Shown in pieces: positions 1 to 64,000 of a stretch of 64,000 nt of DNA. The first letter of the stretch is position 1, and each line of letters starts with the position of its first letter. The notes beneath the pieces are model-generated. The model saw nothing but the letters and a program-made list of their open reading frames with translations, did no database searches and had not been told where the DNA came from. Source of the stretch: Edaphobacter sp. (GTDB lineage Bacteria > Acidobacteriota > Terriglobia > Terriglobales > Acidobacteriaceae); the NCBI GenBank assembly GCA_025462645.1, contig JAOAPB010000033.1, forward strand, positions 62,001 to 126,000, read 5' to 3'. A program made the position numbers and the translations under genes.

Positions 1-327
1 CAACCCCGGTGTCTCGGAGTGCAGGGGAGCTTCCTCATTCTGCTCCAGCGTTCCCAATAGCCATACATCCATCTTCTCTGCAAGATCGTTGCGCCTCTGA
101 TTCAGCCCATCGATAGCTTGTTTGACCCTGGCGATGTCCGTATCGGTTGCCCCCGGGGCCCGCGCTTTGTCCTCTTCGTGCCAGAGATCGAAGTTGGCCC
201 TGTGCTGCGCCATGGCAATCGTCATCAGCCCATCGGCGTTGCACTCCATATCCAGTTCGATTCCGGCTCCATGTAATGCCACCGTCATCTCGTCCTGCAT
301 TCGCGTAATCAAAAGAGCATCGAGCAT
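1..327 (-). CDS. DUF4254 family protein, C-terminus cut by window edge
   Basis: Read on the minus strand from ATG at 327, the frame stays open for 109 codons to the window edge, so the C-terminus is missing. The sequence contains AQHRANFDLWHEEDKAR, then a helical segment ending LNQRRNDLAEKMD, which I recognise as the DUF4254 family. That family is commonly found beside GT9 heptosyltransferases, and here it diverges from one at 430. Its biochemical role is unknown; a part in LPS core assembly is inferred only from the neighbour. An in-frame stop at 367-369 bounds the reading frame upstream, and no other ATG lies between it and 327. Confidence 0.8.
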   Translation of the reverse strand, partial: MLDALLITRMQDEMTVALHGAGIELDMECNADGLMTIAMAQHRANFDLWHEEDKARAPGATDTDIARVKQAIDGLNQRRNDLAEKMDVWLLGTLEQNEEAPLHSETPGL

Positions 328-429
328 ACCCAGGTTCCACTCCGTTCGAAGACATCCAGAGAAACTCTATCAGTTTGTACACGGCCTGAGTTGCCGGAAG
401 CCGGCGAACCAAGCAGACTAGAAGCAGAC

Positions 430-1497
430 ATGACGACCTCGATAAAACGGGTTTTGATCTATCGCCTTGGCAGCCTCGGTGACACTCTCATCGCACTTCC
501 CGCATTGCACCTGGTGGCTCGGGCCTTTCCCGACGCCGAGCGCCGGATGTTGACCAACTTTCCCGTCAACGTCAAGGCTCCTCCAGCGGCTGCGATCCTG
601 GAAAACAGCGGTCTTGTCCACGGGTTCTTTCGCTATGCCGTTGGAACGCGAAGCCCGCGCGAGTTGCTTTCGCTATGGTGGCAGCTCTTTCGCTGGCGTC
701 CCACGGTGCTGGTCTATCTGGGAGGTCGCCGAGGTGTCGAATCCGCTCGTCGCGATGCGGCTTTTTTTCGGGCCTGTGGTATCAAGCGTTTGATTGGTAT
801 CTCAACTACGGAAGAGATGCAGCAGAACCTCTGGGACGAGAAAGAGCAGGCCTTGGAGCCCGAAGGGGCGCGCCTGACCCGCAATATCGCCGAACTAGGC
901 GATGCCCGTCTCGACGATCCTGCGAGTTGGGACCTTCATCTGACCGAAGGGGAACACGCTCGTGCAGCGGAGGCGCTTACCCTGGTTGCGGGGCGTCCCT
1001 TGATCGCCGTCAGTGTGGGGACCAAGGTTCAATCGAAGGACTGGGGGAGGGAGAACTGGCGCGCACTTCTGGCTCGGATAGCAGCGCTCTATCCCGGCTA
1101 TGCCCTGGCTCTTAGCGGCGCGCCGGAGGAGAGCGAGGCCAGTGAGTTTGCAGCCGAGGGCTGGAGGCAGGCTTCATCGGAGCCGGTAGTAAATCTCTGC
1201 GGTGTGCTTACGCCGCGTCAGAGCGCGGCTGCGTTTGCGCGAGCCCGTATCTTTATCGGGCATGACAGCGGGCCTATGCACCTCGCTGCCGCTGTGCAGA
1301 CCCCCTGCGTGGCCATCTTTGCCGCTCGAAACAAGCCTCGGGTCTGGTTCCCCTATGGCAGGCAGCATCGAGTCGTCTACCACAAGACCGACTGCTGGGG
1401 ATGCGGGCTGGAGACGTGCGTTGTCGAGCGGAAGAGATGCTTGACCTCGATTACGGTGGAAGAGGTTGTTGGAGAGGTTCGAGCTATCCTTGGTTGA
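430..1497 (+). CDS. Glycosyltransferase family 9 (LPS heptosyltransferase-like)
   Basis: Predicted GT-B fold transferase that adds heptose (or a related sugar) from an ADP-sugar donor to the LPS inner core on the cytoplasmic side of the inner membrane. The N-terminus has the family pattern YRLGSLGDTLIALPAL, and around residue 278 lies HDSGPMHLAAAV, the conserved donor-site motif of heptosyltransferases. The C-terminus has a Cys-rich CWGCGLETC segment seen in many GT9 proteins. I chose ATG 430 rather than the in-frame 391 start, because the extra 13 residues are atypical and homologues start just before the K-R-V-L-I-Y strand. hldE and hldD, which make its likely donor ADP-heptose, follow. The exact acceptor is not determinable. 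Confidence 0.88.
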   Translation: MTTSIKRVLIYRLGSLGDTLIALPALHLVARAFPDAERRMLTNFPVNVKAPPAAAILENSGLVHGFFRYAVGTRSPRELLSLWWQLFRWRPTVLVYLGGRRGVESARRDAAFFRACGIKRLIGISTTEEMQQNLWDEKEQALEPEGARLTRNIAELGDARLDDPASWDLHLTEGEHARAAEALTLVAGRPLIAVSVGTKVQSKDWGRENWRALLARIAALYPGYALALSGAPEESEASEFAAEGWRQASSEPVVNLCGVLTPRQSAAAFARARIFIGHDSGPMHLAAAVQTPCVAIFAARNKPRVWFPYGRQHRVVYHKTDCWGCGLETCVVERKRCLTSITVEEVVGEVRAILG

Positions 1498-1744
1498 TAT
1501 TTAACCTCTTTGTTACAGAAAAATATTGCGTAACCACATGAACGAGATTCTTCCATTTTTGGAGCGTTTTGAGGAAAACGAGCGTTAGAGCGTGGTGTTT
1601 TGATGGTCATGACGTGGTGAAACGGATGGCAATCGCGGACAACAAACAACACGTATTTCGCCGATGAGAGTATGCCGCCGGCCTTCAGGTGTTTTTTGTA
1701 GCGCGGTGAAGATGCGATGATGGTTCCAAGGAGATTGTTTACTC

Positions 1745-3217
1745 ATGTTGCCGGAACTTCATTCGATCCTGAACCTGCTCGAAGGTGGCTTCGGCCAACT
1801 CAAAGTACTGGTAGTAGGCGACATCATGTTGGACCGCTATATCCACGGCGAGGTCGAGCGCATCTCGCCGGAGGCTCCGGTTCCGGTTATTCGTCATGCG
1901 CAGCGGTATGAGCGGGCTGGCGGGGCGGCGAACGTCGCGATGAATCTCGCCGGGCTGGGCTGCCAGACGTTTCTCGCGGGCTTCTGGGGAAGCGACGCGG
2001 AGCAGGGGGAGTTGGCGGGCATTATGGAGCGCGCCAAAATTGATACCGTCGGGGTTGTATCGAGCTCGCTGCCTACCATCTCGAAGACGCGAATTATCGG
2101 GCGCATGCAGCAACTCTTGCGGCTGGATATCGAGAGCCGCGACAATCCTCCGGCTGTTGAGGCGCAGCGACTGCTGGAGCGAGCCACGGAGCTGGCGGGG
2201 AAGGTTCATGCCGTGATCCTCTCGGACTACGCCAAGGGGGCGCTCTCGGAGGCTCTCTGTGCGGCTGTGATCCGGGCTGCGCGCAGGGCCGGCATTCCGA
2301 TTCTGGCCGACCCGAAGACACCCGATTTCAGCAAGTACTCCGGGGCGACAACGGTGTGTCCGAATCTGGGGGAGCTTTCGCTGGCGACTGGCGTGTCCTC
2401 GCATCATACCGAGGCGATTCTGGCGGCAGGCCAGGCTCTGGTTGCGGAGCATGACTTCCAGTTCCTGACGGTAACCATGAGCGAGAAGGGAATCAGCGTC
2501 CTTCGCCGCGATAGCAGCTATCACTCACCTGCGAGGGCTCGGGAGGTCTTTGACGTCTCCGGCGCAGGGGATACCGTGATCGCGACACTGGCCGCGAGTC
2601 TTGCCGGAGGCCTGAAGATCGAGACTGCGGTGGAGCTTGCAAACCTTGCTGCTGGAGTTGTCGTTGGCAAAGTCGGTACGGTGCCGATTGCGCAGCACGA
2701 GTTGATCGCGCTGCTGACTCCGAGCTCGGGTCTGAGTGCGGGAGAGAAGATCCTGGACATGGAGCGCATCCAGAAGCGTGTTGCGGAGTGGCGTGCCTCC
2801 GGCGAGACGATTGTGTTTACCAATGGCTGCTTCGACCTGCTGCACGTGGGGCACATCACGCTGCTCGAGGACTGCCGCCGCTTCGGCACCAAGCTCGTCC
2901 TGGGGCTGAACGCCGACTCCTCCGTCTGCCGCCTGAAGGGGCCGACGCGCCCGATCGTAGGCGAGCGGGAGCGGGCACGCGTCATGGCGGCTCTGGCTGC
3001 GGTGGACGCCGTCGTGCTGTTTGAGGAGGACACGCCGCTGGAGCTGATTCGTGCGCTCAAACCGAACGTCCTGGTCAAGGGCGGCGACTACAACGTCGAG
3101 ACTGTCGTTGGGCACGAGGACGTGCTCGGCTATGGTGGCCGGGTGGAGATCGTTCCTACGGTCGAAGGGTTTTCGACGACTAACATTGTGAAGAAACTTA
3201 CAGCGAATCTGGCGTAG
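1745..3217 (+). CDS. hldE: Bifunctional heptose-7-phosphate kinase / heptose-1-phosphate adenylyltransferase
   Basis: Catalyses two steps of ADP-L-glycero-D-manno-heptose synthesis: phosphorylation of heptose 7-phosphate, and later adenylylation of heptose 1-phosphate. Residues 1 to about 320 form a PfkB/ribokinase-type domain with the anion-hole motif GAGDT (catalytic Asp about residue 276). Residues from about 355 form a nucleotidyltransferase domain with TNGCFDLLHVGH (HxGH motif). The 490-residue length matches the usual fused HldE. ATG 1745 is preceded by an AAGGAG-type site near 1728. hldD follows 17 nt downstream with its own ribosome site, so the two are probably co-transcribed. No gmhA or gmhB is visible in the window. 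Confidence 0.95.
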   Translation: MLPELHSILNLLEGGFGQLKVLVVGDIMLDRYIHGEVERISPEAPVPVIRHAQRYERAGGAANVAMNLAGLGCQTFLAGFWGSDAEQGELAGIMERAKIDTVGVVSSSLPTISKTRIIGRMQQLLRLDIESRDNPPAVEAQRLLERATELAGKVHAVILSDYAKGALSEALCAAVIRAARRAGIPILADPKTPDFSKYSGATTVCPNLGELSLATGVSSHHTEAILAAGQALVAEHDFQFLTVTMSEKGISVLRRDSSYHSPARAREVFDVSGAGDTVIATLAASLAGGLKIETAVELANLAAGVVVGKVGTVPIAQHELIALLTPSSGLSAGEKILDMERIQKRVAEWRASGETIVFTNGCFDLLHVGHITLLEDCRRFGTKLVLGLNADSSVCRLKGPTRPIVGERERARVMAALAAVDAVVLFEEDTPLELIRALKPNVLVKGGDYNVETVVGHEDVLGYGGRVEIVPTVEGFSTTNIVKKLTANLA

Positions 3218-3234
3218 AGCGAGGAGAGTCAAGA

Positions 3235-4215
3235 GTGATTATCGTTACAGGCGGGGCAGGCTTCATCGGCAGCAACCTTATCCAGCAGTTGAACCAGGCC
3301 GGTGAGCGCGACATCCTTCTGGTCGACAACTTCGCCCCGGCTCCGAATCTGACCGGGCCGAAGTTCCTGAATCTGGCGGGAGCAGAGTACGCCGACTACA
3401 TGGACAAGCGGGAGTTCCGCAGCGCCCTGAAGGAAGGCGACTTCGAGGAGACGAAGGTGCGTGCGATCCTGCATCAGGGAGCCTGCTCGAACACGCTTGA
3501 GGACGATGGCCGCTACATGATGGACAACAACTTCACGTACTCGAAGGAGCTGCTTCACTTCGCGCTGGAGCACAAGATTCCCTTCGTCTACGCGTCGACG
3601 GCTGCGACCTACGGGGCGAGCACGAGCTTCACCGAGGTTCCCGCGAACGAGCGTCCGCTGAATGTCTACGGCTACTCCAAGCTGGTCTTCGACAACTATG
3701 TTCGCCGGCTCATGCCGGAGATGAAGAGCACTGTGGTCGGCCTGCGCTACTTCAACGTTTACGGTCCGCGGGAGCAGCATAAGGGCCGCATGGCCAGCGT
3801 GATCCACCACTTCACCCGTCAACTGAAGGACACCGGGACCATCCGCATGTTCGAGGGCTCGGGCGGCTACGGCAACGGCGAGCAGCGGCGCGACTTCGTC
3901 TTCGTGAAGGATCTGGCGCGGATCAACATGTTCTTCGCCGGACTGCTGCACGAAGGCCCCAGGAAGCCTGTCCATGCGGTAGTGAACGCGGGAACCGGCG
4001 AGGCCCGTACCTTCAAGGCAGTTGCCGAGGCCTTGATGCAGGTGCATGGGCAGGGGCAGATTGAGTACATCCCGTTTCCCGGTGATCTGAAGAACAGGTA
4101 TCAGCACTACACGCAGGCCGATGTGACGGGTCTGCGCGCCGCTGGGTATACCGCGCCTTTCACCTCGCTTGAAGATGGGGTCACGCAGACGTTTGCCGAG
4201 GAGCCTGCACTTTAG
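3235..4215 (+). CDS. hldD: ADP-L-glycero-D-manno-heptose 6-epimerase
   Basis: Extended short-chain dehydrogenase/reductase that epimerises C6 of ADP-D-glycero-D-manno-heptose, the last step in making the LPS heptose donor. The Rossmann motif GGAGFIG is at residues 6-12 and the YxxxK catalytic pair at Y145/K149 (in VYGYSKL). The length of 326 residues fits HldD. The start is GTG at 3235, with GAGGAGA at 3221-3227 giving good spacing. It directly follows hldE, completing that part of the pathway next to the GT9 transferase that would use the product. Confidence 0.95.
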   Translation: MIIVTGGAGFIGSNLIQQLNQAGERDILLVDNFAPAPNLTGPKFLNLAGAEYADYMDKREFRSALKEGDFEETKVRAILHQGACSNTLEDDGRYMMDNNFTYSKELLHFALEHKIPFVYASTAATYGASTSFTEVPANERPLNVYGYSKLVFDNYVRRLMPEMKSTVVGLRYFNVYGPREQHKGRMASVIHHFTRQLKDTGTIRMFEGSGGYGNGEQRRDFVFVKDLARINMFFAGLLHEGPRKPVHAVVNAGTGEARTFKAVAEALMQVHGQGQIEYIPFPGDLKNRYQHYTQADVTGLRAAGYTAPFTSLEDGVTQTFAEEPAL

Positions 4216-4299
4216 ATTTATTTCTAAAGGCCGGGTTTAAGACACACATCCGGTTGAGCGGGCCACTGTCAAAAAAAACACTAAGTTATTTATGTTTGA

Positions 4300-4375
4300 T
4301 GGTGAGAGCGCTGGGGCTCGAACCCAGGACCAACGCCTTAAAAGGGCGATGCTCTACCAACTGAGCTACGCTCTC
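4300..4375 (-). tRNA. tRNA-Lys (anticodon TTT), CCA encoded
   Basis: On the minus strand the acceptor arm GAGAGCG (4375-4369) pairs with CGCTCTC ending at 4304. The D-arm GCTC...GAGC, an anticodon arm with loop CTTTTAA, and a T-arm with GTTCGAG follow in order. Anticodon TTT reads lysine codons. Discriminator A and an encoded CCA (4302-4300) are present. A run of T on the minus strand (opposite 4271-4278) lies shortly downstream and may end transcription. Confidence 0.97.
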
Positions 4376-4772
4376 AGACCACTCTATAAAGTTAGCACAG
4401 TTGTCAGTGCAAATTTGCTCGCTGATCATGGCTCTCCGTCGACTCAGGCAGCGCTCCGCATAGTGTGGAGCGACGAATAAACGACCGGGCTGCTTGCGAA
4501 GACGAAAGGTTTATCTTCGAAGTTTGCCGCGATGAAAAAAATAGCTGTTCTCCTTAAGCTGTTCTTCAGGGATTAGAGATAGGCTTTATACATACCGTTG
4601 TCCGCTCTCACTCACACTTAAGTAACATATGCACTTCATTGACTTAGCATGGGCAGGGCAGTAGCCTCGTCTATTGCATAGGAAATATTTGCAAGGGCTT
4701 TGTGAGGATCGCTGCGGAAGCGCAGCTCCAGCGATAACGAATGCCGGTTACAAGATATAGGGCCAAGATTAT
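4376..4772. other. Intergenic stretch between tRNA-Lys and MinD-like gene
   Basis: Apart from the tRNA promoter at its left end, I see no coding frame with plausible start and composition here. The stretch is visibly more AT-rich than the surrounding genes, so a promoter for the gene at 4773 is likely, but no clear -35/-10 pair stands out. Confidence 0.4.
4383..4412 (-). promoter_or_regulatory. Probable sigma-70 promoter of tRNA-Lys
   Basis: On the minus strand TTGCAC (4412-4407) and TATAGA (4388-4383) are separated by 18 nt, and the expected transcription start falls within a base or two of the first tRNA nucleotide at 4375. The position directly in front of the tRNA supports it. Confidence 0.6.
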
Positions 4773-6662
4773 ATGGAACCGCATGGCAAAGAAAAGATGA
4801 AAGACGCAGAGCCAGAGGCACCCGAAGATGGGACCGCCCTCTCACCATTAGCGAAGTCGCAAGGGGCCAGGTATCGCGATCTTTCAGCGTCGCGGCGAGA
4901 GTATCGTACCCAGCTGAGACACCGTCCCACGGAGCCGGTGCGCGATGAGGTGTCGCCGAGCCAGGCGGAGGCAGATCCAGTAGCGCGGGATTTGTCGTTT
5001 GCCCCTGCACAGAGGCAGGCAGCCCGATACTCCTCCTCGGAGGTACACCGCGCAGATATGGCTGATCCAGGTGAACTGCCGCAGGGAGGGTATGATGTGC
5101 CGCATCATGAAGACGCAGGAGCCGGTTCTACGGGTCAGGCTTCTCCCCGGATTCGACCGGTGCTTATCCCTGCCGTGCCCCCCGTTTCCTCCCAGCAAGT
5201 GGACGCTTCGCCAGAATCGAACAGTTACTCTCAGCAGTCCTCTGCCGCACGTGATACCTCGCAGCCCAGTCAATACGTGGTTGGGGGAAAGCGGCATAAT
5301 GACCCGCAACCGCAGACATGGAAGAGTCGCATTCGTCCGCATACCGTTACCACGGTGCCCACGGATGATCTGCAAGGACTCCCAGGGAGTACGTTCGCCT
5401 CCGAATTCGACTCCAGCCAGGACCCTATGGCCGACATCTCACCAGCAAATCTCTCAGGACGACACGAGACAGTGACTGAGTGGGCTAGGTCAGGTTCCCG
5501 TCCCGTCAGAGGCGCTTCTTCGTTTTCGCAGGCTCCATTGTCGTCTCCAGGCTCCGCGCGAGGATGCCGTACACAGGATGACTTTGGGTACTGGCCTGCA
5601 TCGGTGTACTCCGACCCATCCCGACCGACTGCGCCGGAGTTGGAGTTAGAGACGAAACCTTCATCGCAACAAGAGCCGTCTACTGCCGATCCTGCGGGAC
5701 CGGCGTGGCTGTATGCTCCTCCTATCTCGCAGCAGCAGGCGAAGCCCCCGGTAGCTCCCGTACTGCCTCCACAGGCCTCCGTTGCCGAAACATTGCAGCA
5801 CTCGCGCGAACGGGTAGCCGCACGCTGGTATGCCTTGAAGGGGGTCTTCGAGCAGCCGGGCCATGAGCCGTTAGAGGCTGCGCCCATACGACAGAAGGAG
5901 ACCCGTACGCCGGTGCTGGCAGTCTTCTCCCTTGCGGGAGGAGTCGGCAAAACCAGCCTCGTGGCCACAGTTGGTCGTTCGCTCTCTTCGCTGGGCGAGA
6001 AGGTTCTCCTCACCGACACCACGTCACACGGATTGTTGCCGTTCTACTTCGGCGCCAGCGAACTGCGGCAGGGAGTTGTCCGCACCTTTTCGCCGCCGAG
6101 CGGAAGTACGGATGCTCCAATCTATCTGGTCAACTACGAGATCGATTCGAAGATAGGAGACGAGGCCGCACAGGAGCTTCTCGTCGAAGAGATCCTCAAC
6201 AGCAGTCGCGGCACCCACCGTACCGTGCTGGATCTCACGGTCAACTCGGTATGGGTGGTTCGCCTTATGGGTCGGATGAACCCCACCATCCTCGTGCCCG
6301 TAGCCCCGGACATGAACTCGGTTATCAGCCTTCAGGCCGTCGAGAGGTTCTTCCACGGTGTCATCGACGGGGATGGCCGGCCCATTCAGCCCTACTATCT
6401 GCTGAACCAGTTTGACGCCTCGCTTCCGCTGCATCTCGACGTTCGCGAGGTCCTGCGGCGTCAGCTTGGCGATCGGCTTCTCCCCTTCGTCATTCGCCGC
6501 GCACCGGCGGTCAGTGAGGCTTTGGCCGAAGGCATGACCGTGGTGGACTATGCCCCGGAGTCGCCCATATCCGAGGATTATCTGAACGTCGCAACCTGGC
6601 TCCGCACCATTGCCGCGCCGGCTACCGCAGGCTACCGGAACGTGCGCTGGAGCGAGCGGTAA
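4773..6662 (+). CDS. MinD/ParA-type ATPase, BcsQ (YhjQ)-like, with long disordered N-terminus
   Basis: The C-terminal 250 residues form a SIMIBI-class P-loop ATPase. The Walker A-like AGGVGKTS is at residues 388-395, and the downstream pattern VLDLTVNSVWVVRLMGRMN followed by LVPVAPDM fits BcsQ/YhjQ-type proteins rather than classical MinD. The first lysine of the deviant Walker A (KGGxGKT) is replaced by alanine. Residues 1 to about 350 are rich in Pro, Ser, Gln and charged residues and look disordered. BcsQ normally helps localise cellulose synthase, but no bcsA or bcsB is in the window, so the role stays open. ATG 4797 is an alternative start. High confidence as a gene, moderate for the family. 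Confidence 0.75.
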   Translation: MEPHGKEKMKDAEPEAPEDGTALSPLAKSQGARYRDLSASRREYRTQLRHRPTEPVRDEVSPSQAEADPVARDLSFAPAQRQAARYSSSEVHRADMADPGELPQGGYDVPHHEDAGAGSTGQASPRIRPVLIPAVPPVSSQQVDASPESNSYSQQSSAARDTSQPSQYVVGGKRHNDPQPQTWKSRIRPHTVTTVPTDDLQGLPGSTFASEFDSSQDPMADISPANLSGRHETVTEWARSGSRPVRGASSFSQAPLSSPGSARGCRTQDDFGYWPASVYSDPSRPTAPELELETKPSSQQEPSTADPAGPAWLYAPPISQQQAKPPVAPVLPPQASVAETLQHSRERVAARWYALKGVFEQPGHEPLEAAPIRQKETRTPVLAVFSLAGGVGKTSLVATVGRSLSSLGEKVLLTDTTSHGLLPFYFGASELRQGVVRTFSPPSGSTDAPIYLVNYEIDSKIGDEAAQELLVEEILNSSRGTHRTVLDLTVNSVWVVRLMGRMNPTILVPVAPDMNSVISLQAVERFFHGVIDGDGRPIQPYYLLNQFDASLPLHLDVREVLRRQLGDRLLPFVIRRAPAVSEALAEGMTVVDYAPESPISEDYLNVATWLRTIAAPATAGYRNVRWSER

Positions 6663-6820
6663 CCAGAGCGGCTCCATTCCGGGAGCTCCGGGTAACTTCA
6701 AGCCGATTTGTCTTGATCTGCATCTTGCTGCGCCGTATAACTTGGGCACGCACATAACCTGGGCTTCTAGGATCGGCGGGTGCGCGCTGACCCGAAGGAA
6801 AGTAGTGCGCACGAGGCTTC

Positions 6821-8809
6821 ATGATTGGTTGCATTGTTCTATTGCGAAGGATACACAGGCTTCTCTTCGTCTCTGCCGTTCTTCTACACGCTGTAGTACC
6901 CGCATTCGCGAAGCAAGATAGCGTCCCCGAGTGGGTTCGCACCGCCGCCGCGCAAAAACTCCCGTCCTACTCGCCGGAGACCAGCGCCGTCATCCTCTTC
7001 GAAGACACAACCTACTCCGTTGCCTTCGACGGCACTGCTACGGAGCACTACCGCTCGGTCGTGAAGATCCTGCGCCCCCAGGGCAGGGAAGATGCGGTTG
7101 TCGCCGTCCCCTTCGACAAGGACACCAAAATCCTCTCGCTCCATGTCTGGAGCATCGGCCCGGACGGGCACGAGTACGCCCTGAAGGACAACGAGATCGT
7201 CGAGTATGGCTACCCCGGCCAGGGCAGTCTCTTCGTGGATGACAAGATCAAGGTTGCCAAGGCTCCAGGACGCGATCCCGGTGGCATCGTCGCCTACGAG
7301 TACGAGCAGCGCATCCGCCCCTATCTGACCGAGAAGACCTGGTTCTTCCAGAGCGACCTTCCCAGACTCAGCCAATCTTTCACGCTGGAGCTTCCACCCG
7401 GCTACACCTACGGCACCGTCTGGGCTCATCACGAGCAGGAGAAGGCAGTCGACCTCGAACGTCAGCGCTGGCGGTGGGAGATGAAGGACACTCCCGCCAT
7501 CGAGCTCGATCACGTTCTCATGCATCCGGCCCGTATGGCCCTCTCCGGTCGCATGACCGTGCACTACGGCGCTCCGGGGGCTGCCTCGGCGACACAAGGC
7601 ACCTGGCAGAGCATCGGCGAGTGGTACCAGACGCTGGCAAAGGACCGCCTCGTGGCCACGCCGGAGATCGCCGCCAAGGCAAAAGAGTTGGCCGATGGCA
7701 AGGCCGACTTCTACGACAAGACGGAGGCTATTGCGGAGTTCGTGCAACAGCAGGTTCGCTACTTCGTCATCGAGATGGGCATCGGCGGGTATCAGCCTCA
7801 CTTCGCCGGCGACATCTTCCATAACCGCTATGGCGATTGCAAGGACAAGGCGACGCTGCTCTCCGCTATGCTCTCGACCGTCGGCGTCCACTCGGCGCTC
7901 GTTATGGTGGACCACCGTCGCGGAGTCGTGGACCCGGACGCGCCCTCGATCGTCGGCGACCACATGATCGCAGCCATCGAGATCCCCAAAGGCTATAGCT
8001 CGCCGAAGCTGCGCAGTGTCGTTACTGCGAAGACAGGGAAGCAGTACCTCATCTTCGATCCCACCTGGGAGAAGACCGCCTTCGGTCAACTGGAGCACAA
8101 CCTCCAGGGCGGCTATGGCGTTCTCATGGAAGGGAGCGACAGTCAGGTCGTTAAATTCCCCCTCCTCGCTCCCGATCTCAATACCATTCGCCGCACCGCC
8201 AGCTTTCATCTGCAGCCCGATGGCTCGGTAAAGGGCACGGTCACCGAGAAGCGCTTTGGCGATCTCTCAGAGAGTCACCGCAGTCTGTACACCGGAGGCG
8301 ACGCGAAGCAGCAGAGCGACTATCTCGACCACGTCCTCGAGCAGGACTTCGTCACATTCAAGGTCTCCGACGTCAAAGTGGAGAACGCCCAGGCGCTCAA
8401 CAAAGATCTCACGATGAGCTATTCGTTGGACGCCGATCGCTTCGGCAAGACCATGGGGCCGTTGCTGATGATTCGCCCCCGCCTCCTCGGCAGCGAAGGT
8501 CTGCAAACGGAGCACAAGATCCGCAGCGTTCCCATCGACCTAAGGGAGACCATGCAGGCGAAGGACGACTACGACATCGAGCTGCCTCCCGGCTATGCCG
8601 TCGATGAGATCCCCGAGCCCGTCAAACTCGACCTGGGCTTCGCCGCCTACGAGAGTTCGAGCCACGTCAAGGACAACGTCCTGCACTACACCCGCACCTA
8701 TACGGTCCGCGAGGTCACACTGCCCGCAGAGAGATACGGCGACGTCCAGAAGCTGGCCGGTGTGATCGCAGCAGACGAGCAGAACCACGCAGTTCTCAAG
8801 AAGCAGTAA
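6821..8809 (+). CDS. Exported DUF3857 / transglutaminase-like protein
   Basis: An N-terminal hydrophobic signal segment (ending near AFAKQD) indicates export to the periplasm or outer membrane. A DUF3857 domain fills roughly residues 40-230, followed by a transglutaminase-like core with the intact triad: Cys340 in YGDCKDKA, His381 in GDHMIAAIE, Asp413 in FDPTWE. A DUF3858-like C-terminal part follows. The papain-like fold suggests a peptidase or amide-transfer reaction on an envelope substrate, but the substrate is unknown. A related gene follows after 47 nt, so they are probably one operon. ATG 6821 is preceded by GAGG at close spacing. Confidence 0.85.
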   Translation: MIGCIVLLRRIHRLLFVSAVLLHAVVPAFAKQDSVPEWVRTAAAQKLPSYSPETSAVILFEDTTYSVAFDGTATEHYRSVVKILRPQGREDAVVAVPFDKDTKILSLHVWSIGPDGHEYALKDNEIVEYGYPGQGSLFVDDKIKVAKAPGRDPGGIVAYEYEQRIRPYLTEKTWFFQSDLPRLSQSFTLELPPGYTYGTVWAHHEQEKAVDLERQRWRWEMKDTPAIELDHVLMHPARMALSGRMTVHYGAPGAASATQGTWQSIGEWYQTLAKDRLVATPEIAAKAKELADGKADFYDKTEAIAEFVQQQVRYFVIEMGIGGYQPHFAGDIFHNRYGDCKDKATLLSAMLSTVGVHSALVMVDHRRGVVDPDAPSIVGDHMIAAIEIPKGYSSPKLRSVVTAKTGKQYLIFDPTWEKTAFGQLEHNLQGGYGVLMEGSDSQVVKFPLLAPDLNTIRRTASFHLQPDGSVKGTVTEKRFGDLSESHRSLYTGGDAKQQSDYLDHVLEQDFVTFKVSDVKVENAQALNKDLTMSYSLDADRFGKTMGPLLMIRPRLLGSEGLQTEHKIRSVPIDLRETMQAKDDYDIELPPGYAVDEIPEPVKLDLGFAAYESSSHVKDNVLHYTRTYTVREVTLPAERYGDVQKLAGVIAADEQNHAVLKKQ

Positions 8810-8856
8810 CCCTAAGACTTCAGCAGATCAATAAGAACGGAAGAAGGAACAACACA

Positions 8857-10895
8857 ATGAACCGGACGATTGGCCATCGGCTCCTCTGCGCCTCGCTCTT
8901 TGCCTCACTCTTCAGCCTTGCCGCACCACAAGCCCATGCGGACCAGTGGACAGCGCCTACACCCGAAGAGCTCTCCATGACCTCGGAGCCCAAGGTCCCC
9001 GGCGCTGCCGCCGTCTATCTCTATCGCGAGGAGACGACAGAAGACAAACTGCACATGTTCAGCGTCTATGTCCGTCTCAAGGTGCTCACCGAGAAGGGCA
9101 AGGAGTACGGCAACGTCGAGCTGGAATATGCCTCCGGGAGCGGTGGCGGCGGCTACACCGTCAACGACATCTCCGGCAGAACCATCCACCCCGATGGCAC
9201 CATCGTTCCATTCGCGGGCAAGCCGTACGAGAAGCTGATCGAGAAGACACAGAACAACAAATATATGGCCAAGGTCTTCAGCATGCCCGATGTCTCGGTC
9301 GGCAGCATTATCGAATACCGCTACAAGCTCCGCTACGACGATCAATACTTCATATCCCCGCGATGGTACATTCAATCCGACCTCTACACCCGCAAAGCGC
9401 ACTACATGTGGAAGCCCACCGAAAAGCAGCTGATAAGCAACGACGACAGGGGTCAACTCACCAACAGCATCGCCTGGTTTCCCATCCTTCCTGCCGGAAC
9501 CGAGCTGAAGAACACCCGCCTGCCCGGTACTGGAAACGAAGGCCAACTGGTCTTCGAGCTCGACGTACACGACGTCGAGCCTGCTCCCGACGAGGAGTAC
9601 ATGCCGCCTCTTCGCAGCCTCACCTATCGCGTTCTCTTCTACTACTCGGCCTATCGCACCGCCGGCGAATACTGGAAGAGTGAGGGCAAGCACTGGGCGA
9701 AGCTGAGCGACAAGTTCATCGGCTCCGGCAGCAAAGTTCACTCCGCCGTCCAACAAGTCACCACCCCGACGGACACCCAGGATCAGAAGCTCCGCAAGAT
9801 ATACGCCGCTGTGATGCAGCTCGAGAATACGGACTTCACCCGTGAGCACACCAGCTCCGAGGAGAAGGCACAGGGCCTCAAAGAGGTCCATACTGCCGAC
9901 GACATCTGGGAGCACAAGCGCGGCAGCGGCGACCAGTTGGCGGAGCTCTTCGTCTCAATGGCCCGTGCCGCCGGCATGAAAGCCTACTTAGCCCTTGTCC
10001 CCGACCGTAGCCGACATCTCTTCCTCTCCAGCTATCTCAGCTTTCAGCAGCTCGACGACTACATCGCCGTCGTCAACGTCGATGGCAAGGAGCGCTACTT
10101 CGATCCTGGGTCCCGCTACTGCGCCTACGGGCATCTTGCCTGGCGGCACACCGCGACCCAGGGCATCCGCCAGACTGAGGATGGTTCCACCATCTTCGAC
10201 TCTCCGGGCGAGCCATACACCGCCTCACGCTCCCAGAGGGTCGCGGACCTCAAGATGGATGAGCATGGACTGGTCTCGGGCGTCGTAAAAATGACCTTCA
10301 TAGGATCGCCTGCTCTTAGTTGGCGGCAGCGCTCACTCACCGGCGACGCCACCAGCCTGGAGCGGGAGCTACGCGTCAGCGTAGAAGATCTCCTTCCTCA
10401 GGGAATGGAGGTCAAGGTGACCTCCATCGACAAACTCGCGGACTATGAGTCGCCCCTGACCGTCAATTTTGCCGTCAAGGGAGCCATCGGCGCCTCTACA
10501 GGCAAACGCCTCCTCTTCACCGGAGACCTCTTCGAGACCAACTCCAAAGCCACCTTTCCCCACGAGAAGCGCGAGACACCTATCTCCTTTCACTATCCCT
10601 ACTACGATCAGGATGCTGTCCGCGTGAGCTTCCCTGCGAGCCTCGCTGTGGAATCTCACCCCACCAACATGCATCAGCAGTTTCAGGCCTTCGCCTTGTA
10701 CGACCTATCCACCGAGTCCACCCCAACCAGCATCACCGTTCGGCGCAACTACACCTTGGGGAGATCCTCTACATGCCCAAGGAGTACGCCGAGCTCCGCG
10801 CCTTCTACGGCAAGTTCGAGACCAAGGACCAGGAGAGCGTCGTCCTCACCGTTGCTCCCGCAACTCCCGCCAAATCGGCGACCTCAACGAACTGA
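8857..10895 (+). CDS. Second DUF3857 / degenerate transglutaminase-like protein, frameshifted near the C-terminus
   Basis: Paralogue of the upstream gene, with a signal peptide ending around PQAHADQ. The DUF3857 region is recognisable, but the transglutaminase core has lost its active site: the Cys position reads GSGDQLAELF, the His position reads LDDYIAVV, and only the Asp (YFDPGS) remains. The reading frame seen from 8857 runs on to 10959 with an unnatural Arg/Ser/Thr-rich tail overlapping the opposite gene. If one G were added to the G4 run at 10758-10761, the chain would continue GEILYMPKEYAELRAFYGKF and stop at 10895, as in DUF3857 relatives. I therefore place the true end at 10895. The cause is a one-base deletion or an assembly error. 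It probably acts non-enzymatically in the envelope together with its neighbour. Confidence 0.8.
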
Positions 10896-12515
10896 TGCAA
10901 CCGCCGTCTGCTCCGCACCCTGGGGCAGACGGCAGACCTTTACCGCCTCATTCGCATAGTCACAGGCGAACTCCGTGGCGGCGCTGCGTTCCAGCACCAC
11001 CCAGTCGACGCCGAGCGGCTTCAGCGCGGCGATTCTCTGCGCATCCGTCTCCGTGCTGAGCCCTGTCTGTGCGGTCTGCCCGGCGATCCAGGCATCGGTC
11101 AATGCAGGTGTGATGGAGGCCTCGCCACCGTCCTTCGAGTAGTCCGGCAGCGCGCTCCGCTCCGCGACTGCCCTGAAGCACTGCGCGTCCTCACCCGGCT
11201 TCGTGATGTAGTCCGCATCGAGCGCCAGCAGCGCATCCTTGGGAGTGTTCTGTCTTATCCAGAGAAACGCCCGCACCCAAGCATTCTTCGGTGTGCTCCA
11301 TCGCAACTCCGTCGGCAGCTCAATGTGTGCCGAGGCTGGGAACGTCTCCCTCTCTGCGAACAGCATCACTGCTGCCAGCGCGGCGAACGCCGTCACCCAA
11401 CGTATCGCGCGTCGCTGCAAGACTCGCTCTGCAAACGCTGCGCCCACAGCCAGGATCATCACGATGTATATCGTCTGAAAGACGCGTAATGGCTGCAGCC
11501 GTGCCACCAGGTGCGTCGTCACTCCGATCCGCGCAAACAGCGTCGCCACGATCATTGCCGCCGATCCAGCCACCACGGCCATTCTTGCCAGCGCAATCCG
11601 GGCGGAATCACCCTCTCTCCGTCGTGTCATAGCGACATAACTCAGGATTACAAGCGGAGCCACCAACCCAATCAACTCATACCAGTGCCATTGGCTGGGG
11701 AACCAGTATCGCCGTGTCAACGCCACACGCAGGTACGCTCCATCCTCCGGTAGCGCCAGGGTTTGGAGCGCAGTTGCCGTAGCCACTCCGACGACGCACA
11801 ATCCAACCACCGCACCCGCTCGCGAACTCCGGCTTGAAAACAGCATGCAACCAAGCGTCAGCACGCAACCGAGAGCGTAGGCCGCCATCAGAGGATGCAT
11901 CACCGCCGCGATTGCCAAAGCTCCGCAGCATAGGGCCAGCCCCCACCATCGCTTGCCGCTTACTCCTTCGCAGGGGAGCAGAAAGCCCAATGCGCCTACC
12001 AGGGCAAGGAGCGCGCAGGGCGTCGAGATGCTTCGCGCCGTCACGTAGGGGTCCATCAGCATCAGGGAAGTTCCGGCAATGGGCAGAGCCAGCCAGGCGG
12101 CCAGCAGGGCTACGGCTCCTATCCTGAGCTCGCGCCTCTCGTAGCATCGTTCCGCCAGCATCCACGCAGCAAACAGCGTCGCCCAGAAACTTGCGATATG
12201 CAGCAGCAGGAGCACCATCTCAACGCTAAGGCCCGAAGCGCGAACCAGCCCGGCAACCATCGGGGCAAAGAGGGAAAAGCGCAGGTGCTCCACGACGAAC
12301 TCGGTTCCGTGCGGATACATCGCCGGATCGAGAATGCGTTTGATCCCGGCCATGTAGAGGCCGCCATCCTCGGCATAAGGATGGTATCCGTGCACCGCCA
12401 GCGCCAGAACTGTCAGGACCGTCACTAGGCCGGCGGCGAATCTCCGCTCCGGCCCGCCCAGGCCGCGCTGTACCGCCGCTATAGATTTAGGGTGTGTTAC
12501 TAAGGTTGTGGTCAA
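10884..12515 (-). CDS. Polytopic inner-membrane protein of unknown function
   Basis: A 543-residue protein with about ten hydrophobic segments between residues 25 and 395, and a soluble C-terminal domain (about 400-543) containing WIRQNTPKDALLALDADYI and LGVDWVVLE. The topology resembles GT-C-type or related membrane proteins with a C-terminal extramembrane domain, but I see no conserved acidic first-loop motif that would prove a glycosyltransferase. Its stop overlaps the corrected end of the convergent DUF3857 gene by about 12 nt. The start ATG at 12515 lies 256 nt from the divergent gene at 12772, leaving room for two promoters. Confidence 0.8.
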   Translation of the reverse strand: MTTTLVTHPKSIAAVQRGLGGPERRFAAGLVTVLTVLALAVHGYHPYAEDGGLYMAGIKRILDPAMYPHGTEFVVEHLRFSLFAPMVAGLVRASGLSVEMVLLLLHIASFWATLFAAWMLAERCYERRELRIGAVALLAAWLALPIAGTSLMLMDPYVTARSISTPCALLALVGALGFLLPCEGVSGKRWWGLALCCGALAIAAVMHPLMAAYALGCVLTLGCMLFSSRSSRAGAVVGLCVVGVATATALQTLALPEDGAYLRVALTRRYWFPSQWHWYELIGLVAPLVILSYVAMTRRREGDSARIALARMAVVAGSAAMIVATLFARIGVTTHLVARLQPLRVFQTIYIVMILAVGAAFAERVLQRRAIRWVTAFAALAAVMLFAERETFPASAHIELPTELRWSTPKNAWVRAFLWIRQNTPKDALLALDADYITKPGEDAQCFRAVAERSALPDYSKDGGEASITPALTDAWIAGQTAQTGLSTETDAQRIAALKPLGVDWVVLERSAATEFACDYANEAVKVCRLPQGAEQTAVASVR

Positions 12516-12771
12516 ATTGCCTGTCGCTCCGCCCCCGCACTGCGACGGGACCTGGGTGTGTAATACAACGCCTGCCTATAGGTAGACTGCTTTCCGGTAA
12601 AAACAGTTTCCCGGTAACTTTCCTCAGCCGTTAGACACGATGTACAACAAGAAGTCGCGTCCTGGAGTTTGTGCCGCGCGACGATACAATGGAAGCAGTT
12701 ATGCATCTTTCAGCCTTTCGTATCGTCGCCGCCTTCCGGATAGCTCTCACCACCCCGAACGCGGTGCCTGC

Positions 12772-13776
12772 ATGACTTCAACCCGCAGCCGCAATCTCCT
12801 CAAGACCCTCCCCGGCTTGCTCATCAGTGCCTTCTTCCTCTGGTACACCTTCAAGGGCATCTCCTTCGCGCAGATACGTGCCCTTCGTTTTGCGCACCCG
12901 TCCTGGATATTCGGCGTCCTCGGCTTCACGTTAGCCAGCTATACCCTGCGCTGCGTTCGCTGGACCCGCATGATGCGTCCCACGGGAGCGAGTTTTCCCG
13001 TCTGCGCCCGCGTTCTGATGACCTCGCTGGCGGCCAACAACATCCTCCCCCTGCGCATCGGCGACATCATGCGCGTCTTCACCTATGCGGGAGACCTCGG
13101 AGCCTCCCCCTCCGCGATCCTCAGCACGGTCATCCTCGAAAAGCTCCTCGACATCTTCACCCTTGTCCTCCTCTTCGTCGTCTTCATGGGATCGGGAGTC
13201 GCTCCTCACTATCGTCTGGTTGCGGAGTTGACGCTCGCCATCTCTGCGATTGGGCTTCTCGTCATCCTTCTCGGCGCCCGCATCCTCGAAGCCCCCATCC
13301 GCAGGCTCTTCGCCCGGCTCCCGCAGAACCACAAGCTCGCTAAGATCGAACACTGGTTTGTACTTGCGCTGGACTGCATCCGCCAGATCGGTATCTCCGG
13401 CTCGCTCCTGCTTCTCTTGCAGTCTGCCGTCATCTGGGCATGCGAGGGCATGATCTTCGTCTCAGCGGCTCATCTCATCGGCCTCGTCACCGACCGCATC
13501 GGCCCCTGGCAGGCAGTCTCCGCCGCCAACCTCTCCTACCTCATTCCCAGCTCCCCCGGGGCCATCGGCACCTTCGAGCTTGCCGTCCGTACCTCGCTCC
13601 TCAGCCACGGAGCTGTCGCCTCGCAAGCAGCCATCTACGGCCTCGCCCTTCACGCCTGGCTCCTCATCTCCGTTACCGGAGCAGGCGGTCTCATCTTTCT
13701 CATTCACCGCTTCCGCATTCACAACACCAGACCGCTACTCAAGGAGATCGAAACCCTCCCCGCCGAGCTTCCTTAG
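12772..13776 (+). CDS. Lysylphosphatidylglycerol synthase TM-region / UPF0104 flippase-like membrane protein
   Basis: A 334-residue integral membrane protein with a run of hydrophobic segments and the family landmarks LRCVRWTRMM, NNILPLRIGDIMRV, and PSSPGAIGTFELAV near the C-terminus. These match the UPF0104 / MprF N-terminal (AglD) family, proposed to move lipids or lipid-linked molecules across the membrane. No C-terminal aminoacyltransferase domain is present, so it is not a full MprF. I prefer ATG 12772 to the in-frame ATG 12640, because the intervening 44 residues are Arg/Ser-rich and unlike the family. argS follows in the same direction after 77 nt. Confidence 0.85.
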   Translation: MTSTRSRNLLKTLPGLLISAFFLWYTFKGISFAQIRALRFAHPSWIFGVLGFTLASYTLRCVRWTRMMRPTGASFPVCARVLMTSLAANNILPLRIGDIMRVFTYAGDLGASPSAILSTVILEKLLDIFTLVLLFVVFMGSGVAPHYRLVAELTLAISAIGLLVILLGARILEAPIRRLFARLPQNHKLAKIEHWFVLALDCIRQIGISGSLLLLLQSAVIWACEGMIFVSAAHLIGLVTDRIGPWQAVSAANLSYLIPSSPGAIGTFELAVRTSLLSHGAVASQAAIYGLALHAWLLISVTGAGGLIFLIHRFRIHNTRPLLKEIETLPAELP

Positions 13777-13853
13777 CCTCTCGCTCAGACCCGCCTCGCG
13801 TAAACTAACTCAACTAAGCCCTACAACACTTCCTCCAGCGGTGAACCCGAAGC

Positions 13854-15863
13854 ATGTATCGCACAATTCAGCAGTCCCTGTTGGCCCGCATTCAGGCCAT
13901 CCTCCTCGCCAAATACGATGTCACCCTTGCGCAGTTGGCCGTCGAGCAGCCGCCCAGCATCGCCCTCGGCGAACTCGCCCTGCCCGTCGCCTTCGAGTTG
14001 GCCAAGCGCCTCCGCAAAGCCCCCCGCGCCATCGCGACTGAGCTGGCCGCTGAACTCACCGCCGCTCTCCCCGATCTGGAGGGGATTGCCAGCGTGGAAG
14101 TAGCCGGCGCAGGCTATCTCAATATCCGTCTGGACCGCGCCGCCGCCGTCCGCCGCATCGCCGCCGACCAGCACGCCGACATCGGCGGCCCCGGCTTCCG
14201 CCTCGTCGAGCACACCAGCATCAACCCCAACAAGGCCGCTCACATCGGCCATCTCCGCAACGCCATCCTCGGCGACACCTTCCAACGCCTCCTCCGCCCC
14301 GATGCCTACAAGAGCGGCTACGAGGTCGGCGTCCAGAACTACATCGACAACACCGGAGTCCAGGTAGCCGACGTCGTCGTCGGCCTAGCCCACCTCGAAG
14401 GCAAGAACCTTGCAAGCACCCGAGAACTCCTCGCCGATCTCGCTGCGACGAACCAGCGCATCGACTTCTACTGCTGGGATCTCTACGCCCGCGTCTCCCA
14501 GTGGTACACCGCCGACCCCACTCAGGCAGCCGCGCGGAAACAGATCCGCCTGGACACCCTCCACGCGCTCGAGACCGGAGGCAACGAAACCGCCGCCATC
14601 GCCGATCTCATCTCCACCGCCGTCCTCCGCCGCCATCTCGAGACGATGGAGCGCCTCAGCATCGAGTACGACTTCCTTCCCCGCGAGAGTGAGATCCTCT
14701 CCCTGCACTTCTGGGACGCAGCGCGCACCCTGATGATGGAAAAGGGCGTCCTCTATCTCGAGACCTCCGGCAAGAACAAGGGCTGCTACGTCATGCGCCG
14801 CGCCGGAGCCGAGGCTCAGGAAGAGGGAAGCGACATCCCCGACGAGGACGCAAAGGTCATCGTTCGCTCCAACGGCACCGTCACCTACGTCGGCAAGGAC
14901 ATCGCCTATCACCTCTGGAAGTTCGGCCTCCTTCCGGGAAAAGACTTCGGCTACGCGAAGTTCCACGAGTACCCCACGCACACCTGCTGGATCTCCACCG
15001 TCGACGGCGAGACCCCGCACCCCATCTTCGGCAAGGCCGACGCCATCTACAACGTCATCGACTCTCGCCAGAACGACCCACAGACCCAGGTCGTACAGGC
15101 CCTGCGCGGCATGGGCTTCACCGAGGCCGCCGACCGTTACACCCACTTCAGCTACGAGATGGTCGCCCTCACCCCACGCTGCGCCATCGAGCTCGGCTAC
15201 ACCATTAGCGAAGAGGACAGCAAGAAGGCATACATCGAGGTCAGCGGGCGCAAGGGCTTCGGCGTCAAGGCTGACGACCTGCTCGATCGGCTCATCGCCG
15301 CCGCCAAAGCCGAGGTAGATACCCGTCATCCCGACCTCGAAGAGGCCGAGCGCCTCACTATCGCTACCCAGATCGGCGTCGGCGCGCTCCGCTACTTCAT
15401 GCTCCGCTTCACCCGCAACACCGTCATCGCCTTCGACTTCAAGGACGCGCTCAGTTTCGAGGGCGAGACCGGCCCCTACGTGCAATACGCCATCGTCCGC
15501 GCCGCGAACATCTTCCGTAAGGCCGGCACGACTGCGGAGGCCTCGACAGCCGCTATCGCAGCTCTCGACCTCGGCAACATCTTCGACAGCGAAGAGGGAA
15601 GCAGCTTATGGGAGACATGGCTTCTCACCTCGAAGCTCACGCTGATGATCGACCAGTGCATCGCTACCGCGGAGCCTGCCTACCTGGCCAAGTACGCCTT
15701 CCAGCTCGCCCAGCAGTTCAACAACTTCTACCATCGGCACCATGTCCTCCACGAGATCGATCCTACCCGCAAGGCGCTCCTGCTCGCTACGGCCGCCGTA
15801 GCTCAGCGCGAGATGACCCGCGCCCTCGGCTACCTCGGCATCGAGGCTCCGGAGAGGATGTAA
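13854..15863 (+). CDS. argS: Arginyl-tRNA synthetase
   Basis: Class I aminoacyl-tRNA synthetase that charges tRNA-Arg in the cytoplasm. An N-terminal additional domain (residues 1 to about 90) is followed by the catalytic Rossmann fold with HIGH at residues 130-133 (in AAHIGHLRNAILGDT). The class-specific region near YIEVSGRKGFGVKADDL stands in the KMSKS loop position, as in the ArgRS subgroup with a relaxed signature. The C-terminal alpha-helical anticodon-binding (DALR) domain includes QQFNNFYHRHHVL. The length of 669 is somewhat above the commonest size (about 550-590) and typical of this subgroup. Confidence 0.95.
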   Translation: MYRTIQQSLLARIQAILLAKYDVTLAQLAVEQPPSIALGELALPVAFELAKRLRKAPRAIATELAAELTAALPDLEGIASVEVAGAGYLNIRLDRAAAVRRIAADQHADIGGPGFRLVEHTSINPNKAAHIGHLRNAILGDTFQRLLRPDAYKSGYEVGVQNYIDNTGVQVADVVVGLAHLEGKNLASTRELLADLAATNQRIDFYCWDLYARVSQWYTADPTQAAARKQIRLDTLHALETGGNETAAIADLISTAVLRRHLETMERLSIEYDFLPRESEILSLHFWDAARTLMMEKGVLYLETSGKNKGCYVMRRAGAEAQEEGSDIPDEDAKVIVRSNGTVTYVGKDIAYHLWKFGLLPGKDFGYAKFHEYPTHTCWISTVDGETPHPIFGKADAIYNVIDSRQNDPQTQVVQALRGMGFTEAADRYTHFSYEMVALTPRCAIELGYTISEEDSKKAYIEVSGRKGFGVKADDLLDRLIAAAKAEVDTRHPDLEEAERLTIATQIGVGALRYFMLRFTRNTVIAFDFKDALSFEGETGPYVQYAIVRAANIFRKAGTTAEASTAAIAALDLGNIFDSEEGSSLWETWLLTSKLTLMIDQCIATAEPAYLAKYAFQLAQQFNNFYHRHHVLHEIDPTRKALLLATAAVAQREMTRALGYLGIEAPERM

Positions 15864-16018
15864 CCCGCGTATTTCGGCGCCTCTACACGTTGGTCCAGGG
15901 ATAATTCTCTGTCTGTAAACTATCGGTTCTATCCGCTTTCCACAGGGCAACAAAAGGCCGGAGCCACGAATCTCACGTAGCTAACTTCGGATCCTGTATC
16001 CGTCGTGGAGGAGTGAAT

Positions 16019-16615
16019 ATGGCCATTTTCAACAACGAGTTTCAAGACAAGCTAAAGGGAAAGCGAGTAGCCATTTTGGCCACTGAGGGTGTCGAAGAGG
16101 TAGAGCTGACGAAGCCGAAGAAAGCCCTCGAGGACGCCGGAGCAAAGGTGGATATTATCGCTCCTGCATCGGGCATCAAGTCCCAGCACATCAAGGCGTG
16201 GGACGTGACCGATTGGGGTAGCACAATAAAAGTTGACGTCGAACTATCCTCCGCATCTAGCGCTAAATATGATGCTTTGCATCTTCCCGGTGGAGTTATA
16301 AACCCAGACCGCCTAAGAATCGATCCAGAGGCCGTGGAGTTCGTAAAGAGCTTCATCAAAGAAGGCAAGCCGGTAGCTTCTATCTGTCATGGCCCGTGGA
16401 CTCTCATCGAGGCTGATGCAGTCCGTGGAAGGACGATAACCTCCTGGCCATCACTTAAAACCGATCTTCGCAACGCGGGAGCGCAGTGGGTCGATCGCGA
16501 GGTTGTGGAGGATAAGAACCTCGTCACCAGTCGCAAACCCGATGACATCCCAGCCTTCAACAAAGCAATGATCGAACTCTTCAGCCACTCGGTTGCACAC
16601 CACGCGGCGGCCTGA
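16019..16615 (+). CDS. DJ-1/PfpI family protein (YhbO/PfpI-type glyoxalase or deglycase)
   Basis: Cytoplasmic 198-residue protein of the DJ-1/ThiJ/PfpI superfamily. The nucleophile elbow is ICHGPW with Cys about residue 123 followed by His, and the catalytic Glu is in the early ATEGVEEVE motif. Family members are reported as stress-induced glyoxalase/deglycase or weak protease proteins, and the substrate cannot be read from sequence. GGAGGAG at 16007-16013 sets the start at ATG 16019; the in-frame GTG at 16013 overlaps that site and is unlikely to be used. It sits alone and is followed by a strong hairpin terminator shared with the convergent pepA. Confidence 0.9.
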   Translation: MAIFNNEFQDKLKGKRVAILATEGVEEVELTKPKKALEDAGAKVDIIAPASGIKSQHIKAWDVTDWGSTIKVDVELSSASSAKYDALHLPGGVINPDRLRIDPEAVEFVKSFIKEGKPVASICHGPWTLIEADAVRGRTITSWPSLKTDLRNAGAQWVDREVVEDKNLVTSRKPDDIPAFNKAMIELFSHSVAHHAAA

Positions 16616-16633
16616 GTTGTACGTAAATCCAAT

Positions 16634-16666
16634 AAGAAGAGGCTCCCGTGCGGGGAGCCTCTTCTT
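16634..16666. terminator. Bidirectional hairpin terminator between PfpI-type gene and pepA
   Basis: A perfect 14-bp inverted repeat with a 5-nt loop (arms 16634-16647 and 16653-16666) lies between two convergent genes. One arm begins AAGAAGAGGCTCCC. There is no long T-run, but the position and stability support a terminator for both strands. Confidence 0.75.
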
Positions 16667-16683
16667 TGCTCTTCGATAAAGGT

Positions 16684-18240
16684 TTAGCTGTCGTAGCTCC
16701 TCACCCACTCCACGATCGACCGCACCGCCACTCCCGTAGGCCCATAGGCAAGCCACGGCTTGTTCTCATCGTTCCATGCGCATCCGGCGATATCCAGATG
16801 TATCCATGGCGTGTCGCCCGCGAACTCCTTCAGGAACATCGCTGCCGAGATCGCCCCACCCCAGCGGGTCTTCCCTGTGTTCATGATGTCGGCGATCTGG
16901 CTCTTGATCTGGTCCTTGTAGTCGTCGGTGCAGGGCAGCCGCCAGAACCTCTCGCCTGAAGACTTGATCGCCTGCTGGAACTTGTCCCAGGTCGCCTCGT
17001 CGTTCGAGAACAATCCAACGTTCAATATGCCCAACGCCACCACACAAGCTCCAGTCAACGTCGCCGCATCGATTAAATGCGTACAGCCCAGCGTCTTCGC
17101 ATAGTGCAGCCCATCGGCCAGGACCAGCCGCCCCTCGGCATCCGTATTGATGATCTCGATTGTCTTGCCCGACATCGCCGTCACCACATCGCCCGGCTTG
17201 AATGCCTTGCCATCCGGCATGTTCTCCGCCGAGCACACGACTCCGATGACCTTCACCTTCGGCTTCAACTCCGCGATCGCCCGCATTGCCCCGATCATTG
17301 CACCCGCGCCCGCCATGTCGTACTTCATCTTCTCCATCCCATCGGCCGACTTGATCGAGATTCCACCGGTATCGAAGGTGATGCCCTTACCCACCAGTCC
17401 CAGCACAGGAGCATCCGCAGCTAATGCCTGCCCCTTCGCAAGCTTGGGCTCATACGTCATCACGATCAGCGCCGGTGGCTCGCCCGAGCCCTGTGCCACC
17501 GCCGAGAATGCTCCCATCTTCAGCTCCTGCAGCTTCGCGGTCGAATAGACCTCGCACTTCAACCCCATCTCCGAGCACATGGCCGCCGCACGTTCGCCCA
17601 GAACCGTCGGCGTCAGCACATTGCCCGGCTCGTTCACCAGCGAACGGGTGAAGTTTTGCGCTGCGGCAACGATCAGCCCCTCGTCGAACCCCGTGTGGAT
17701 CTCCGCCATAGTCGACTTCTCCGACTCCTTGGCAATCACGGTTAGTGTCTGTAGTGATCGGTCCTTGCGGTCGCTCCGATAGGTGTCGTAGTCGAGATTC
17801 GCCAACTCCGCACCCTCGACCAGCGCCCGGGCCGTCAAGGTGCATGGCAACTCCTCAAGATGCTCATCGGAGAGCGCATGGTCTTCGGGAAATGCAATTG
17901 CCATATCTCGCACCTCACGAGGTTTGGCCGCTCGCACTGCCGTCCCCGCACCCTTGCGTACCTCATCCGCGCAGAGTCCGCTGGCCTTGCCCAGACCCAC
18001 GATCAAAAGCCGCTCCGCCTTCAGCCCGTTCGGAGCATGGAGCAGCAGTGACTCGCCTACCGTAGCCTTGAACTCACCCGACTCCAGCACCTTCGCCGCT
18101 GCATCTGTCACCGCGTCCGAGGTCGTCAACAACGCCAGCAAGGGTTCCGCATCTTTCCCCGTGGCGATATCCACTGCAAATACAGCAAGCATCGGCGTGG
18201 CAAACACAGCCGCATCCTGAAAGAGAAGCTTAGTATCCAT
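16684..18240 (-). CDS. pepA: Leucyl aminopeptidase (M17)
   Basis: Cytosolic dinuclear-metal aminopeptidase that removes N-terminal residues from peptides. The C-terminal catalytic domain contains the family signature NTDAEGRLVLADGL with metal-binding Asp and Glu, and upstream VGKGITFDTGGISIK with the catalytic Lys and an Asp metal ligand. The N-terminal M17 macro-like domain covers about residues 1-165. The length of 518 is usual. Some PepA proteins also bind DNA, but nothing here tests that. smpB lies upstream on the same strand, 126 nt away. Confidence 0.94.
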   Translation of the reverse strand: MDTKLLFQDAAVFATPMLAVFAVDIATGKDAEPLLALLTTSDAVTDAAAKVLESGEFKATVGESLLLHAPNGLKAERLLIVGLGKASGLCADEVRKGAGTAVRAAKPREVRDMAIAFPEDHALSDEHLEELPCTLTARALVEGAELANLDYDTYRSDRKDRSLQTLTVIAKESEKSTMAEIHTGFDEGLIVAAAQNFTRSLVNEPGNVLTPTVLGERAAAMCSEMGLKCEVYSTAKLQELKMGAFSAVAQGSGEPPALIVMTYEPKLAKGQALAADAPVLGLVGKGITFDTGGISIKSADGMEKMKYDMAGAGAMIGAMRAIAELKPKVKVIGVVCSAENMPDGKAFKPGDVVTAMSGKTIEIINTDAEGRLVLADGLHYAKTLGCTHLIDAATLTGACVVALGILNVGLFSNDEATWDKFQQAIKSSGERFWRLPCTDDYKDQIKSQIADIMNTGKTRWGGAISAAMFLKEFAGDTPWIHLDIAGCAWNDENKPWLAYGPTGVAVRSIVEWVRSYDS

Positions 18241-18366
18241 AGGCTTCTATCGTAGCGCGACTCTGCCTGTCGCCCTCATCAAAAAACCACAACTTGAACA
18301 AAGTATTCAGCACTGGCCTTTTCTCATAGGCGCCCTCTGTGAAATAGAGATTGATTATGGTGCTCT

Positions 18367-18906
18367 CTAGCGCCGCTGACTCCGAGCCACCGCCGCCTTG
18401 GCTTCCTTGTCTGCTTCGCGTTTGCGTTCCGTCTCGCGCTTGTCCCAGTCCTGCTTGCCTTTGGCCAGCGCCAGCTCGCACTTCACTCGTCCATTGCGGA
18501 AGTAGAGTCGAGTCGGGATCAGCGTAAAACCCTTCTGCCTGGTCATATTCTCGAGCCTCCGCACCTCGGTCTTGTGCAGCAGAAGCTTCCGTGTGCGCAG
18601 AGAGTCATGGTTCATCGCATTGCCATGAGAGAACGGTCCGATATGGGCATTCAGCAGAAAGCACTCTCCATCCTTGAGTAACCCATAGGCATCCTTCAAG
18701 TTGGCCTTGCCTTCGCGAATTGACTTGACCTCAGTCCCTCGCAGGGCAACGCCCGCCTCGAACTTGTCGGTGAGGAAGTAGTTGAAGCTCGCCGATCGAT
18801 TGAACGCCGCATCCCGCAGCCCCGACGCCACCGGATCCCGGTCCTTCTCCTTCACAACAGCCTTGGGCTGATGGGAGACTGTCGGATTGGAGAGCGAACG
18901 AGGCAT
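18367..18906 (-). CDS. smpB: SsrA-binding protein
   Basis: RNA-binding partner of tmRNA in ribosome rescue. The core beta-barrel region contains FEAGVALRGTEVKSIREGKA, then NAHIGPFSHGN and KLLLHKTEV, all SmpB landmarks. The basic C-terminal tail (KGKQDWDKRETERKREADK) enters the empty mRNA channel. The N-terminal extension of about 30 residues is longer than in many species. No ssrA gene was noticed in this window. Confidence 0.95.
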   Translation of the reverse strand: MPRSLSNPTVSHQPKAVVKEKDRDPVASGLRDAAFNRSASFNYFLTDKFEAGVALRGTEVKSIREGKANLKDAYGLLKDGECFLLNAHIGPFSHGNAMNHDSLRTRKLLLHKTEVRRLENMTRQKGFTLIPTRLYFRNGRVKCELALAKGKQDWDKRETERKREADKEAKAAVARSQRR

Positions 18907-19235
18907 GCAATCTCTTACTTTAACATGCCTGAAACCATCGCCTCACCCATGGCGTTCCAGTGCGTCTAACCCTCAGTTTTCTCACCACAGACGATCAACA
19001 TAAGTCACGATGTGACACAGCCGCGAGCCGCCCAGCAAAGCACCCGCGAAGGCCCATAAGAAGTACCCTATTTTGCGAGGTATCTTTGCAGCGAATGGTA
19101 TACTCACCCGAGCGCAACAGCCTGGCAGGCACCGCCCCAACAGGCAGCGTCCTCCCCATCTGCAACACTGGGGCAGGCGTGTACTCCGGCAAACGCCACA
19201 CTCTTCACGCTGTAAAGGACGCAAACGGAAGCAGC
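18907..19235. other. Intergenic leader upstream of the secretin gene
   Basis: The secretin frame is open back to 18960, but the residues encoded before 19236 are compositionally odd, so I treat this stretch as non-coding. It holds an extended -10 promoter candidate at 19096-19104. No other gene is evident between smpB and the secretin. Confidence 0.5.
19096..19104 (+). promoter_or_regulatory. Extended -10 promoter candidate for secretin/pseudopilin operon
   Basis: TGG followed by TATACT at 19099-19104 fits an extended -10 element. A well-spaced -35 is not obvious. Transcription from about 19111 would exclude the upstream in-frame starts at 18960 and 19095 and fits translation from 19236. Confidence 0.4.
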
Positions 19236-21662
19236 ATGGGTCGCGGGAACAATCTAATCAGCACATCATCGACATGCGCCATCCGGGCGCTCGCGCTCCT
19301 CCTCTTCGTCTGCTGCCTCGCAGGCGCGACCTCGGTTGCCGCACACGCGCAGTCAGCCAACACCTGGAACAAACGTGGACAGGACGCTGAGACCCGTCAG
19401 GACTATGACGCCGCCTACGAGGCCTACCGCCAGGCGATCCTGAAAAACCCGAAAGACCTTCGCTTCAAGGCTCACTACGAACGCATGAAGTTCCAGGCCG
19501 CCGTCGGCCACCTCGATCGCGGCCGAGTCCTCAAGCAGAGCGGCGATCTCACCGGCGCTCTGAACGAGTTCACCCGTGCCCTTCAGATCGACCCATCCAA
19601 CCAGGCGGCCCAGCAGGAGATCGACATCCTCTGGGGCCAACAGCCGCCTGGCGCGGCCGGCTCCACTCCACCGCCTCTGCCGCCATCCGGGCGGGACGAC
19701 ACCCTCAAGAACATCGGCTCCATCTCCGGCCCCGTCGAACTTAAACCCGTCTCCAACGACCCCATCACGCTCCACATGGTCGAAGATGTCAAGAACATCT
19801 ATCAGGCGATTGGCAAGGCAGCCGGACTCAACGTCCTCTTCGATCCTGACTACACCTCCAAGCGCATCCCTGTCGACCTCACCAATGTCACCCTCTTCGA
19901 CGCCCTTCACATCGTCGGTACCATCTCGGGGACCTTCTATAAGCCTGTAACATCCAACACCATCTTCGTCGCCCAGAACACCCGCACCAAGCGCACCGAT
20001 CTCGACTCGCAGGCCGTTCAGACCTTCTATCTCACCAACGCCAGCCAGCAGGCCGACGCCAACGAGATCCAGACCGCCCTTCGCAGCCTCCTCGACCCCA
20101 GCATCAAGATCAATCTCGTCCCCAGCCAGAACGCCATCGTCATGCGAGCCTCGCCGGACCAGCTTCTCCTCGCGCAGAAGCTCCTCAACGATCTCGATCG
20201 CGCCAAGCCCGAGGTGGTTGTCGATGTCGCCATCCTCGAGGTCAACCGCGACAAAGTGCGCAATATCGGCATCACCCTGCCACAGTCCGTTACCCTCACA
20301 CCTCAGGCGTCGCCGACCACTACGACCACCGGCTCCACCTCTACCACCGGTACCACGACCACCCCCTCTAACTTCACGCTCAACACCCTCGCCAACCTCA
20401 ACGCACAGAACTTCGCGGTTAGCATCACCGGGGGCACCCTCAACGCGCTGCTCACCGACAACGACACGCGCATCCTCCAGAATCCCCGCATCCGCGCTAC
20501 CGACGGACAGCGCGCGGACCTCAAGATCGGCTCGAGGATTCCCGTAGCCACCGGCTCCTATAACGCCGGAGTCTCTACCGGCGTAGGCAGCATCGGAGTC
20601 CAGACGCAGTTCCAGTATCTCGATGTCGGTGTCGAGATCGACATGACGCCCACCGTCCACTTCGACCGGCAGGTCACCCTCAAGCTCAAGATGGTGGTCT
20701 CGTCTCATAGCGGAGATGCGACCATCAGCGGTGTCGTCGAGCCCATCATCTCGCAGCGTACCGTCGAGCAGGTCATCCAGCTTAAGGATGGGGAACCCAG
20801 CATCCTCGCCGGAATCCTCACCAAGCAGGACATCAAAGGCATCAGCGGAACCCCTGGCCTCGGCGAGCTCCCCTTGCTCAAATACTTCTTCTCCTCCCAG
20901 TCCAAGGAGACCCAGCAGAACGAGATCGTCTTCCTGCTCATCCCTCACATCGTGCGTGAGTCTGTCCTCTCTCGCCTGAACACCCGCGCCATCGACACCG
21001 GCACCGGTCAGTCGGTCGAGCTCCACCGCGATACCGCGCAGCAGACCGATCTCGACAACTCCAGTCTCATTCACGCTGCTCCTCGCCCCACCGGCCCTGC
21101 CACCACGGCAGCCAATGCGGCGAACGCAATGGTGCAGCAGCTCAAGCAGCAGGCTCTGCCGCCCACCCAGCCCGATCCTGGTGTATTGCCCAGCGAGCCT
21201 GCCGTGCTCGGTCCAACTCAGGCACAGCCGCAAGCCGCTCCCGCCGGACCTCCGGTCAGCCTCACGGTTGTTCCAGCAAATGCCAATCAGACAGTCGGCA
21301 GTACCTTCCAGGTTGCTGTCATGCTCAATAACGCGCGCGACGTCTACTCCGTGCCGCTCCAGCTCCAGTTCAATCCGGCCGTCCTCCAACTCGTCAACGT
21401 CGACGCCGGGGATCTGCTCAGCCGCGACGGTCAGGCAGTCGCCATCGTCCACCGTGACGAAGGAAACGGCCTCGTCACCATCTCCACCTCCCGCCCACCC
21501 AACGTTGCCGGGGTCAATGGGCAGGGAAGCGTGGCCACTCTCACCTTCAAGGCCACTGCTGCCGGCGACTCCAATCTGGCCCTCGTCAAGGTTGGCGCTC
21601 GCAATAGTGTCCAGGCCAATCTTCCGGCCGTCGGTTCGCAGGCCGTGGTGCATGTGAAGTGA
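19236..21662 (+). CDS. Secretin (GspD/PilQ-like) with N-terminal TPRs and C-terminal cohesin domain
   Basis: Predicted outer-membrane secretin of a type II secretion or type IV pilus-like machine. From ATG 19236 the 808-residue chain starts with a signal peptide (hydrophobic LALLLFVCCLAGATSVA, cleavage near AHA-QS). It continues with TPR-like repeats (about 40-120), an STN/N0-type domain (about 165-235) and a NolW/N1-like domain. The secretin core contains LKIGSRIPVATG and, later, GILTKQDIKGISGTPGLGELP and EIVFLLIPHIV. After a Pro/Gln/Ala linker the last 125 residues form a cohesin-like beta domain (VPLQLQFNPAVLQLVNVDAGDLL). The GTG of the next gene overlaps its stop codon. Confidence 0.88.
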   Translation: MGRGNNLISTSSTCAIRALALLLFVCCLAGATSVAAHAQSANTWNKRGQDAETRQDYDAAYEAYRQAILKNPKDLRFKAHYERMKFQAAVGHLDRGRVLKQSGDLTGALNEFTRALQIDPSNQAAQQEIDILWGQQPPGAAGSTPPPLPPSGRDDTLKNIGSISGPVELKPVSNDPITLHMVEDVKNIYQAIGKAAGLNVLFDPDYTSKRIPVDLTNVTLFDALHIVGTISGTFYKPVTSNTIFVAQNTRTKRTDLDSQAVQTFYLTNASQQADANEIQTALRSLLDPSIKINLVPSQNAIVMRASPDQLLLAQKLLNDLDRAKPEVVVDVAILEVNRDKVRNIGITLPQSVTLTPQASPTTTTTGSTSTTGTTTTPSNFTLNTLANLNAQNFAVSITGGTLNALLTDNDTRILQNPRIRATDGQRADLKIGSRIPVATGSYNAGVSTGVGSIGVQTQFQYLDVGVEIDMTPTVHFDRQVTLKLKMVVSSHSGDATISGVVEPIISQRTVEQVIQLKDGEPSILAGILTKQDIKGISGTPGLGELPLLKYFFSSQSKETQQNEIVFLLIPHIVRESVLSRLNTRAIDTGTGQSVELHRDTAQQTDLDNSSLIHAAPRPTGPATTAANAANAMVQQLKQQALPPTQPDPGVLPSEPAVLGPTQAQPQAAPAGPPVSLTVVPANANQTVGSTFQVAVMLNNARDVYSVPLQLQFNPAVLQLVNVDAGDLLSRDGQAVAIVHRDEGNGLVTISTSRPPNVAGVNGQGSVATLTFKATAAGDSNLALVKVGARNSVQANLPAVGSQAVVHVK

Positions 21663-22168
21663 TCGCTCGAAACAAGCCGGATATCCTATCCTTTGCGGCT
21701 CCGTCCCAAAGGATAGCCTCCACCAGCCCCCAGGCGGGCCTCACCCTCATCGAACTCATCATCACCGTAGCTATTGTCTCCCTGCTCGCCACCGCCGCCA
21801 TTCCCATCGCCCGCTTCCAGGTCAAGCGCATCAAGGAGCGTGAGCTCCGCCGCGATCTATGGGAGATGCGCGATGCCATCGACCACTATAAGGATGCCGC
21901 GGAAAGAGGTGGAATAATGACCAAGGCCGATAGTTACAACTATCCCCCCGACCTGGAGACCCTCGTCAACGGAGTCGATATCCAGGGCAAGAAGGTCAAG
22001 TTCCTTCGTCGCATCCCCGTCGATCCCATGACCGGAACCACCGATTGGGGACTCCGCTCCAACCAGGACGACCCCGGCTCCGACTCCTTCGGTGGCCAGA
22101 ACGTCTTCGACGTCCACACCAAGAGTCAGGGCACCGCCCTTGACGGGACAAAATACTCCACATGGTAG
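21659..22168 (+). CDS. Type II secretion / type IV pilus-like major pseudopilin (GspG-like)
   Basis: A short leader is followed by the prepilin peptidase site Gly27 before LTLIELIITVAIVSLLATA, with the essential Glu at +5 (residue 32). The long hydrophobic helix, the conserved DLWEMRDAIDHYK segment and the proline-containing loop RRIPVDPMTGT match the GspG/pseudopilin fold. The start is GTG at 21659, overlapping the secretin stop as GTGA and implying translational coupling. The C-terminus ends KYSTW, like the next gene. The fibre subunit role is inferred from family membership. Confidence 0.88.
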   Translation: MIARNKPDILSFAAPSQRIASTSPQAGLTLIELIITVAIVSLLATAAIPIARFQVKRIKERELRRDLWEMRDAIDHYKDAAERGGIMTKADSYNYPPDLETLVNGVDIQGKKVKFLRRIPVDPMTGTTDWGLRSNQDDPGSDSFGGQNVFDVHTKSQGTALDGTKYSTW

Positions 22169-22581
22169 CCATGCCTGAATCCCGTATCGCACGATCTGCA
22201 GAGAGAGGTTTCACCCTCCTCGAGCTCATGATCGTCATGGTCGTCATAGGCCTGCTCGCCGCCATCGCCATCCCCTCCTACACCAATAACATCCGCAACG
22301 CCAAAGAAGCTGTCTTACGCGAAGACCTGCACACCATGCGCACCGCCATCGACTCATACACCGTCGACAAGCAGAAGGGCCCCCAAAGCCTCGACGATCT
22401 CGTCCAGGCCGGCTATCTCAAGGTAATGCCCCAGGACCCCTTCACCCACCGCACCGACACATGGATTCCCGTCGAGGGCGACACCATGATCACCACCGAC
22501 CAGACTCAGCCGGGCATCACCGACGTCCACTCCGGGGCCCAGCAGACCTCCTCCGAAGGCACCGCATATTCAACATGGTAA
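22162..22581 (+). CDS. Second GspG-like pseudopilin
   Basis: Prepilin with leader ending Gly16, then FTLLELMIVMVVIGLLAAIA and Glu at +5. The body has LREDLHTMRTAIDSYTVDK and KVMPQDPFTHR, typical of GspG-type pilins. It overlaps the preceding gene by 7 nt, with another possible ATG at 22171. The shared ending YSTW points to duplication from its neighbour. Assembly ATPase (GspE/PilB), platform protein and prepilin peptidase are not in this window and must be encoded elsewhere if the system works. Confidence 0.88.
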   Translation: MVAMPESRIARSAERGFTLLELMIVMVVIGLLAAIAIPSYTNNIRNAKEAVLREDLHTMRTAIDSYTVDKQKGPQSLDDLVQAGYLKVMPQDPFTHRTDTWIPVEGDTMITTDQTQPGITDVHSGAQQTSSEGTAYSTW

Positions 22582-22712
22582 GACCAGGGAACCCCAGAGA
22601 TCGCATGATCTTAGATGCCTGTTGTTAGGGCTCACAAAAAGAGCGCATACTAGTCCAATAAAGTATCGAGCTGCATCCAGACAACAGGAAGCGGCCCACC
22701 AGGAGAAATCCC

Positions 22713-23867
22713 ATGCGTCCCGTCACGCACCTCGGTCTAGCCGCCCTCATTGCTATCTCGACCTTCTCCTACGCTCAGGCTCCTGCGAACGTCCCGGTCG
22801 AAACCCCTCTGCCGAAGACCCCCGACACCAGCAAGCAGCCCACCCCGGAAGAGAACAAGGCCGCCGCCGCTACCGCCAAGGCGAAGACTGACTCGCTCCC
22901 CTCTCCCGGCGAGGCCCTCGACCCTCACATCAAGTCCGGCAGCGAAGACGACGTCAACGCCGTCGGCAACCGTAATATCGGCGGCCGAGGCATGGGCAAC
23001 TGGTACTCCACCGACTGGGAGATCCGCAACGGCAAGGCCTACTCCATGGAGATCGAGAAGTCCGCCCACATGGTCACCGATCCCGTCGTCGTCGAGTACG
23101 TCAACCGCATCGGCCAGAACATCGTCAAGAACTCCGACTGCAAGGTGCCCTTCACCATCAAGGTCATCGACTCCGACGAAATTAACGCCATGGCCCTTCC
23201 GGGAGGCTTCTTCTACGTCAACTCCGGCCTTATCCTGGCCGCCGACGAGGAGGCCGAGCTAGCCGGAGTCATGGCCCACGAGACCGCCCACGTCTGCGCC
23301 CACCATGCCGCCCGTCAGCAGACCAAGATGAACTACGCCCAGATCGGCTCCATCCCGCTGATCATCTTTACCCAGGGCACCTGGACTGGCTACGGCATCT
23401 ACGAGGCCAGCCAGCTCGCGATCCCGATCACCTTCCTCAAGTTCTCGCGCATCGACGAGGGCCAGGCCGACTGGCTCGGCCTCCAGTACATGTACAAGGC
23501 CGGCTACGACCCGCAGGCCTTCATCCAGTTCTTTGAGAAGATCGACGCTCTCGAGAAGCACAAGCCCGGCACCCTCTCCAAGGTCTTCTCCGATCACCCC
23601 CAGACTCCCGATCGCATCGCCCGCTCCGAGGACGAGATCGCGACCATCATGCCTGCAAAGCCTGACTACGTCGTCACGACCTCCGAGTTCGACGACGTAA
23701 AAACCCGCCTCGCACGCATCGAGAACAAGCGCAAGCTCAACGACAAGGGCAAGGACAACAAGCCCACTCTCCGCCGCGCAGGCAGCGGCAACAACGACCC
23801 CAACAATCCCAGCGGCAACGGCTCCAGCACCGGTGATGACCGCCCAACGCTAGGTCGCCGCAACTAG
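22713..23867 (+). CDS. Exported M48 family metallopeptidase
   Basis: The signal peptide (LGLAALIAISTFSYAQA) sends the protein to the periplasm. The zinc site is HETAH at residues 189-193 (in VMAHETAHVCAHHAARQ) with the downstream Glu about residue 249 in DEGQADWLGLQYM, as in M48 (BepA/YfgC/HtpX-like) peptidases. A short hydrophobic segment follows HExxH (GSIPLIIFTQG). The C-terminal tail is low-complexity and Gly/Asn-rich. Unlike BepA, no clear TPR domain follows. An envelope quality-control role is plausible but inferred. AGGAGA precedes the ATG. Confidence 0.9.
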   Translation: MRPVTHLGLAALIAISTFSYAQAPANVPVETPLPKTPDTSKQPTPEENKAAAATAKAKTDSLPSPGEALDPHIKSGSEDDVNAVGNRNIGGRGMGNWYSTDWEIRNGKAYSMEIEKSAHMVTDPVVVEYVNRIGQNIVKNSDCKVPFTIKVIDSDEINAMALPGGFFYVNSGLILAADEEAELAGVMAHETAHVCAHHAARQQTKMNYAQIGSIPLIIFTQGTWTGYGIYEASQLAIPITFLKFSRIDEGQADWLGLQYMYKAGYDPQAFIQFFEKIDALEKHKPGTLSKVFSDHPQTPDRIARSEDEIATIMPAKPDYVVTTSEFDDVKTRLARIENKRKLNDKGKDNKPTLRRAGSGNNDPNNPSGNGSSTGDDRPTLGRRN

Positions 23868-24002
23868 GCTGATTAGCTCGACTAGCTGCTGATTTTTATA
23901 GTTCGATTAGCTACATAGTGCAGAGGCTTGTCACCGTTGCTGGTTCTCCATACTGCTCGCTACCCGCCCCATTCTCCTCCAAAACCCCGGTAAAATACCC
24001 CT

Positions 24003-24425
24003 ATGACCACCGAGAAGACCACGGGCTACACCGACGACCACGCCAAATCTGGCCTCGCCACCAAATTCCCAGCAATCGAGACCTGGCCGAACCAGTTCAA
24101 GGCCTACGAGATCCTAGTCGACGACCCCGAGTTCACCAGCGTCTGCCCCAAGACCGGCCTACCCGACTTCGGCCGCCTCACCATTCGCTACATGCCCCGC
24201 GAGCGCTGCATGGAGCTCAAGAGCCTCAAGGAATACCTCTTCACCTATCGCAACCTGGGCATCTTCCAGGAGAACATCGTCAACCAGGTCCTCGACGACG
24301 TAGTCAAAGCGACCGATCCCATCTGGGTCAAGGTAGTCGGCGACTTCCGCCCCCGCGGAGGCATCTCGACCATCGTTGAAGCCTTCTACCCCCGCCCCAA
24401 AGACTCCAAAGGCCCCTTGGGCTGA
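24003..24425 (+). CDS. queF: NADPH-dependent 7-cyano-7-deazaguanine reductase
   Basis: Cytosolic enzyme reducing preQ0 to preQ1 in queuosine biosynthesis, tunnelling-fold type. The catalytic Cys is about residue 48 in SVCPKTGLPDFG, with the general-acid Asp seven residues later, and the NADPH-binding ELKSLKEYLF motif follows. The 140-residue length is that of the short (YkvM-type) QueF. No other queuosine gene is nearby. I saw no convincing preQ1 riboswitch in the 135 nt upstream. Confidence 0.95.
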   Translation: MTTEKTTGYTDDHAKSGLATKFPAIETWPNQFKAYEILVDDPEFTSVCPKTGLPDFGRLTIRYMPRERCMELKSLKEYLFTYRNLGIFQENIVNQVLDDVVKATDPIWVKVVGDFRPRGGISTIVEAFYPRPKDSKGPLG

Positions 24426-24532
24426 CGGGCAACGATAAAACTTAAATCGTCGTTCTGACCATGAGCGTAGTCGAAGGGAAGAACCCGCATCTCACCCATG
24501 TCGCCACAGATACTGAATGATCCACTTGTACC

Positions 24533-24593
24533 GATTGCCCATCTTCGGCGCGGCCCCATCGCGCCTAAGGTGGGCAATCGCGCAAAGCGCGAT
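24533..24593. repeat. Two adjacent palindromes between convergent queF and iorB-like genes
   Basis: The larger hairpin has 20-nt arms (24533-24552 and 24560-24579) with two mismatched positions and a 7-nt loop. Directly abutting is a perfect 7-bp palindrome, ATCGCGC (24577-24583) and GCGCGAT (24587-24593), with an AAA loop. Upstream, 24450-24487 carries a TTCTGA...GAGCGTAGTCGAAG-like string resembling short dispersed repeats in such genomes. The element probably serves as a bidirectional terminator and may be a REP-like unit. Confidence 0.55.
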
Positions 24594-24642
24594 CTGTTTC
24601 TCACGCGGTGACTGGCACCCTTTCCTTCTATTGACCTTCTTT

Positions 24643-26919
24643 CTAAATCGTGTACCCCACGCGCTTAAAAGGCATGGTGCGCACCCTCTCACCGGTAGCC
24701 GCGAAGATGGCGTTGCCCAGTGCTGCGGCCAGAGGCGGCACACAGGGTTCACCTAACCCAGCGGGGCGGAAATCCGACTGGATAAAGTGGACCTCCACCG
24801 GGGGGGCGCTGCTCATCCTCAAAAGCGGATACTCGGCGAAGTTCGTCTGTTGGATGCGGCCTTGCTCAACATTGATCTCCAATCCCATGGCGGTAGACAG
24901 TGCGTCGATAGAGCCGCCCTGAGCCTGGTTCTCGGCGCCGCTCATATTGATGATGGGGCCGATGTCGGAGACGACCGTGATCTTGTGGACAGTGACGTGT
25001 TTCTTCGCGTCAACGCTCAGTTCGACAGCCTCGGCGACATGACCACCGTAGGAGCAAGCGAAGGCGATGCCCAACCCGCGCCCGGAAGGCAGCTTCTTGC
25101 CCCAACCCGACTTCTCTGCTGCCATCTTGAGCACACCGGCAGCCCGAGTGGGATTGAAGCTGCGGCTGGGATCGGGAGCAGGCCCTGAGGTTGGAGCGAG
25201 AGGCCGGGCGAACCACTCCAGAAGGAACTCCACGTGGTCGCGCCCTGCCGCCACCGATAGTTCATGCAGGAAGCTCCCCGCCACGAACATCTGAACGTTG
25301 TCCGTAGGAGCGCGCCAGGGACCGCACGGAATCTGCAACGGCATCAGGCTGACGGCATAACGCACGTTGGGCGCCATGTCAGTGGGGAAGCTGTTGTTGC
25401 TGCGCCCACCCCCTGACACAGGACGAGTGCCATCGACAGAGAAGGAGACGAGATGGTTCTGCACGGCCGTCAGCTTGCCCGACTTATCGACCGCGCCCTT
25501 CAAGAAGTGATAACCGCCTGCGCGGAAGAAGTCGTGGGCGAAATCGTCCTCGCGCTTCCATTGCAGCTTGACCGGAGCGTTGACCTTCAAGGCGATGGCC
25601 GCGGCCTCGCACATATAGTCGTTCATAAGCCGGCGGCCAAAGCCGCCTCCGGCGCGGGTCTGGTGAACGGTCACCTTGTCTTCAGGCAACTTCAGCATAT
25701 CGGCGACGGTCTTCAGGCCCCGGTCTGCCTGCTGGCTGGGCGTCCATATCTCCATGGTGCCGTCATGCCACCATGCGGTGCTGTTCTCCGGTTCCAGTTG
25801 CTGATGCGAGACCATGGCGTAATCGTAGGACGCCTCGACCACCTTGGCGGCGGAGACAAAAGCTGCATCGACATCGCCCACATTGTCGGCGGGGGCAGGC
25901 ATCTTGGCCGCAATCTCCTTGGCCTTGGCCGCCGCCTGGGTCAGCGAGTCTTTGGATGCGCTGCTTTCATCCCACTCTACCTTCAGCGCGGCCTTCGCTT
26001 TAAATGCCTCCCACGTAGACTTGGTTATGATCGCAACGCCCGGCATGACCTCGAGCGGATTGCCGGTGCCATCGAGGACAAAGGCGTCAACCACGCCCGG
26101 CATCTTTTTAATTTCGTCCAGATTGGCGCTCTTCACTTTGCCGCCGACGGCAGGACACTTGACGTAGTTGGCATACAACATCCCGGGCATCTGCACATCG
26201 ATGCCGAACAGAGGCTTGCCGGTGACAACCTTGTGATTGTCGACTCCGGTATAGCGCTTGCCCAGCAACTTGTACTCGGCACGTGTCTTCAGAGGCACCT
26301 TGGTCGCATCCGGCACAGGCTCGGCTGCAGCCGCTTTGGCCAAGGCACCATAGGACAGCTTGCGGCCAGAAGATTTGTGACTGACGCAGCTGGAAGCGGC
26401 GTTGCATTCACTCGCCGGCACGTTCCACTGCTTCGCCGCCGCACTCACCAGCATGGCGCGCGCGGTAGCGCCGGCCTGGCGCAACTGGTCCCATCCGCGC
26501 GGTATCGAGGTGGATCCGCCCGCACCCTGATAGCCATAAACCTTGGGATTGATCGGCGCCTGATCGACCTTGACTGTCTTCCAGTCCGCATCGAGTTCCT
26601 CAGCGATGATCAGGCCGAACGCTGTCTTGATGCCTTGGCCGATCTCCGGCCCCTTGGAAAAGAGCGTGACCGTGTTATCCGGCGCAATCCGCACGAAAGC
26701 ATTCAGCGTATTGGATTCCGTCGGCTTGTGCCCATCAGCCGCCCGGGCAACGCGCGTATCGAGATTGAAGGCCAGCACCAGTCCGCCGCCGGCAAATCCA
26801 GCCAGCTTCATAAAAGATCGACGCCCCATCGTCGCAACCGGTGGCGAGATCGTCTCGACCTCCGCGATCAGGGCCTGCAGATCGGCATCATATTGCGCGA
26901 ATGTATTAGCGATGGGCAT
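24643..26919 (-). CDS. iorB: Molybdopterin-binding large subunit, isoquinoline 1-oxidoreductase beta-like
   Basis: Xanthine-dehydrogenase-family molybdenum hydroxylase subunit (758 residues) that oxidises aromatic N-heterocycles or aldehydes. The N-terminus has a twin-arginine motif at residues 33-34 ([15 protein letters not shown]), so the folded complex is probably exported through Tat. Landmarks include [16 protein letters not shown] in the molybdopterin-binding domain and [14 protein letters not shown] near the C-terminus, with the active-site Glu. It overlaps its partner iorA by 14 nt with a ribosome site (AAGGGAGA) inside iorA. The true substrate is not known, and the gene name is by family resemblance. 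Confidence 0.87.
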
Positions 26920-27394
26920 TGTTGTCTCCCTTCGTCTCGGCTTGAGAGCCGGCAGCCTGATGAATCGCCGCCTTGATGCGGTTATACGTGGCGCAGCGGC
27001 ATAGATTGCCTGACATCCCTGCGACGATCTGATCGTCGCTGGGCTTGGGGTGCTGCGCCAGCAGCGACGCCGCGCTCAGGATCTGTCCGCCTTGGCAATA
27101 GCCGCACTGGGCAACGTCCAGGTCGATCCAGGCCTGTTGCAGCGCGTGCAGTTTGTCGCTCTCCCCCAGTCCTTCGATCGTTGTGATGCTGCCCGTCGCC
27201 TGGGACACTGGAGTCAGGCAGGAGCGGATCGCGCGGCCGTCCATAAGCACGGTGCATGCACCACACATACCTATTCCGCAACCGTACTTCGTGCCTTTCA
27301 GGTCGAGCGTGTCGCGAAGCACCCAAAGTAGCGGCGTGTCGTCTGCGGCGTCGACCGTTTGAGGTTTCCGATTGATGTTGAGCTGGAATGGCAT
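26906..27394 (-). CDS. iorA: (2Fe-2S)-binding small subunit, isoquinoline 1-oxidoreductase alpha-like
   Basis: Electron-transfer subunit with two [2Fe-2S] sites. The plant-type ferredoxin domain carries Cys residues in [17 protein letters not shown] and a further downstream Cys. The C-terminal helical domain carries [12 protein letters not shown] and [15 protein letters not shown]. The 162-residue length is normal. There is no Tat motif of its own, so it would be co-exported with the large subunit. GAGGTGA precedes the ATG. No cytochrome partner or MoCo-insertion chaperone (XdhC-like) is adjacent. It is divergent from the ArsR operon at 27639, across about 245 nt. Confidence 0.9.
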
Positions 27395-27602
27395 TTTGAT
27401 TTCACCTCAAGAACATGGAGAAGTAATACGTCAAACCGAACGAAAAAGAGAATGGTCGCTGACCAATTATCACCTGTATTAGACATTTTTTCTCGAATGC
27501 CACGAATGTAACGCAAATTTTTTCTGGGACGAACGCCTTGCGCTCTTCATCGATGATGCGGTCGCCAGTCTACGACAGAACGACGATGGTGTTACGTCTC
27601 TC

Positions 27603-27634
27603 TTGACAAACCATAACCTAACGGTTATGGTTTG
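27603..27634 (+). promoter_or_regulatory. Promoter with overlapping palindromic operator of the ArsR-type operon
   Basis: TTGACA (27603-27608) and TATGGT (27626-27631) are spaced by 17 nt, a near-ideal sigma-70 promoter. A perfect 12-bp inverted repeat, CAAACCATAACC (27607-27618) and GGTTATGGTTTG (27623-27634) with a 4-nt spacer, covers the spacer and the -10. Binding of the regulator encoded next would block RNA polymerase, so autorepression is likely. The predicted start site falls at about 27638, right before the GTG start codon. Confidence 0.75.
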
Positions 27635-27638
27635 TTGC

Positions 27639-27965
27639 GTGAAGCCGGCCAATGCCAATCACGTCTTCCGTGCTCTTGCCGACCCGACCCGCAGGTCCAT
27701 CTTCGAGGAGTTGACCCGGCAGGGCGAACAGACCGTCCACGCATTGACTCGCTATGCGGGCGTGTCCCAGCCTGCTGTCTCCAAGCACCTGACGGTGCTG
27801 AAGAGGGCAAAGCTGGTACGGCATCGCCGCGAGGGACGCGAAACTCACTATCGCGCGCAGCCTGATGCGCTGGCGCCAATGGTGGGCTGGCTGCGTCACT
27901 ACGGTGCCTTCTGGAGCGACCGGTTTGACCGTCTTGAAGGACTTCTGGAAAGGATGGAACCATGA
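27639..27965 (+). CDS. ArsR/SmtB family winged-helix transcriptional regulator
   Basis: A protein of about 108 residues with the ArsR-type winged helix: FRALADPTRRSIFEEL, then recognition helix VSQPAVSKHLTVLKRAKLV and wing RREGRETHYRAQ. The pattern without metal-binding Cys pairs, and the downstream SRPBCC partner, fits the SdpR-like subgroup. The frame extends upstream to 27603, but the promoter and operator occupy that DNA, so I place the start at GTG 27639, which would make the mRNA leaderless. ATG 27627 is the alternative. The stop overlaps the next ATG (ATGA). Confidence 0.85.
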   Translation: MKPANANHVFRALADPTRRSIFEELTRQGEQTVHALTRYAGVSQPAVSKHLTVLKRAKLVRHRREGRETHYRAQPDALAPMVGWLRHYGAFWSDRFDRLEGLLERMEP

Positions 27966-28423
27966 ATGATCCAGTAACCATGAGCAATACAGCAGAGGGG
28001 AGCAATCCAGCAGAGAGTACTCGTACCCTTGTGATCGAGAGGGTATTCCCCCACCCGCCAGAAAAGCTGTGGCGCGCGCTCACCGAGAGCCCGATCGTCG
28101 CGCAGTGGCTGCTGAGGAATGACTTCGAACCGGTGGTCGGGCGAAAGTTCCAGTTTCGATCCGAACCCATGCCGCAGTGGGATGGTGTTATCGACTGTGA
28201 GGTGCTCGTCGTCGATCCCTTAAAACAACTCTCCTATAGCTGGGGCGCTTTAGGGCTCGACTCCGTTGTGCTGTTCACCTTGACCCCGGCGGAGGGCGGC
28301 ACCCACCTTCGCATGGAGCACTCCGGCTTCCGTCCCGATCAGCAGCAAGCTTATGGTGGCGCAAAATACGGCTGGCAGAGATTCTTCGACAACCTGGAGC
28401 GTGTCGTTGGGGGGTTGAAATGA
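27962..28423 (+). CDS. SRPBCC (AHSA1/START-like) domain protein
   Basis: A 153-residue protein with the Bet v1-like hydrophobic-cavity fold: IERVFPHPPEKLWRALTE at the start, then QLSYSWGA and a C-terminal helix in GWQRFFDNLERVV. Such AHSA1-type proteins are commonly encoded directly behind ArsR regulators. Their ligands are mostly unknown. It is translationally coupled on both sides through ATGA overlaps with the regulator and the DoxX-like gene. Confidence 0.88.
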   Translation: MNDPVTMSNTAEGSNPAESTRTLVIERVFPHPPEKLWRALTESPIVAQWLLRNDFEPVVGRKFQFRSEPMPQWDGVIDCEVLVVDPLKQLSYSWGALGLDSVVLFTLTPAEGGTHLRMEHSGFRPDQQQAYGGAKYGWQRFFDNLERVVGGLK

Positions 28424-28839
28424 CCCTGAAAACAAAAAACATTGTTTATTGGACTACGACCGCACTCATAGCGTTTTTTATCGGAAGCGGCGGTGTCGCG
28501 CAGGTGGCCCAATTTAAGGGCAACCCCCATGGCGTCGTGCCTCTCCTTGGCTACCCAATGTATTTCTTTGCCATCCTTGGGTTTTGGAAGATGCTTGGAG
28601 CCATTGCCATACTCGTGCCGCGTTATCCGCGGCTCAAGGAATGGGCGTATGCCGGCATCTTCTTTGATCTGACAGGCGCGGCCGCATCCTGCGCCGCGGT
28701 CGGCGGTTACGGCGCTTATGCCTTCCACGTCCTCGCCCCTCTCATTCTTGCTGGTCTTACTGTGGCATCGTGGGCACTGCGACCCCCAAGCCGTACTATC
28801 GGTATCCTCCTTCCAGCGAAAGACAGCGTACCGGTATAA
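28420..28839 (+). CDS. DoxX-like integral membrane protein
   Basis: A 139-residue protein with four hydrophobic helices, beginning IVYWTTTALIAFFIGSGGVAQV and containing GYPMYFFAILGFWKMLGAIA, a pattern seen in DoxX-like proteins. Reported roles of the family involve membrane redox or quinone-linked processes, which cannot be confirmed here. It is the third gene of the ArsR-SRPBCC-DoxX operon. The divergent Mo-hydroxylase pair could share the regulator. Confidence 0.82.
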   Translation: MTLKTKNIVYWTTTALIAFFIGSGGVAQVAQFKGNPHGVVPLLGYPMYFFAILGFWKMLGAIAILVPRYPRLKEWAYAGIFFDLTGAAASCAAVGGYGAYAFHVLAPLILAGLTVASWALRPPSRTIGILLPAKDSVPV

Positions 28840-29141
28840 ACGCGAGAGCAGCAACACAGTTTAGGTCGTGGAAGTGCGAGGAGGCGGCGACGTTGGGTAC
28901 CGGGCCAGTTTGAAATTTACAGTCCGACTACCACTTGATGTTGTAGGCGTCAGGATTCCACCATCGTTTAGCAGATAGCTATTCCAGCCGTATCCCATGC
29001 CGATCATTACAGGAATGAATACCCCATATCCAATGCGTTTCTCGCACCATTCTTATGACATCCCGCAGCCCGGAATGCCTCGTAGTGTGAGGAAAACCAG
29101 AAATAGCCCAACCACCCACGAAAGCCGCGCGTTGCTCTAGA

Positions 29142-29587
29142 GGCTGTTATGCACTTTGCGAACTGGCCTGCGTTTCAACCATTGTGTCTTTTGCTGTTGA
29201 CGCCAGTTGTTGTCCAATGCCCCTCCGCTCTCCTTTTTTTCCTGTCAAGCCCCTGCAGCAGAAACTAATACGCATCTCCGCACGCAAATCAAACAAAAAC
29301 AAGACCTTAGCCTCCGAAAATAGTCTTCCGCAAAGTGGCATATTAGTTTTACCCAATCGGCTATAGTTAATTAAGAGTCATAAAAAGCCCGGCCAACCCA
29401 CCGGGGCTTTTCTCTTTAATCCAATAAACCTTTTAGAAAGACGACTTTAGCCGTAACCCGTTTATAATGACGAATTTGCAGCGATAGATTCACTTAACTT
29501 GCTGAATTAACATGACTTGCAGTCAAAGTACCCCCCCGGGGGGGAGGGGGTCCTAGGGAAGCAGTGATCCTGGTTCATAACAGGCTC
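29142..29587. mobile_element. MITE-like element with 12-bp terminal inverted repeats and TA duplication
   Basis: The left end GAGGCTGTTATG (29142-29153) and the right end, reverse-complemented as GAGCCTGTTATG (29587-29576), match at 11 of 12 positions. Both are flanked by TA (29140-29141 and 29588-29589), consistent with a target duplication. The 446 bp contain no transposase frame, so the unit would be non-autonomous, possibly derived from an IS5- or IS630-type element. Inside are a terminator-like hairpin and a C7G7 tract. Confidence 0.5.
29382..29411. terminator. Rho-independent-type hairpin inside the MITE-like element
   Basis: AAAAAGCCC (29382-29390) pairs with GGGCTTTT (29404-29411) across a GC-rich loop, followed by TCTCTTT on the plus strand. 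The A-rich 5' arm and T-rich 3' side make it usable in either direction. Confidence 0.55.
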
Positions 29588-29706
29588 TAAGGGCATGCAA
29601 GCCATCCTTTCAGGCCCTCATATGGGATGTAAGCATTTTCAAATTAGCCGGAGGTTGCAGGTTACTCTGAGCGCAGCGAAGATAGGTGCGAGAGTGGGAG
29701 CGATAT

Positions 29707-30162
29707 ATGAAAAGGACCGTCCCGGTGGAATCTGCCTCTGCATTCATCGACGCGAAGATCAACGAGCTTGGAGACTGGCGCGGGAAGATGCTCGCGAAGG
29801 TGCGCGAGATCATCCACAAGGCAGACCCGGAGATCGTCGAAGAACGGAAGTGGGTGAAGCCGACGTCGCCGGGGACTGCCGTCTTCTCCCACGGCGGCAT
29901 CGTTTGCACGGGAGAGACGTACAAGAACGTCGTCAAGATGACATTTGCCAAAGGAGCTGCGTTGAAGGACCCTTCAGGTCTATTCAACTCCAGCCTCGAA
30001 GGAAATGTCAGGCGCGCCATCGACATCCACGAAGGCGACAAGGTTGATGAGGCGGCCTTGAAGGATCTCATCCGCGCCGCAGTGGCGCTCAATCTCGATC
30101 TCAAGGCGAAAGCCAAGAGCAAGACGAAGCCCCGGCGAGCGAGCAGCAAGCGGGCCGACTAG
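29707..30162 (+). CDS. DUF1801 domain protein (YdhG-like)
   Basis: A 151-residue cytosolic protein with the DUF1801 pattern: IDAKINELGDWRGKMLAKVR, a middle WVKPTSPGTAVFSHGGIVCT segment, and YKNVVKMTFAKGAAL. The family is structurally related to frataxin-like/iron chaperone-annotated YdhG proteins, but its function is poorly defined. The basic C-terminal tail is rich in Lys, Ala and Arg (KAKAKSKTKPRRA). ATG 29707 is chosen over the in-frame 29686 because a GGGAG ribosome site precedes it. The gene lies just right of the MITE-like element. Confidence 0.85.
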   Translation: MKRTVPVESASAFIDAKINELGDWRGKMLAKVREIIHKADPEIVEERKWVKPTSPGTAVFSHGGIVCTGETYKNVVKMTFAKGAALKDPSGLFNSSLEGNVRRAIDIHEGDKVDEAALKDLIRAAVALNLDLKAKAKSKTKPRRASSKRAD

Positions 30163-30490
30163 CTTCATCGCAGGTCATGACCATATCTCCTCCCATAGGA
30201 GAAGAGCTTCTTCCACCAGCTCCTCGCCGAGCCGGTTTACGTATCCTGATGTCGTCGCGTAATTCTCATTCAATGAGTGCAATGATCTGTCATCGCTAGT
30301 TGACCTCAGAAAGCCATTTGTCCCACATATTGGCGCGCCGCTGTCATCAACGAGCGCGAAGAGGTGTTTTTAGCCATGAGCCAACTAGGGTCAACGGCGG
30401 CCAAATCGTTTGCGCTACAGCTTAATCGACATATAGCGCGACCAATGCGTCGACGACTTCATCAATAGATAGGGGAGACTATCGAACGCC
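30163..30490. other. Intergenic stretch with a possible minus-strand gene remnant
   Basis: On the minus strand 30175-30369 is open for 64 sense codons and ends GEELVEEALLLWEEIWS before a TGA at 30177-30175. It has a TAA directly upstream and no ATG or good alternative start. The translation is not obviously low-complexity, so it could be the 3' end of a lost gene. I cannot assign it to a family, and chance remains likely. Confidence 0.2.
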
Positions 30491-31393
30491 ATGAGTGACA
30501 ACATCGTTAGTAAACAAAAAACGCATTTGGGATTCATTGGACTTGGATTGATGGGAAGTCGGTTTTTTCGTCGGCTGCACTCTGAGGGATGGAAGATTCA
30601 GGGGTGGAACCGTAGTAAGGATGTCTCCGCTCCACTGAAGAATGATGGCCTCACTATTGCTGTCTCTCTTGGCGATGTAGTACGTAGCTCCGAGGTATTG
30701 CTCTCCTCGCTGGGAAACGATGATGCCGTCAGAGCGGTCTACCTCGGACGAGATGGTGTATTTGCCAATGTTCGGCCCGAAACGATCATTCTTGAGATGA
30801 GTACGATCTCCCCCGAGGTCTCCGGACTCCTTCATGACGAAGCTTTGAAACGTAGTGTGCATCTGATTGATCTCCCTGTCTCTGGATCAACTCCTGCGGT
30901 GGATGCCGGCGTCGTCACTCTCCTTGGCGGAGGTGAGCAAGAAATATTCGACCGCTGTACTCCTATCTTTGAATCAATTGCGAAACAGTGGTATCTCATG
31001 GGACCGGCCACTGCGGGGATCCGTATGAAACTTGTCGTCAATCTCCTGCTTGGCGTGAATATGGAGGCGATCGCAGAGGCCGTCTCTCTCGGTGAGCACC
31101 TCAAACTCGATCGCAATCTGCTTCTTGACGTCCTTTCGAAGACAGCAGTGATCGCTCCCGCGTTTGTAGGGAAGTTCCCAAAGATCAAAGCTGGAGATTA
31201 TTCTCCGCAGTTCCCGCTGCACTTGATGGCTAAAGATATGGACCTCGTTCACAGTGCGGCAACAAAAGCCGGTGCGGAACTGCCTGCAGCATCGGCGACA
31301 CGAACCGTCCTCGAGGATGCCAGCGCCACGGCTGGCGATCTCGACCTCTCGGCGGTGACTCCTTATGTCCTCAGGCTAGCTGAGACCAGATAA
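30491..31393 (+). CDS. NAD(P)-dependent beta-hydroxyacid dehydrogenase (3-hydroxyisobutyrate dehydrogenase family)
   Basis: A two-domain oxidoreductase of the 6-phosphogluconate/3-hydroxyisobutyrate dehydrogenase superfamily. The Rossmann motif GFIGLGLMGS is at about residues 14-23. The substrate-binding sequence DLPVSGSTPAVDAGVVTLLG and the catalytic Lys (about residue 180, in MKLVVNLLLGVNMEAIAE) are intact. The substrate could be a small beta-hydroxy acid, glyoxylate/succinic semialdehyde-type, or an imine, which sequence alone does not settle. It is a single gene with about 330 nt upstream. Confidence 0.87.
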   Translation: MSDNIVSKQKTHLGFIGLGLMGSRFFRRLHSEGWKIQGWNRSKDVSAPLKNDGLTIAVSLGDVVRSSEVLLSSLGNDDAVRAVYLGRDGVFANVRPETIILEMSTISPEVSGLLHDEALKRSVHLIDLPVSGSTPAVDAGVVTLLGGGEQEIFDRCTPIFESIAKQWYLMGPATAGIRMKLVVNLLLGVNMEAIAEAVSLGEHLKLDRNLLLDVLSKTAVIAPAFVGKFPKIKAGDYSPQFPLHLMAKDMDLVHSAATKAGAELPAASATRTVLEDASATAGDLDLSAVTPYVLRLAETR

Positions 31394-31629
31394 CTCCGAT
31401 CGTCTAGCCCGCACAGCTATCATTTCGGAACACCATTCAGTCGTCCAAATGCCGCGTGACGCAAGCCGAAAGACAGTGGGGCGGAAGAGCAGGCGCTGAC
31501 ATTTCTATCCCCATCAGTGCGCCCACCGCTTGTAGCGGGTGCGGGCCAAATTGACATCAATCCATGTGCATCTTGTCCACGCAAAAGGAAAGCGGCGCAA
31601 AGATTCGTCCAGCCAGGATAGAACCGTGT

Positions 31630-33158
31630 CTAAAAAGACACCTCATAAAATAAAGGTGTGACATTCACTCGATCGGTAAATCGCTTCCACTCGGTGGTTG
31701 TCACCCGGTCTGGCTTGAGTTTGCTGAGATCGGCTGATTTTTTTGCGATATCGTCGATCCGGAGTATCCGTCCGTCAGTCTTGTCTTTCAGCCTGTCAAC
31801 AAGGTCGGGCAGCGGCATGCGTCCCCACCGTTTAATTATGGCCATGGCATGGTCCACAGGAATCATGGCGATCAGATCGTTGTGAACCATTAGTTCCAGG
31901 CCCTTCTCCTTCAGGGTTGCATTATGGCTCCCGTGGTGACCGACCTTATAGAAGATGGTACGGGCCAGAAGGTCCGGGCCTGTAACCGTTGACCTCCTGC
32001 CGGAATTTGTATCGTCTATCTTCCACTTCAAGTCTTGCCAGCTTAGCCAATTGCCCGCCTGGGCATCTCCGGGAAAGAGAAGTACCTCACCGGATGCCAC
32101 TATCTCAATGGCGAGGACGAGACTTGTGTTGTTTGTCGCTGAATCGAGCTGAAGTGCCAGAGTTTCCGACGCGTCCATCCATGTAGCATCGATTCTTCGC
32201 CAGGACTGATCGCGAATATCCTTTTTCGAATCCTCATCGACGATGCTGCCATCCGCGGATTCTCCGAAATAGTGTTTCTCGAAGAAAGGAACGTGCGCGG
32301 CGCGCTCCAATGGGATAGTGAACCGATCTTCGAAGGGCTCCTCAATCAGATCCTCGTTCTCGGGAACGTCTTCGAGGTTCATCGAACGTTGTCCTCGGGT
32401 GAGGGAAGTGACTAAAAGGGACTGTATCCCACCTGATCCCGCATCGAGACCATATCCTTCACCTTTCCCAGGGGCAGACTTCTTAATTAGCTTTTCATCT
32501 TTGGTGGTCCCAGCACCCAAAAGCGGAAGCCGGGAAGTTGTGGGAGAACGATGGGAGGTTCGCCAGGTTGGCAGTAGCGGGGGCGACTTCCAGAGAGGTT
32601 TTTGGCATAGTTCATCGCATCTGAAGTTGAACCTGCCTTCGCTCCCATAAAGTCTATGAGACTATTGATGCGCTGGGCCTTAGCAACATTACCGCTGAGA
32701 GCCAGATGGTTGACCGCCATTCTAAGAGCGTTCTCGGCCCTACGCCGTTCCGTTCGTAGTTTGGTCGCGAGTTGGTCCTTCGGATCTTCCGTCCAGGCTA
32801 CCCAAACATCATTGACCGTTACTTTGTCGAATAAATTCTTGGCTTGGTTGAAACCGGAGACATGATCCATGTGCTCATGCGTGATTACCAGCAGATCGAT
32901 TTGGTTGTTCGTCTGGAGGATGATGTCATTGACAACATCGTTCATTCGTTTTTGAGCATCGGAGGTGCCGACAATGACCCCACAATCGATTAGCATATGG
33001 AACCGCTTGTCCTTCTCCGTGGGCAGGGTAATCAGGAAACAGTCACCGAGTCCCTGACGATACATGCGGACGCTTACTCCAGCACGATCAGGGGTCTTTA
33101 CATTGCGAGATTCTCGGGTTGGGGCTGTCTTTGCGGTTGCTTTTTTGCGTGCCATCAT
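31630..33158 (-). CDS. ComEC/Rec2-like metallo-beta-lactamase-fold protein, interrupted by a 1-nt frameshift
   Basis: The N-terminal frame (33158 down to 32487) holds GLGDCFLITLP, the metal motif HxHxDH as THEHMDH at residues 93-99, and ends in FRFWVLGPPKMKS. The C-terminal frame (32520 to 31630) resumes as KDEKLIKKSAPGKGEGYGLD and carries LLFPGDAQAGNW and KVGHHGSHNATLKEKG, the later ligands typical of ComEC-like MBL hydrolases. Adding one A to the AAA at 32502-32500 (minus strand) joins them into one protein of about 509 residues. There is no signal peptide. It starts 12 nt after the fusion protease stop, so they form an operon. Either the sequence has an indel error or the gene is disrupted. 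Confidence 0.78.
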
Positions 33159-33170
33159 GGATCGCTCCGG

Positions 33171-36100
33171 TTAGAGGCTGCGGTGAAGCATGGCAAATGG
33201 TTCACGATCGGCGTTTGGATCGAAGTACGGCTGACCGTTGTCGGCCATGCTTCGCATGAAACTGCGTTCAGCTTCGATCCGGCCTTCGTTGTTCACCCTT
33301 TTTCTTATGGCATAACGAATGCGTTCGTTCTGGAGATCGATCAGCAAGGTGCATCCGCCGCGATGAGTGGTTTGTTCTCCGGTCTCCACGTCCGTTACGA
33401 CGATTCGTTGGACTGCCTCAATCACCAGATCCGTTAGCTCTTGTCCTCGGCTGCCAATGCGTCGAGCAGGTCGGACAGAATGGATCTGCGCGATCGGATC
33501 ACCGTCGTCGGAGGCAGGGATTCCCTGCGGCACATCGTCATCTTTTTTGAGATAGACCCCGAGATCGGCGCCGAGCAGCTTCGCTTCCTCCTGGGTCAAG
33601 TGGTGTTTGAGCCAGATCCATAGCTTGGCCCCGTTAGACCTTGAAACTTGATAAGCTCTTTTGCGATCAGCTGTTAGATTCCAAGAGAGATCGAGCGAAC
33701 CAATCATCTGATGGAACTGCTTTGGGTTGAAGTTGAATGTTGGTGGTTGCCAGCGAAGGTTCTCCTCAGACAGATTGCGCACGCCACTCGGAAAGATTCC
33801 GCGGGCGCGAAAGCCGGAGATGAAAGCGGTCCGGGAGTTGATGCCATCGAAGGGTTCGACATCGAGATCGGCGGTGATAAGGGCGCGGAGAAAATCGCCG
33901 AACGTAAGATCGACAGGTGGGCAGTAGTCGAGAGCTCGAATACATGTTGTCAGTACGTGCGAAGCAGTAAGAGAGGCTTCATCGGCTAACCGGTTTGTCA
34001 GATCGACTGAGATATCGCCCGGTGGGAGAACTCCTGTGCCGCCAGTGGCAAGGCGCTTCAGATCGGAGGTCCGCGCCTCATACATCTCAAGGAAAGCCTG
34101 GAAGACCGCAGCAAGTAAAACAGCTCCGCGATCATAGGCTTCCGTGGCTGAGGCATAATCATTCGGTGTGGGTGTCGTTCCTAACGCACTTCTTAAAGCC
34201 CTCGAACCGCTCGATGCTTGACCAAATTGTTGCGCTAAATCGGCGAGCAGATTGTTATTCCTAAGATCGCCTCGCGTCCTGGCAATGGTGTGTTTCAGTG
34301 CTGCCGGAATGGTGAAGTGCTGAAAAAGAGCGACCATATCGGCGAAGGCTTCATGAAACGCTGCTACATCAAGATTCGTCTGGTATTGATAATAGCGATG
34401 GACCCCGTCGAGAAGCGCATGAGTTGTCTCGTGTGCGACGACATCATGCGACAGACAGTTGAAGATGAGTCCGCCGGGAAGGTTATCGCCGGCGTTGTCG
34501 GTATTGGCCTGGAAGTACCCGAACAGAAGAGACTTCTTTGGGGGACTGTAATAGGCGTTTGCTTCTCTCAGCGCATGGGGGTAGATCCTTAGTCGTTGGA
34601 CATAGGAGTGTTGAAATTGACCATCTACACTCCTTGAGAGTTGGGGAGCCCAGAGGGCTCTTCGTCCAAGGGCTTGCTCGAAGCGCCCGATCGTTGTCAT
34701 CGCGACCGCATAGACCATCTGTTGATGAAACTGCGGTACACCTTCCGACGGGTCGAGTCCGTCCGATGCAAGGATGCTGGGATGATTGAGGTCAATGGGC
34801 GCATAGGCGACGTTCGATGAAGGGTCAACGTCGATGACCTCCAGATATTCCCCGATCGGTCCGGGCTCCAGGGTCGTCTCCCATGGAACTTCCAGCGTCG
34901 TTTGGTTAAGGGATTCTGTATCCAAACGAAGTCCGAGAACGGGATCGAAGGCGAAGACACGCAACTGTCGAACAAGAGGGGTTGGAATGATCGGTGTTTC
35001 ACCGTGTACTGTCGTAGTAGATGAGGCAGTTGGCGCCATCGGGCGCCGTGAGCGAATTTTGGTGCTGAGCACATCTCTAAGCGCCTTCGAGGTGGTCGAG
35101 TGGTCGAGCAGGGCTTCGACCAATTGCGCCCGGAATGCATCGGATACATCAGGCCCAGGATTGTCAGGATCGACACCGGCCTCTGCAAGCATGTTTTGAA
35201 TCTCCCCGTTCCGCGAGAAGATTTGAGCAGCTTCAAGGTGAAGCATCTGCTGACTGATCGTCGGCTTTGCCGCTCCGAAGATGACTCCGAGAACCGGATC
35301 CAATATCGGAATCCCGATGGAATCCTGGGGAAGCCGAGTCAACGCTGCGCTTTGAGCGCAGGCTTGATCCATCGCGAGATGAGCTCGTAGTGCCCCTCGA
35401 CCAAAGTGTTCCCGATTCGAATTGTCGGCGGTGTCGAATAAAGCTTTGCGAACAGCTTCGACTCGCATCCATGCTTCCGGGAGCTTCTGCAAATCCGTAC
35501 TGTGGGCCTGGATCCAGCAGGCGGCCGCGGATGCAATTTGTGGAGTCGCTGCAGATGTTCCAGCGCCGTCAAAGTCGATGTTTCCCGTACACGCGTACCT
35601 TGCCCATGCTGTGTTCGGAGTGTAGGCAGCCAGTGCGGTATCCATCTTGCTGTCCGGTCCATACGATCCACCCATCTTGCGCGGATCACCAAAATCCGCG
35701 TAAGGCTTACCGTCGGACATGACTCCGCATGCGGCGATTACACGCCGAAAGCGCGCCGGATAGACGATGAAACGAGGAACGCGGAACTTGAACGGTCCGT
35801 AGTTGTTGCCTGCTGCGGTCACGAGCGTGATTCCCGCCGCATAGGCTTCATTGACCATATCGGCCCAGACTTGGGAAGGAACGCCCCCCATACTCATGGA
35901 GAGCACATCCACCTTGTTGCTGATGGCGTACTCCAGACCTCTAGCAATCGAACTGTTGGTAAATAGGACGACAGAGTTAGCGACTCGAACAGGGATTACC
36001 CTCGCAAATGGCGCACCACCGACGAGGTCTTTCGGACTTCCGAAAGGAGAGCCATCAAAGAGGCCTCCGGCGAGAATGCTCAGTGTACCCGTGCCATGCC

Positions 36101-36734
36101 CCGGGTTGTTGGGAAATCCATCGTTGTATGGATCACTGGCATCATTTGGATCGGGATCACCTTCTACGAAGGAACGTTGGAAGCCATAATCGAGATGTGG
36201 TGGGAGTACTGAGTGACCTTTGCGGTATCCCGTGTCCAAGTGGGCAATCGTAATAGGATACTTGGGCTGCCCGACGGAGGAGCGGGCATTCGCCAAGCCA
36301 GAATGACTAGAGTCCTGAAACCATCGCCAGTCGAATGGATTGGGGGACGGAAATCCCTTGTTCGGTGGATCCGGTTTGTCGCAAGAGTCTTTTGCTGAGG
36401 TCGCGCGATAGCTCTTCGCGGCGGCAGTATCCATTGTCTCGTATGTCCACTGTTGCTCAATGTCAGGCTCTGCAAATTCGACTGCTGGAGCGCCGGCAAA
36501 CCCGAATCCTCCGGAGACTAACTTGTGGCATACATCCCAGGCATCGGTCTCCTGTGCTGTTTCCGGCACTGTCGCGATGTGCCACTCTGAAGTCTTCCCC
36601 ATCCTGAGGGAGGCGGCTCGATGCCGATCAGAAAAGAGTGGCTCTAAGCGAAAGGGCAGTTTTTCAATCGTAAAGCCCGTGCCCGGTGTTACAGGCTTGG
36701 CCTTCACGAGAAGACGCGGCGTTCTTGTAACCAT
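33171..36734 (-). CDS. Fusion of subtilisin (S8) protease and thermolysin-like zinc protease, apparently cytosolic
   Basis: A 1187-residue protein with two complete protease sites. An N-terminal region (1 to about 150) may be a prodomain or sensor. The subtilisin domain has Asp167 (AHLDTGY), His213 (GHGTGTLS), oxyanion Asn310 (AAGNN) and Ser394 (GAGTSAATP). A helical linker (about 420-570) follows. A gluzincin domain has HETTH at 768-772 and the third ligand Glu795 in FHEAFADMVALF. The last 190 residues contain no motif I recognise. No signal peptide or membrane segment is visible. AAGGAGAT stands nine bases before ATG 36734. The downstream MBL gene is 12 nt away. The fusion is unusual; the substrate and role are unknown, and an intracellular defence or regulated-proteolysis role is inference. 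Confidence 0.85.
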   Translation of the reverse strand: MVTRTPRLLVKAKPVTPGTGFTIEKLPFRLEPLFSDRHRAASLRMGKTSEWHIATVPETAQETDAWDVCHKLVSGGFGFAGAPAVEFAEPDIEQQWTYETMDTAAAKSYRATSAKDSCDKPDPPNKGFPSPNPFDWRWFQDSSHSGLANARSSVGQPKYPITIAHLDTGYRKGHSVLPPHLDYGFQRSFVEGDPDPNDASDPYNDGFPNNPGHGTGTLSILAGGLFDGSPFGSPKDLVGGAPFARVIPVRVANSVVLFTNSSIARGLEYAISNKVDVLSMSMGGVPSQVWADMVNEAYAAGITLVTAAGNNYGPFKFRVPRFIVYPARFRRVIAACGVMSDGKPYADFGDPRKMGGSYGPDSKMDTALAAYTPNTAWARYACTGNIDFDGAGTSAATPQIASAAACWIQAHSTDLQKLPEAWMRVEAVRKALFDTADNSNREHFGRGALRAHLAMDQACAQSAALTRLPQDSIGIPILDPVLGVIFGAAKPTISQQMLHLEAAQIFSRNGEIQNMLAEAGVDPDNPGPDVSDAFRAQLVEALLDHSTTSKALRDVLSTKIRSRRPMAPTASSTTTVHGETPIIPTPLVRQLRVFAFDPVLGLRLDTESLNQTTLEVPWETTLEPGPIGEYLEVIDVDPSSNVAYAPIDLNHPSILASDGLDPSEGVPQFHQQMVYAVAMTTIGRFEQALGRRALWAPQLSRSVDGQFQHSYVQRLRIYPHALREANAYYSPPKKSLLFGYFQANTDNAGDNLPGGLIFNCLSHDVVAHETTHALLDGVHRYYQYQTNLDVAAFHEAFADMVALFQHFTIPAALKHTIARTRGDLRNNNLLADLAQQFGQASSGSRALRSALGTTPTPNDYASATEAYDRGAVLLAAVFQAFLEMYEARTSDLKRLATGGTGVLPPGDISVDLTNRLADEASLTASHVLTTCIRALDYCPPVDLTFGDFLRALITADLDVEPFDGINSRTAFISGFRARGIFPSGVRNLSEENLRWQPPTFNFNPKQFHQMIGSLDLSWNLTADRKRAYQVSRSNGAKLWIWLKHHLTQEEAKLLGADLGVYLKKDDDVPQGIPASDDGDPIAQIHSVRPARRIGSRGQELTDLVIEAVQRIVVTDVETGEQTTHRGGCTLLIDLQNERIRYAIRKRVNNEGRIEAERSFMRSMADNGQPYFDPNADREPFAMLHRSL

Positions 36735-37054
36735 GGAAACTTATCTCCTTGGCTCAGGTCCGGAATCAGATGCGATCGGAGGCCCAGCGTAACACAGGAG
36801 TTGTGAATGCAAAGAGAAATAGAGTGACTTGAGTGGCCGAGGAGTCTGTATAGCAGAATAATGTGAAGGATCCTGTTGCGGCCTAGGATTGCGTACTGTT
36901 GGTTAGGTTGATGAAGTTGGAGGGAATCTAAAACAGGAAGACTTGCGGGCGTAAGACCGCGATAAAACGCAGCAAATCATCCATGAACGGTCGAGAAGGC
37001 TGACAAATACCAAACCAATAGCTAGCTATGGATTCCAAAGTGATCACGTACTCG
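36735..37054. other. Intergenic stretch upstream of the fusion protease gene
   Basis: Apart from the ribosome site of the protease gene at its left end, I see no gene, repeat or clear promoter pair. It lies between two minus-strand genes, so it should hold the protease cassette's promoter and the terminator of the tartrate-dehydrogenase-like gene. Confidence 0.35.
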
Positions 37055-38140
37055 TCAGATATATCCGTCAGCAGTAGCGGCGATCCGTGCACAGACCGCT
37101 TCTGTTACCTGAGCCGTCGTGGCCATACCGCCAAGATCACGTGTGTGCAACGAAGGATTCGCCGTGACATGTTCGACAGCCTTCATTACGCGCTCGGCAG
37201 CATCGGTTTCACCCAGGTGTTCAAGCAACATCACTACAGACCAAAACGTGCCCACCGGGTTGGCCAAGCCCTTGCCCATAATGTCGAAGGCCGAGCCGTG
37301 AATGGGTTCGAACATGGAGGGGTAAAGACGTTCAGGATTTATGTTGGCAGTAGGTGCGATGCCCAAACTGCCGGCCAGTGCAGCAGCGAGATCACTCAGT
37401 ATGTCGGCGTGCAAGTTTGTAGCGACGATGGTGTCCAAAGACGCTGGACGATTGACCATGCGAGCAGTAGCTGCATCGACCAGTTCTCTGTCCCACGTGA
37501 CGTCAGGAAATTCCTTGGAAATTTGAGATGCGATCTCGTCCCACATCACCATCGCGTGTCGCTGCGCATTGCTCTTTGTAATCACTGTCAGCAGCTTGCG
37601 GGGTCGGGATTGGGCGAGCCGGAAGGCAAAACGCTGAATGCGTTCAACTCCCACCCGGGTCATCAAGGACAAATCAGTGGCGACTTCGATCGGATGCCCT
37701 TGATGCACGCGGCCACCGACGCCCGAGTACTCTCCCTCGGTGTTCTCGCGAACGATCACCCAGTTCAAATCCTTGTCTTTGCAGCGTTTGAGCGGTCCGT
37801 CGATACCCGGAAGAATGCGCGTCGGGCGCACATTGGCGTATTGATCCAGCCCTTGGCAAATCTTGAGCCGCAGACCCCAGAGCGTGATGTGGTCAGGAAT
37901 ATGCGGGTCGCCAGCGGACCCGAACAGAATGGCGTCTTTACCGCGCAGAGCATTGAGTCCGCTCTCAGGCATCATCTCGCCATGTTGGCGGAAATAATCC
38001 CCACCCCAGTCGAAGTTTTCGAACTCGAATGTAAAAGAACTCTCCGAGCCGGCAAGCACTTCGAGAACTCGCCGTCCTGCCGGTACAACTTCCTTACCGA
38101 TGCCATCGCCCGGCACAGTGGCAATACGATATGTCTTCAT
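37055..38140 (-). CDS. Tartrate / D-malate dehydrogenase-like (isopropylmalate dehydrogenase family)
   Basis: NAD-dependent beta-decarboxylating dehydrogenase of 361 residues. It starts IATVPGDGIGKEVVPAGRRV and has WVIVRENTEGEYSGVGGRVH, a TKSNAQRHAMVMWDE segment in the position of the catalytic Lys/Tyr region, and the metal-binding ATNLHADILSDLAAALAG. The lack of the LeuB Arg-rich substrate loop and the overall pattern favour the TtuC/DmlA branch (tartrate or D-malate) over leucine synthesis. It lies 81 nt downstream of an FGGY kinase on the same strand, so the pair may belong to a sugar-acid or polyol route. Confidence 0.85.
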   Translation of the reverse strand: MKTYRIATVPGDGIGKEVVPAGRRVLEVLAGSESSFTFEFENFDWGGDYFRQHGEMMPESGLNALRGKDAILFGSAGDPHIPDHITLWGLRLKICQGLDQYANVRPTRILPGIDGPLKRCKDKDLNWVIVRENTEGEYSGVGGRVHQGHPIEVATDLSLMTRVGVERIQRFAFRLAQSRPRKLLTVITKSNAQRHAMVMWDEIASQISKEFPDVTWDRELVDAATARMVNRPASLDTIVATNLHADILSDLAAALAGSLGIAPTANINPERLYPSMFEPIHGSAFDIMGKGLANPVGTFWSVVMLLEHLGETDAAERVMKAVEHVTANPSLHTRDLGGMATTAQVTEAVCARIAATADGYI

Positions 38141-38221
38141 ATCTCAAAATCCTCATAAAACTTAGATCGATCGTTGCTCCGCACTAACAAATCAATTCCT
38201 AGATGAGAGTGGGCTTGCCGG

Positions 38222-39817
38222 CTAAGACGTAAGTGGCGTCTGTTGACGGAGTTTGCGTAGTGCGGGGAGAAGCCCTCCCCAGGGTACGGGGGCTGCATCC
38301 GGAGTGCCAAGTGCGAAGTAGACGCCCCGGAAGAGTTGGTAGAGATCTTCGGCGCGAGCGACAGCTGTGGGTTCCGGGTGATAGGTGATAAATGGCGGGC
38401 AAAGAGCGTCCTGCGCCTCCTCGATCGTAGGGAAGTCGCCCGCGGCGAGGAAGGCGAAGATTACCGAGCCTAAGCTAGTGACGTCTCCGGTAGTAACGAG
38501 AACCGGCTTGTTCAGGACATTGGCATATACCTGATTGAGGGTGGAATTACGTTGGGGGATGCCACCGCCGTTAATGACTCGGTGAATCCGCGTACCGTGG
38601 TGCTCCATGCGGTCCAGAACGATGCGTGTGTGCATGGCTGTGCCTTCGATGGCGGCGAAGAACTCGTCGGCTGCGGTGTGGGAGAGATTCCAGCCGAAGG
38701 TGACGCCGCCGAGAGCGGGATTGACGAGGACGGTGCGATCACCGTTATCCCAGGTGAGACGCAGGAGACCGGTCTGAGCAGCAACATACTTTTCTGTGGC
38801 TCGCGCGAGGTCGGCCACTGTAGAGCCGGCACGGTGGGCGATGGCCTGGAAGATATCGCCAACGGCAGAGAGGCCGGCTTCGATTCCCACGCGATCAGGA
38901 TAGACGGAGCCGGGAACAACGCCGCAGACTCCGGGGATGAGGTTTTGCTGGTCACTCATGCCGATGATGCAGGTGGAGGTGCCGATGACGTTGACGACGT
39001 CGCCGAGACGGATGTTGGCTCCAACGGCGTCCCAGTGGGCATCGAAGGCGCCGGTGGGAATGGGGATTCCTGAAGCCAGGCCAAGTCTGGCAGCCCACTC
39101 CGGGCTGAGAGTGCCGGCAAGTTTGTCGGATGTCTGGAACCTGCCGGCGATCTTCGCGCGGACGCCTGTGAGCAGGGGATCGACGCTAACGAGAAAGTCC
39201 TCTGGTGGCAGACCTCCCCAACGCTCGTTCCACATCCACTTGTGACCCATGGCACAGATACTTCGCGGCAACTGGTCGGGATCAGTGATACCGCAGAGGG
39301 TAGCGGCGACCATATCGCAGTGCTCAAGAGCGGTGACAAAGTGTGCACGCTGCGCAGGGTTGTTGCGCAACCAGTGGAGTAGCTTCGACCAACCCCACTC
39401 CGAAGAATAGACGCCACCACACCAATCGATGCCTTCGAAGCCTGCGTTATTTTGGTAGCGGTGGGCGGCTTCGGTGATCTCCTGTGCTTCACCGGCGGCG
39501 CGGTGATCACACCAGAGGTAGTAGTCACTGAGTGGGACTAGGTCCTTGCCGACAACGATAACGCTGGAACCTGTGGTATCGAGCGCAATGGCCCGAATGA
39601 GGGCGCCATCAATACTGCTGACACGGAGCGCTTCCTGCATGGCTTGGACAAGTGCGGCCATCTGAGCCCGATGACTCTGGGTGGCGAACTCGGGATCGTC
39701 CGACGAACGCTGCAACGGGTACTCCGCGGTAGCGCGGCCGAGAACGCCGCGAAACTTTTCAAAGATGGAAATTCGGACGCTAAGAGTTCCAAAGTCAACA
39801 CCTGCGACGATACTCAC
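38222..39817 (-). CDS. FGGY-family carbohydrate kinase, ribulokinase-like
   Basis: ATP-dependent sugar kinase of 531 residues. The N-terminal phosphate-binding strand is AGVDFGTLSVRISIF, the catalytic Asp lies in PTGAFDAHWDAVGA, and the C-terminal domain holds INGGGIPQRNSTLNQVYANV and GDVTSLGSVIFAFLAAG. The pattern and the length agree with ribulokinase (AraB) better than xylulokinase or glycerol kinase. The start is GTG 39817, with GGAGG a few bases upstream; the frame is open to 39895, but those residues are atypical. No araA or araD neighbour is present, so the substrate may not be L-ribulose. Confidence 0.83.
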   Translation of the reverse strand: MSIVAGVDFGTLSVRISIFEKFRGVLGRATAEYPLQRSSDDPEFATQSHRAQMAALVQAMQEALRVSSIDGALIRAIALDTTGSSVIVVGKDLVPLSDYYLWCDHRAAGEAQEITEAAHRYQNNAGFEGIDWCGGVYSSEWGWSKLLHWLRNNPAQRAHFVTALEHCDMVAATLCGITDPDQLPRSICAMGHKWMWNERWGGLPPEDFLVSVDPLLTGVRAKIAGRFQTSDKLAGTLSPEWAARLGLASGIPIPTGAFDAHWDAVGANIRLGDVVNVIGTSTCIIGMSDQQNLIPGVCGVVPGSVYPDRVGIEAGLSAVGDIFQAIAHRAGSTVADLARATEKYVAAQTGLLRLTWDNGDRTVLVNPALGGVTFGWNLSHTAADEFFAAIEGTAMHTRIVLDRMEHHGTRIHRVINGGGIPQRNSTLNQVYANVLNKPVLVTTGDVTSLGSVIFAFLAAGDFPTIEEAQDALCPPFITYHPEPTAVARAEDLYQLFRGVYFALGTPDAAPVPWGGLLPALRKLRQQTPLTS

Positions 39818-40021
39818 TTGCAATCCTCCATCTTTGGTATTGCCCCTGTTTGAATGTGCAGTCTCGTTATGCCAATTGCCGCAGAGGTGAACCATTTCAT
39901 TATCGCCTCAGCTAGGCGAAGCACGGTCGCAAGGTGCGATTGAGGGACACCGCAGGCATCAATATTTGAGGTAGTTACTATATCGTTATCATTTGCCTAT
40001 AAAAGGAGTATCATCAACCTT

Positions 40022-40996
40022 GTGCCGAAGTACTCCATTGTCGTGCCGTTCCACAACGAAGAAGAGAACGTAACCACGCTCTACGATCGCCTCAAAGCCG
40101 TTATGGAACAAGTGGGCGACTCCTTCGAGTTGGTCTTCGTCGACGATGGCTCGCGCGACCGTACCTATCGGCTGCTTGAGGAGATCGCCGCTGTCGATTC
40201 GCGTGTCCTCGTCATCAAGCTCCGCCGCAACTTCGGCCAAACCTCCGCCCTCGCTGCCGGATTTGACCATGCCCAAGGAGAGTTCATTCTTGCGATGGAC
40301 GGCGACCTTCAACACTCACCCGACGAAATTCCCAATTTTCTCGCCAAGCTTGAAGAGGGCTACGACGTCGTTAGTGGCTGGCGTAGTCAACGTGGTGATA
40401 ACTTCTTTCTCCGGCGCATCCCCTCCCGCGCCGCGAACTGGCTCATGGCCTCTCTCAGCGGAGTGAACATCCACGACTTTGGTACCACCTTCAAGGCCTA
40501 CCGCCGCGAGGTCATCCAGAACATCCCGCTTTACGGAGAGATGCACCGCTTCATTCCGGCGTTGGCCTCCTGGTATGGTGCCAGCATCTGCGAGATTCCC
40601 ATCTCGAATCCAGCCCGCGAGTTTGGCAAGAGCCACTACGGCATCTCACGCACCTTCCGTGTATTCTTCGATCTCCTCACCATCCGCTTCCTGCTCCGTT
40701 ACATGACCCGACCGCTTCACTTCTTTGGAACCATCGGAGCACTCGCCGTGTTGGCCGGCTCCGGCTTGGCTACTTGGCTGCTTGCCCTCAAGGTTCTCAC
40801 CAGCCAACACATCATGCAGCTTCACGGCCCCATCTTTCTTATCGCGGGCGTACTGATTCTGGCAGGAATTCAGATGATGGGCATTGGCCTGCTAGGCGAG
40901 CTTCAGGTTCGCCACTTCCACACCGCTTCCCACCGCGCACCCTATGCCGTCGATCGCATCCTCCGACTCCGTTCGGAGGAGAGTCTCATGCAGTAA
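40022..40996 (+). CDS. Glycosyltransferase family 2, polyprenyl-phosphate type, with two membrane helices
   Basis: A GT-A domain with IVVPFHNEEENV, the metal/nucleotide motif VFVDDGSRDRT and AMDGDLQHSPDEIPNF is followed by two C-terminal hydrophobic helices (about 230-255 and 270-295). This is the layout of DPM1/ArnC/GtrB-like enzymes that transfer a sugar from a nucleotide donor to polyprenyl phosphate at the inner membrane. The start GTG 40022 follows AAGGAG with somewhat long spacing. The sugar is unknown. It is divergent from the FGGY kinase. Confidence 0.87.
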   Translation: MPKYSIVVPFHNEEENVTTLYDRLKAVMEQVGDSFELVFVDDGSRDRTYRLLEEIAAVDSRVLVIKLRRNFGQTSALAAGFDHAQGEFILAMDGDLQHSPDEIPNFLAKLEEGYDVVSGWRSQRGDNFFLRRIPSRAANWLMASLSGVNIHDFGTTFKAYRREVIQNIPLYGEMHRFIPALASWYGASICEIPISNPAREFGKSHYGISRTFRVFFDLLTIRFLLRYMTRPLHFFGTIGALAVLAGSGLATWLLALKVLTSQHIMQLHGPIFLIAGVLILAGIQMMGIGLLGELQVRHFHTASHRAPYAVDRILRLRSEESLMQ

Positions 40997-41156
40997 CCCT
41001 GCCTATCACTCAGTGGGTTGTTCCTTCGCACTGGATTCTCTGAGATCATCTGACGAGTGAGCCATACAAGGCGAAGAGTGAACTCTCAAGCGACATTGAG
41101 TCAGGTAAGCTGTAGCTTAACCGAAACCCCGCTTCGCAGGAGAGCACCCAACATTC

Positions 41157-42125
41157 ATGCTGGCTATCCAGGTACTCACCACCGGCAATGCCGACGTCCT
41201 TACTCTCCGCGATCTCCCTACGCCAACTCCCGGTCCCGGCGAGGCTCTCATCCGTATCGAAGCTTCCGGCGTCAATTTTATCGACACCTATTTTCGTGAG
41301 GGCCGTTATCCTGCACAGCTTCCCTATACCCTCGGCCAGGAGGCCGCCGGAATTATAGTGGCTCTGGCTCCTGACGTTACCAGCTTCAAGGTAGGCAACC
41401 GAGTGGCCTGGTGCGGCGTTCCCGGAACCTATGCGCAACTAGCAGTAGCCCCGGCCGCGCGTCTCATACATGTTCCAGATGCCATCAGCTCCCAACAAGC
41501 TGCTGCCGCCATATTGCAAGGGATGACCGCTCACTACCTCGCCTACTCTACCTATCCCATTCAGCGCGGCGACGAGGTACTCATCCATGCTGGTGCTGGC
41601 GGAGTCGGCCTGCTTCTCACCCAGATGGCCAAGGCTCTCGGCGCTCGCGTCTTTACCACCGTCTCGAACGAGGAGAAAGCTGCTCTTTCACGGGCCGCTG
41701 GAGCTGACGAAACGATCTTTTACACTCAGGAAGACTTCGCTGCGAAAGTGAAAAAGCTCTCTACTGGCCCAGGTCTCCATGCCGTCTACGACTCCGTTGG
41801 CAAGTCGACCTTCGAGAAGTCTCTCGAAGTCCTCCGCCCGCGCGGCACAATGGTTCTCTTTGGTGGTTCCAGTGGCGCCGTACCACCTTTTGACCTCATC
41901 AAGCTGATGACGATGGGTTCCCTCTACGTCACCCGTCCTACCCTCAAGGACTACATAGCTACTCGCGCCGACCTCGAGGCCCGTGCTAATGACGTGCTTG
42001 ACTCGGTCGCACGAGGTACGCTGAAGCTGCGTCTCGAACACACCTACCCGCTCACCGACGCCGCCCATGCGCATCGCGATCTGGAGTCTCGCAAGACCAC
42101 CGGCAAGCTCCTTCTCCTCCCCTGA
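41157..42125 (+). CDS. Quinone oxidoreductase (zeta-crystallin type, MDR superfamily)
   Basis: A 322-residue medium-chain dehydrogenase/reductase without zinc ligands. GVNFIDTYFREGRYP and LGQEAAGIIVAL mark the N-terminal catalytic domain, and HAGAGGVGLLLTQMAKALGA is the NADPH-binding motif. It closely follows the pattern of E. coli QorA. It would reduce quinones by one electron or act on other enones, protecting against redox stress. An AGGAGAG site lies upstream at longer than ideal spacing. It appears monocistronic. Confidence 0.9.
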   Translation: MLAIQVLTTGNADVLTLRDLPTPTPGPGEALIRIEASGVNFIDTYFREGRYPAQLPYTLGQEAAGIIVALAPDVTSFKVGNRVAWCGVPGTYAQLAVAPAARLIHVPDAISSQQAAAAILQGMTAHYLAYSTYPIQRGDEVLIHAGAGGVGLLLTQMAKALGARVFTTVSNEEKAALSRAAGADETIFYTQEDFAAKVKKLSTGPGLHAVYDSVGKSTFEKSLEVLRPRGTMVLFGGSSGAVPPFDLIKLMTMGSLYVTRPTLKDYIATRADLEARANDVLDSVARGTLKLRLEHTYPLTDAAHAHRDLESRKTTGKLLLLP

Positions 42126-42224
42126 TCGAGTTGAGCCAATGCGCGGTCTGTTTTCTCTGTTTTCATTGATGAATGATTAGTTTCTTCACGTATAGTTAAG
42201 CCACTAATTTAAAGGTGACTTATA

Positions 42225-43901
42225 TTGTCCGGCAAAAGCACTACACAACTCACGAGTCGGAGCAGAAGACGTTGCTGCGCGGCGATACTACTACTCTTTT
42301 CCGTCGCCTTCACCTCGCGGCGTGCGCATGCTCAGAAAGACGATCCTGAATTCAGCCCATTGAACAAACAGGAGAGGCTTGAATGGTTTCGTGACCAGGG
42401 GTTTGGTCTGTTTATTCATTGGAGCCTCGATAGCCAACTGGGTGTGGTCATCAGCCATTCCCTGGTCGGAGCCTCACCGGATTACACCGAGCGCTTTTTT
42501 AACGACCTCCCGAAATCCTTCGACCCGCATGAATTTAACCCACAAGACTGGGCACGCCTGGCGCATCTTGCCGGTGTCAGGTATGTCATGTTCACGACGA
42601 AGCATCACTCCGGCTTCGCGATGTTCGATACGGCGACTACTCCGTTCAACATCATGAACACACCGCTTCATCGCGATGTGACGGCGGAAGTCTTCAATGC
42701 ATTTCGAGCCGAAGGCATCGCTGCCGGGGTCTACTATTCTCCGGATGACTTCTGGTGGCTCCACCAGCATGGCAAGATGATACGGCGTGCCGTGCCTGAT
42801 GTTCAGCCTCGCAACAACCCTCAACTTATGGAGTACGACAAGGCGCAGATACGAGAGTTGCTGACCCACTATGGTCCTGTAGACGCGATCTTTCTCGATG
42901 GCGAAGCAAACGGTCTCCGTGAACTCGCCTGGAAGCTGCAACCTAACATTGTCGTCACGCGCGGCGCCATCACAACGCCGGAGTTGACTATCCCCGGCAT
43001 GCCTCTTCCCGGAGCATGGGAGACCTGTATGACCATGGGGACCTCCTGGCAGTACCAGCCGCAGAACGAACACTACAAGTCTGGCGGAGAGTTGATCCGT
43101 ATGCTTATCCAAACCCGCGCCAAGGGTGGAAACTTCCTATTGAACGTCGGCCCGATGCCTAACGGAAAGCTAGCCATCGAGCAGGAAGAGCGGCTCCGTG
43201 AGATTGCCTTGTGGATGTTTGTAAACTCTGACTCAATCTACTCTGTCCGACCGTGGGTCATCACGAACGAAGGCAACATCTGGTTCACGAAGAAAAAGGA
43301 CTCGAAGACGCTTTATGCGATCGTCGAGTCGGATCAGCCGTGGGAGCGGGCCACCTGGAAGGATTTCGTCCTCCACTCGGTCCGAGCCACAGACAAGACG
43401 CAGGTGACCGTACTCGGCCAGAATGATGAGGTCGTCGAGTACCATCCCGAGATCGTGCCCAAATCAACTTGGCATCAGGAGAAGGATGGGCTTCACGTCC
43501 GCGCACTCCAGGCACAGCGCCTGCAGGATAACTTCAAATGGCCGAACCCTGTGGTTCTCAAGATTACTGACGTCGAACCTGCGTTCACGCCACCGCATCT
43601 TCAGACCCTTGGTTCTGTAGCCGATCCTGCGGGACAAAAAGAGACCTTGCAGGCGAAGTTGATCGACATGGGAGATGCAGCTTCGTTGCAGGTTGGCTTC
43701 GAGTATCGTTCCATTACCGGGGAAGACGTGAATTCACGCTCGGCTGCATGGATAGCAACGCCACTCCAGACAATCACCAAACCAGGTCCCTTTTCCGCAA
43801 ACATCGATGGCCTGACATCAAAGGCGACGTACGAATTTCGGGCCGTCATTAGGCATCCGCTCCTGCCAATATATGGTGGAGAGCTGAAGATGAAGCGATA
43901 A
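42225..43901 (+). CDS. Exported alpha-L-fucosidase (GH29)
   Basis: Secreted glycoside hydrolase that would release alpha-L-fucose from glycans. The N-terminal signal peptide is Arg-rich (RSRRRCCAAILLLFSVAF, cleavage near AHAQ). The GH29 barrel has FGLFIHWSLDS, TKHHSGFAMFDT, and DAIFLDGEANG with the probable nucleophile Asp. RAKGGNFLLNVGPMPNGKL follows, then a C-terminal beta domain. The start is TTG 42225 with AAGGTG upstream. It is convergent with the DUF1800 gene, 18 nt apart. The fucosidase substrate type is not determinable. Confidence 0.9.
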   Translation: MSGKSTTQLTSRSRRRCCAAILLLFSVAFTSRRAHAQKDDPEFSPLNKQERLEWFRDQGFGLFIHWSLDSQLGVVISHSLVGASPDYTERFFNDLPKSFDPHEFNPQDWARLAHLAGVRYVMFTTKHHSGFAMFDTATTPFNIMNTPLHRDVTAEVFNAFRAEGIAAGVYYSPDDFWWLHQHGKMIRRAVPDVQPRNNPQLMEYDKAQIRELLTHYGPVDAIFLDGEANGLRELAWKLQPNIVVTRGAITTPELTIPGMPLPGAWETCMTMGTSWQYQPQNEHYKSGGELIRMLIQTRAKGGNFLLNVGPMPNGKLAIEQEERLREIALWMFVNSDSIYSVRPWVITNEGNIWFTKKKDSKTLYAIVESDQPWERATWKDFVLHSVRATDKTQVTVLGQNDEVVEYHPEIVPKSTWHQEKDGLHVRALQAQRLQDNFKWPNPVVLKITDVEPAFTPPHLQTLGSVADPAGQKETLQAKLIDMGDAASLQVGFEYRSITGEDVNSRSAAWIATPLQTITKPGPFSANIDGLTSKATYEFRAVIRHPLLPIYGGELKMKR

Positions 43902-43919
43902 GCAAAAATACGCGTGATA

Positions 43920-45949
43920 CTACCGGCGTTGAAACTCTGGAGACCCAAATAGTAACCCTGCCGCCAGGGCCGATTCGCTATAAAGGCTGACGAGATCGGG
44001 GTCTCTCCAGCCTCGTCCTTTGAGCGCCAAGGGATCGCGTCTGCGGTCTTTTATGGCTACCTGACGGAGGTTCGCCTTCTGCTGATCCGGGTCGGCGCTG
44101 ATCTGGGTGAGAATCGTCTGACGGGTCCGGTCACTAACAGCTAAATGAAGCAACTTGTCTTCAAGAAGCACGGTCTTATCGGTTGGGGTCAAGGCTTCGG
44201 AGTGATCGCCAAGCAGCAGTGACCAGTTTGTTGTGACGCCCGCCACCCGGTTCGAGGATAACGCCAAAGCGAAGTTCATCCGCTCGATCAAGGTGGCCGT
44301 GTTGTTCCACGGATCTGCCTTCATGGAGTAGCCATTGGGCGTCTGCATACCGTAGAGGGGCATTCCCAGCTCGGCAACTACGTTGACCAGAGCTCCCGTA
44401 CTGTCTACCTCTGCGCCTGAGGCGCGTACCGCTGAGACGACAAAGTCCTGTGGTGTCTTAAGTTTGGATCGGTAGGTATCGTGAGACCAGAACTCGGGGG
44501 AGTCGATCATTGCGCGCAGGACTTTGCGGATGTCCCCGTCCGAGGTGAGGAAGGTCTTCGCCATACGGTCGATCATAGTGGGCGGAGGCGTATCGGAGAC
44601 GAACCGTACGGCTAGTTTCGTGGAGATGAACCGCGCGGTTCTCGGATTGGCAGCGAGTAGATGAAGCACCTGCAGCCCCTCTTTTTCTCCATTCTCTTTA
44701 ATGGTAACGCCCATAACCAGCTTGGATCCGGGTTCGTGCTTCGAATCGTCGAACGTTGCTTGGGCTGCCTGTGTGCTAGACCGGTTTGGTCCAACGGTCC
44801 AGCCGGTGAAGACCTTGGCTACCTCGGTGATGTCGCGCTGCGTGTAACCGCCATTGACCCCAATGGTGTGAAGCTCCATCAGCTCGCGAGCGTAGTTTTC
44901 ATTCAATCCATTAGGACGCTTCTTCTGATTGAACCTACGTACCGGGCGAGTGGCAAAGAAAGACAGAGGGCCGACGCTTCAAGATAGTTGAGCATAGCGG
45001 GGCTGCCAGCCGTGGCCACGAGCAGGTCCTCGAATCGTCCAAGGGCATGTGGCCGAATGACATCTCGTTCATAACTGGCAATATAATAAGGAGCTTGCTG
45101 CGATTTCCCCATGTATACATTGAAGTGGTTAAGCCAGAAGTCAACCATTACTTCATTGACCTGTCGTTCGGTATAAATATCGCGCAGGAGTTTAGTCTGA
45201 ACATCCTCAGCTGCCACGACACCCTGCGGGCTGTTGAAGGCTGCAATGGCCTCAAGCTGTCGAGGGGTAAAGCCCTCGGTTAGATGAGCGCGCTGCTTTG
45301 GGGTGAGAGACCATCGGAACTGGTGCAGCTGTGATAATTTCATGCGGCATAGGGCAGAGAAGCGATCATCAGGAGATAAGGCAAGGATGCCGTCCACCTC
45401 TTCCAGGGAGAGAGGGGCCATATCATTGTCGGAAGCATCTTGCTGCTGCTTGCCTTCCTTCTTGTTTTCCTGGCGCGCTGTCTGATTGGAGTAAATGGCT
45501 CTTTCGGCCTCATCGCTGGGAATGTCCCCTCGACCGTTCATTGTTGCGCGGATCATACCTTTTGTGGGATACAGATCCATCAGCCGCTGGAAAGGGAGCT
45601 GCATGGCGGGATAATCAGCCAGACGGGATTCCAGAGCGCTGTCATCGATCCGCATGGGGTTCATCTGTTGGTTGAACCAAGCGTTGAGCCCCAAGGCTCG
45701 AACCCGTTCGAGATCGCCTGGACGAGGGCCATAGGTAAGGCGATCGAGGGCCTGCAATATCTTTTCGTCGCTAGTAAGGGGCCTGTTGGACTGAGACTTC
45801 ATCTTAGTTCGAGCAATGGGCGAACCGTTGGATCTCTGGTCACTCATTTGGGCCAGCGTCTCCGCGGGAAGGGCCAACTGCAAAGTGAGAAGGCATACTA
45901 AGGCGCAACGTGAAGCAAAGAACAGCTGGATGAAGAGGGAACTGGCCAC
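43920..45949 (-). CDS. Exported DUF1800 protein, interrupted by a frameshift
   Basis: The N-terminal frame (45949 to 44903) has a GTG start after AAGGAG, a signal peptide, a LDRLTYGPRPGDLERV motif, DFWLNHFNVYMGKS and AGSPAMLNYLEAS, then drifts into unrelated residues and stops. The other frame resumes at about 44980 with SVGPLSFFATRPV and reaches GLNENYARELMELHTIG, YTQRDITEVAKVFTGWT and the normal C-terminus LLFGSPEFQRR at 43920. One nucleotide is missing between about 44980 and 44910. DUF1800 proteins are exported, of unknown function, and usually paired with DUF1501 genes, which are absent here. It is a pseudogene or carries an assembly indel. Confidence 0.8.
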
Positions 45950-46492
45950 GGTTGACTCCTTGGGGCTAGCAACAAGACCGCGCCCGCTCTGCTAAACCCT
46001 CCTAGCACCAGGTTGTCTCGCGATCTCGTGATATTTCTGATGACGTACCGAGATCGCTGGCCGATAGGGAATATGACGGAGAATAATAAACTTTATGTCT
46101 TTTCTTGGCACATATGCCTTAATTATTAGCGATACGGTCGTTCCAAATCTCGGCTCCATCCAGACGCTAAGTCGCCCGACTGGCAGGGAATCTAGTGTTA
46201 GTCGGGAACAGGCAATCGAAGAGCTGGGCAATGCCATCGATCACCTGATCTCTTCGAGGATGTTCCATGCCGACGAGAGCTTCGCCAAGGCCAGTACTGA
46301 GGCGATCCATATTCTCATGCAGTCGCGGCGCAGCATCTTTGAGGAGTGCAAAGAGGTTATGTCCACCAACCGACAAATGCGGCATTTGATTATGGGTAGG
46401 TCGGATATAACCAGCAACTAATTTGTGTCTGATAACTGACTGACGCACGATGGACGGATGGCTACGTCAGTACCTGCTAGGCTTTAAGTGTC
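45950..46492. other. Intergenic stretch between DUF1800 gene and thiS, with one doubtful small ORF
   Basis: The stretch separates divergent genes and must contain the DUF1800 promoter near its left end. The only coding candidate is the short plus-strand frame at 46095, listed separately. No repeat or RNA structure was recognised. Confidence 0.35.
46095..46421 (+). CDS. Possible small hypothetical protein
   Basis: A 108-codon frame with ATG, mostly helical in character after residue 38 (REQAIEELGNAIDHLISSRM, then SRRSIFEECKEVMSTNRQM). A GGAG lies about 13 nt before the ATG, which is far. A 93-codon frame on the opposite strand overlaps it, so coding is not certain. I recognise no family. Confidence 0.35.
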   Translation: MSFLGTYALIISDTVVPNLGSIQTLSRPTGRESSVSREQAIEELGNAIDHLISSRMFHADESFAKASTEAIHILMQSRRSIFEECKEVMSTNRQMRHLIMGRSDITSN

Positions 46493-46711
46493 ATGTCACT
46501 CACGCTTGTTCTCAATGGCCAGTCCCGCACCTTTCCTTCGCTGCCAGAGCCCGCTGGGCTCGACGACCTTATAGCCGTGCTTGGGCTACAAAGCGATCGC
46601 GTCGCGGTTGAACATAATGGCGAAATCGTTCCTCGTGCAAGCTGGTCCCAGACGGCTGTTGCCGCAGGGGATCGGCTGGAGGTAGTTCACTTCGTCGGCG
46701 GGGGCATCTAG
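46493..46711 (+). CDS. thiS: Sulfur carrier protein ThiS
   Basis: A 72-residue beta-grasp protein that carries sulfur as a C-terminal thiocarboxylate for thiazole synthesis. It starts [12 protein letters not shown] and ends [13 protein letters not shown]. ThiS needs a terminal Gly-Gly, but here an Ile follows the triple glycine before the stop, so either trimming is needed or this is a ThiS-like variant. No thiF, thiG or thiO is adjacent. The TAG stop at 46709-46711 overlaps the opposite gene's stop within a CTAG. Confidence 0.82.
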
Positions 46712-47874
46712 ACGGTTGATTCGCTCCTGACGATACCTTTCAGTAGAGTCTCCCACTGACTCCCGTAGTCTGCCCAACCGCCCATCTTCCGGACTCTTCG
46801 AAGGGCTGCTTCGCTCATCCGAGCCTGCAAGGTGGGGTCGTCCGCCATCTGCTGCATCCGATCCGCCAATGCTTTGGGATCACGGATTGGCACAATAAAA
46901 CCTTCGACCCCATCCGTGAACAAGTCTTCGCCTCCCGTGTTGGTAGAACAGAGAACCGGGCAGCCACAAGCTAGCGCCTGGCCCTGAACCAGAGCGAGAC
47001 CTTCCTCGACGCTGGGGAGGACCATCAGATGACTTGTGCTCATCAATTCTGCCATTCGGTCTTGCTTGACGGGACCTAGAAATTCAACGTCTTCGCGGGG
47101 CAAACGGTCTAATACGGTCTTTATATCTGGATGGATAGTTCCGGCTATGCGCAGCCGCTTGGCAGGGTGCCGCAACTTGGCAAAGGCTTCGAGCAGGTAA
47201 GGAACCCCTTTTCGTAGACCGACTGAGCCTGCAAAGAGAACCTGAAAACGGTCTGTTGGAGGCTCGCCCGTGCGAGTGAAACGTTCAAGGCGTACGCCAT
47301 AGGGAATGACGTGAATCTTCTCCGCAGGTAAGCCGCTTTCGATGAAGGACCTAGCGGCAAATCTGGAGGGGACGGTAATTGCGTCTGCCATCTCGTAGAT
47401 CTGCTCCTCGCGCAAAATATCACGGATATCCGTGACAGGCAGGTGAACTCCCCACCGACGATATTCATCGGAGACGAGGCGTTCTTGATAGCGCTGATGC
47501 GACGATCCGCGGTCGCAGATGAACTTGCCTCCGCGCTGCTGAACCAGGCGTCCAGTCTTCAGTCCCGCACCTGAGATGGCGATAAAGGCATCGCATGGTG
47601 GAATGCGGCGCAGGGTCCACTCGTCGAAGGCCAATGCATTTGCGTAACTCAAGGGGTCGCGTATCCACGAATAATCGATTCCTGCCCGGAGAAGGAGCAT
47701 TTCGGGAGTGTGGAGCCAGGGGAAGGTTTTTACTTTGGAATGATCAATGCCTTCACGCTGCAATCGCATCCAAGGCCAGGTGGAAAAAATGGTTTGCAGG
47801 TGGCCGCGGTGGTCGAGTTCACGTGCGAGCTCGAAGTGGTGGAAGACGCCAAAAACAGCTTGTACGATTTGCAT
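46708..47874 (-). CDS. Glycosyltransferase family 4 (GT1-type GT-B fold)
   Basis: A GT-B enzyme of about 388 residues. The N-terminal domain begins [20 protein letters not shown]. The C-terminal domain has [20 protein letters not shown], the EX7E-like donor region [20 protein letters not shown], and [18 protein letters not shown]. It would add a sugar from a nucleotide donor to a cell-surface glycan. I favour ATG 47874, because homologues start right before that VQAVFG-type strand, though no good ribosome site precedes either it or the in-frame ATG at 47973. It is convergent with thiS. Confidence 0.85.
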
Positions 47875-48057
47875 AAAAAAGGCTCGGAAGGGGAGGACTT
47901 TATCGATACTATCAAACTCATCAAATTGGCCCCTTAGGACGCCAACCAGAAGCTGCAATCCGGTTGTATACATAATATGTGTTATCAGACATTAACTTGC
48001 TTTCAGCATCTTACAAATACCAATCTCTGACCGTCTTATCTGTGCCATTTCTGCGAG

Positions 48058-49707
48058 GTGTTATTCGTGTCATTAGCCCGGCCTAGCTCCTGCTCACGGC
48101 ATCGCCTGCATATCATCGGCCTGACAATCTTAATTATTTTCTATCAACTGGCTGCCTCTGCCCAGTTGGGTAACAGTTCCGCTTGGCAGACAGCCCCCAC
48201 GGCTACAGGTACGCCTATCTCTGTCTCGGGCCAAGTCGTAAATGCTATAACTGGGCTTCCTATTTCGCGGGCGCTCGTACGTCTGAACGATCGGGCGATC
48301 CTGAGCGACCACGAGGGTAAGTTTATGTTCGATCGGTACATTGGGACGGGTAGCGGCAACCTACAGGTAACCAAGCCTGGCTTCTATCTTTCCATTGAAC
48401 CAAACGATTCACAGGCCCTGTACCTCCAGTTCGATCAACTGGCTAGCCCGATCCTTGTCCGTCTCTATCCAGAGAGCCTGTTGACCGGAACAATTACCGC
48501 CCCAGATGGTGAACCACTGCCCCAGATTCTGGTAATGGCCCGAAGAAGCATCACCGACGAGGTGGCTCGGCGCTGGATTCCAGTCGCCCAGTCCCAAACT
48601 GACTCCCATGGCAACTTTCGCCTTCCCGTACCTTCGGGTGATTACAAACTAGAGACTCGCTATAGTACAAGTACAAGAGGACTACACGAAGCCATTCTTC
48701 CTGTATCATTTCCAGCTGAAAATCAATCTAATACATCTGGTTTTTCTAATACAATTCACCTTCGCAGTGGCGAGGAACAGCACTTCGACCTGCATCCGGT
48801 AATTAGCCGTGCTTATACCGTCACGGCTCGCCTGGAATCTTCGGAACGGAATTTCCCGGGAATTACGGCCAGATCGAGTACAGGCATTCTCATTCCCGTC
48901 GATTTCCAGCGCACGACTGCTGGTAACGAAGGCCGCATACAGTTACCTAGCGGCACTTATACGCTCACCGCTAGTATGTCCACTCCTGAAGGCTCCGAGC
49001 TGGCCGAGACCACGGTTACCGTTCCGGACCATGATGTGTCAGGCGTAATCCTACGGCTGACTCCTAGTCCTTCTATCCCGATTGAACTTATAGTTGACCA
49101 GGCCGCAACGTCTGATAAGTCGTCGCCACCGAACATTCAGCAGCTTGGTCTCACTCTACAAAGCAATCAGATCGATCCGGATCGCGGTACTTCGATAGTC
49201 GGTCCTACAATGGGCCGCCGCGATATAGTCTTCCACTTCAATCCAACACCTGGCAGCTATCGTCTCCAAGCCCGCAATAATAGCGAGTGGTATGTCAAGG
49301 CTGCCAGCTACGGCGTCTCTGATCTTCTGCAACAGGATTTAGTCGCTGGGCCTGGATCAGGTGGCACACCCATCCGTGTGACAGTAAGCAATCAAACCGC
49401 TACCCTGCAAGGTACCGTCAAGCTGAATGGCGGCCCTGCAACCTGTTGGGTCTATATGATCCCGGTGACTCCGAGCGCTGTGCCCTTCGTGATGCTGCGG
49501 AGCGGCACGAATGGCACCTACAACGCTGGGTACCTGCCGCCTGGAAGTTATCAGGTTATTGCCTTCGAGCACCGTCACTCTGCCGACTATCGCGATCCGA
49601 ACGCTCTGACCGCCTACACGACTCATGTCCACTCGATTACAGTTGCTCCCGGCGACAAGTCCACGCTGGATTTGGACGCCGTCACGGCCGCGGAGCTTAC
49701 TCCATGA
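48058..49707 (+). CDS. Exported carboxypeptidase-regulatory-like domain protein (first of a pair)
   Basis: A 549-residue protein with signal peptide (HIIGLTILIIFYQLAASAQ), then repeated transthyretin/CNA-B-like beta domains. ISVSGQVVNAITGLPISRAL and ILSDHEGKFMFDRY open the first domain, LTGTITAPDGEPLPQILVMA the second, and a third lies near residues 460-530 (LPPGSYQVIAFEHR). There is no catalytic motif, so a structural or binding role in the envelope is likely. The GTG start at 48058 is the furthest upstream. The stop overlaps the next start as ATGA. The two proteins are similarly built, pointing to tandem duplication. Confidence 0.78.
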   Translation: MLFVSLARPSSCSRHRLHIIGLTILIIFYQLAASAQLGNSSAWQTAPTATGTPISVSGQVVNAITGLPISRALVRLNDRAILSDHEGKFMFDRYIGTGSGNLQVTKPGFYLSIEPNDSQALYLQFDQLASPILVRLYPESLLTGTITAPDGEPLPQILVMARRSITDEVARRWIPVAQSQTDSHGNFRLPVPSGDYKLETRYSTSTRGLHEAILPVSFPAENQSNTSGFSNTIHLRSGEEQHFDLHPVISRAYTVTARLESSERNFPGITARSSTGILIPVDFQRTTAGNEGRIQLPSGTYTLTASMSTPEGSELAETTVTVPDHDVSGVILRLTPSPSIPIELIVDQAATSDKSSPPNIQQLGLTLQSNQIDPDRGTSIVGPTMGRRDIVFHFNPTPGSYRLQARNNSEWYVKAASYGVSDLLQQDLVAGPGSGGTPIRVTVSNQTATLQGTVKLNGGPATCWVYMIPVTPSAVPFVMLRSGTNGTYNAGYLPPGSYQVIAFEHRHSADYRDPNALTAYTTHVHSITVAPGDKSTLDLDAVTAAELTP

Positions 49708-51437
49708 CACTGGCTACCGTGCTTCGCTCATCACTTTTTTACTTGATTATCATCCGAGCTGGGAGCTTCGTGATGGCCCAGATACCTGGTCCCTACCGAA
49801 TTACAGGCGTAGTGGTAAGCAGTGCGAACGGTTCGCCCATACCGCACTGTCGCTTGACTCCCAGCCAAGTTGTTCGGGGGAGAGCCGAGAACCGCCGCTT
49901 CCCTTCTCCCCATAACACTCAGGATATTTTTGAGGCTGACGAGTATGGCCATTTTTCCATTCCGGTTTCCTCAGCGGGAGCGTGGCGTCTGATCGCTGCG
50001 GCACGCGGCTTCGTAAGTCAGGCATACGACGAACATCAACAGTTCTCCTCTGCTATCGTCCTAACGGCTGCGGCTCCGACGATGGATCTGCGCTTCCAAC
50101 TCGCTCCAGAGGCTGTCATTACCGGAATCGTCCTTGATGAAGCCAATGAGCCTGTGCGCAATGCCAAGCTCTCTTTGCTGGCCGTGCCGCCGGTTGGGCC
50201 TGACCACAGATCTTCTCCGACGAGTACTCGGGCCTCTACTCAAACCGACGATCGTGGCATCTACGAGTTCGCCAACATCGTTCCCGGAGACTATCAGATC
50301 ATGCTGCAGGCTCAACCGTGGTACGCTGCAGCGGCCCAGCTTGGGCGATTCGGGCCAGCGGACGCACCGTCGCTTGATTCTTCACTCGATGCAGCCTATC
50401 CGCTGACATGGTTTCCAGGCGTTGACGCCCCTACGCTTGCCGAGACCATTACGCTTCATGGTGGTGACACACGCCAGGCTGACTTTCATCTAACTCCCAT
50501 TCCTTCCATTCATCTGCGCATTGTGCCTCCCCCTACGCAGACACAAGCGAATGGCCGCGCCGCGTCTGTCTTCCCCTTTGTGGAGCGCCTAACACCTCGT
50601 GGCAGCAGCAATCTCTCTTTTACGCCTGTCTCGGTTAACATCAATCCACAGGGTCAGATCGATGTCGGCGGACTCACCCCCGGCCTATACCAGATCCGCC
50701 TTCAGGGACAGGGTTCGGATAGCCGCGCTTCGCTTGTAGCTGTAGCCTCAGGCACTGTTCGCACTGTGGATTTCGATGCGCCTTCGGATATGGCTAACAT
50801 TACGCTCCACTTCGATAGCGGTCAGGATTCGCAAACCGAAGGAGGATCCATTCAGGTTCGCCTGATTGACGCCGATACTGGACAGACCGTGTTTCCCTAC
50901 AACTCTGGTCTGGGCGGAGTTAGGAACCTTCGCCTTCGCCGCCAACCCGGAACTTCCAGCTCCGATAGTGTCCTTCAAGTTCCACCTGGCCGCTATGAGG
51001 TTGTGCTCTTTGGCAAACCGGACGTCTATCTGACTGGCATTACCGCGCAGTCAGCAGAGGTTACTGGCCGAATGATTAAGGTTCATAGCGGTGACTCGAG
51101 CATTAAGCTGCATGTCGCAACGGGCCGCGCTAGTCTCACGGGAGTTGCTACCCTTAGAGGCAAGCCGTCTGTTGGAGCCATGGTACTGCTCGTTCCTGCA
51201 TCGCTGGGCGATCCTGCCAGCATCACCATTCTGCGGCGCGACCAGACCAACACCGACGGCAGCTTTGATCTAGCAGATATTCTTCCGGGACAATACATAC
51301 TGCTGGCTATCGACCATGGCTGGCAGATCAACTGGAGCGATTCCTCAACACTGCGCGGTTATCTGATGCGTGGCGTCCCGGTAGACCTTACTTCGTCAGC
51401 CAACGTGAGTCAAAATATCGAGGCTCAGGCACCCTGA
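49704..51437 (+). CDS. Exported carboxypeptidase-regulatory-like domain protein (second of a pair)
   Basis: A 577-residue paralogue of the upstream protein, with signal sequence (SSLFYLIIIRAGSFVMAQ). Domain starts are visible as YRITGVVVSSANGSPIPHCR, ITGIVLDEANEPVRNAKL and SLTGVATLRGKPSVGAMVLL, each with the PxGxY-type closing strand (VPGDYQIMLQ, LPGQYILLAIDHG). The long frame running back to 49446 is spurious; ATG 49704 overlaps the preceding stop. I see no enzymatic residues and no anchoring signal such as PEP-CTERM. Confidence 0.78.
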   Translation: MTLATVLRSSLFYLIIIRAGSFVMAQIPGPYRITGVVVSSANGSPIPHCRLTPSQVVRGRAENRRFPSPHNTQDIFEADEYGHFSIPVSSAGAWRLIAAARGFVSQAYDEHQQFSSAIVLTAAAPTMDLRFQLAPEAVITGIVLDEANEPVRNAKLSLLAVPPVGPDHRSSPTSTRASTQTDDRGIYEFANIVPGDYQIMLQAQPWYAAAAQLGRFGPADAPSLDSSLDAAYPLTWFPGVDAPTLAETITLHGGDTRQADFHLTPIPSIHLRIVPPPTQTQANGRAASVFPFVERLTPRGSSNLSFTPVSVNINPQGQIDVGGLTPGLYQIRLQGQGSDSRASLVAVASGTVRTVDFDAPSDMANITLHFDSGQDSQTEGGSIQVRLIDADTGQTVFPYNSGLGGVRNLRLRRQPGTSSSDSVLQVPPGRYEVVLFGKPDVYLTGITAQSAEVTGRMIKVHSGDSSIKLHVATGRASLTGVATLRGKPSVGAMVLLVPASLGDPASITILRRDQTNTDGSFDLADILPGQYILLAIDHGWQINWSDSSTLRGYLMRGVPVDLTSSANVSQNIEAQAP

Positions 51438-51521
51438 TTCTTAGTCGCAGGTCTACGGAAGAAGGCCTATGAGGTAGGTACCCGCAGAATTGTGTTAGAT
51501 TCAAAAAGGCCGCAATAATGC

Positions 51522-51609
51522 GGAGAGATGGCCGAGTGGCTGAAGGCGCACGCTTGGAAAGCGTGTATACCGCAAGGTATCCAGGGTTCGAATCCCTGTC
51601 TCTCCGCCA
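51522..51609 (+). tRNA. tRNA-Ser (anticodon GGA), CCA encoded
   Basis: A class II tRNA with a long variable arm. Acceptor GGAGAGA (51522-51528) pairs with TCTCTCC (51599-51605). The anticodon arm is CACGC, loop TTGGAAA, GCGTG, giving anticodon GGA. The variable stem-loop is followed by the T-arm with GGTTCGAATCC. Discriminator G and encoded CCA end at 51609. Confidence 0.97.
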
Positions 51610-51920
51610 TGATTCTTTAGAATCCACTCAATAAACAACATTTCCAATCTGGTCTCCGTCAAAATCAATTCGGTAGAACCGACTTGCGGTCGTAACTCTC
51701 CCAAGCTCCTGCGTGCAACTCAATTTCTCCGGTGGCAGCCCAGCCAATTCTTTTGAAGACTCATTGACAGCTCCTGAGTTGTCTACCCTCGGAGGACATC
51801 GCCCCTTTCGTTGGCTGGCGCTGGAACTTGGATTCGACGCAGAGCGTAAGTTGCCATGGAGTGTCGAGTGCGACTTTGGCCGATTTGCGAGCTGGCTACG
51901 CAGCCATGCATACACAACAC
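51610..51920. other. Intergenic stretch between tRNA-Ser and the 7TM-PP2C gene
   Basis: Two tail-facing transcripts end here. The frames open in this stretch run into the opposite-strand phosphatase gene and have no ribosome sites, so I call nothing. Confidence 0.4.
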
Positions 51921-54002
51921 TTACTGAATTGCGAGTTGTGGTTCCACATGTATTACTACCTGCTCTTCGGTGTCCCTTCGTACCTGAAGCACCAGGATGT
52001 CGTCCTCTTGGCCGAACAGTTGCGCCGAATCCGCAATTTTTTCCGGAGTCGCTTGTTGACGCAGCATCTCGCTAATGCGCTCAAAACCGAATAATGTTCC
52101 GCGCGTATCCTGTGCCTCGACAATACCGTCTGACATAAGGATCAACGAATCACCATGTTCTAAATCGAACGATGCAATAGAAAACTCCGCATCGGAGATA
52201 ATACCGAGTGGCAAAGCGCCCTCCATGTCGATCTCTTTTCCATTGAGGTACGGGGGAAGCTGGCCTGCATTTGCCAAGACTACCTTCCCATCTGGATCGA
52301 TTCTCATAACCAAGCAGGTTGCGCTCGCGTGCTGGCGTTCACAAAGCTGTTCATTTACTTCTTTTAGAATTTGTACCGGATCGGAACTATGCTGTACTGC
52401 TGCTCGGATCGCTCCAACAATCAGGGCCACAAGCATTCCAGCTTGCAATCCTTTGCCGGTAACGTCTCCTACAACAATCAGGGCCGTTCCTGGAGTCTGC
52501 CCGGGTAAGATCTGGAAGAAATCTCCGCCTACCTCGCGTGCCGGCCGATATTCGCTTTCGATCTTGAGGCCATGCACCTGCGGCAATCGGTTAGGGATCA
52601 AGACCTCCTGGACCTCTCGCGCATGCTGAATTTCCATCTTCCACTGCTCTTTCAGTCGCTGTGCAGACACAAATCTCCTGAGTAGCATCACTGTAATAAC
52701 CAGCAGCGAAAGGACTGTCGACAAAGTTCCCAGTGAGATGTTGAATCCAAGGAAAGAGAACGCTGTCTTGACGTGAATCAGACGCAGCTCATTCTGATAG
52801 TTCGCAACGAATACCAGTAGCACTGCGGCTGCGGCTAACCATCCTTCCGTCTTCTGTCTGGTGAAGCCACGATATGCCACCACGAACAGCATCACTCCAA
52901 GACTAAGCTTCACCACCAGCAACAAGGGGACGATATAACTCGCAAAGTGAACAGGGATATCTTGTCCGTATAAGGGTGGACGAAGCATAGCCGTCCCCAC
53001 CATAAGAACCGCTACCAGCGGCCAGACCAGACGATGCAGCTTGCCAATTCTCGATAAACGGAACCAGTAGCCCCAGAACAGCACCCACAATCCGATTCGC
53101 AGCGGTGCGAGGATCACGTTGTTCAGAACTACCCCCGCAGTCTGTCCGATCCACGTCGTAAAGTTCACCGACAGCACGACTGCGTTTCCAAGCAGCGTTA
53201 CCAGGCAAACTAGCGCCAACCACAGATAAGCTATCTCTCGCCGGTCCAACAAGAACAGAGCAAGCGCCATTACCAGCGCCATGATCAGGATGAGCATCTC
53301 CAGAAACCCGCTGCCTACGTAATGGGCAATATCGTCGTAGTCCAGTCGAATCAATGCTCCAATCACTGAGGCATACCCCAGCACTGGAGGTTCATGAAGT
53401 CCTCCGGCATCCGGGCTATTAAAACGAGTAGCGCTATCCATCCACATTCGAATGGCGATCGTGATCCTTCCGTCCTGCAGTCCCTTTGGCAGCCGAAACG
53501 CCTGCGGTAACGTGCTATATGCCGTTACATGATGATCAGTGAATCTGCCGAATTCACCGATCTTTTGTCCATTCACATAAACCTGGTACGCATCGTCGGC
53601 ACCTTCCGGCATCTTCAGGGCCAGTCTGCGGTTGGCTCCGGTGACGTCAACTCGAAGTCTGTACCAGGCATAACCCGAATGACCTGCATAGCCACGAGCA
53701 GTCCATCCGGGAATATATCCGCTTATCCCGAGCGTCGCATCTGCAGAGCCGGCCGGCGGCGTAAGATCCATTGTGTCCCAACGTGAGTCGTCAAACTCCG
53801 TCTGCGCCCATGTCATGTCATCGCCAGTCCGGAACTTCCACGGACCTGCCAGTTCGGCCGAAGATACTCCAAGATTAACCTGGATAACCGCGTTGGATGG
53901 CGCAGCCTTCCCTTTCCTGGTTGCATCCGTCGATGAATCGGCGTGCGCATGATGTGGCACGGTGCACAACAGCAACAGGAACATCAGTCCGACACGAGGC
54001 AT
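51921..54002 (-). CDS. Membrane PP2C/SpoIIE-type serine phosphatase with periplasmic sensor and 7TM region
   Basis: A 693-residue receptor-like phosphatase. The signal peptide is followed by a periplasmic jelly-roll-like domain (about 30-200, with GPWKFRTGDDMTWAQ and WYRLRVDV). About seven membrane helices (about 225-430) and a short coiled coil come next. The PP2C domain has VGGDFFQILPG, VVGDVTGKGLQAGM, LMSDGIVEAQD and EDDILVLQV with the metal-binding Asp residues. It would dephosphorylate a STAS-type antagonist in response to an external signal. The RsbW/RsbV-like pair at 56425-57257 is a plausible target but sits on the other strand. Confidence 0.87.
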   Translation of the reverse strand: MPRVGLMFLLLLCTVPHHAHADSSTDATRKGKAAPSNAVIQVNLGVSSAELAGPWKFRTGDDMTWAQTEFDDSRWDTMDLTPPAGSADATLGISGYIPGWTARGYAGHSGYAWYRLRVDVTGANRRLALKMPEGADDAYQVYVNGQKIGEFGRFTDHHVTAYSTLPQAFRLPKGLQDGRITIAIRMWMDSATRFNSPDAGGLHEPPVLGYASVIGALIRLDYDDIAHYVGSGFLEMLILIMALVMALALFLLDRREIAYLWLALVCLVTLLGNAVVLSVNFTTWIGQTAGVVLNNVILAPLRIGLWVLFWGYWFRLSRIGKLHRLVWPLVAVLMVGTAMLRPPLYGQDIPVHFASYIVPLLLVVKLSLGVMLFVVAYRGFTRQKTEGWLAAAAVLLVFVANYQNELRLIHVKTAFSFLGFNISLGTLSTVLSLLVITVMLLRRFVSAQRLKEQWKMEIQHAREVQEVLIPNRLPQVHGLKIESEYRPAREVGGDFFQILPGQTPGTALIVVGDVTGKGLQAGMLVALIVGAIRAAVQHSSDPVQILKEVNEQLCERQHASATCLVMRIDPDGKVVLANAGQLPPYLNGKEIDMEGALPLGIISDAEFSIASFDLEHGDSLILMSDGIVEAQDTRGTLFGFERISEMLRQQATPEKIADSAQLFGQEDDILVLQVRRDTEEQVVIHVEPQLAIQ

Positions 54003-54177
54003 AGCAACTCTTTCGGCGACAGATTTCGCGAATACCTGGCAGCGATGACAGCCTCGCCCTTACGTTGCCCTCACCCACCCGGATGACTTTGGACTAAACG
54101 GGACGTGGTCAAACCGCCATAATTCCGCGGGAGAGAATTGTAGCTACTAGCCTCCAAAACCACCACATTAAAGCATG

Positions 54178-54216
54178 AGGAGAGAACCTCACTCTGAAAG
54201 CGTAGGTTCTCTCTCC
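54178..54216 (-). terminator. Hairpin downstream of PEP-CTERM gene
   Basis: GAGAGAACCT (54180-54189) pairs with AGGTTCTCTC (54204-54213) around a 14-nt loop, about 35 nt beyond the stop codon of the minus-strand gene. There is no clean T-run. Confidence 0.5.
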
Positions 54217-54248
54217 TTGTGATCGTTCCTCGGTAGTTTCCACATCAA

Positions 54249-54833
54249 CTAAAAGCGCGGAGCTCGAACAACCGGCCAACGTCGCTTCGCGAAGAAAAAC
54301 CCGACCATCAGTATGCCGGTAGACATAAGCCAGATCGAGCCCGGTTCTGGGGTAACTGTTCTTATAATAGTGGCGCTTACCATCGGGAAATCGCTTGGAT
54401 CTACACCATCCTCAGCGATTACGAAGCTCCCGTTGTTTGGAATTGATCCAATCGTGAAGTCGAGGAAGTACTCTGATCCATCCGGCGTGAGACTGCATGT
54501 CGCGCTCTGATAGAAGTCCGTGCTGCCGTCAAGAGCGCATCCTGCAGGCTGACTGCCGAGGGCAGCTGTATTGGTGAAGGATAACTCCATGCCAGCCCAA
54601 TCATTTCCAGTCCTGTTGACTCCTGAAAAGCAACCCATATAGGAACCATTGACATTCGTCGGCAACTGGCCCGCGACACAGGGCTCGAACGTGAATTGAA
54701 AGGGGGTGGTAAATATTGGAGTTGTGGCAAAAGGATCCAGCACAACCATGTGGAAGTCCATCTGGTCAGCCTTCGCCACACCAGCCAGCCCACAGACTAG
54801 GGCAACCGCAACCAAACAACGAAGCATTCTCAT
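54249..54833 (-). CDS. PEP-CTERM sorting-signal protein
   Basis: Exported protein of about 194 residues with a signal peptide (LRCLVAVALVCGLAGVAKA). The C-terminal tripartite signal begins TPEPGSIWLMSTGILMVGFF followed by AKRRW, recognised by exosortase systems. A short VVRAPRF tail follows the usual basic cluster, which is slightly atypical. The body shows no recognised domain; it has paired Cys residues. ATG 54833 is chosen because AAGGAGA lies eight bases upstream; the frame continues to 54884. No exosortase gene is in the window. Confidence 0.83.
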   Translation of the reverse strand: MRMLRCLVAVALVCGLAGVAKADQMDFHMVVLDPFATTPIFTTPFQFTFEPCVAGQLPTNVNGSYMGCFSGVNRTGNDWAGMELSFTNTAALGSQPAGCALDGSTDFYQSATCSLTPDGSEYFLDFTIGSIPNNGSFVIAEDGVDPSDFPMVSATIIRTVTPEPGSIWLMSTGILMVGFFFAKRRWPVVRAPRF

Positions 54834-55156
54834 CTCTGCATTCTCCTTAGGGGAACTCCAGCGGGGGTACTTAGTGTCACGCATCGTGAGTCAAATGCAA
54901 TAACGTTTAGGGCCTATAGACTTGAGAGCTAGGGGTGCGATGCTCTATAAGCACGTTACGTGCCGAAATAAACCGCCTAATCAATCCACTTTTCAATACT
55001 TGACCTGTGGGACTACGCAAACAGTTGCGCTTCTTTGGGAAAAAATTGGATTTGCAGCTAGGCAAATAGCTGACTAAATCGAGCCCGTCGCTTTACAGAG
55101 TCATAGATTGCATGCCGATTTCATAGCCCGTCTAGGATTGGATAGCTAAGGTGGCC
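54834..55156. other. Divergent promoter region between PEP-CTERM gene and Rsb-like operon
   Basis: An AT-richer stretch between two divergently transcribed genes. Promoters for both should lie here, but I could not pick out a convincing -35/-10 pair. No coding frame is supported. Confidence 0.4.
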
Positions 55157-56425
55157 ATGAGTTCGGCAATGATGCCGAATGAGACAGAGCGGCGTTCTTT
55201 GCTTATGGAATATACTCATCCACACTCTGTCTTGGCTACTCAAGGAATGCACTCTATGGAAATCAGTGAAGCACTTCTGGCTCAGCAACAAGTTGTTCGC
55301 CTGCAAGCGCTTCTCGAGGCCAGCCGCCAGCTCCATTCAACCATTGAGCTCAACGAAGTCCTCCGTATCACCCTTCAGATCGTCGTACGTGAGCTTGAGC
55401 TCACCGGCGCCTTCTTCACAACGTTTCCCCAAATCTACGGTGATGTCTCTCCATTCCTTCAGGCCTCTCTCAACGCGGAGTCCACTGAATCCATAGAGGC
55501 TATGTCCTTTCCATCGCTGCTTCGCTTTCCGCTCTGCGACAAGGCAGGCGTCTCCTTCACGGAGTTGATCGTCCTTTTGCCCCTTGATCGCATCCTCGAT
55601 CTCGACGAGACCGACTTCCTCGAGGCTCTCTCGGTGCAGGCCGCCGTTGCCATCGAGAATGCCCGGTTCCACGAACGTGCTCTTCAGTGGCAGCGCGTTG
55701 AAAGCGACTTAGCCGCCGCCCGCCAGGTTCAACTCAGCCTCATACCCCAGCAGATGCCGAAGATACCGGACTACGACATCGCTGCCCGCTCAGTTACCTG
55801 TTACGAGGTCGGCGGAGACTATCTCGACATTGTCTCCATGCCCTCAGGCAAGACCATCATCGTCGTGGGAGACGTCGCCGGCAAGGGACTTGCCTCGGCA
55901 CTCGTCGGCACGTCGTTTCGCTCCGCCTTGCGCGCCATGGCCCAGGCAAACCTCAGTCTCCTCGACATTGCTACTCAGATGAATCTGCTCCACTACAGTG
56001 AAGGCTCTGAGTCCCGCCAACGTTACGTCACAGCCATTCTCCTTCTTCTCGACCCGTCTACTCATAGCCTCCAGGTTCTCAACGCTGGTCATAACCCGGC
56101 TTTTCTCGTATCAGACGACGGTTTTCTCCGCAAAATCGCGGCCTCCGGGACACCTATCGGAATCCTGCCCTTCTCGAGCTATGTACCAGAAACGTTCATA
56201 CTTGAACCGGGCGCGCGCCTTTTGGTCTACACTGACGGCATGACCGAGGTCTTCTGCGGTGAGGAGGAGTTTGGCGAATCTCGTCTCCTGGAAACGTTTC
56301 TAAGCTGCGGGGAACCAACAGCAGGCCAAACGTTGGATCTCCTCTGGCAAACTTTAAAGGCATTCTCAGACGGACACGAGCAGTCCGATGACATGACTGC
56401 GCTGGTATTGTTCAGAAACCCATAA
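55157..56425 (+). CDS. RsbU-like PP2C serine phosphatase with N-terminal GAF-like domain
   Basis: A cytosolic protein of about 422 residues. The N-terminal part (about 40-190) resembles a GAF sensor (STIELNEVLRITLQIVVREL, ALSVQAAVAIENARFHE). A short linker ARQVQLSLIPQQMP leads into the PP2C domain with VGGDYLDIVS, VVGDVAGKGLASALV, LVYTDGMTEVF and SDDMTALVLF. It should dephosphorylate the STAS protein encoded two genes downstream. ATG 55157 follows AAGGTGG; GTG 55151 is possible. Its stop overlaps the next ATG (TAATG), so translation is coupled. Confidence 0.88.
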   Translation: MSSAMMPNETERRSLLMEYTHPHSVLATQGMHSMEISEALLAQQQVVRLQALLEASRQLHSTIELNEVLRITLQIVVRELELTGAFFTTFPQIYGDVSPFLQASLNAESTESIEAMSFPSLLRFPLCDKAGVSFTELIVLLPLDRILDLDETDFLEALSVQAAVAIENARFHERALQWQRVESDLAAARQVQLSLIPQQMPKIPDYDIAARSVTCYEVGGDYLDIVSMPSGKTIIVVGDVAGKGLASALVGTSFRSALRAMAQANLSLLDIATQMNLLHYSEGSESRQRYVTAILLLLDPSTHSLQVLNAGHNPAFLVSDDGFLRKIAASGTPIGILPFSSYVPETFILEPGARLLVYTDGMTEVFCGEEEFGESRLLETFLSCGEPTAGQTLDLLWQTLKAFSDGHEQSDDMTALVLFRNP

Positions 56426-56880
56426 TGGAGACACCATTGATGGATGAGCACAGAAGCAGCATCGAACTTCGACTTCCGTCACGCCTTGGCTTCGAAAAGG
56501 TAGCGATGAACACTGCAGCCAGCGTCGCCAACCTGATGGGTTTCAGTAACGAACGCATCGAGGATTTGAAGACCGCTATAGCCGAAGCGTGCATAAATGC
56601 TATGGAGCACGGCAACAAGTTCGACGAAACTCTATGCGTCGGGGTAATCCTCTCTATGGGGCCAGACACTCTTGAAGTCAAAGTTATAGATACAGGTAAT
56701 GGACCTCAGACTCACCTGGCAGCTCCTGATATCGATAAAAAGATGCATGAGCAGGAGGAGGCACGTGGTATGGGCATGTTCCTGATTGAGTCTTTGGTTG
56801 ATGAGGTCGAATGGGTCAGTTCGCCACCCGCAGGCAGTTATGCCCGTATGGTAATCCGTCTTCATCCAGCAAAACCGTAA
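56425..56880 (+). CDS. RsbW-like anti-sigma factor / serine kinase (HATPase)
   Basis: A 151-residue GHKL-type ATPase. The N box is IAEACINAMEHGNKF, the G1-like box VKVIDTGNGP, and the G2 box ARGMGMFLIESLVDEVEW. Such proteins bind and phosphorylate a STAS antagonist and sequester a sigma factor or other partner. It lies between the RsbU-like phosphatase and the STAS protein, completing a partner-switching module. No sigma factor gene is adjacent, so the output target is not known. Confidence 0.9.
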   Translation: METPLMDEHRSSIELRLPSRLGFEKVAMNTAASVANLMGFSNERIEDLKTAIAEACINAMEHGNKFDETLCVGVILSMGPDTLEVKVIDTGNGPQTHLAAPDIDKKMHEQEEARGMGMFLIESLVDEVEWVSSPPAGSYARMVIRLHPAKP

Positions 56881-56891
56881 GGGGAGGAATA

Positions 56892-57257
56892 ATGCAGGAG
56901 AAAGTGACACAAGTGAAGATGGAGGAGGTGCGGTGCGCCTCTGGAGCTCCTATCACTGTACTCCGCTTTGCAGGCGATATAACCAGCGCCTCAAAGGCCG
57001 CCGTACTCGGCACCTATCAAGGAATACCAGAGAGTATCAAATGCATCCTTCTCGACTTTTCCGGTGTCGATTATCTCAACTCCAGTGGTATTGCGCTGAT
57101 CATTCAGATGATGATCAGCGCGAGCAAGAGCGGTCAGACGATCCAGACCTTTGGTCTCAAGCCGCACTTTCAAAAGGTCTTTACGATGGTTGGCATTACG
57201 AAATACACCACCCTCCATCCAGACGAGCAGACCGCGTGTGCCGCTTTCTCTGCCTGA
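56892..57257 (+). CDS. STAS-domain anti-sigma factor antagonist (RsbV-like)
   Basis: A 121-residue STAS protein. The phosphorylation loop reads LLDFSGVDYLNSSGIALI with candidate phosphoserines at residues 64-65. It would bind the kinase when dephosphorylated. ATG 56892 is set by the strong GGGGAGG at 56881-56887; the frame extends back to 56811 inside the kinase gene but is not used. It is the third gene of the operon. Confidence 0.9.
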   Translation: MQEKVTQVKMEEVRCASGAPITVLRFAGDITSASKAAVLGTYQGIPESIKCILLDFSGVDYLNSSGIALIIQMMISASKSGQTIQTFGLKPHFQKVFTMVGITKYTTLHPDEQTACAAFSA

Positions 57258-57482
57258 AGTGAGGCAACAAAGCAGTCAAACAACTTATTTGCTTTTGTAG
57301 ATCAAACCGCCCAGAGTAGTACCGGACTTCCTTCCCGTTGCGAAATGAGATTTGGGATTGATGCTAAAAAGCAGGTACACAGCGGCAGACGTTTTAATCC
57401 CCGTATCTTTAGATTTGCCTATAAAAATTGATTCCCTATTCCAGTGCAGGGTAGGATTCTGTCAGCGTGGAGGAGTGACCGT

Positions 57483-58592
57483 ATGGGATTGACGCGGCGA
57501 GAGTTTTCGAGACTTGGGGCTCTGGGGGCTATGGCGGGGTTTGTCCCTGACCTGCGGGCATCGGCTCAGGGGAGTGAACGTAAGGTCGGGTATTGCGTCA
57601 TCGGATTGGGAAGGATCGCAGACCACTTCATGCGGGGCGTGAAGCAGGGATCCACCTCTCAGATTACGGGGTTGGTCAGCGGTCATCGTGACAAGGCAGA
57701 GCGGATCGCGGCGCAATACGGTGTGCCAACGAGTTCGATCTATAGCTACGAAGACATGGATCGCATGCGTGAGAACAAATCGATCGATGCAGTGTATGTC
57801 GCACTGCCGAACAGCATGCATGCGGAGTACACCATACGGTCGGCCAAGGCAGGAAAACATGTTCTCTGCGAGAAGCCGATGTGCGTCTCGGTGAGCGAGG
57901 CCAGGGAGATGATTGCGGCGTGCAAGGAAGCCAACGTGAAGCTGATGATCGCTTACCGGTTGCACTATGAGCCAACTACGCTGAAGGCCATCAAGATGAT
58001 TCAGGATGGATTGCTGGGAAAGATACAGGCGATCGATAGTGCGAATGGCTTCAACATTGCTCCTGGTGAGTGGCGCTCTACCAAGAAATTGGGAGGCGGT
58101 GGACCGCTCATGGATGTGGGGATCTATTCGTTGAATGCCACGCGGTACCTTACCGGTGAGGAGCCGGAGAAGTTCACGGCTGTAGCTTCGACGATCGACC
58201 GTGACGGGCGATTTGATACGACGGAGGAAAATACAGCATGGACGATGCGATTTCCATCGGGCGTTCTGGCGAGTTGCAACACAACGTATGGCGCGGCGAT
58301 GCCGGGGTACTACAAGGTGTTCGGGTCGAAGGGATGGCTCGAGGTAGATTCGTTCGGGTATCAGAACCTTCGACTACGGGCGAACTATACGCCCGAAGGC
58401 AAAAACAGTTCGGCTACCACTCTGGACGAGACGAATCCGGAGCCCGACCCGAAGCAGTTCGAGCGACAGGCCGACCACTTCACGCAGTGCATTCTGCAGA
58501 ACAAAACACCGAAGACCCCCGGTGAGGAGGGCCTTCGGGATATGCAACACATTCAGTCGATCTATCGGGCTGCCGGGATCAGTTTCGACTGA
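57483..58592 (+). CDS. Tat-exported Gfo/Idh/MocA family oxidoreductase
   Basis: A 369-residue NAD(P)-dependent oxidoreductase. A twin-arginine leader (TRREFSRLGALGAMAGF) precedes the Rossmann motif VIGLGRIADHFM, and CEKPMCVSVSEA contains the family EKP motif. The C-terminal domain has LMDVGIYSLNATRYLTG with conserved Asp/His-like positions. Export suggests that the cofactor is tightly bound, as in glucose-fructose oxidoreductase. The substrate is probably a sugar or glucoside. ATG 57483 follows GGAGGAG. Confidence 0.88.
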   Translation: MGLTRREFSRLGALGAMAGFVPDLRASAQGSERKVGYCVIGLGRIADHFMRGVKQGSTSQITGLVSGHRDKAERIAAQYGVPTSSIYSYEDMDRMRENKSIDAVYVALPNSMHAEYTIRSAKAGKHVLCEKPMCVSVSEAREMIAACKEANVKLMIAYRLHYEPTTLKAIKMIQDGLLGKIQAIDSANGFNIAPGEWRSTKKLGGGGPLMDVGIYSLNATRYLTGEEPEKFTAVASTIDRDGRFDTTEENTAWTMRFPSGVLASCNTTYGAAMPGYYKVFGSKGWLEVDSFGYQNLRLRANYTPEGKNSSATTLDETNPEPDPKQFERQADHFTQCILQNKTPKTPGEEGLRDMQHIQSIYRAAGISFD

Positions 58593-58633
58593 AAGCTATC
58601 CCATGTCAGGCCTTCGAGGGACGAGCTGTGTCT

Positions 58634-59548
58634 CTACGGGGCGATGCGTGTTCCGGGCCGGACCTCCGCGGGGGCGCGAACTTTAGTCTTCGGAAGGTTG
58701 GTGGAGAACTTGATCCGGACGAGGTCGGCATTCCCGGGAGCGGTGAAGGTGGCAGCATAGCTCTCGGCGATCGAATCAGTGAACTGCTTGAGGAAGGGGC
58801 CCATGGAGACGGGGTTGCCGGTGCCCTGGAAGTAAGCGCGACCACCCGTGCTCTCCGAAACCTGCGAGAGATAGTTCTGGCCACTGAAGCTGGCAGCACC
58901 GCCCCGAATACCCGCGTCCGTGTAGTAAATCGAGTAGACAGCGATGCCGGCGCGCTGGGCGTCTCGAATGGCTGAGTCGACGTACGGACTGTTCTGATTC
59001 ATTGGGCTAACGCTGCCGTTATAGGGATCGACACCGTTGGTGATCATAAGGACGAAGCGTGCCTTGGGAGTTTGCTCCTCACTCGAGGACGGCCACCTCT
59101 TCGCAAAGTCGGAGAGACAGAAGTAGGGGCTGGCGCTGACTCCGGCTGTGCCAAGGGGGATGCGGACGGCTTTGGCTGCGGCGGCATAGTCCGTGGTGAA
59201 GTCCTGCGTCGAAACCACGCGACCATTCTGCATGTAGCCGATAAAAATCTCGGTCCCATTGGGGAGCGATGTAACGAAGTTACGGATGTCGCTTATCTGT
59301 CGGCCAACACTGGTGCGGAGTCCATCGTCGATAAGTAGGGCGATCTGCGCTCCGGTGGGTGGAATTGGAGCAACACTGGTAATCGGAGTATCGCGGCCGT
59401 TAAGCTTCAGGCTCAGATTTTGCGGAGTGGGATTCTGGTGAGAGTTGGAATCGAGGGTTACAAGAGTTTGAGTTGCCGTGGGGCCTTCCTGTTGGGCGGG
59501 AGCGAAGGTTGCGGTGAGGAGGGTTAAAGTGAGGAGGTAGCGAGTCAT
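58634..59548 (-). CDS. Exported VWA-domain protein (VWFA-related)
   Basis: A protein of about 304 residues with signal peptide (YLLTLTLLTATFAPAQQ). The VWA-like domain begins QIALLIDDGLRTSVGRQI; the MIDAS-type motif is only partly kept (D-D-G instead of D-x-S-x-S). Later parts include RFVLMITNGVDPYNG and AYFQGTGNPVSMGPFLKQF. Such proteins are common in Acidobacteria, with no settled function. ATG 59548 has a GAAGGGAAG site; the frame extends to 59650. Confidence 0.8.
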   Translation of the reverse strand: MTRYLLTLTLLTATFAPAQQEGPTATQTLVTLDSNSHQNPTPQNLSLKLNGRDTPITSVAPIPPTGAQIALLIDDGLRTSVGRQISDIRNFVTSLPNGTEIFIGYMQNGRVVSTQDFTTDYAAAAKAVRIPLGTAGVSASPYFCLSDFAKRWPSSSEEQTPKARFVLMITNGVDPYNGSVSPMNQNSPYVDSAIRDAQRAGIAVYSIYYTDAGIRGGAASFSGQNYLSQVSESTGGRAYFQGTGNPVSMGPFLKQFTDSIAESYAATFTAPGNADLVRIKFSTNLPKTKVRAPAEVRPGTRIAP

Positions 59549-59669
59549 TGTCTTCCCTTCGCTCATTAGACGCTTGGAATGAACAAAACGACCCACCTTA
59601 TCGCAAACCGGCGAAGGGATGGGTCGTTTCATTTGTGGGAGCACGCTCAATACTTCTTCGAAGTGCCAA

Positions 59670-62135
59670 TCAATCTCCGCCGATTCTTACCTTGAGACCC
59701 GCACGCACGGTGAAGGGCAGGCCCGGGTACCCAATTGGCCCGATGTGCTGCTGAGAAAGTAGATTGCCGAGTTCGGTGAAGGCGGTTAGGTGGCGGTTGA
59801 TGGCATAGGTCCCGTTAAGGTCAAGCTTGGCGTAGCCAAAGTCGAGGTCTTTGTTAGGGAGCAGAAGAGTGTTGCCCCCATTGAAGTCGTTGTAGGACTG
59901 AAAGGTCGAATCGTCGCTGCGGCTGGCAAGCGCTCCCTTGAAGGCGGCGCTGAATTTGGTGCCGGTGTACTCAGCGGCGAAGAAGCCGGTGTGCGGCGGA
60001 CGACGGAAGGGACGGGCTCCGACAAGAGGATAGCTGGAGCCGATGGGAATGCCGGGAAGATTTGGATTCGTGGCGGACGTTCCATTCGCGGCGGCATCGC
60101 TCGAGAAGGACTGTGTCACGACGGATGCCAGATAGGTATAGCCGCCCCGCAGGAAGAGATGATTAAGCGGTTGGTACTGGACCTCGATCTCAAGTCCCTG
60201 AGCACGGAACTCGAGGGTGTTGAGCAGGGCTCCATAGAGTTGAGCCACGCTCGTCTTGATGCCGAACACACTCTCGAGCGTACCTTTGTCTATGAAGTCC
60301 AGCTGGTGATCGAACTGGTTATGGAAGTAGCCGCCCTTGAGAATGAGCCTCTGGTTGAGGATGTTCTGCTCGACTCCTATATCGTAAGTGCGCGAGCGGA
60401 GAGCCTGAATGGGCTTGACGTTGTAGTCGGCAATGGCAGTAGTGTTCCCTGCCGTCAGGAGCTGCCCATAGAGGCTGGTGAACTCGCTGGAGAGCGATGG
60501 CTCCTGGACGCCGGTCGCCACGCTGGCCCGAAGGCGTGTGCCATGGAAGAACCGCGCGCTGGGCCGAACGGGAACGTACGCCAGGCCGATCCGAGGAGTT
60601 CCGGCGATGCCATACAGGTGGTTCTTCTCAACCGCTCCGCCCAGAGAATAGAAGAGCCGGTTCTTGATGTCGCCCTGGAACTGGAGGGTGTACTGGAAGT
60701 TCGTCCGCTGAAGCTTCTGGTTCGTAAAGAAGGCAGGGTTGACGAAGCTCCCGCGTTCGTCCTCGTAGCGAAAGCTGAAGAGCGCGGTGATGCGCTTGGG
60801 AAAGGTGTAGTCGGTTTGGTAGTAGAGCTCGTCCCGATTCGAAACTGCATCATTGCGCGATGGAGACGTGCTGTCGAAGTTAAGCGCAGCGCGACCCGTG
60901 GCGGAGTAGCCGTTGGCTCCTCGAATCGTGACGACATCGCCATAGTAGGTCGTAAAGCCAAAGGCAGTCACCGGCAAGCCGACAGGCTCGTAGGAATACA
61001 ACTGCTCCCGTTTGCGGGCGATGCCATAGCGGACGAGGTTGTGCCAGTTCCCCTGCGTGCGGTTCTCCAGCGTAAGACCGGAGTAGAGGTCCTGGTCGGC
61101 CTGCTTGCCGTTAGAGGAGATGCCGAAGAAGTCATGCGCATTGGGTGTGCCGGTGGCGGAGACCCCGTTGCGAAGGGTAAACCTTGCCTGCGTATTGGCG
61201 GTGAGGCTGTAGCCGAGATTAGCCACGCTCGTAGCCGAGTGATACCTGTCCAACGGAAGTGCATTGGAGCTGTCGAAACGGCTGAAGGCTCCGTAGTAGT
61301 CGAGTTTGTTGTGCGCGCCGGAGAGGGCGACCTCGTTCCGATAGGTATGGAAGTTGCCGGCGTCCCCGGAGTAGTTGATGACTGGGTGCATGGAGCTGCC
61401 GCGTGGGCTGGCCATGTTCACGACCGAGGCCACCGCATCGGACCCATAGAGCGCCGAGTTGGGTCCGCGATACAGCTCGACGCCCGAGATGGTGGGACCG
61501 GTAAGGCCGGTCGACGAGACGGTACCGAAGTCGAAGCGGCCGCCCACGTCGTTGGCCGGAATGCCGTCGATGAGAACCTTGTTGGCGTCCGAGTTGCCGC
61601 CACGCACGAACAGCGAGCCCACGCCGCCATACTGGCCGGTCAACACGACGGTGCTACCAGGGGAGTAGCGGAGCTCATCGACGATGCCGACGCGGGTAGC
61701 GAGCGCGGACGGTGGAATCAGGGTAATCGCGGAGCTCGCCTGTTGCAGCGGCGTAGGCAATCCGGTCGTGGTAACTGTAACCTGCGCGGTGACCGTCGCG
61801 ATCTCAAGGATGATATTGCGAGTAATAATGTCGGTCCTGCCGCCGTAGAAATCCTGGCCGATGCTTGGGGTAAAGGTGGCTGCGGAGGTAAGCAAAACGA
61901 ACCGTCCGGGAGCGGTGCTGCGGATCTCGAAGGAGCCATCCGGGCTGCTTGTCGCGGAGGCGGCGACCTGTTTGCCCTGGATGAGCTGGACGCGGGCTCC
62001 GGCGACCGCCGCGCCCAGAGGATCGGTCACGGTGCCACGAACGATGACGGCATGGGAGGAGAGCGCGCTTGCAAGGAGAAAAAGAACGGCAGATAGAAGG
62101 TGCGAGGCCGATAACCGGCGCACGGGCGTAGACAT
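59670..62135 (-). CDS. btuB: TonB-dependent outer-membrane receptor, probable cobalamin transporter
   Basis: An 821-residue receptor. The signal peptide (LLSAVLFLLASALSSHA) is followed by a carboxypeptidase-regulatory-like domain (VRGTVTDPLGAAVAGARVQL), a plug domain with FVRGGNSDANKVLIDGIPAN, and a 22-stranded-type barrel ending TVRAGLKVRIGGD. Plug sequences resemble BtuB-type receptors. A cobalamin riboswitch directly upstream makes vitamin B12 or a corrinoid the likely ligand, which is the basis of the symbol. ATG 62135 follows GGAGGAG; the frame open to 62225 runs into the riboswitch and is not coding. Confidence 0.85.
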   Translation of the reverse strand: MSTPVRRLSASHLLSAVLFLLASALSSHAVIVRGTVTDPLGAAVAGARVQLIQGKQVAASATSSPDGSFEIRSTAPGRFVLLTSAATFTPSIGQDFYGGRTDIITRNIILEIATVTAQVTVTTTGLPTPLQQASSAITLIPPSALATRVGIVDELRYSPGSTVVLTGQYGGVGSLFVRGGNSDANKVLIDGIPANDVGGRFDFGTVSSTGLTGPTISGVELYRGPNSALYGSDAVASVVNMASPRGSSMHPVINYSGDAGNFHTYRNEVALSGAHNKLDYYGAFSRFDSSNALPLDRYHSATSVANLGYSLTANTQARFTLRNGVSATGTPNAHDFFGISSNGKQADQDLYSGLTLENRTQGNWHNLVRYGIARKREQLYSYEPVGLPVTAFGFTTYYGDVVTIRGANGYSATGRAALNFDSTSPSRNDAVSNRDELYYQTDYTFPKRITALFSFRYEDERGSFVNPAFFTNQKLQRTNFQYTLQFQGDIKNRLFYSLGGAVEKNHLYGIAGTPRIGLAYVPVRPSARFFHGTRLRASVATGVQEPSLSSEFTSLYGQLLTAGNTTAIADYNVKPIQALRSRTYDIGVEQNILNQRLILKGGYFHNQFDHQLDFIDKGTLESVFGIKTSVAQLYGALLNTLEFRAQGLEIEVQYQPLNHLFLRGGYTYLASVVTQSFSSDAAANGTSATNPNLPGIPIGSSYPLVGARPFRRPPHTGFFAAEYTGTKFSAAFKGALASRSDDSTFQSYNDFNGGNTLLLPNKDLDFGYAKLDLNGTYAINRHLTAFTELGNLLSQQHIGPIGYPGLPFTVRAGLKVRIGGD

Positions 62136-62180
62136 GAATGAGGCTCCTCCGTTCCCCCCCGGGAACGTGGTTGGATGTGC

Positions 62181-62374
62181 GCTGGCGGAACCGGTCTCCT
62201 GACTGACGCGATACATGCCGGCCATGGTACTGGAGGCCTCCCTTCCCGACGCCGGGCGGCGTTAGTGGGAGTCCCTCTGGCTGACATTCATACTCTTTAA
62301 ATGGAAGAGTGTGCGCGAATCACAGTTGCGGGGCAGTGGCGGATTTTCACCGCGCTTCCCGAACATTCCGTTGC
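62181..62374 (-). ncRNA. Cobalamin riboswitch upstream of the TonB receptor gene
   Basis: On the minus strand the conserved core GGGAAGCGCGGTGAAAATCC (62360-62341) is followed by GCCACTGCCCCGCAACTGTGA and, about 110 nt later, by the B12 box AGTCAGGAGACCGGTTCC ending at 62187. Outer arms CGGAA (near 62370) and TTCCG (near 62190) can pair as a closing helix. The remaining 45 nt to the start codon form the expression platform. B12 binding would repress the receptor. Confidence 0.9.
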
Positions 62375-62468
62375 GGGACAAAGTGAAGTTGAACAACTGG
62401 CGATGGTCCGCTCGGTCGCAGGTCTGGGTGAGATTCAAGTTTGAGGCATTGCCGGTTGGAAGTCAAAG

Positions 62469-63290
62469 CTACTCCGGCATGCTCATTAAACCGCGCCGCA
62501 AAGGCCAAAGATGATTGAGAGGCCCACGTCCATGCCCCAAAGGGGAAGCCGTACGAATCGCCTCGGCCACATAGCCCTTCGCCGCCAGAGCAGCCGGATA
62601 AGCACCATCCCCCAAAACCAACCGGCTCAGCAGCGCACTCGAAAGCGCACAACCGGTCCCATGGGTAGAGCGCGTGACAACCCGCTCTCCCTCAAACCAG
62701 TGCTCCTCGCCCGAGCCTGTAAGAAGGTAATCGTCCGGCCGCTCAAGGTGCCCACCCGTGGCAAAGACATTCAATCCTGCATACCCCTGCTGCAAAGCCC
62801 GCGCCGCCTCCGGCAGGTCGTCGCGATGATTTACAGGTACCCCACTGAGCAGAGCAAGCTCATCCAGATTAGGGGTAATCCAGTCAACCAGGGGCAACAA
62901 CCGCTCGCGCAGCAACGTAATTCCATCAACATCAAGCAGATCCCTGCCAGAGCTGGAGCGCACTACCGGATCCAGAACGACCGGGATGCGCTCTCCTGAG
63001 CTACGCAGTTGAGCTAGAAAATCAGCCACCGCGGCCACCACCGAGGCAGTCCCAAGCATCCCAATCTTTATCCCCTTCGCTGGCAGATCGGCATAGAGGT
63101 GTTCGAGCGTTGCGCGAACAGTTTCGTCAGGCACTGGATGGGTCTCCAATACTCCGATAGTCGACTGAACGGTCAGGTTGGTTATGCACGAGGTTCCAAA
63201 TAGGCCATGCGCAGCGAAGACCATCAAGTCCGCCGTCACCCCGGCGCCTGAGGAAGGATCATAGCCGGCGATAGTCAGAGCACTCTGCAT
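62469..63290 (-). CDS. thiD: Hydroxymethylpyrimidine / phosphomethylpyrimidine kinase
   Basis: A ribokinase-like kinase of 273 residues phosphorylating HMP and HMP-P in thiamine synthesis. It has LTIAGYDPSSGAGVTADL at the N-terminus, VVLDPVVRSSSGRDLL in the middle, and the anion hole THGTGCALSSALLSRL near the C-terminus. The terminal region is typical of stand-alone ThiD without a ThiE fusion. The cobalamin riboswitch lies about 95 nt past its stop on the same strand. No TPP riboswitch was seen upstream. Confidence 0.93.
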   Translation of the reverse strand: MQSALTIAGYDPSSGAGVTADLMVFAAHGLFGTSCITNLTVQSTIGVLETHPVPDETVRATLEHLYADLPAKGIKIGMLGTASVVAAVADFLAQLRSSGERIPVVLDPVVRSSSGRDLLDVDGITLLRERLLPLVDWITPNLDELALLSGVPVNHRDDLPEAARALQQGYAGLNVFATGGHLERPDDYLLTGSGEEHWFEGERVVTRSTHGTGCALSSALLSRLVLGDGAYPAALAAKGYVAEAIRTASPLGHGRGPLNHLWPLRRGLMSMPE

Positions 63291-63537
63291 TTTGGTGACG
63301 CGAAGAGAAAATTGGGCCTTTTAGGAACTTTCGAAAAAATATCAGGATCGCAGGGGAATGTCTTGTGAAGGATGAATTCGGCGTTAAAACGGCCCGATTT
63401 GGGCGAATAGCGGACGCCGGACTTGGAAATTCCTTTAGCACAACCACCATCTCGGGGCAAGCCAGTAGAGCAGCTAAATGCCGGACAGTGTTTGACTTAG
63501 CTATTTCAACCCAGGACAATAAGGAGTGGAGCTAACT

Positions 63538-64000
63538 ATGAAAATGATTCCAGCCAATATGCGAGACAAAAGTGTCTCGATGATGAAAGCGGGAGTTGCT
63601 GCGGTGACGCTCATTCTTACACTCGGAGCCTCAGCCTCAGCTCCCGATGCTCCTGTCGATGCGAAGACGCCACCCACCGCCACACCCAAGGCCATCAAGC
63701 ACAGGCACTGGTTTGAGATCGGACAGGCATCCTGGTACGGCAAGTACTTCCAGGGCCGCAAGACAGCCGCTGGCGAGACCTACGACATGAACGGCCTCAC
63801 CTGCGCCCACCGGACCCTTCCCCTGGGCAGCTGGATCAGGGTAACCAACCTCAAGAACCGCAAGTCCGTCTTTGTCCGGGTCAACGATCGTGGCCCCGTA
63901 CCGGAGAATCGCATCGTCGACCTCTCCTACGGCGCAGCCCAGAGGGTAGGAATAGCTGGCATCGCCAAGGTAAAGCTCGAGACCGTGCGCAACGGCGATC
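63538..64000 (+). CDS. rlpA: RlpA-family septal ring lytic transglycosylase, N-terminal part (cut by window edge)
   Basis: The frame from ATG 63538 is open to the window end (154 codons). A signal segment (AGVAAVTLILTLGASASA) is followed by the double-psi beta-barrel of RlpA: GQASWYGKYFQGRKTAAGE, THRTLPLG-type AHRTLPLGSWIRVTNLKN and VRVNDRGPVPENRIVDLS with the catalytic Asp. RlpA cleaves denuded glycan strands at the division septum. AAGGAG (63521) and GGAG (63528) lie upstream. Any SPOR domain would be beyond the edge. Confidence 0.9.
   Translation, partial: MKMIPANMRDKSVSMMKAGVAAVTLILTLGASASAPDAPVDAKTPPTATPKAIKHRHWFEIGQASWYGKYFQGRKTAAGETYDMNGLTCAHRTLPLGSWIRVTNLKNRKSVFVRVNDRGPVPENRIVDLSYGAAQRVGIAGIAKVKLETVRNGD

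Follow-up and report, generated by a model that had tools for sequence, protein, structure and literature searches.

Can one bacterial polypeptide hold both a serine protease and a zinc protease, and on what would such a chain act? The question is raised by a gene at positions 33171–36734 of a 64,000-nucleotide stretch of Edaphobacter sp. DNA (the window), which the preliminary description had read as a single 1187-residue protein with complete subtilisin and thermolysin-like active sites and with no signal peptide or membrane segment. The open reading frame is real and lies on the minus strand, intact over 1187 aa, whereas the plus strand of the same interval has many stops. All features of the protease and of its partner gene given below are on the minus strand.

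The S8 half was readily recognized. Pfam matches the chain to S8 (E = 5.3e-26), and the S8 domain (residues 135–456; 35367–36332) carries D167, H213, N310, and S394 in S8 motifs just where they had been placed. Among the aligned S8 fusions, window included, these residues are kept in 45/45, 45/45, 45/45, and 44/45 sequences, respectively; the protein has the Asp/His/Ser triad, the oxyanion Asn, and the S8 fold by which the family is defined. Structure prediction of the full length, a check proposed earlier, was fruitful for this half, returning an S8 fold (pLDDT 87.2, pTM 0.57); the fold search, run with a model that covers both halves together, was filled by S8 matches. In that search several unprocessed pro-subtilisins align to the predicted model starting at residue 2–5, and a subtilisin-type prodomain is predicted at about residues 4–95 (36450–36725). 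A predicted disordered linker (residues 564–581; 34992–35045; pLDDT < 50) lies between the two proteases, and a C-terminal domain is modeled at about residues 1004–1165 (33240–33725). The predicted prodomain and linker make a cascade inside one polypeptide plausible.

The zinc half (about residues 588–1000; 33735–34973), supported by comparison with an M4 profile, is less easily named. The HETTH motif (residues 768–772; 34419–34433) and the third zinc ligand E795 (34350–34352) are at the positions first reported, and H768, E769, H772, and E795 show no variation over 65 aligned rows. The claim of a complete thermolysin-like site holds for the zinc ligands and fails beyond them: the column aligned with the catalytic His of thermolysin, which we take to be His231, is not His in the gluzincin family (profile alignment). 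Near that column stands a His in 64/64 relatives, including P0001, which is 92% identical to the window protein, but Tyr867 (34134–34136) in the window. We compared the gluzincin profile with 31 M4 peptidases encoded by genomes in the same family and phylum as the window; hhalign returned 93.3% (P = 2.8e-7, 267 columns), against at most 1% for six controls, and masking both zinc motifs reduced the M4 signal to 0.5%. The similarity between the gluzincin and M4 is carried by the zinc motifs. Domain searches, also proposed at the outset, put the S8 half over its Pfam cut-off and the zinc half below that for M4, as they did 31/31 stand-alone gluzincins; one tandem relative (P0163) exceeds it. Because the signal depends on the zinc motifs and the Pfam M4 matches stay below the cut-off, P0163 excepted, we call the zinc half an M4-like gluzincin and keep it out of M4. 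Other searches added little: the gluzincin profile, searched against PDB sequences, gave three weak unrelated matches; Pfam gave six scattered matches among the 31 stand-alone gluzincins, one member each, including Peptidase_M13 at 0.0074; and the 13 best matches in a viral fold library (E up to 1.1e-3) were proteases or unnamed, mostly S8, with none useful for the zinc half. Two phage records contain partial matches.

The preliminary description had found a cytosolic serine-plus-zinc double protease unfamiliar. The fusion does recur: among 237 fetched proteins, drawn from the best 120 matches of each search, at least 114 hold both motifs at a length of at least 1130 aa, and searches of open-access papers (preprints aside) yielded no description of an S8–gluzincin fusion or of a pair of gluzincin and metallo-beta-lactamase-fold (MBL) nuclease. 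That account was nevertheless incomplete, since the unit is a protease–nuclease operon. The reported lack of a signal peptide or membrane segment agrees with a simple scan of hydropathy, in which the highest mean over 19 residues is 1.48 (0.40 for the first 60); with 1.6 near the N terminus as a borderline mark, it is exceeded in 2/80 protease relatives (L020 and L073) and in 0/62 MBL partners. Double proteases of this kind are apparently a recurrent, widespread, cytosolic family. Two other explanations were considered: a secreted dual protease is disfavored, the window protein being without a signal peptide and just 2/80 relatives borderline, and chance motifs are ruled out by S8 conservation across 45 fusions and by zinc-site invariance over 65 rows.

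The part of the operon overlooked at first is an MBL-fold gene that begins 12 bp downstream of the fusion protease, together with its broken frame. Its N-terminal piece (32487–33158; Pfam Lactamase_B, 6e-7; PADLOC LmuA, 1.9e-14) has HEHMDH at 32862–32879, and its C-terminal piece, an overlapping ORF in another frame (31630–32520), has HHGS at 31927–31938. A single MBL frame stands directly behind the protease in 59/62 relatives. Six metal-site positions are kept in 43/43 relatives, and the corresponding motifs of the window are split over the two broken frames. The predicted structure of the MBL protein has a ComEC-like nuclease fold. Motif spacings exceed those of ComEC at two places, and Avs1a-like proteins are also longer between the same motifs, although these comparators fall under the Avs1a cut-off, the spacing ranges overlap widely, and the MBL profile alignment spans the first 101 columns only. 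The first insertion is modeled as mostly helical (pLDDT 72–98) and the second as a disordered loop (pLDDT mostly < 50). F165 in the first insertion and F270 and Y291 in the second (numbering of the L016 protein) are invariant in 43/43 relatives; from this conservation we infer that they are candidate cut sites.

We then asked which protease half accompanies the MBL gene, using 80 of 299 confirmed genome loci plus the window, with automatic gene starts. MBL is present at 63/81 loci (47 S8 fusions, 16 with the gluzincin alone) and absent at 18, of which three run off the contig (L019, L065, and L090), leaving 15. It is by far the most frequent neighbor family; the next largest is found at eight loci, and no second conserved neighbor gene exceeds that number. 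Plasmid records with a match number 68; 16 of the 20 listed were fetched, three of them without annotation, and MBL is present at 16/16 fetched loci, 5 S8-fused and 11 without S8, with two exceptions in layout (one MBL gene about 1.3 kb away, one split). A separate upstream S8 gene is absent in 16/17 gluzincin-only loci, the remaining one (L039) being a split frame; L076 and L082 start at a contig edge and are outside this judgement. On a rapidly built tree, many of whose forks have weak support, at least eight changes of S8 and two of MBL presence are needed; the S8 count leaves out the tandem rows as well as L039, L076, L082, and L094. The gluzincin, not the protease pair, is the constant partner of MBL.

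MBL-less S8 fusions fall mainly in one group (16 rows, two of them off the contig end), and inspection of 19 MBL-less loci by eye revealed no recurring replacement effector. Two MBL-less S8–gluzincin fusions (L047, 4359–8864; L072, 1449–5978) have about 330 extra C-terminal residues that by eye resemble glycerophosphodiester phosphodiesterase. In the tandem form, the N-terminal place is occupied by a second gluzincin copy; the first copy covers the motif in seven tandem proteins (P0127, P0129, P0130, P0132, P0134, P0142, and P0163) and keeps HExxH in one of them (P0163). The loci are distributed over at least nine phyla, with one archaeon among them.

We propose, at what we judge even chances, that in intact relatives the pair would be a self-destruct switch against viruses: a nuclease gated by proteolysis, with the zinc half opening the pro-nuclease and the subtilisin half acting upstream as the trigger. 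An infection cue would unlock the S8 unit, S8 would free or activate the gluzincin, the gluzincin would cut the MBL insertions, and the freed MBL nuclease would degrade DNA, leading to cell death or a growth stop. The gluzincin is taken as the cutter of MBL because it is the constant partner. By analogy with published gated pairs, the gluzincin–MBL pair would be a gated nuclease module combined with various upstream partners that can replace one another, the S8 unit among them. Weighing against the gated switch are the clade with both proteases and no MBL, the helical first insertion, the overlapping spacings, distance correlations that do not favor the gluzincin over S8, the lack of a recognized defense gene among the window neighbors scanned with Pfam, and the insignificant defense association (P = 0.11, below). 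A stronger version is unlikely in our estimation, though still worth stating: a one-chain initiator–executioner cascade, from infection-sensing pro-subtilisin through thermolysin-like executioner to gated DNase. The DNase would then be the first pro-nuclease to be activated by a zinc protease, and the cascade a bacterial parallel, built from unrelated enzymes, to caspase-to-nuclease death signaling.

Irrespective of the function of the family, the copy in the window may be impaired, given the broken MBL frame and Tyr867. That it is an inactive remnant, which is compatible with the other readings, has a probability we put slightly short of even. The spread of its MBL over two frames and the Tyr in place of the His of 64/64 relatives point this way, as does the copy of a genus-mate (G033), which likewise occupies several frames. 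On the other side, the 1187-aa protease frame is unbroken, and the assembly consists of 136 contigs with 5.29% contamination. The window also holds a split DUF1800 gene, so that assembly indels may account for the MBL break. The two DUF1800 ORFs lie at 43920–44906 and 44903–45949 (minus strand) and match profile positions 155–419 and 2–146, respectively. In G033 (L002, L009, and L013), the related protease–MBL locus in several frames looks decayed or badly assembled. Elsewhere in the window (18960–21662, plus strand) is a 900-aa protein in which TPR repeats are combined with a secretin and, at the C terminus, a cohesin domain.

Returning to the gated switch, the nuclease might instead be opened by S8, either alone or with the gluzincin at one insertion each, the gluzincin mainly binding or regulating. 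MBL distances track S8 no less than the gluzincin (correlations 0.88 and 0.87; difference −0.005, CI −0.041 to 0.025) and do not single out the activator, and the S8 residues are retained in nearly all fusions. S8-less gluzincin–MBL pairs are common, however (16/63 MBL loci, 11/16 plasmid loci), and the invariant MBL loop residues are identical with and without S8 in the partner protease. We regard opening by S8 as improbable.

The surroundings of the pair bear on whether it serves defense. On plasmid pRle248a, a patatin–gluzincin–MBL run is flanked on one side by a CBASS cyclase (3.1e-148) and on the other by HamA and HamB (7.5e-146 and 0). On two Hymenobacter plasmids (L129, 5571–7964; L135, 3604–5973), an LmuB-like SMC gene (matches of 2.2e-20 and 3.9e-24) immediately precedes the gluzincin and MBL genes, and these loci are possibly a Lamassu variant. 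A patatin-like gene also stands about 10 bp before the stand-alone gluzincin–MBL pair of three rhizobial or agrobacterial plasmids (L130, 6857–7999; L139, 4858–5991; L140, 4815–5957). We labeled defense genes by product name (SIR2, CBASS, SAVED, DUF1837, ThiF or multiubiquitin, Shedu), leaving toxin–antitoxin pairs in two controls out of the count. Another defense gene is present in 7/13 annotated plasmid windows; among control windows taken from those plasmids, the count is 3/13 (P = 0.11, not significant), the control being the exact antipode except in H. monticola, where it is the record's end. The defense-gene neighborhood of the plasmid pairs is no more than suggestive.

The pair might instead be a housekeeping, developmental, or peptide-processing unit outside defense. 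Consistent with this are the enrichment that falls short of significance, the clade without MBL, and the ordinary genes around the window copy, where the neighbors scanned with Pfam include no recognized defense gene, LmuB and HamA/HamB among those sought. Against it stand the patchy spread (20/297 genomes of the phylum, the window's genome counted), carriage on 68 plasmid records, the specific neighbors (CBASS, HamA/HamB, LmuB-like), and the similarity of MBL to LmuA and Avs1a; we regard a non-defense role as improbable. That the two proteases are harmful effectors, restrained or processed by MBL, is very improbable: S8 fusions without MBL occur, and the protease would therefore be able to act alone, but the MBL metal site is fully conserved in a predicted nuclease-like fold and the protease–nuclease pairs in the available text of PMC12799240 run the opposite way.

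If the gated switch is true, trypsin- and caspase-like proteases would not be the sole activators of protease-gated nucleases; a zinc protease would also form such a core, joined upstream by varied partners: a subtilisin in the same chain, another gluzincin copy that has usually lost the motif, or LmuB-like or patatin neighbors. The two genes would also be a simple system for dissecting a proteolytic cascade within a single chain.

The components resemble several known proteins and systems. Tk-subtilisin and subtilisin E are single secreted proteases. Their pro-forms share the predicted fold and prodomain plan of the S8 half, but the window protein is without a signal peptide and carries a zinc protease in the same chain. 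Like thermolysin (M4), the zinc half has HExxH+E with similar surroundings; unlike it, the zinc half is under the Pfam M4 cut-off and its aligned His231 column is not His. All 43/43 MBL relatives match PADLOC LmuA, mainly over the N-terminal MBL core, but Lamassu joins the LmuA MBL to the SMC protein LmuB, and the window pair has no LmuB alongside; at the two Hymenobacter loci, an LmuB-like gene does accompany the pair. The multi-peptidase NucA systems, for which the available text of Kaur et al. 2020 (PMC7159879) proposes a cascade of trypsin, S8, and NucA, also have several peptidases including S8 and a proposed cascade that deploys a nuclease; they differ in their trypsin core, NucA (HNH), and often secreted or membrane parts, where the present loci have a gluzincin core and an MBL nuclease. 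According to Tuck et al. 2025 (PMC12799240), in the text available, an MBL nuclease that carries two insertions is a proenzyme, and a trypsin- or caspase-like partner opens it, in the gated pairs of the anti-phage systems Hachiman (HamM/protease-HamA), AVAST (Avs1a/Avs1b), and canu (CanC/CanA). Homologs of the nuclease are also reported next to proteases from "other diverse families", with no mention of subtilisin or metalloprotease in the main text. The pair described here has in common with these a ComEC-like MBL nuclease, two insertions, and an adjoining protease gene, with the nuclease gene downstream of the protease as in canu; it differs in a first insertion predicted to be mostly helical and in that an M4-like gluzincin, often S8-fused, replaces the trypsin- or caspase-like protease.
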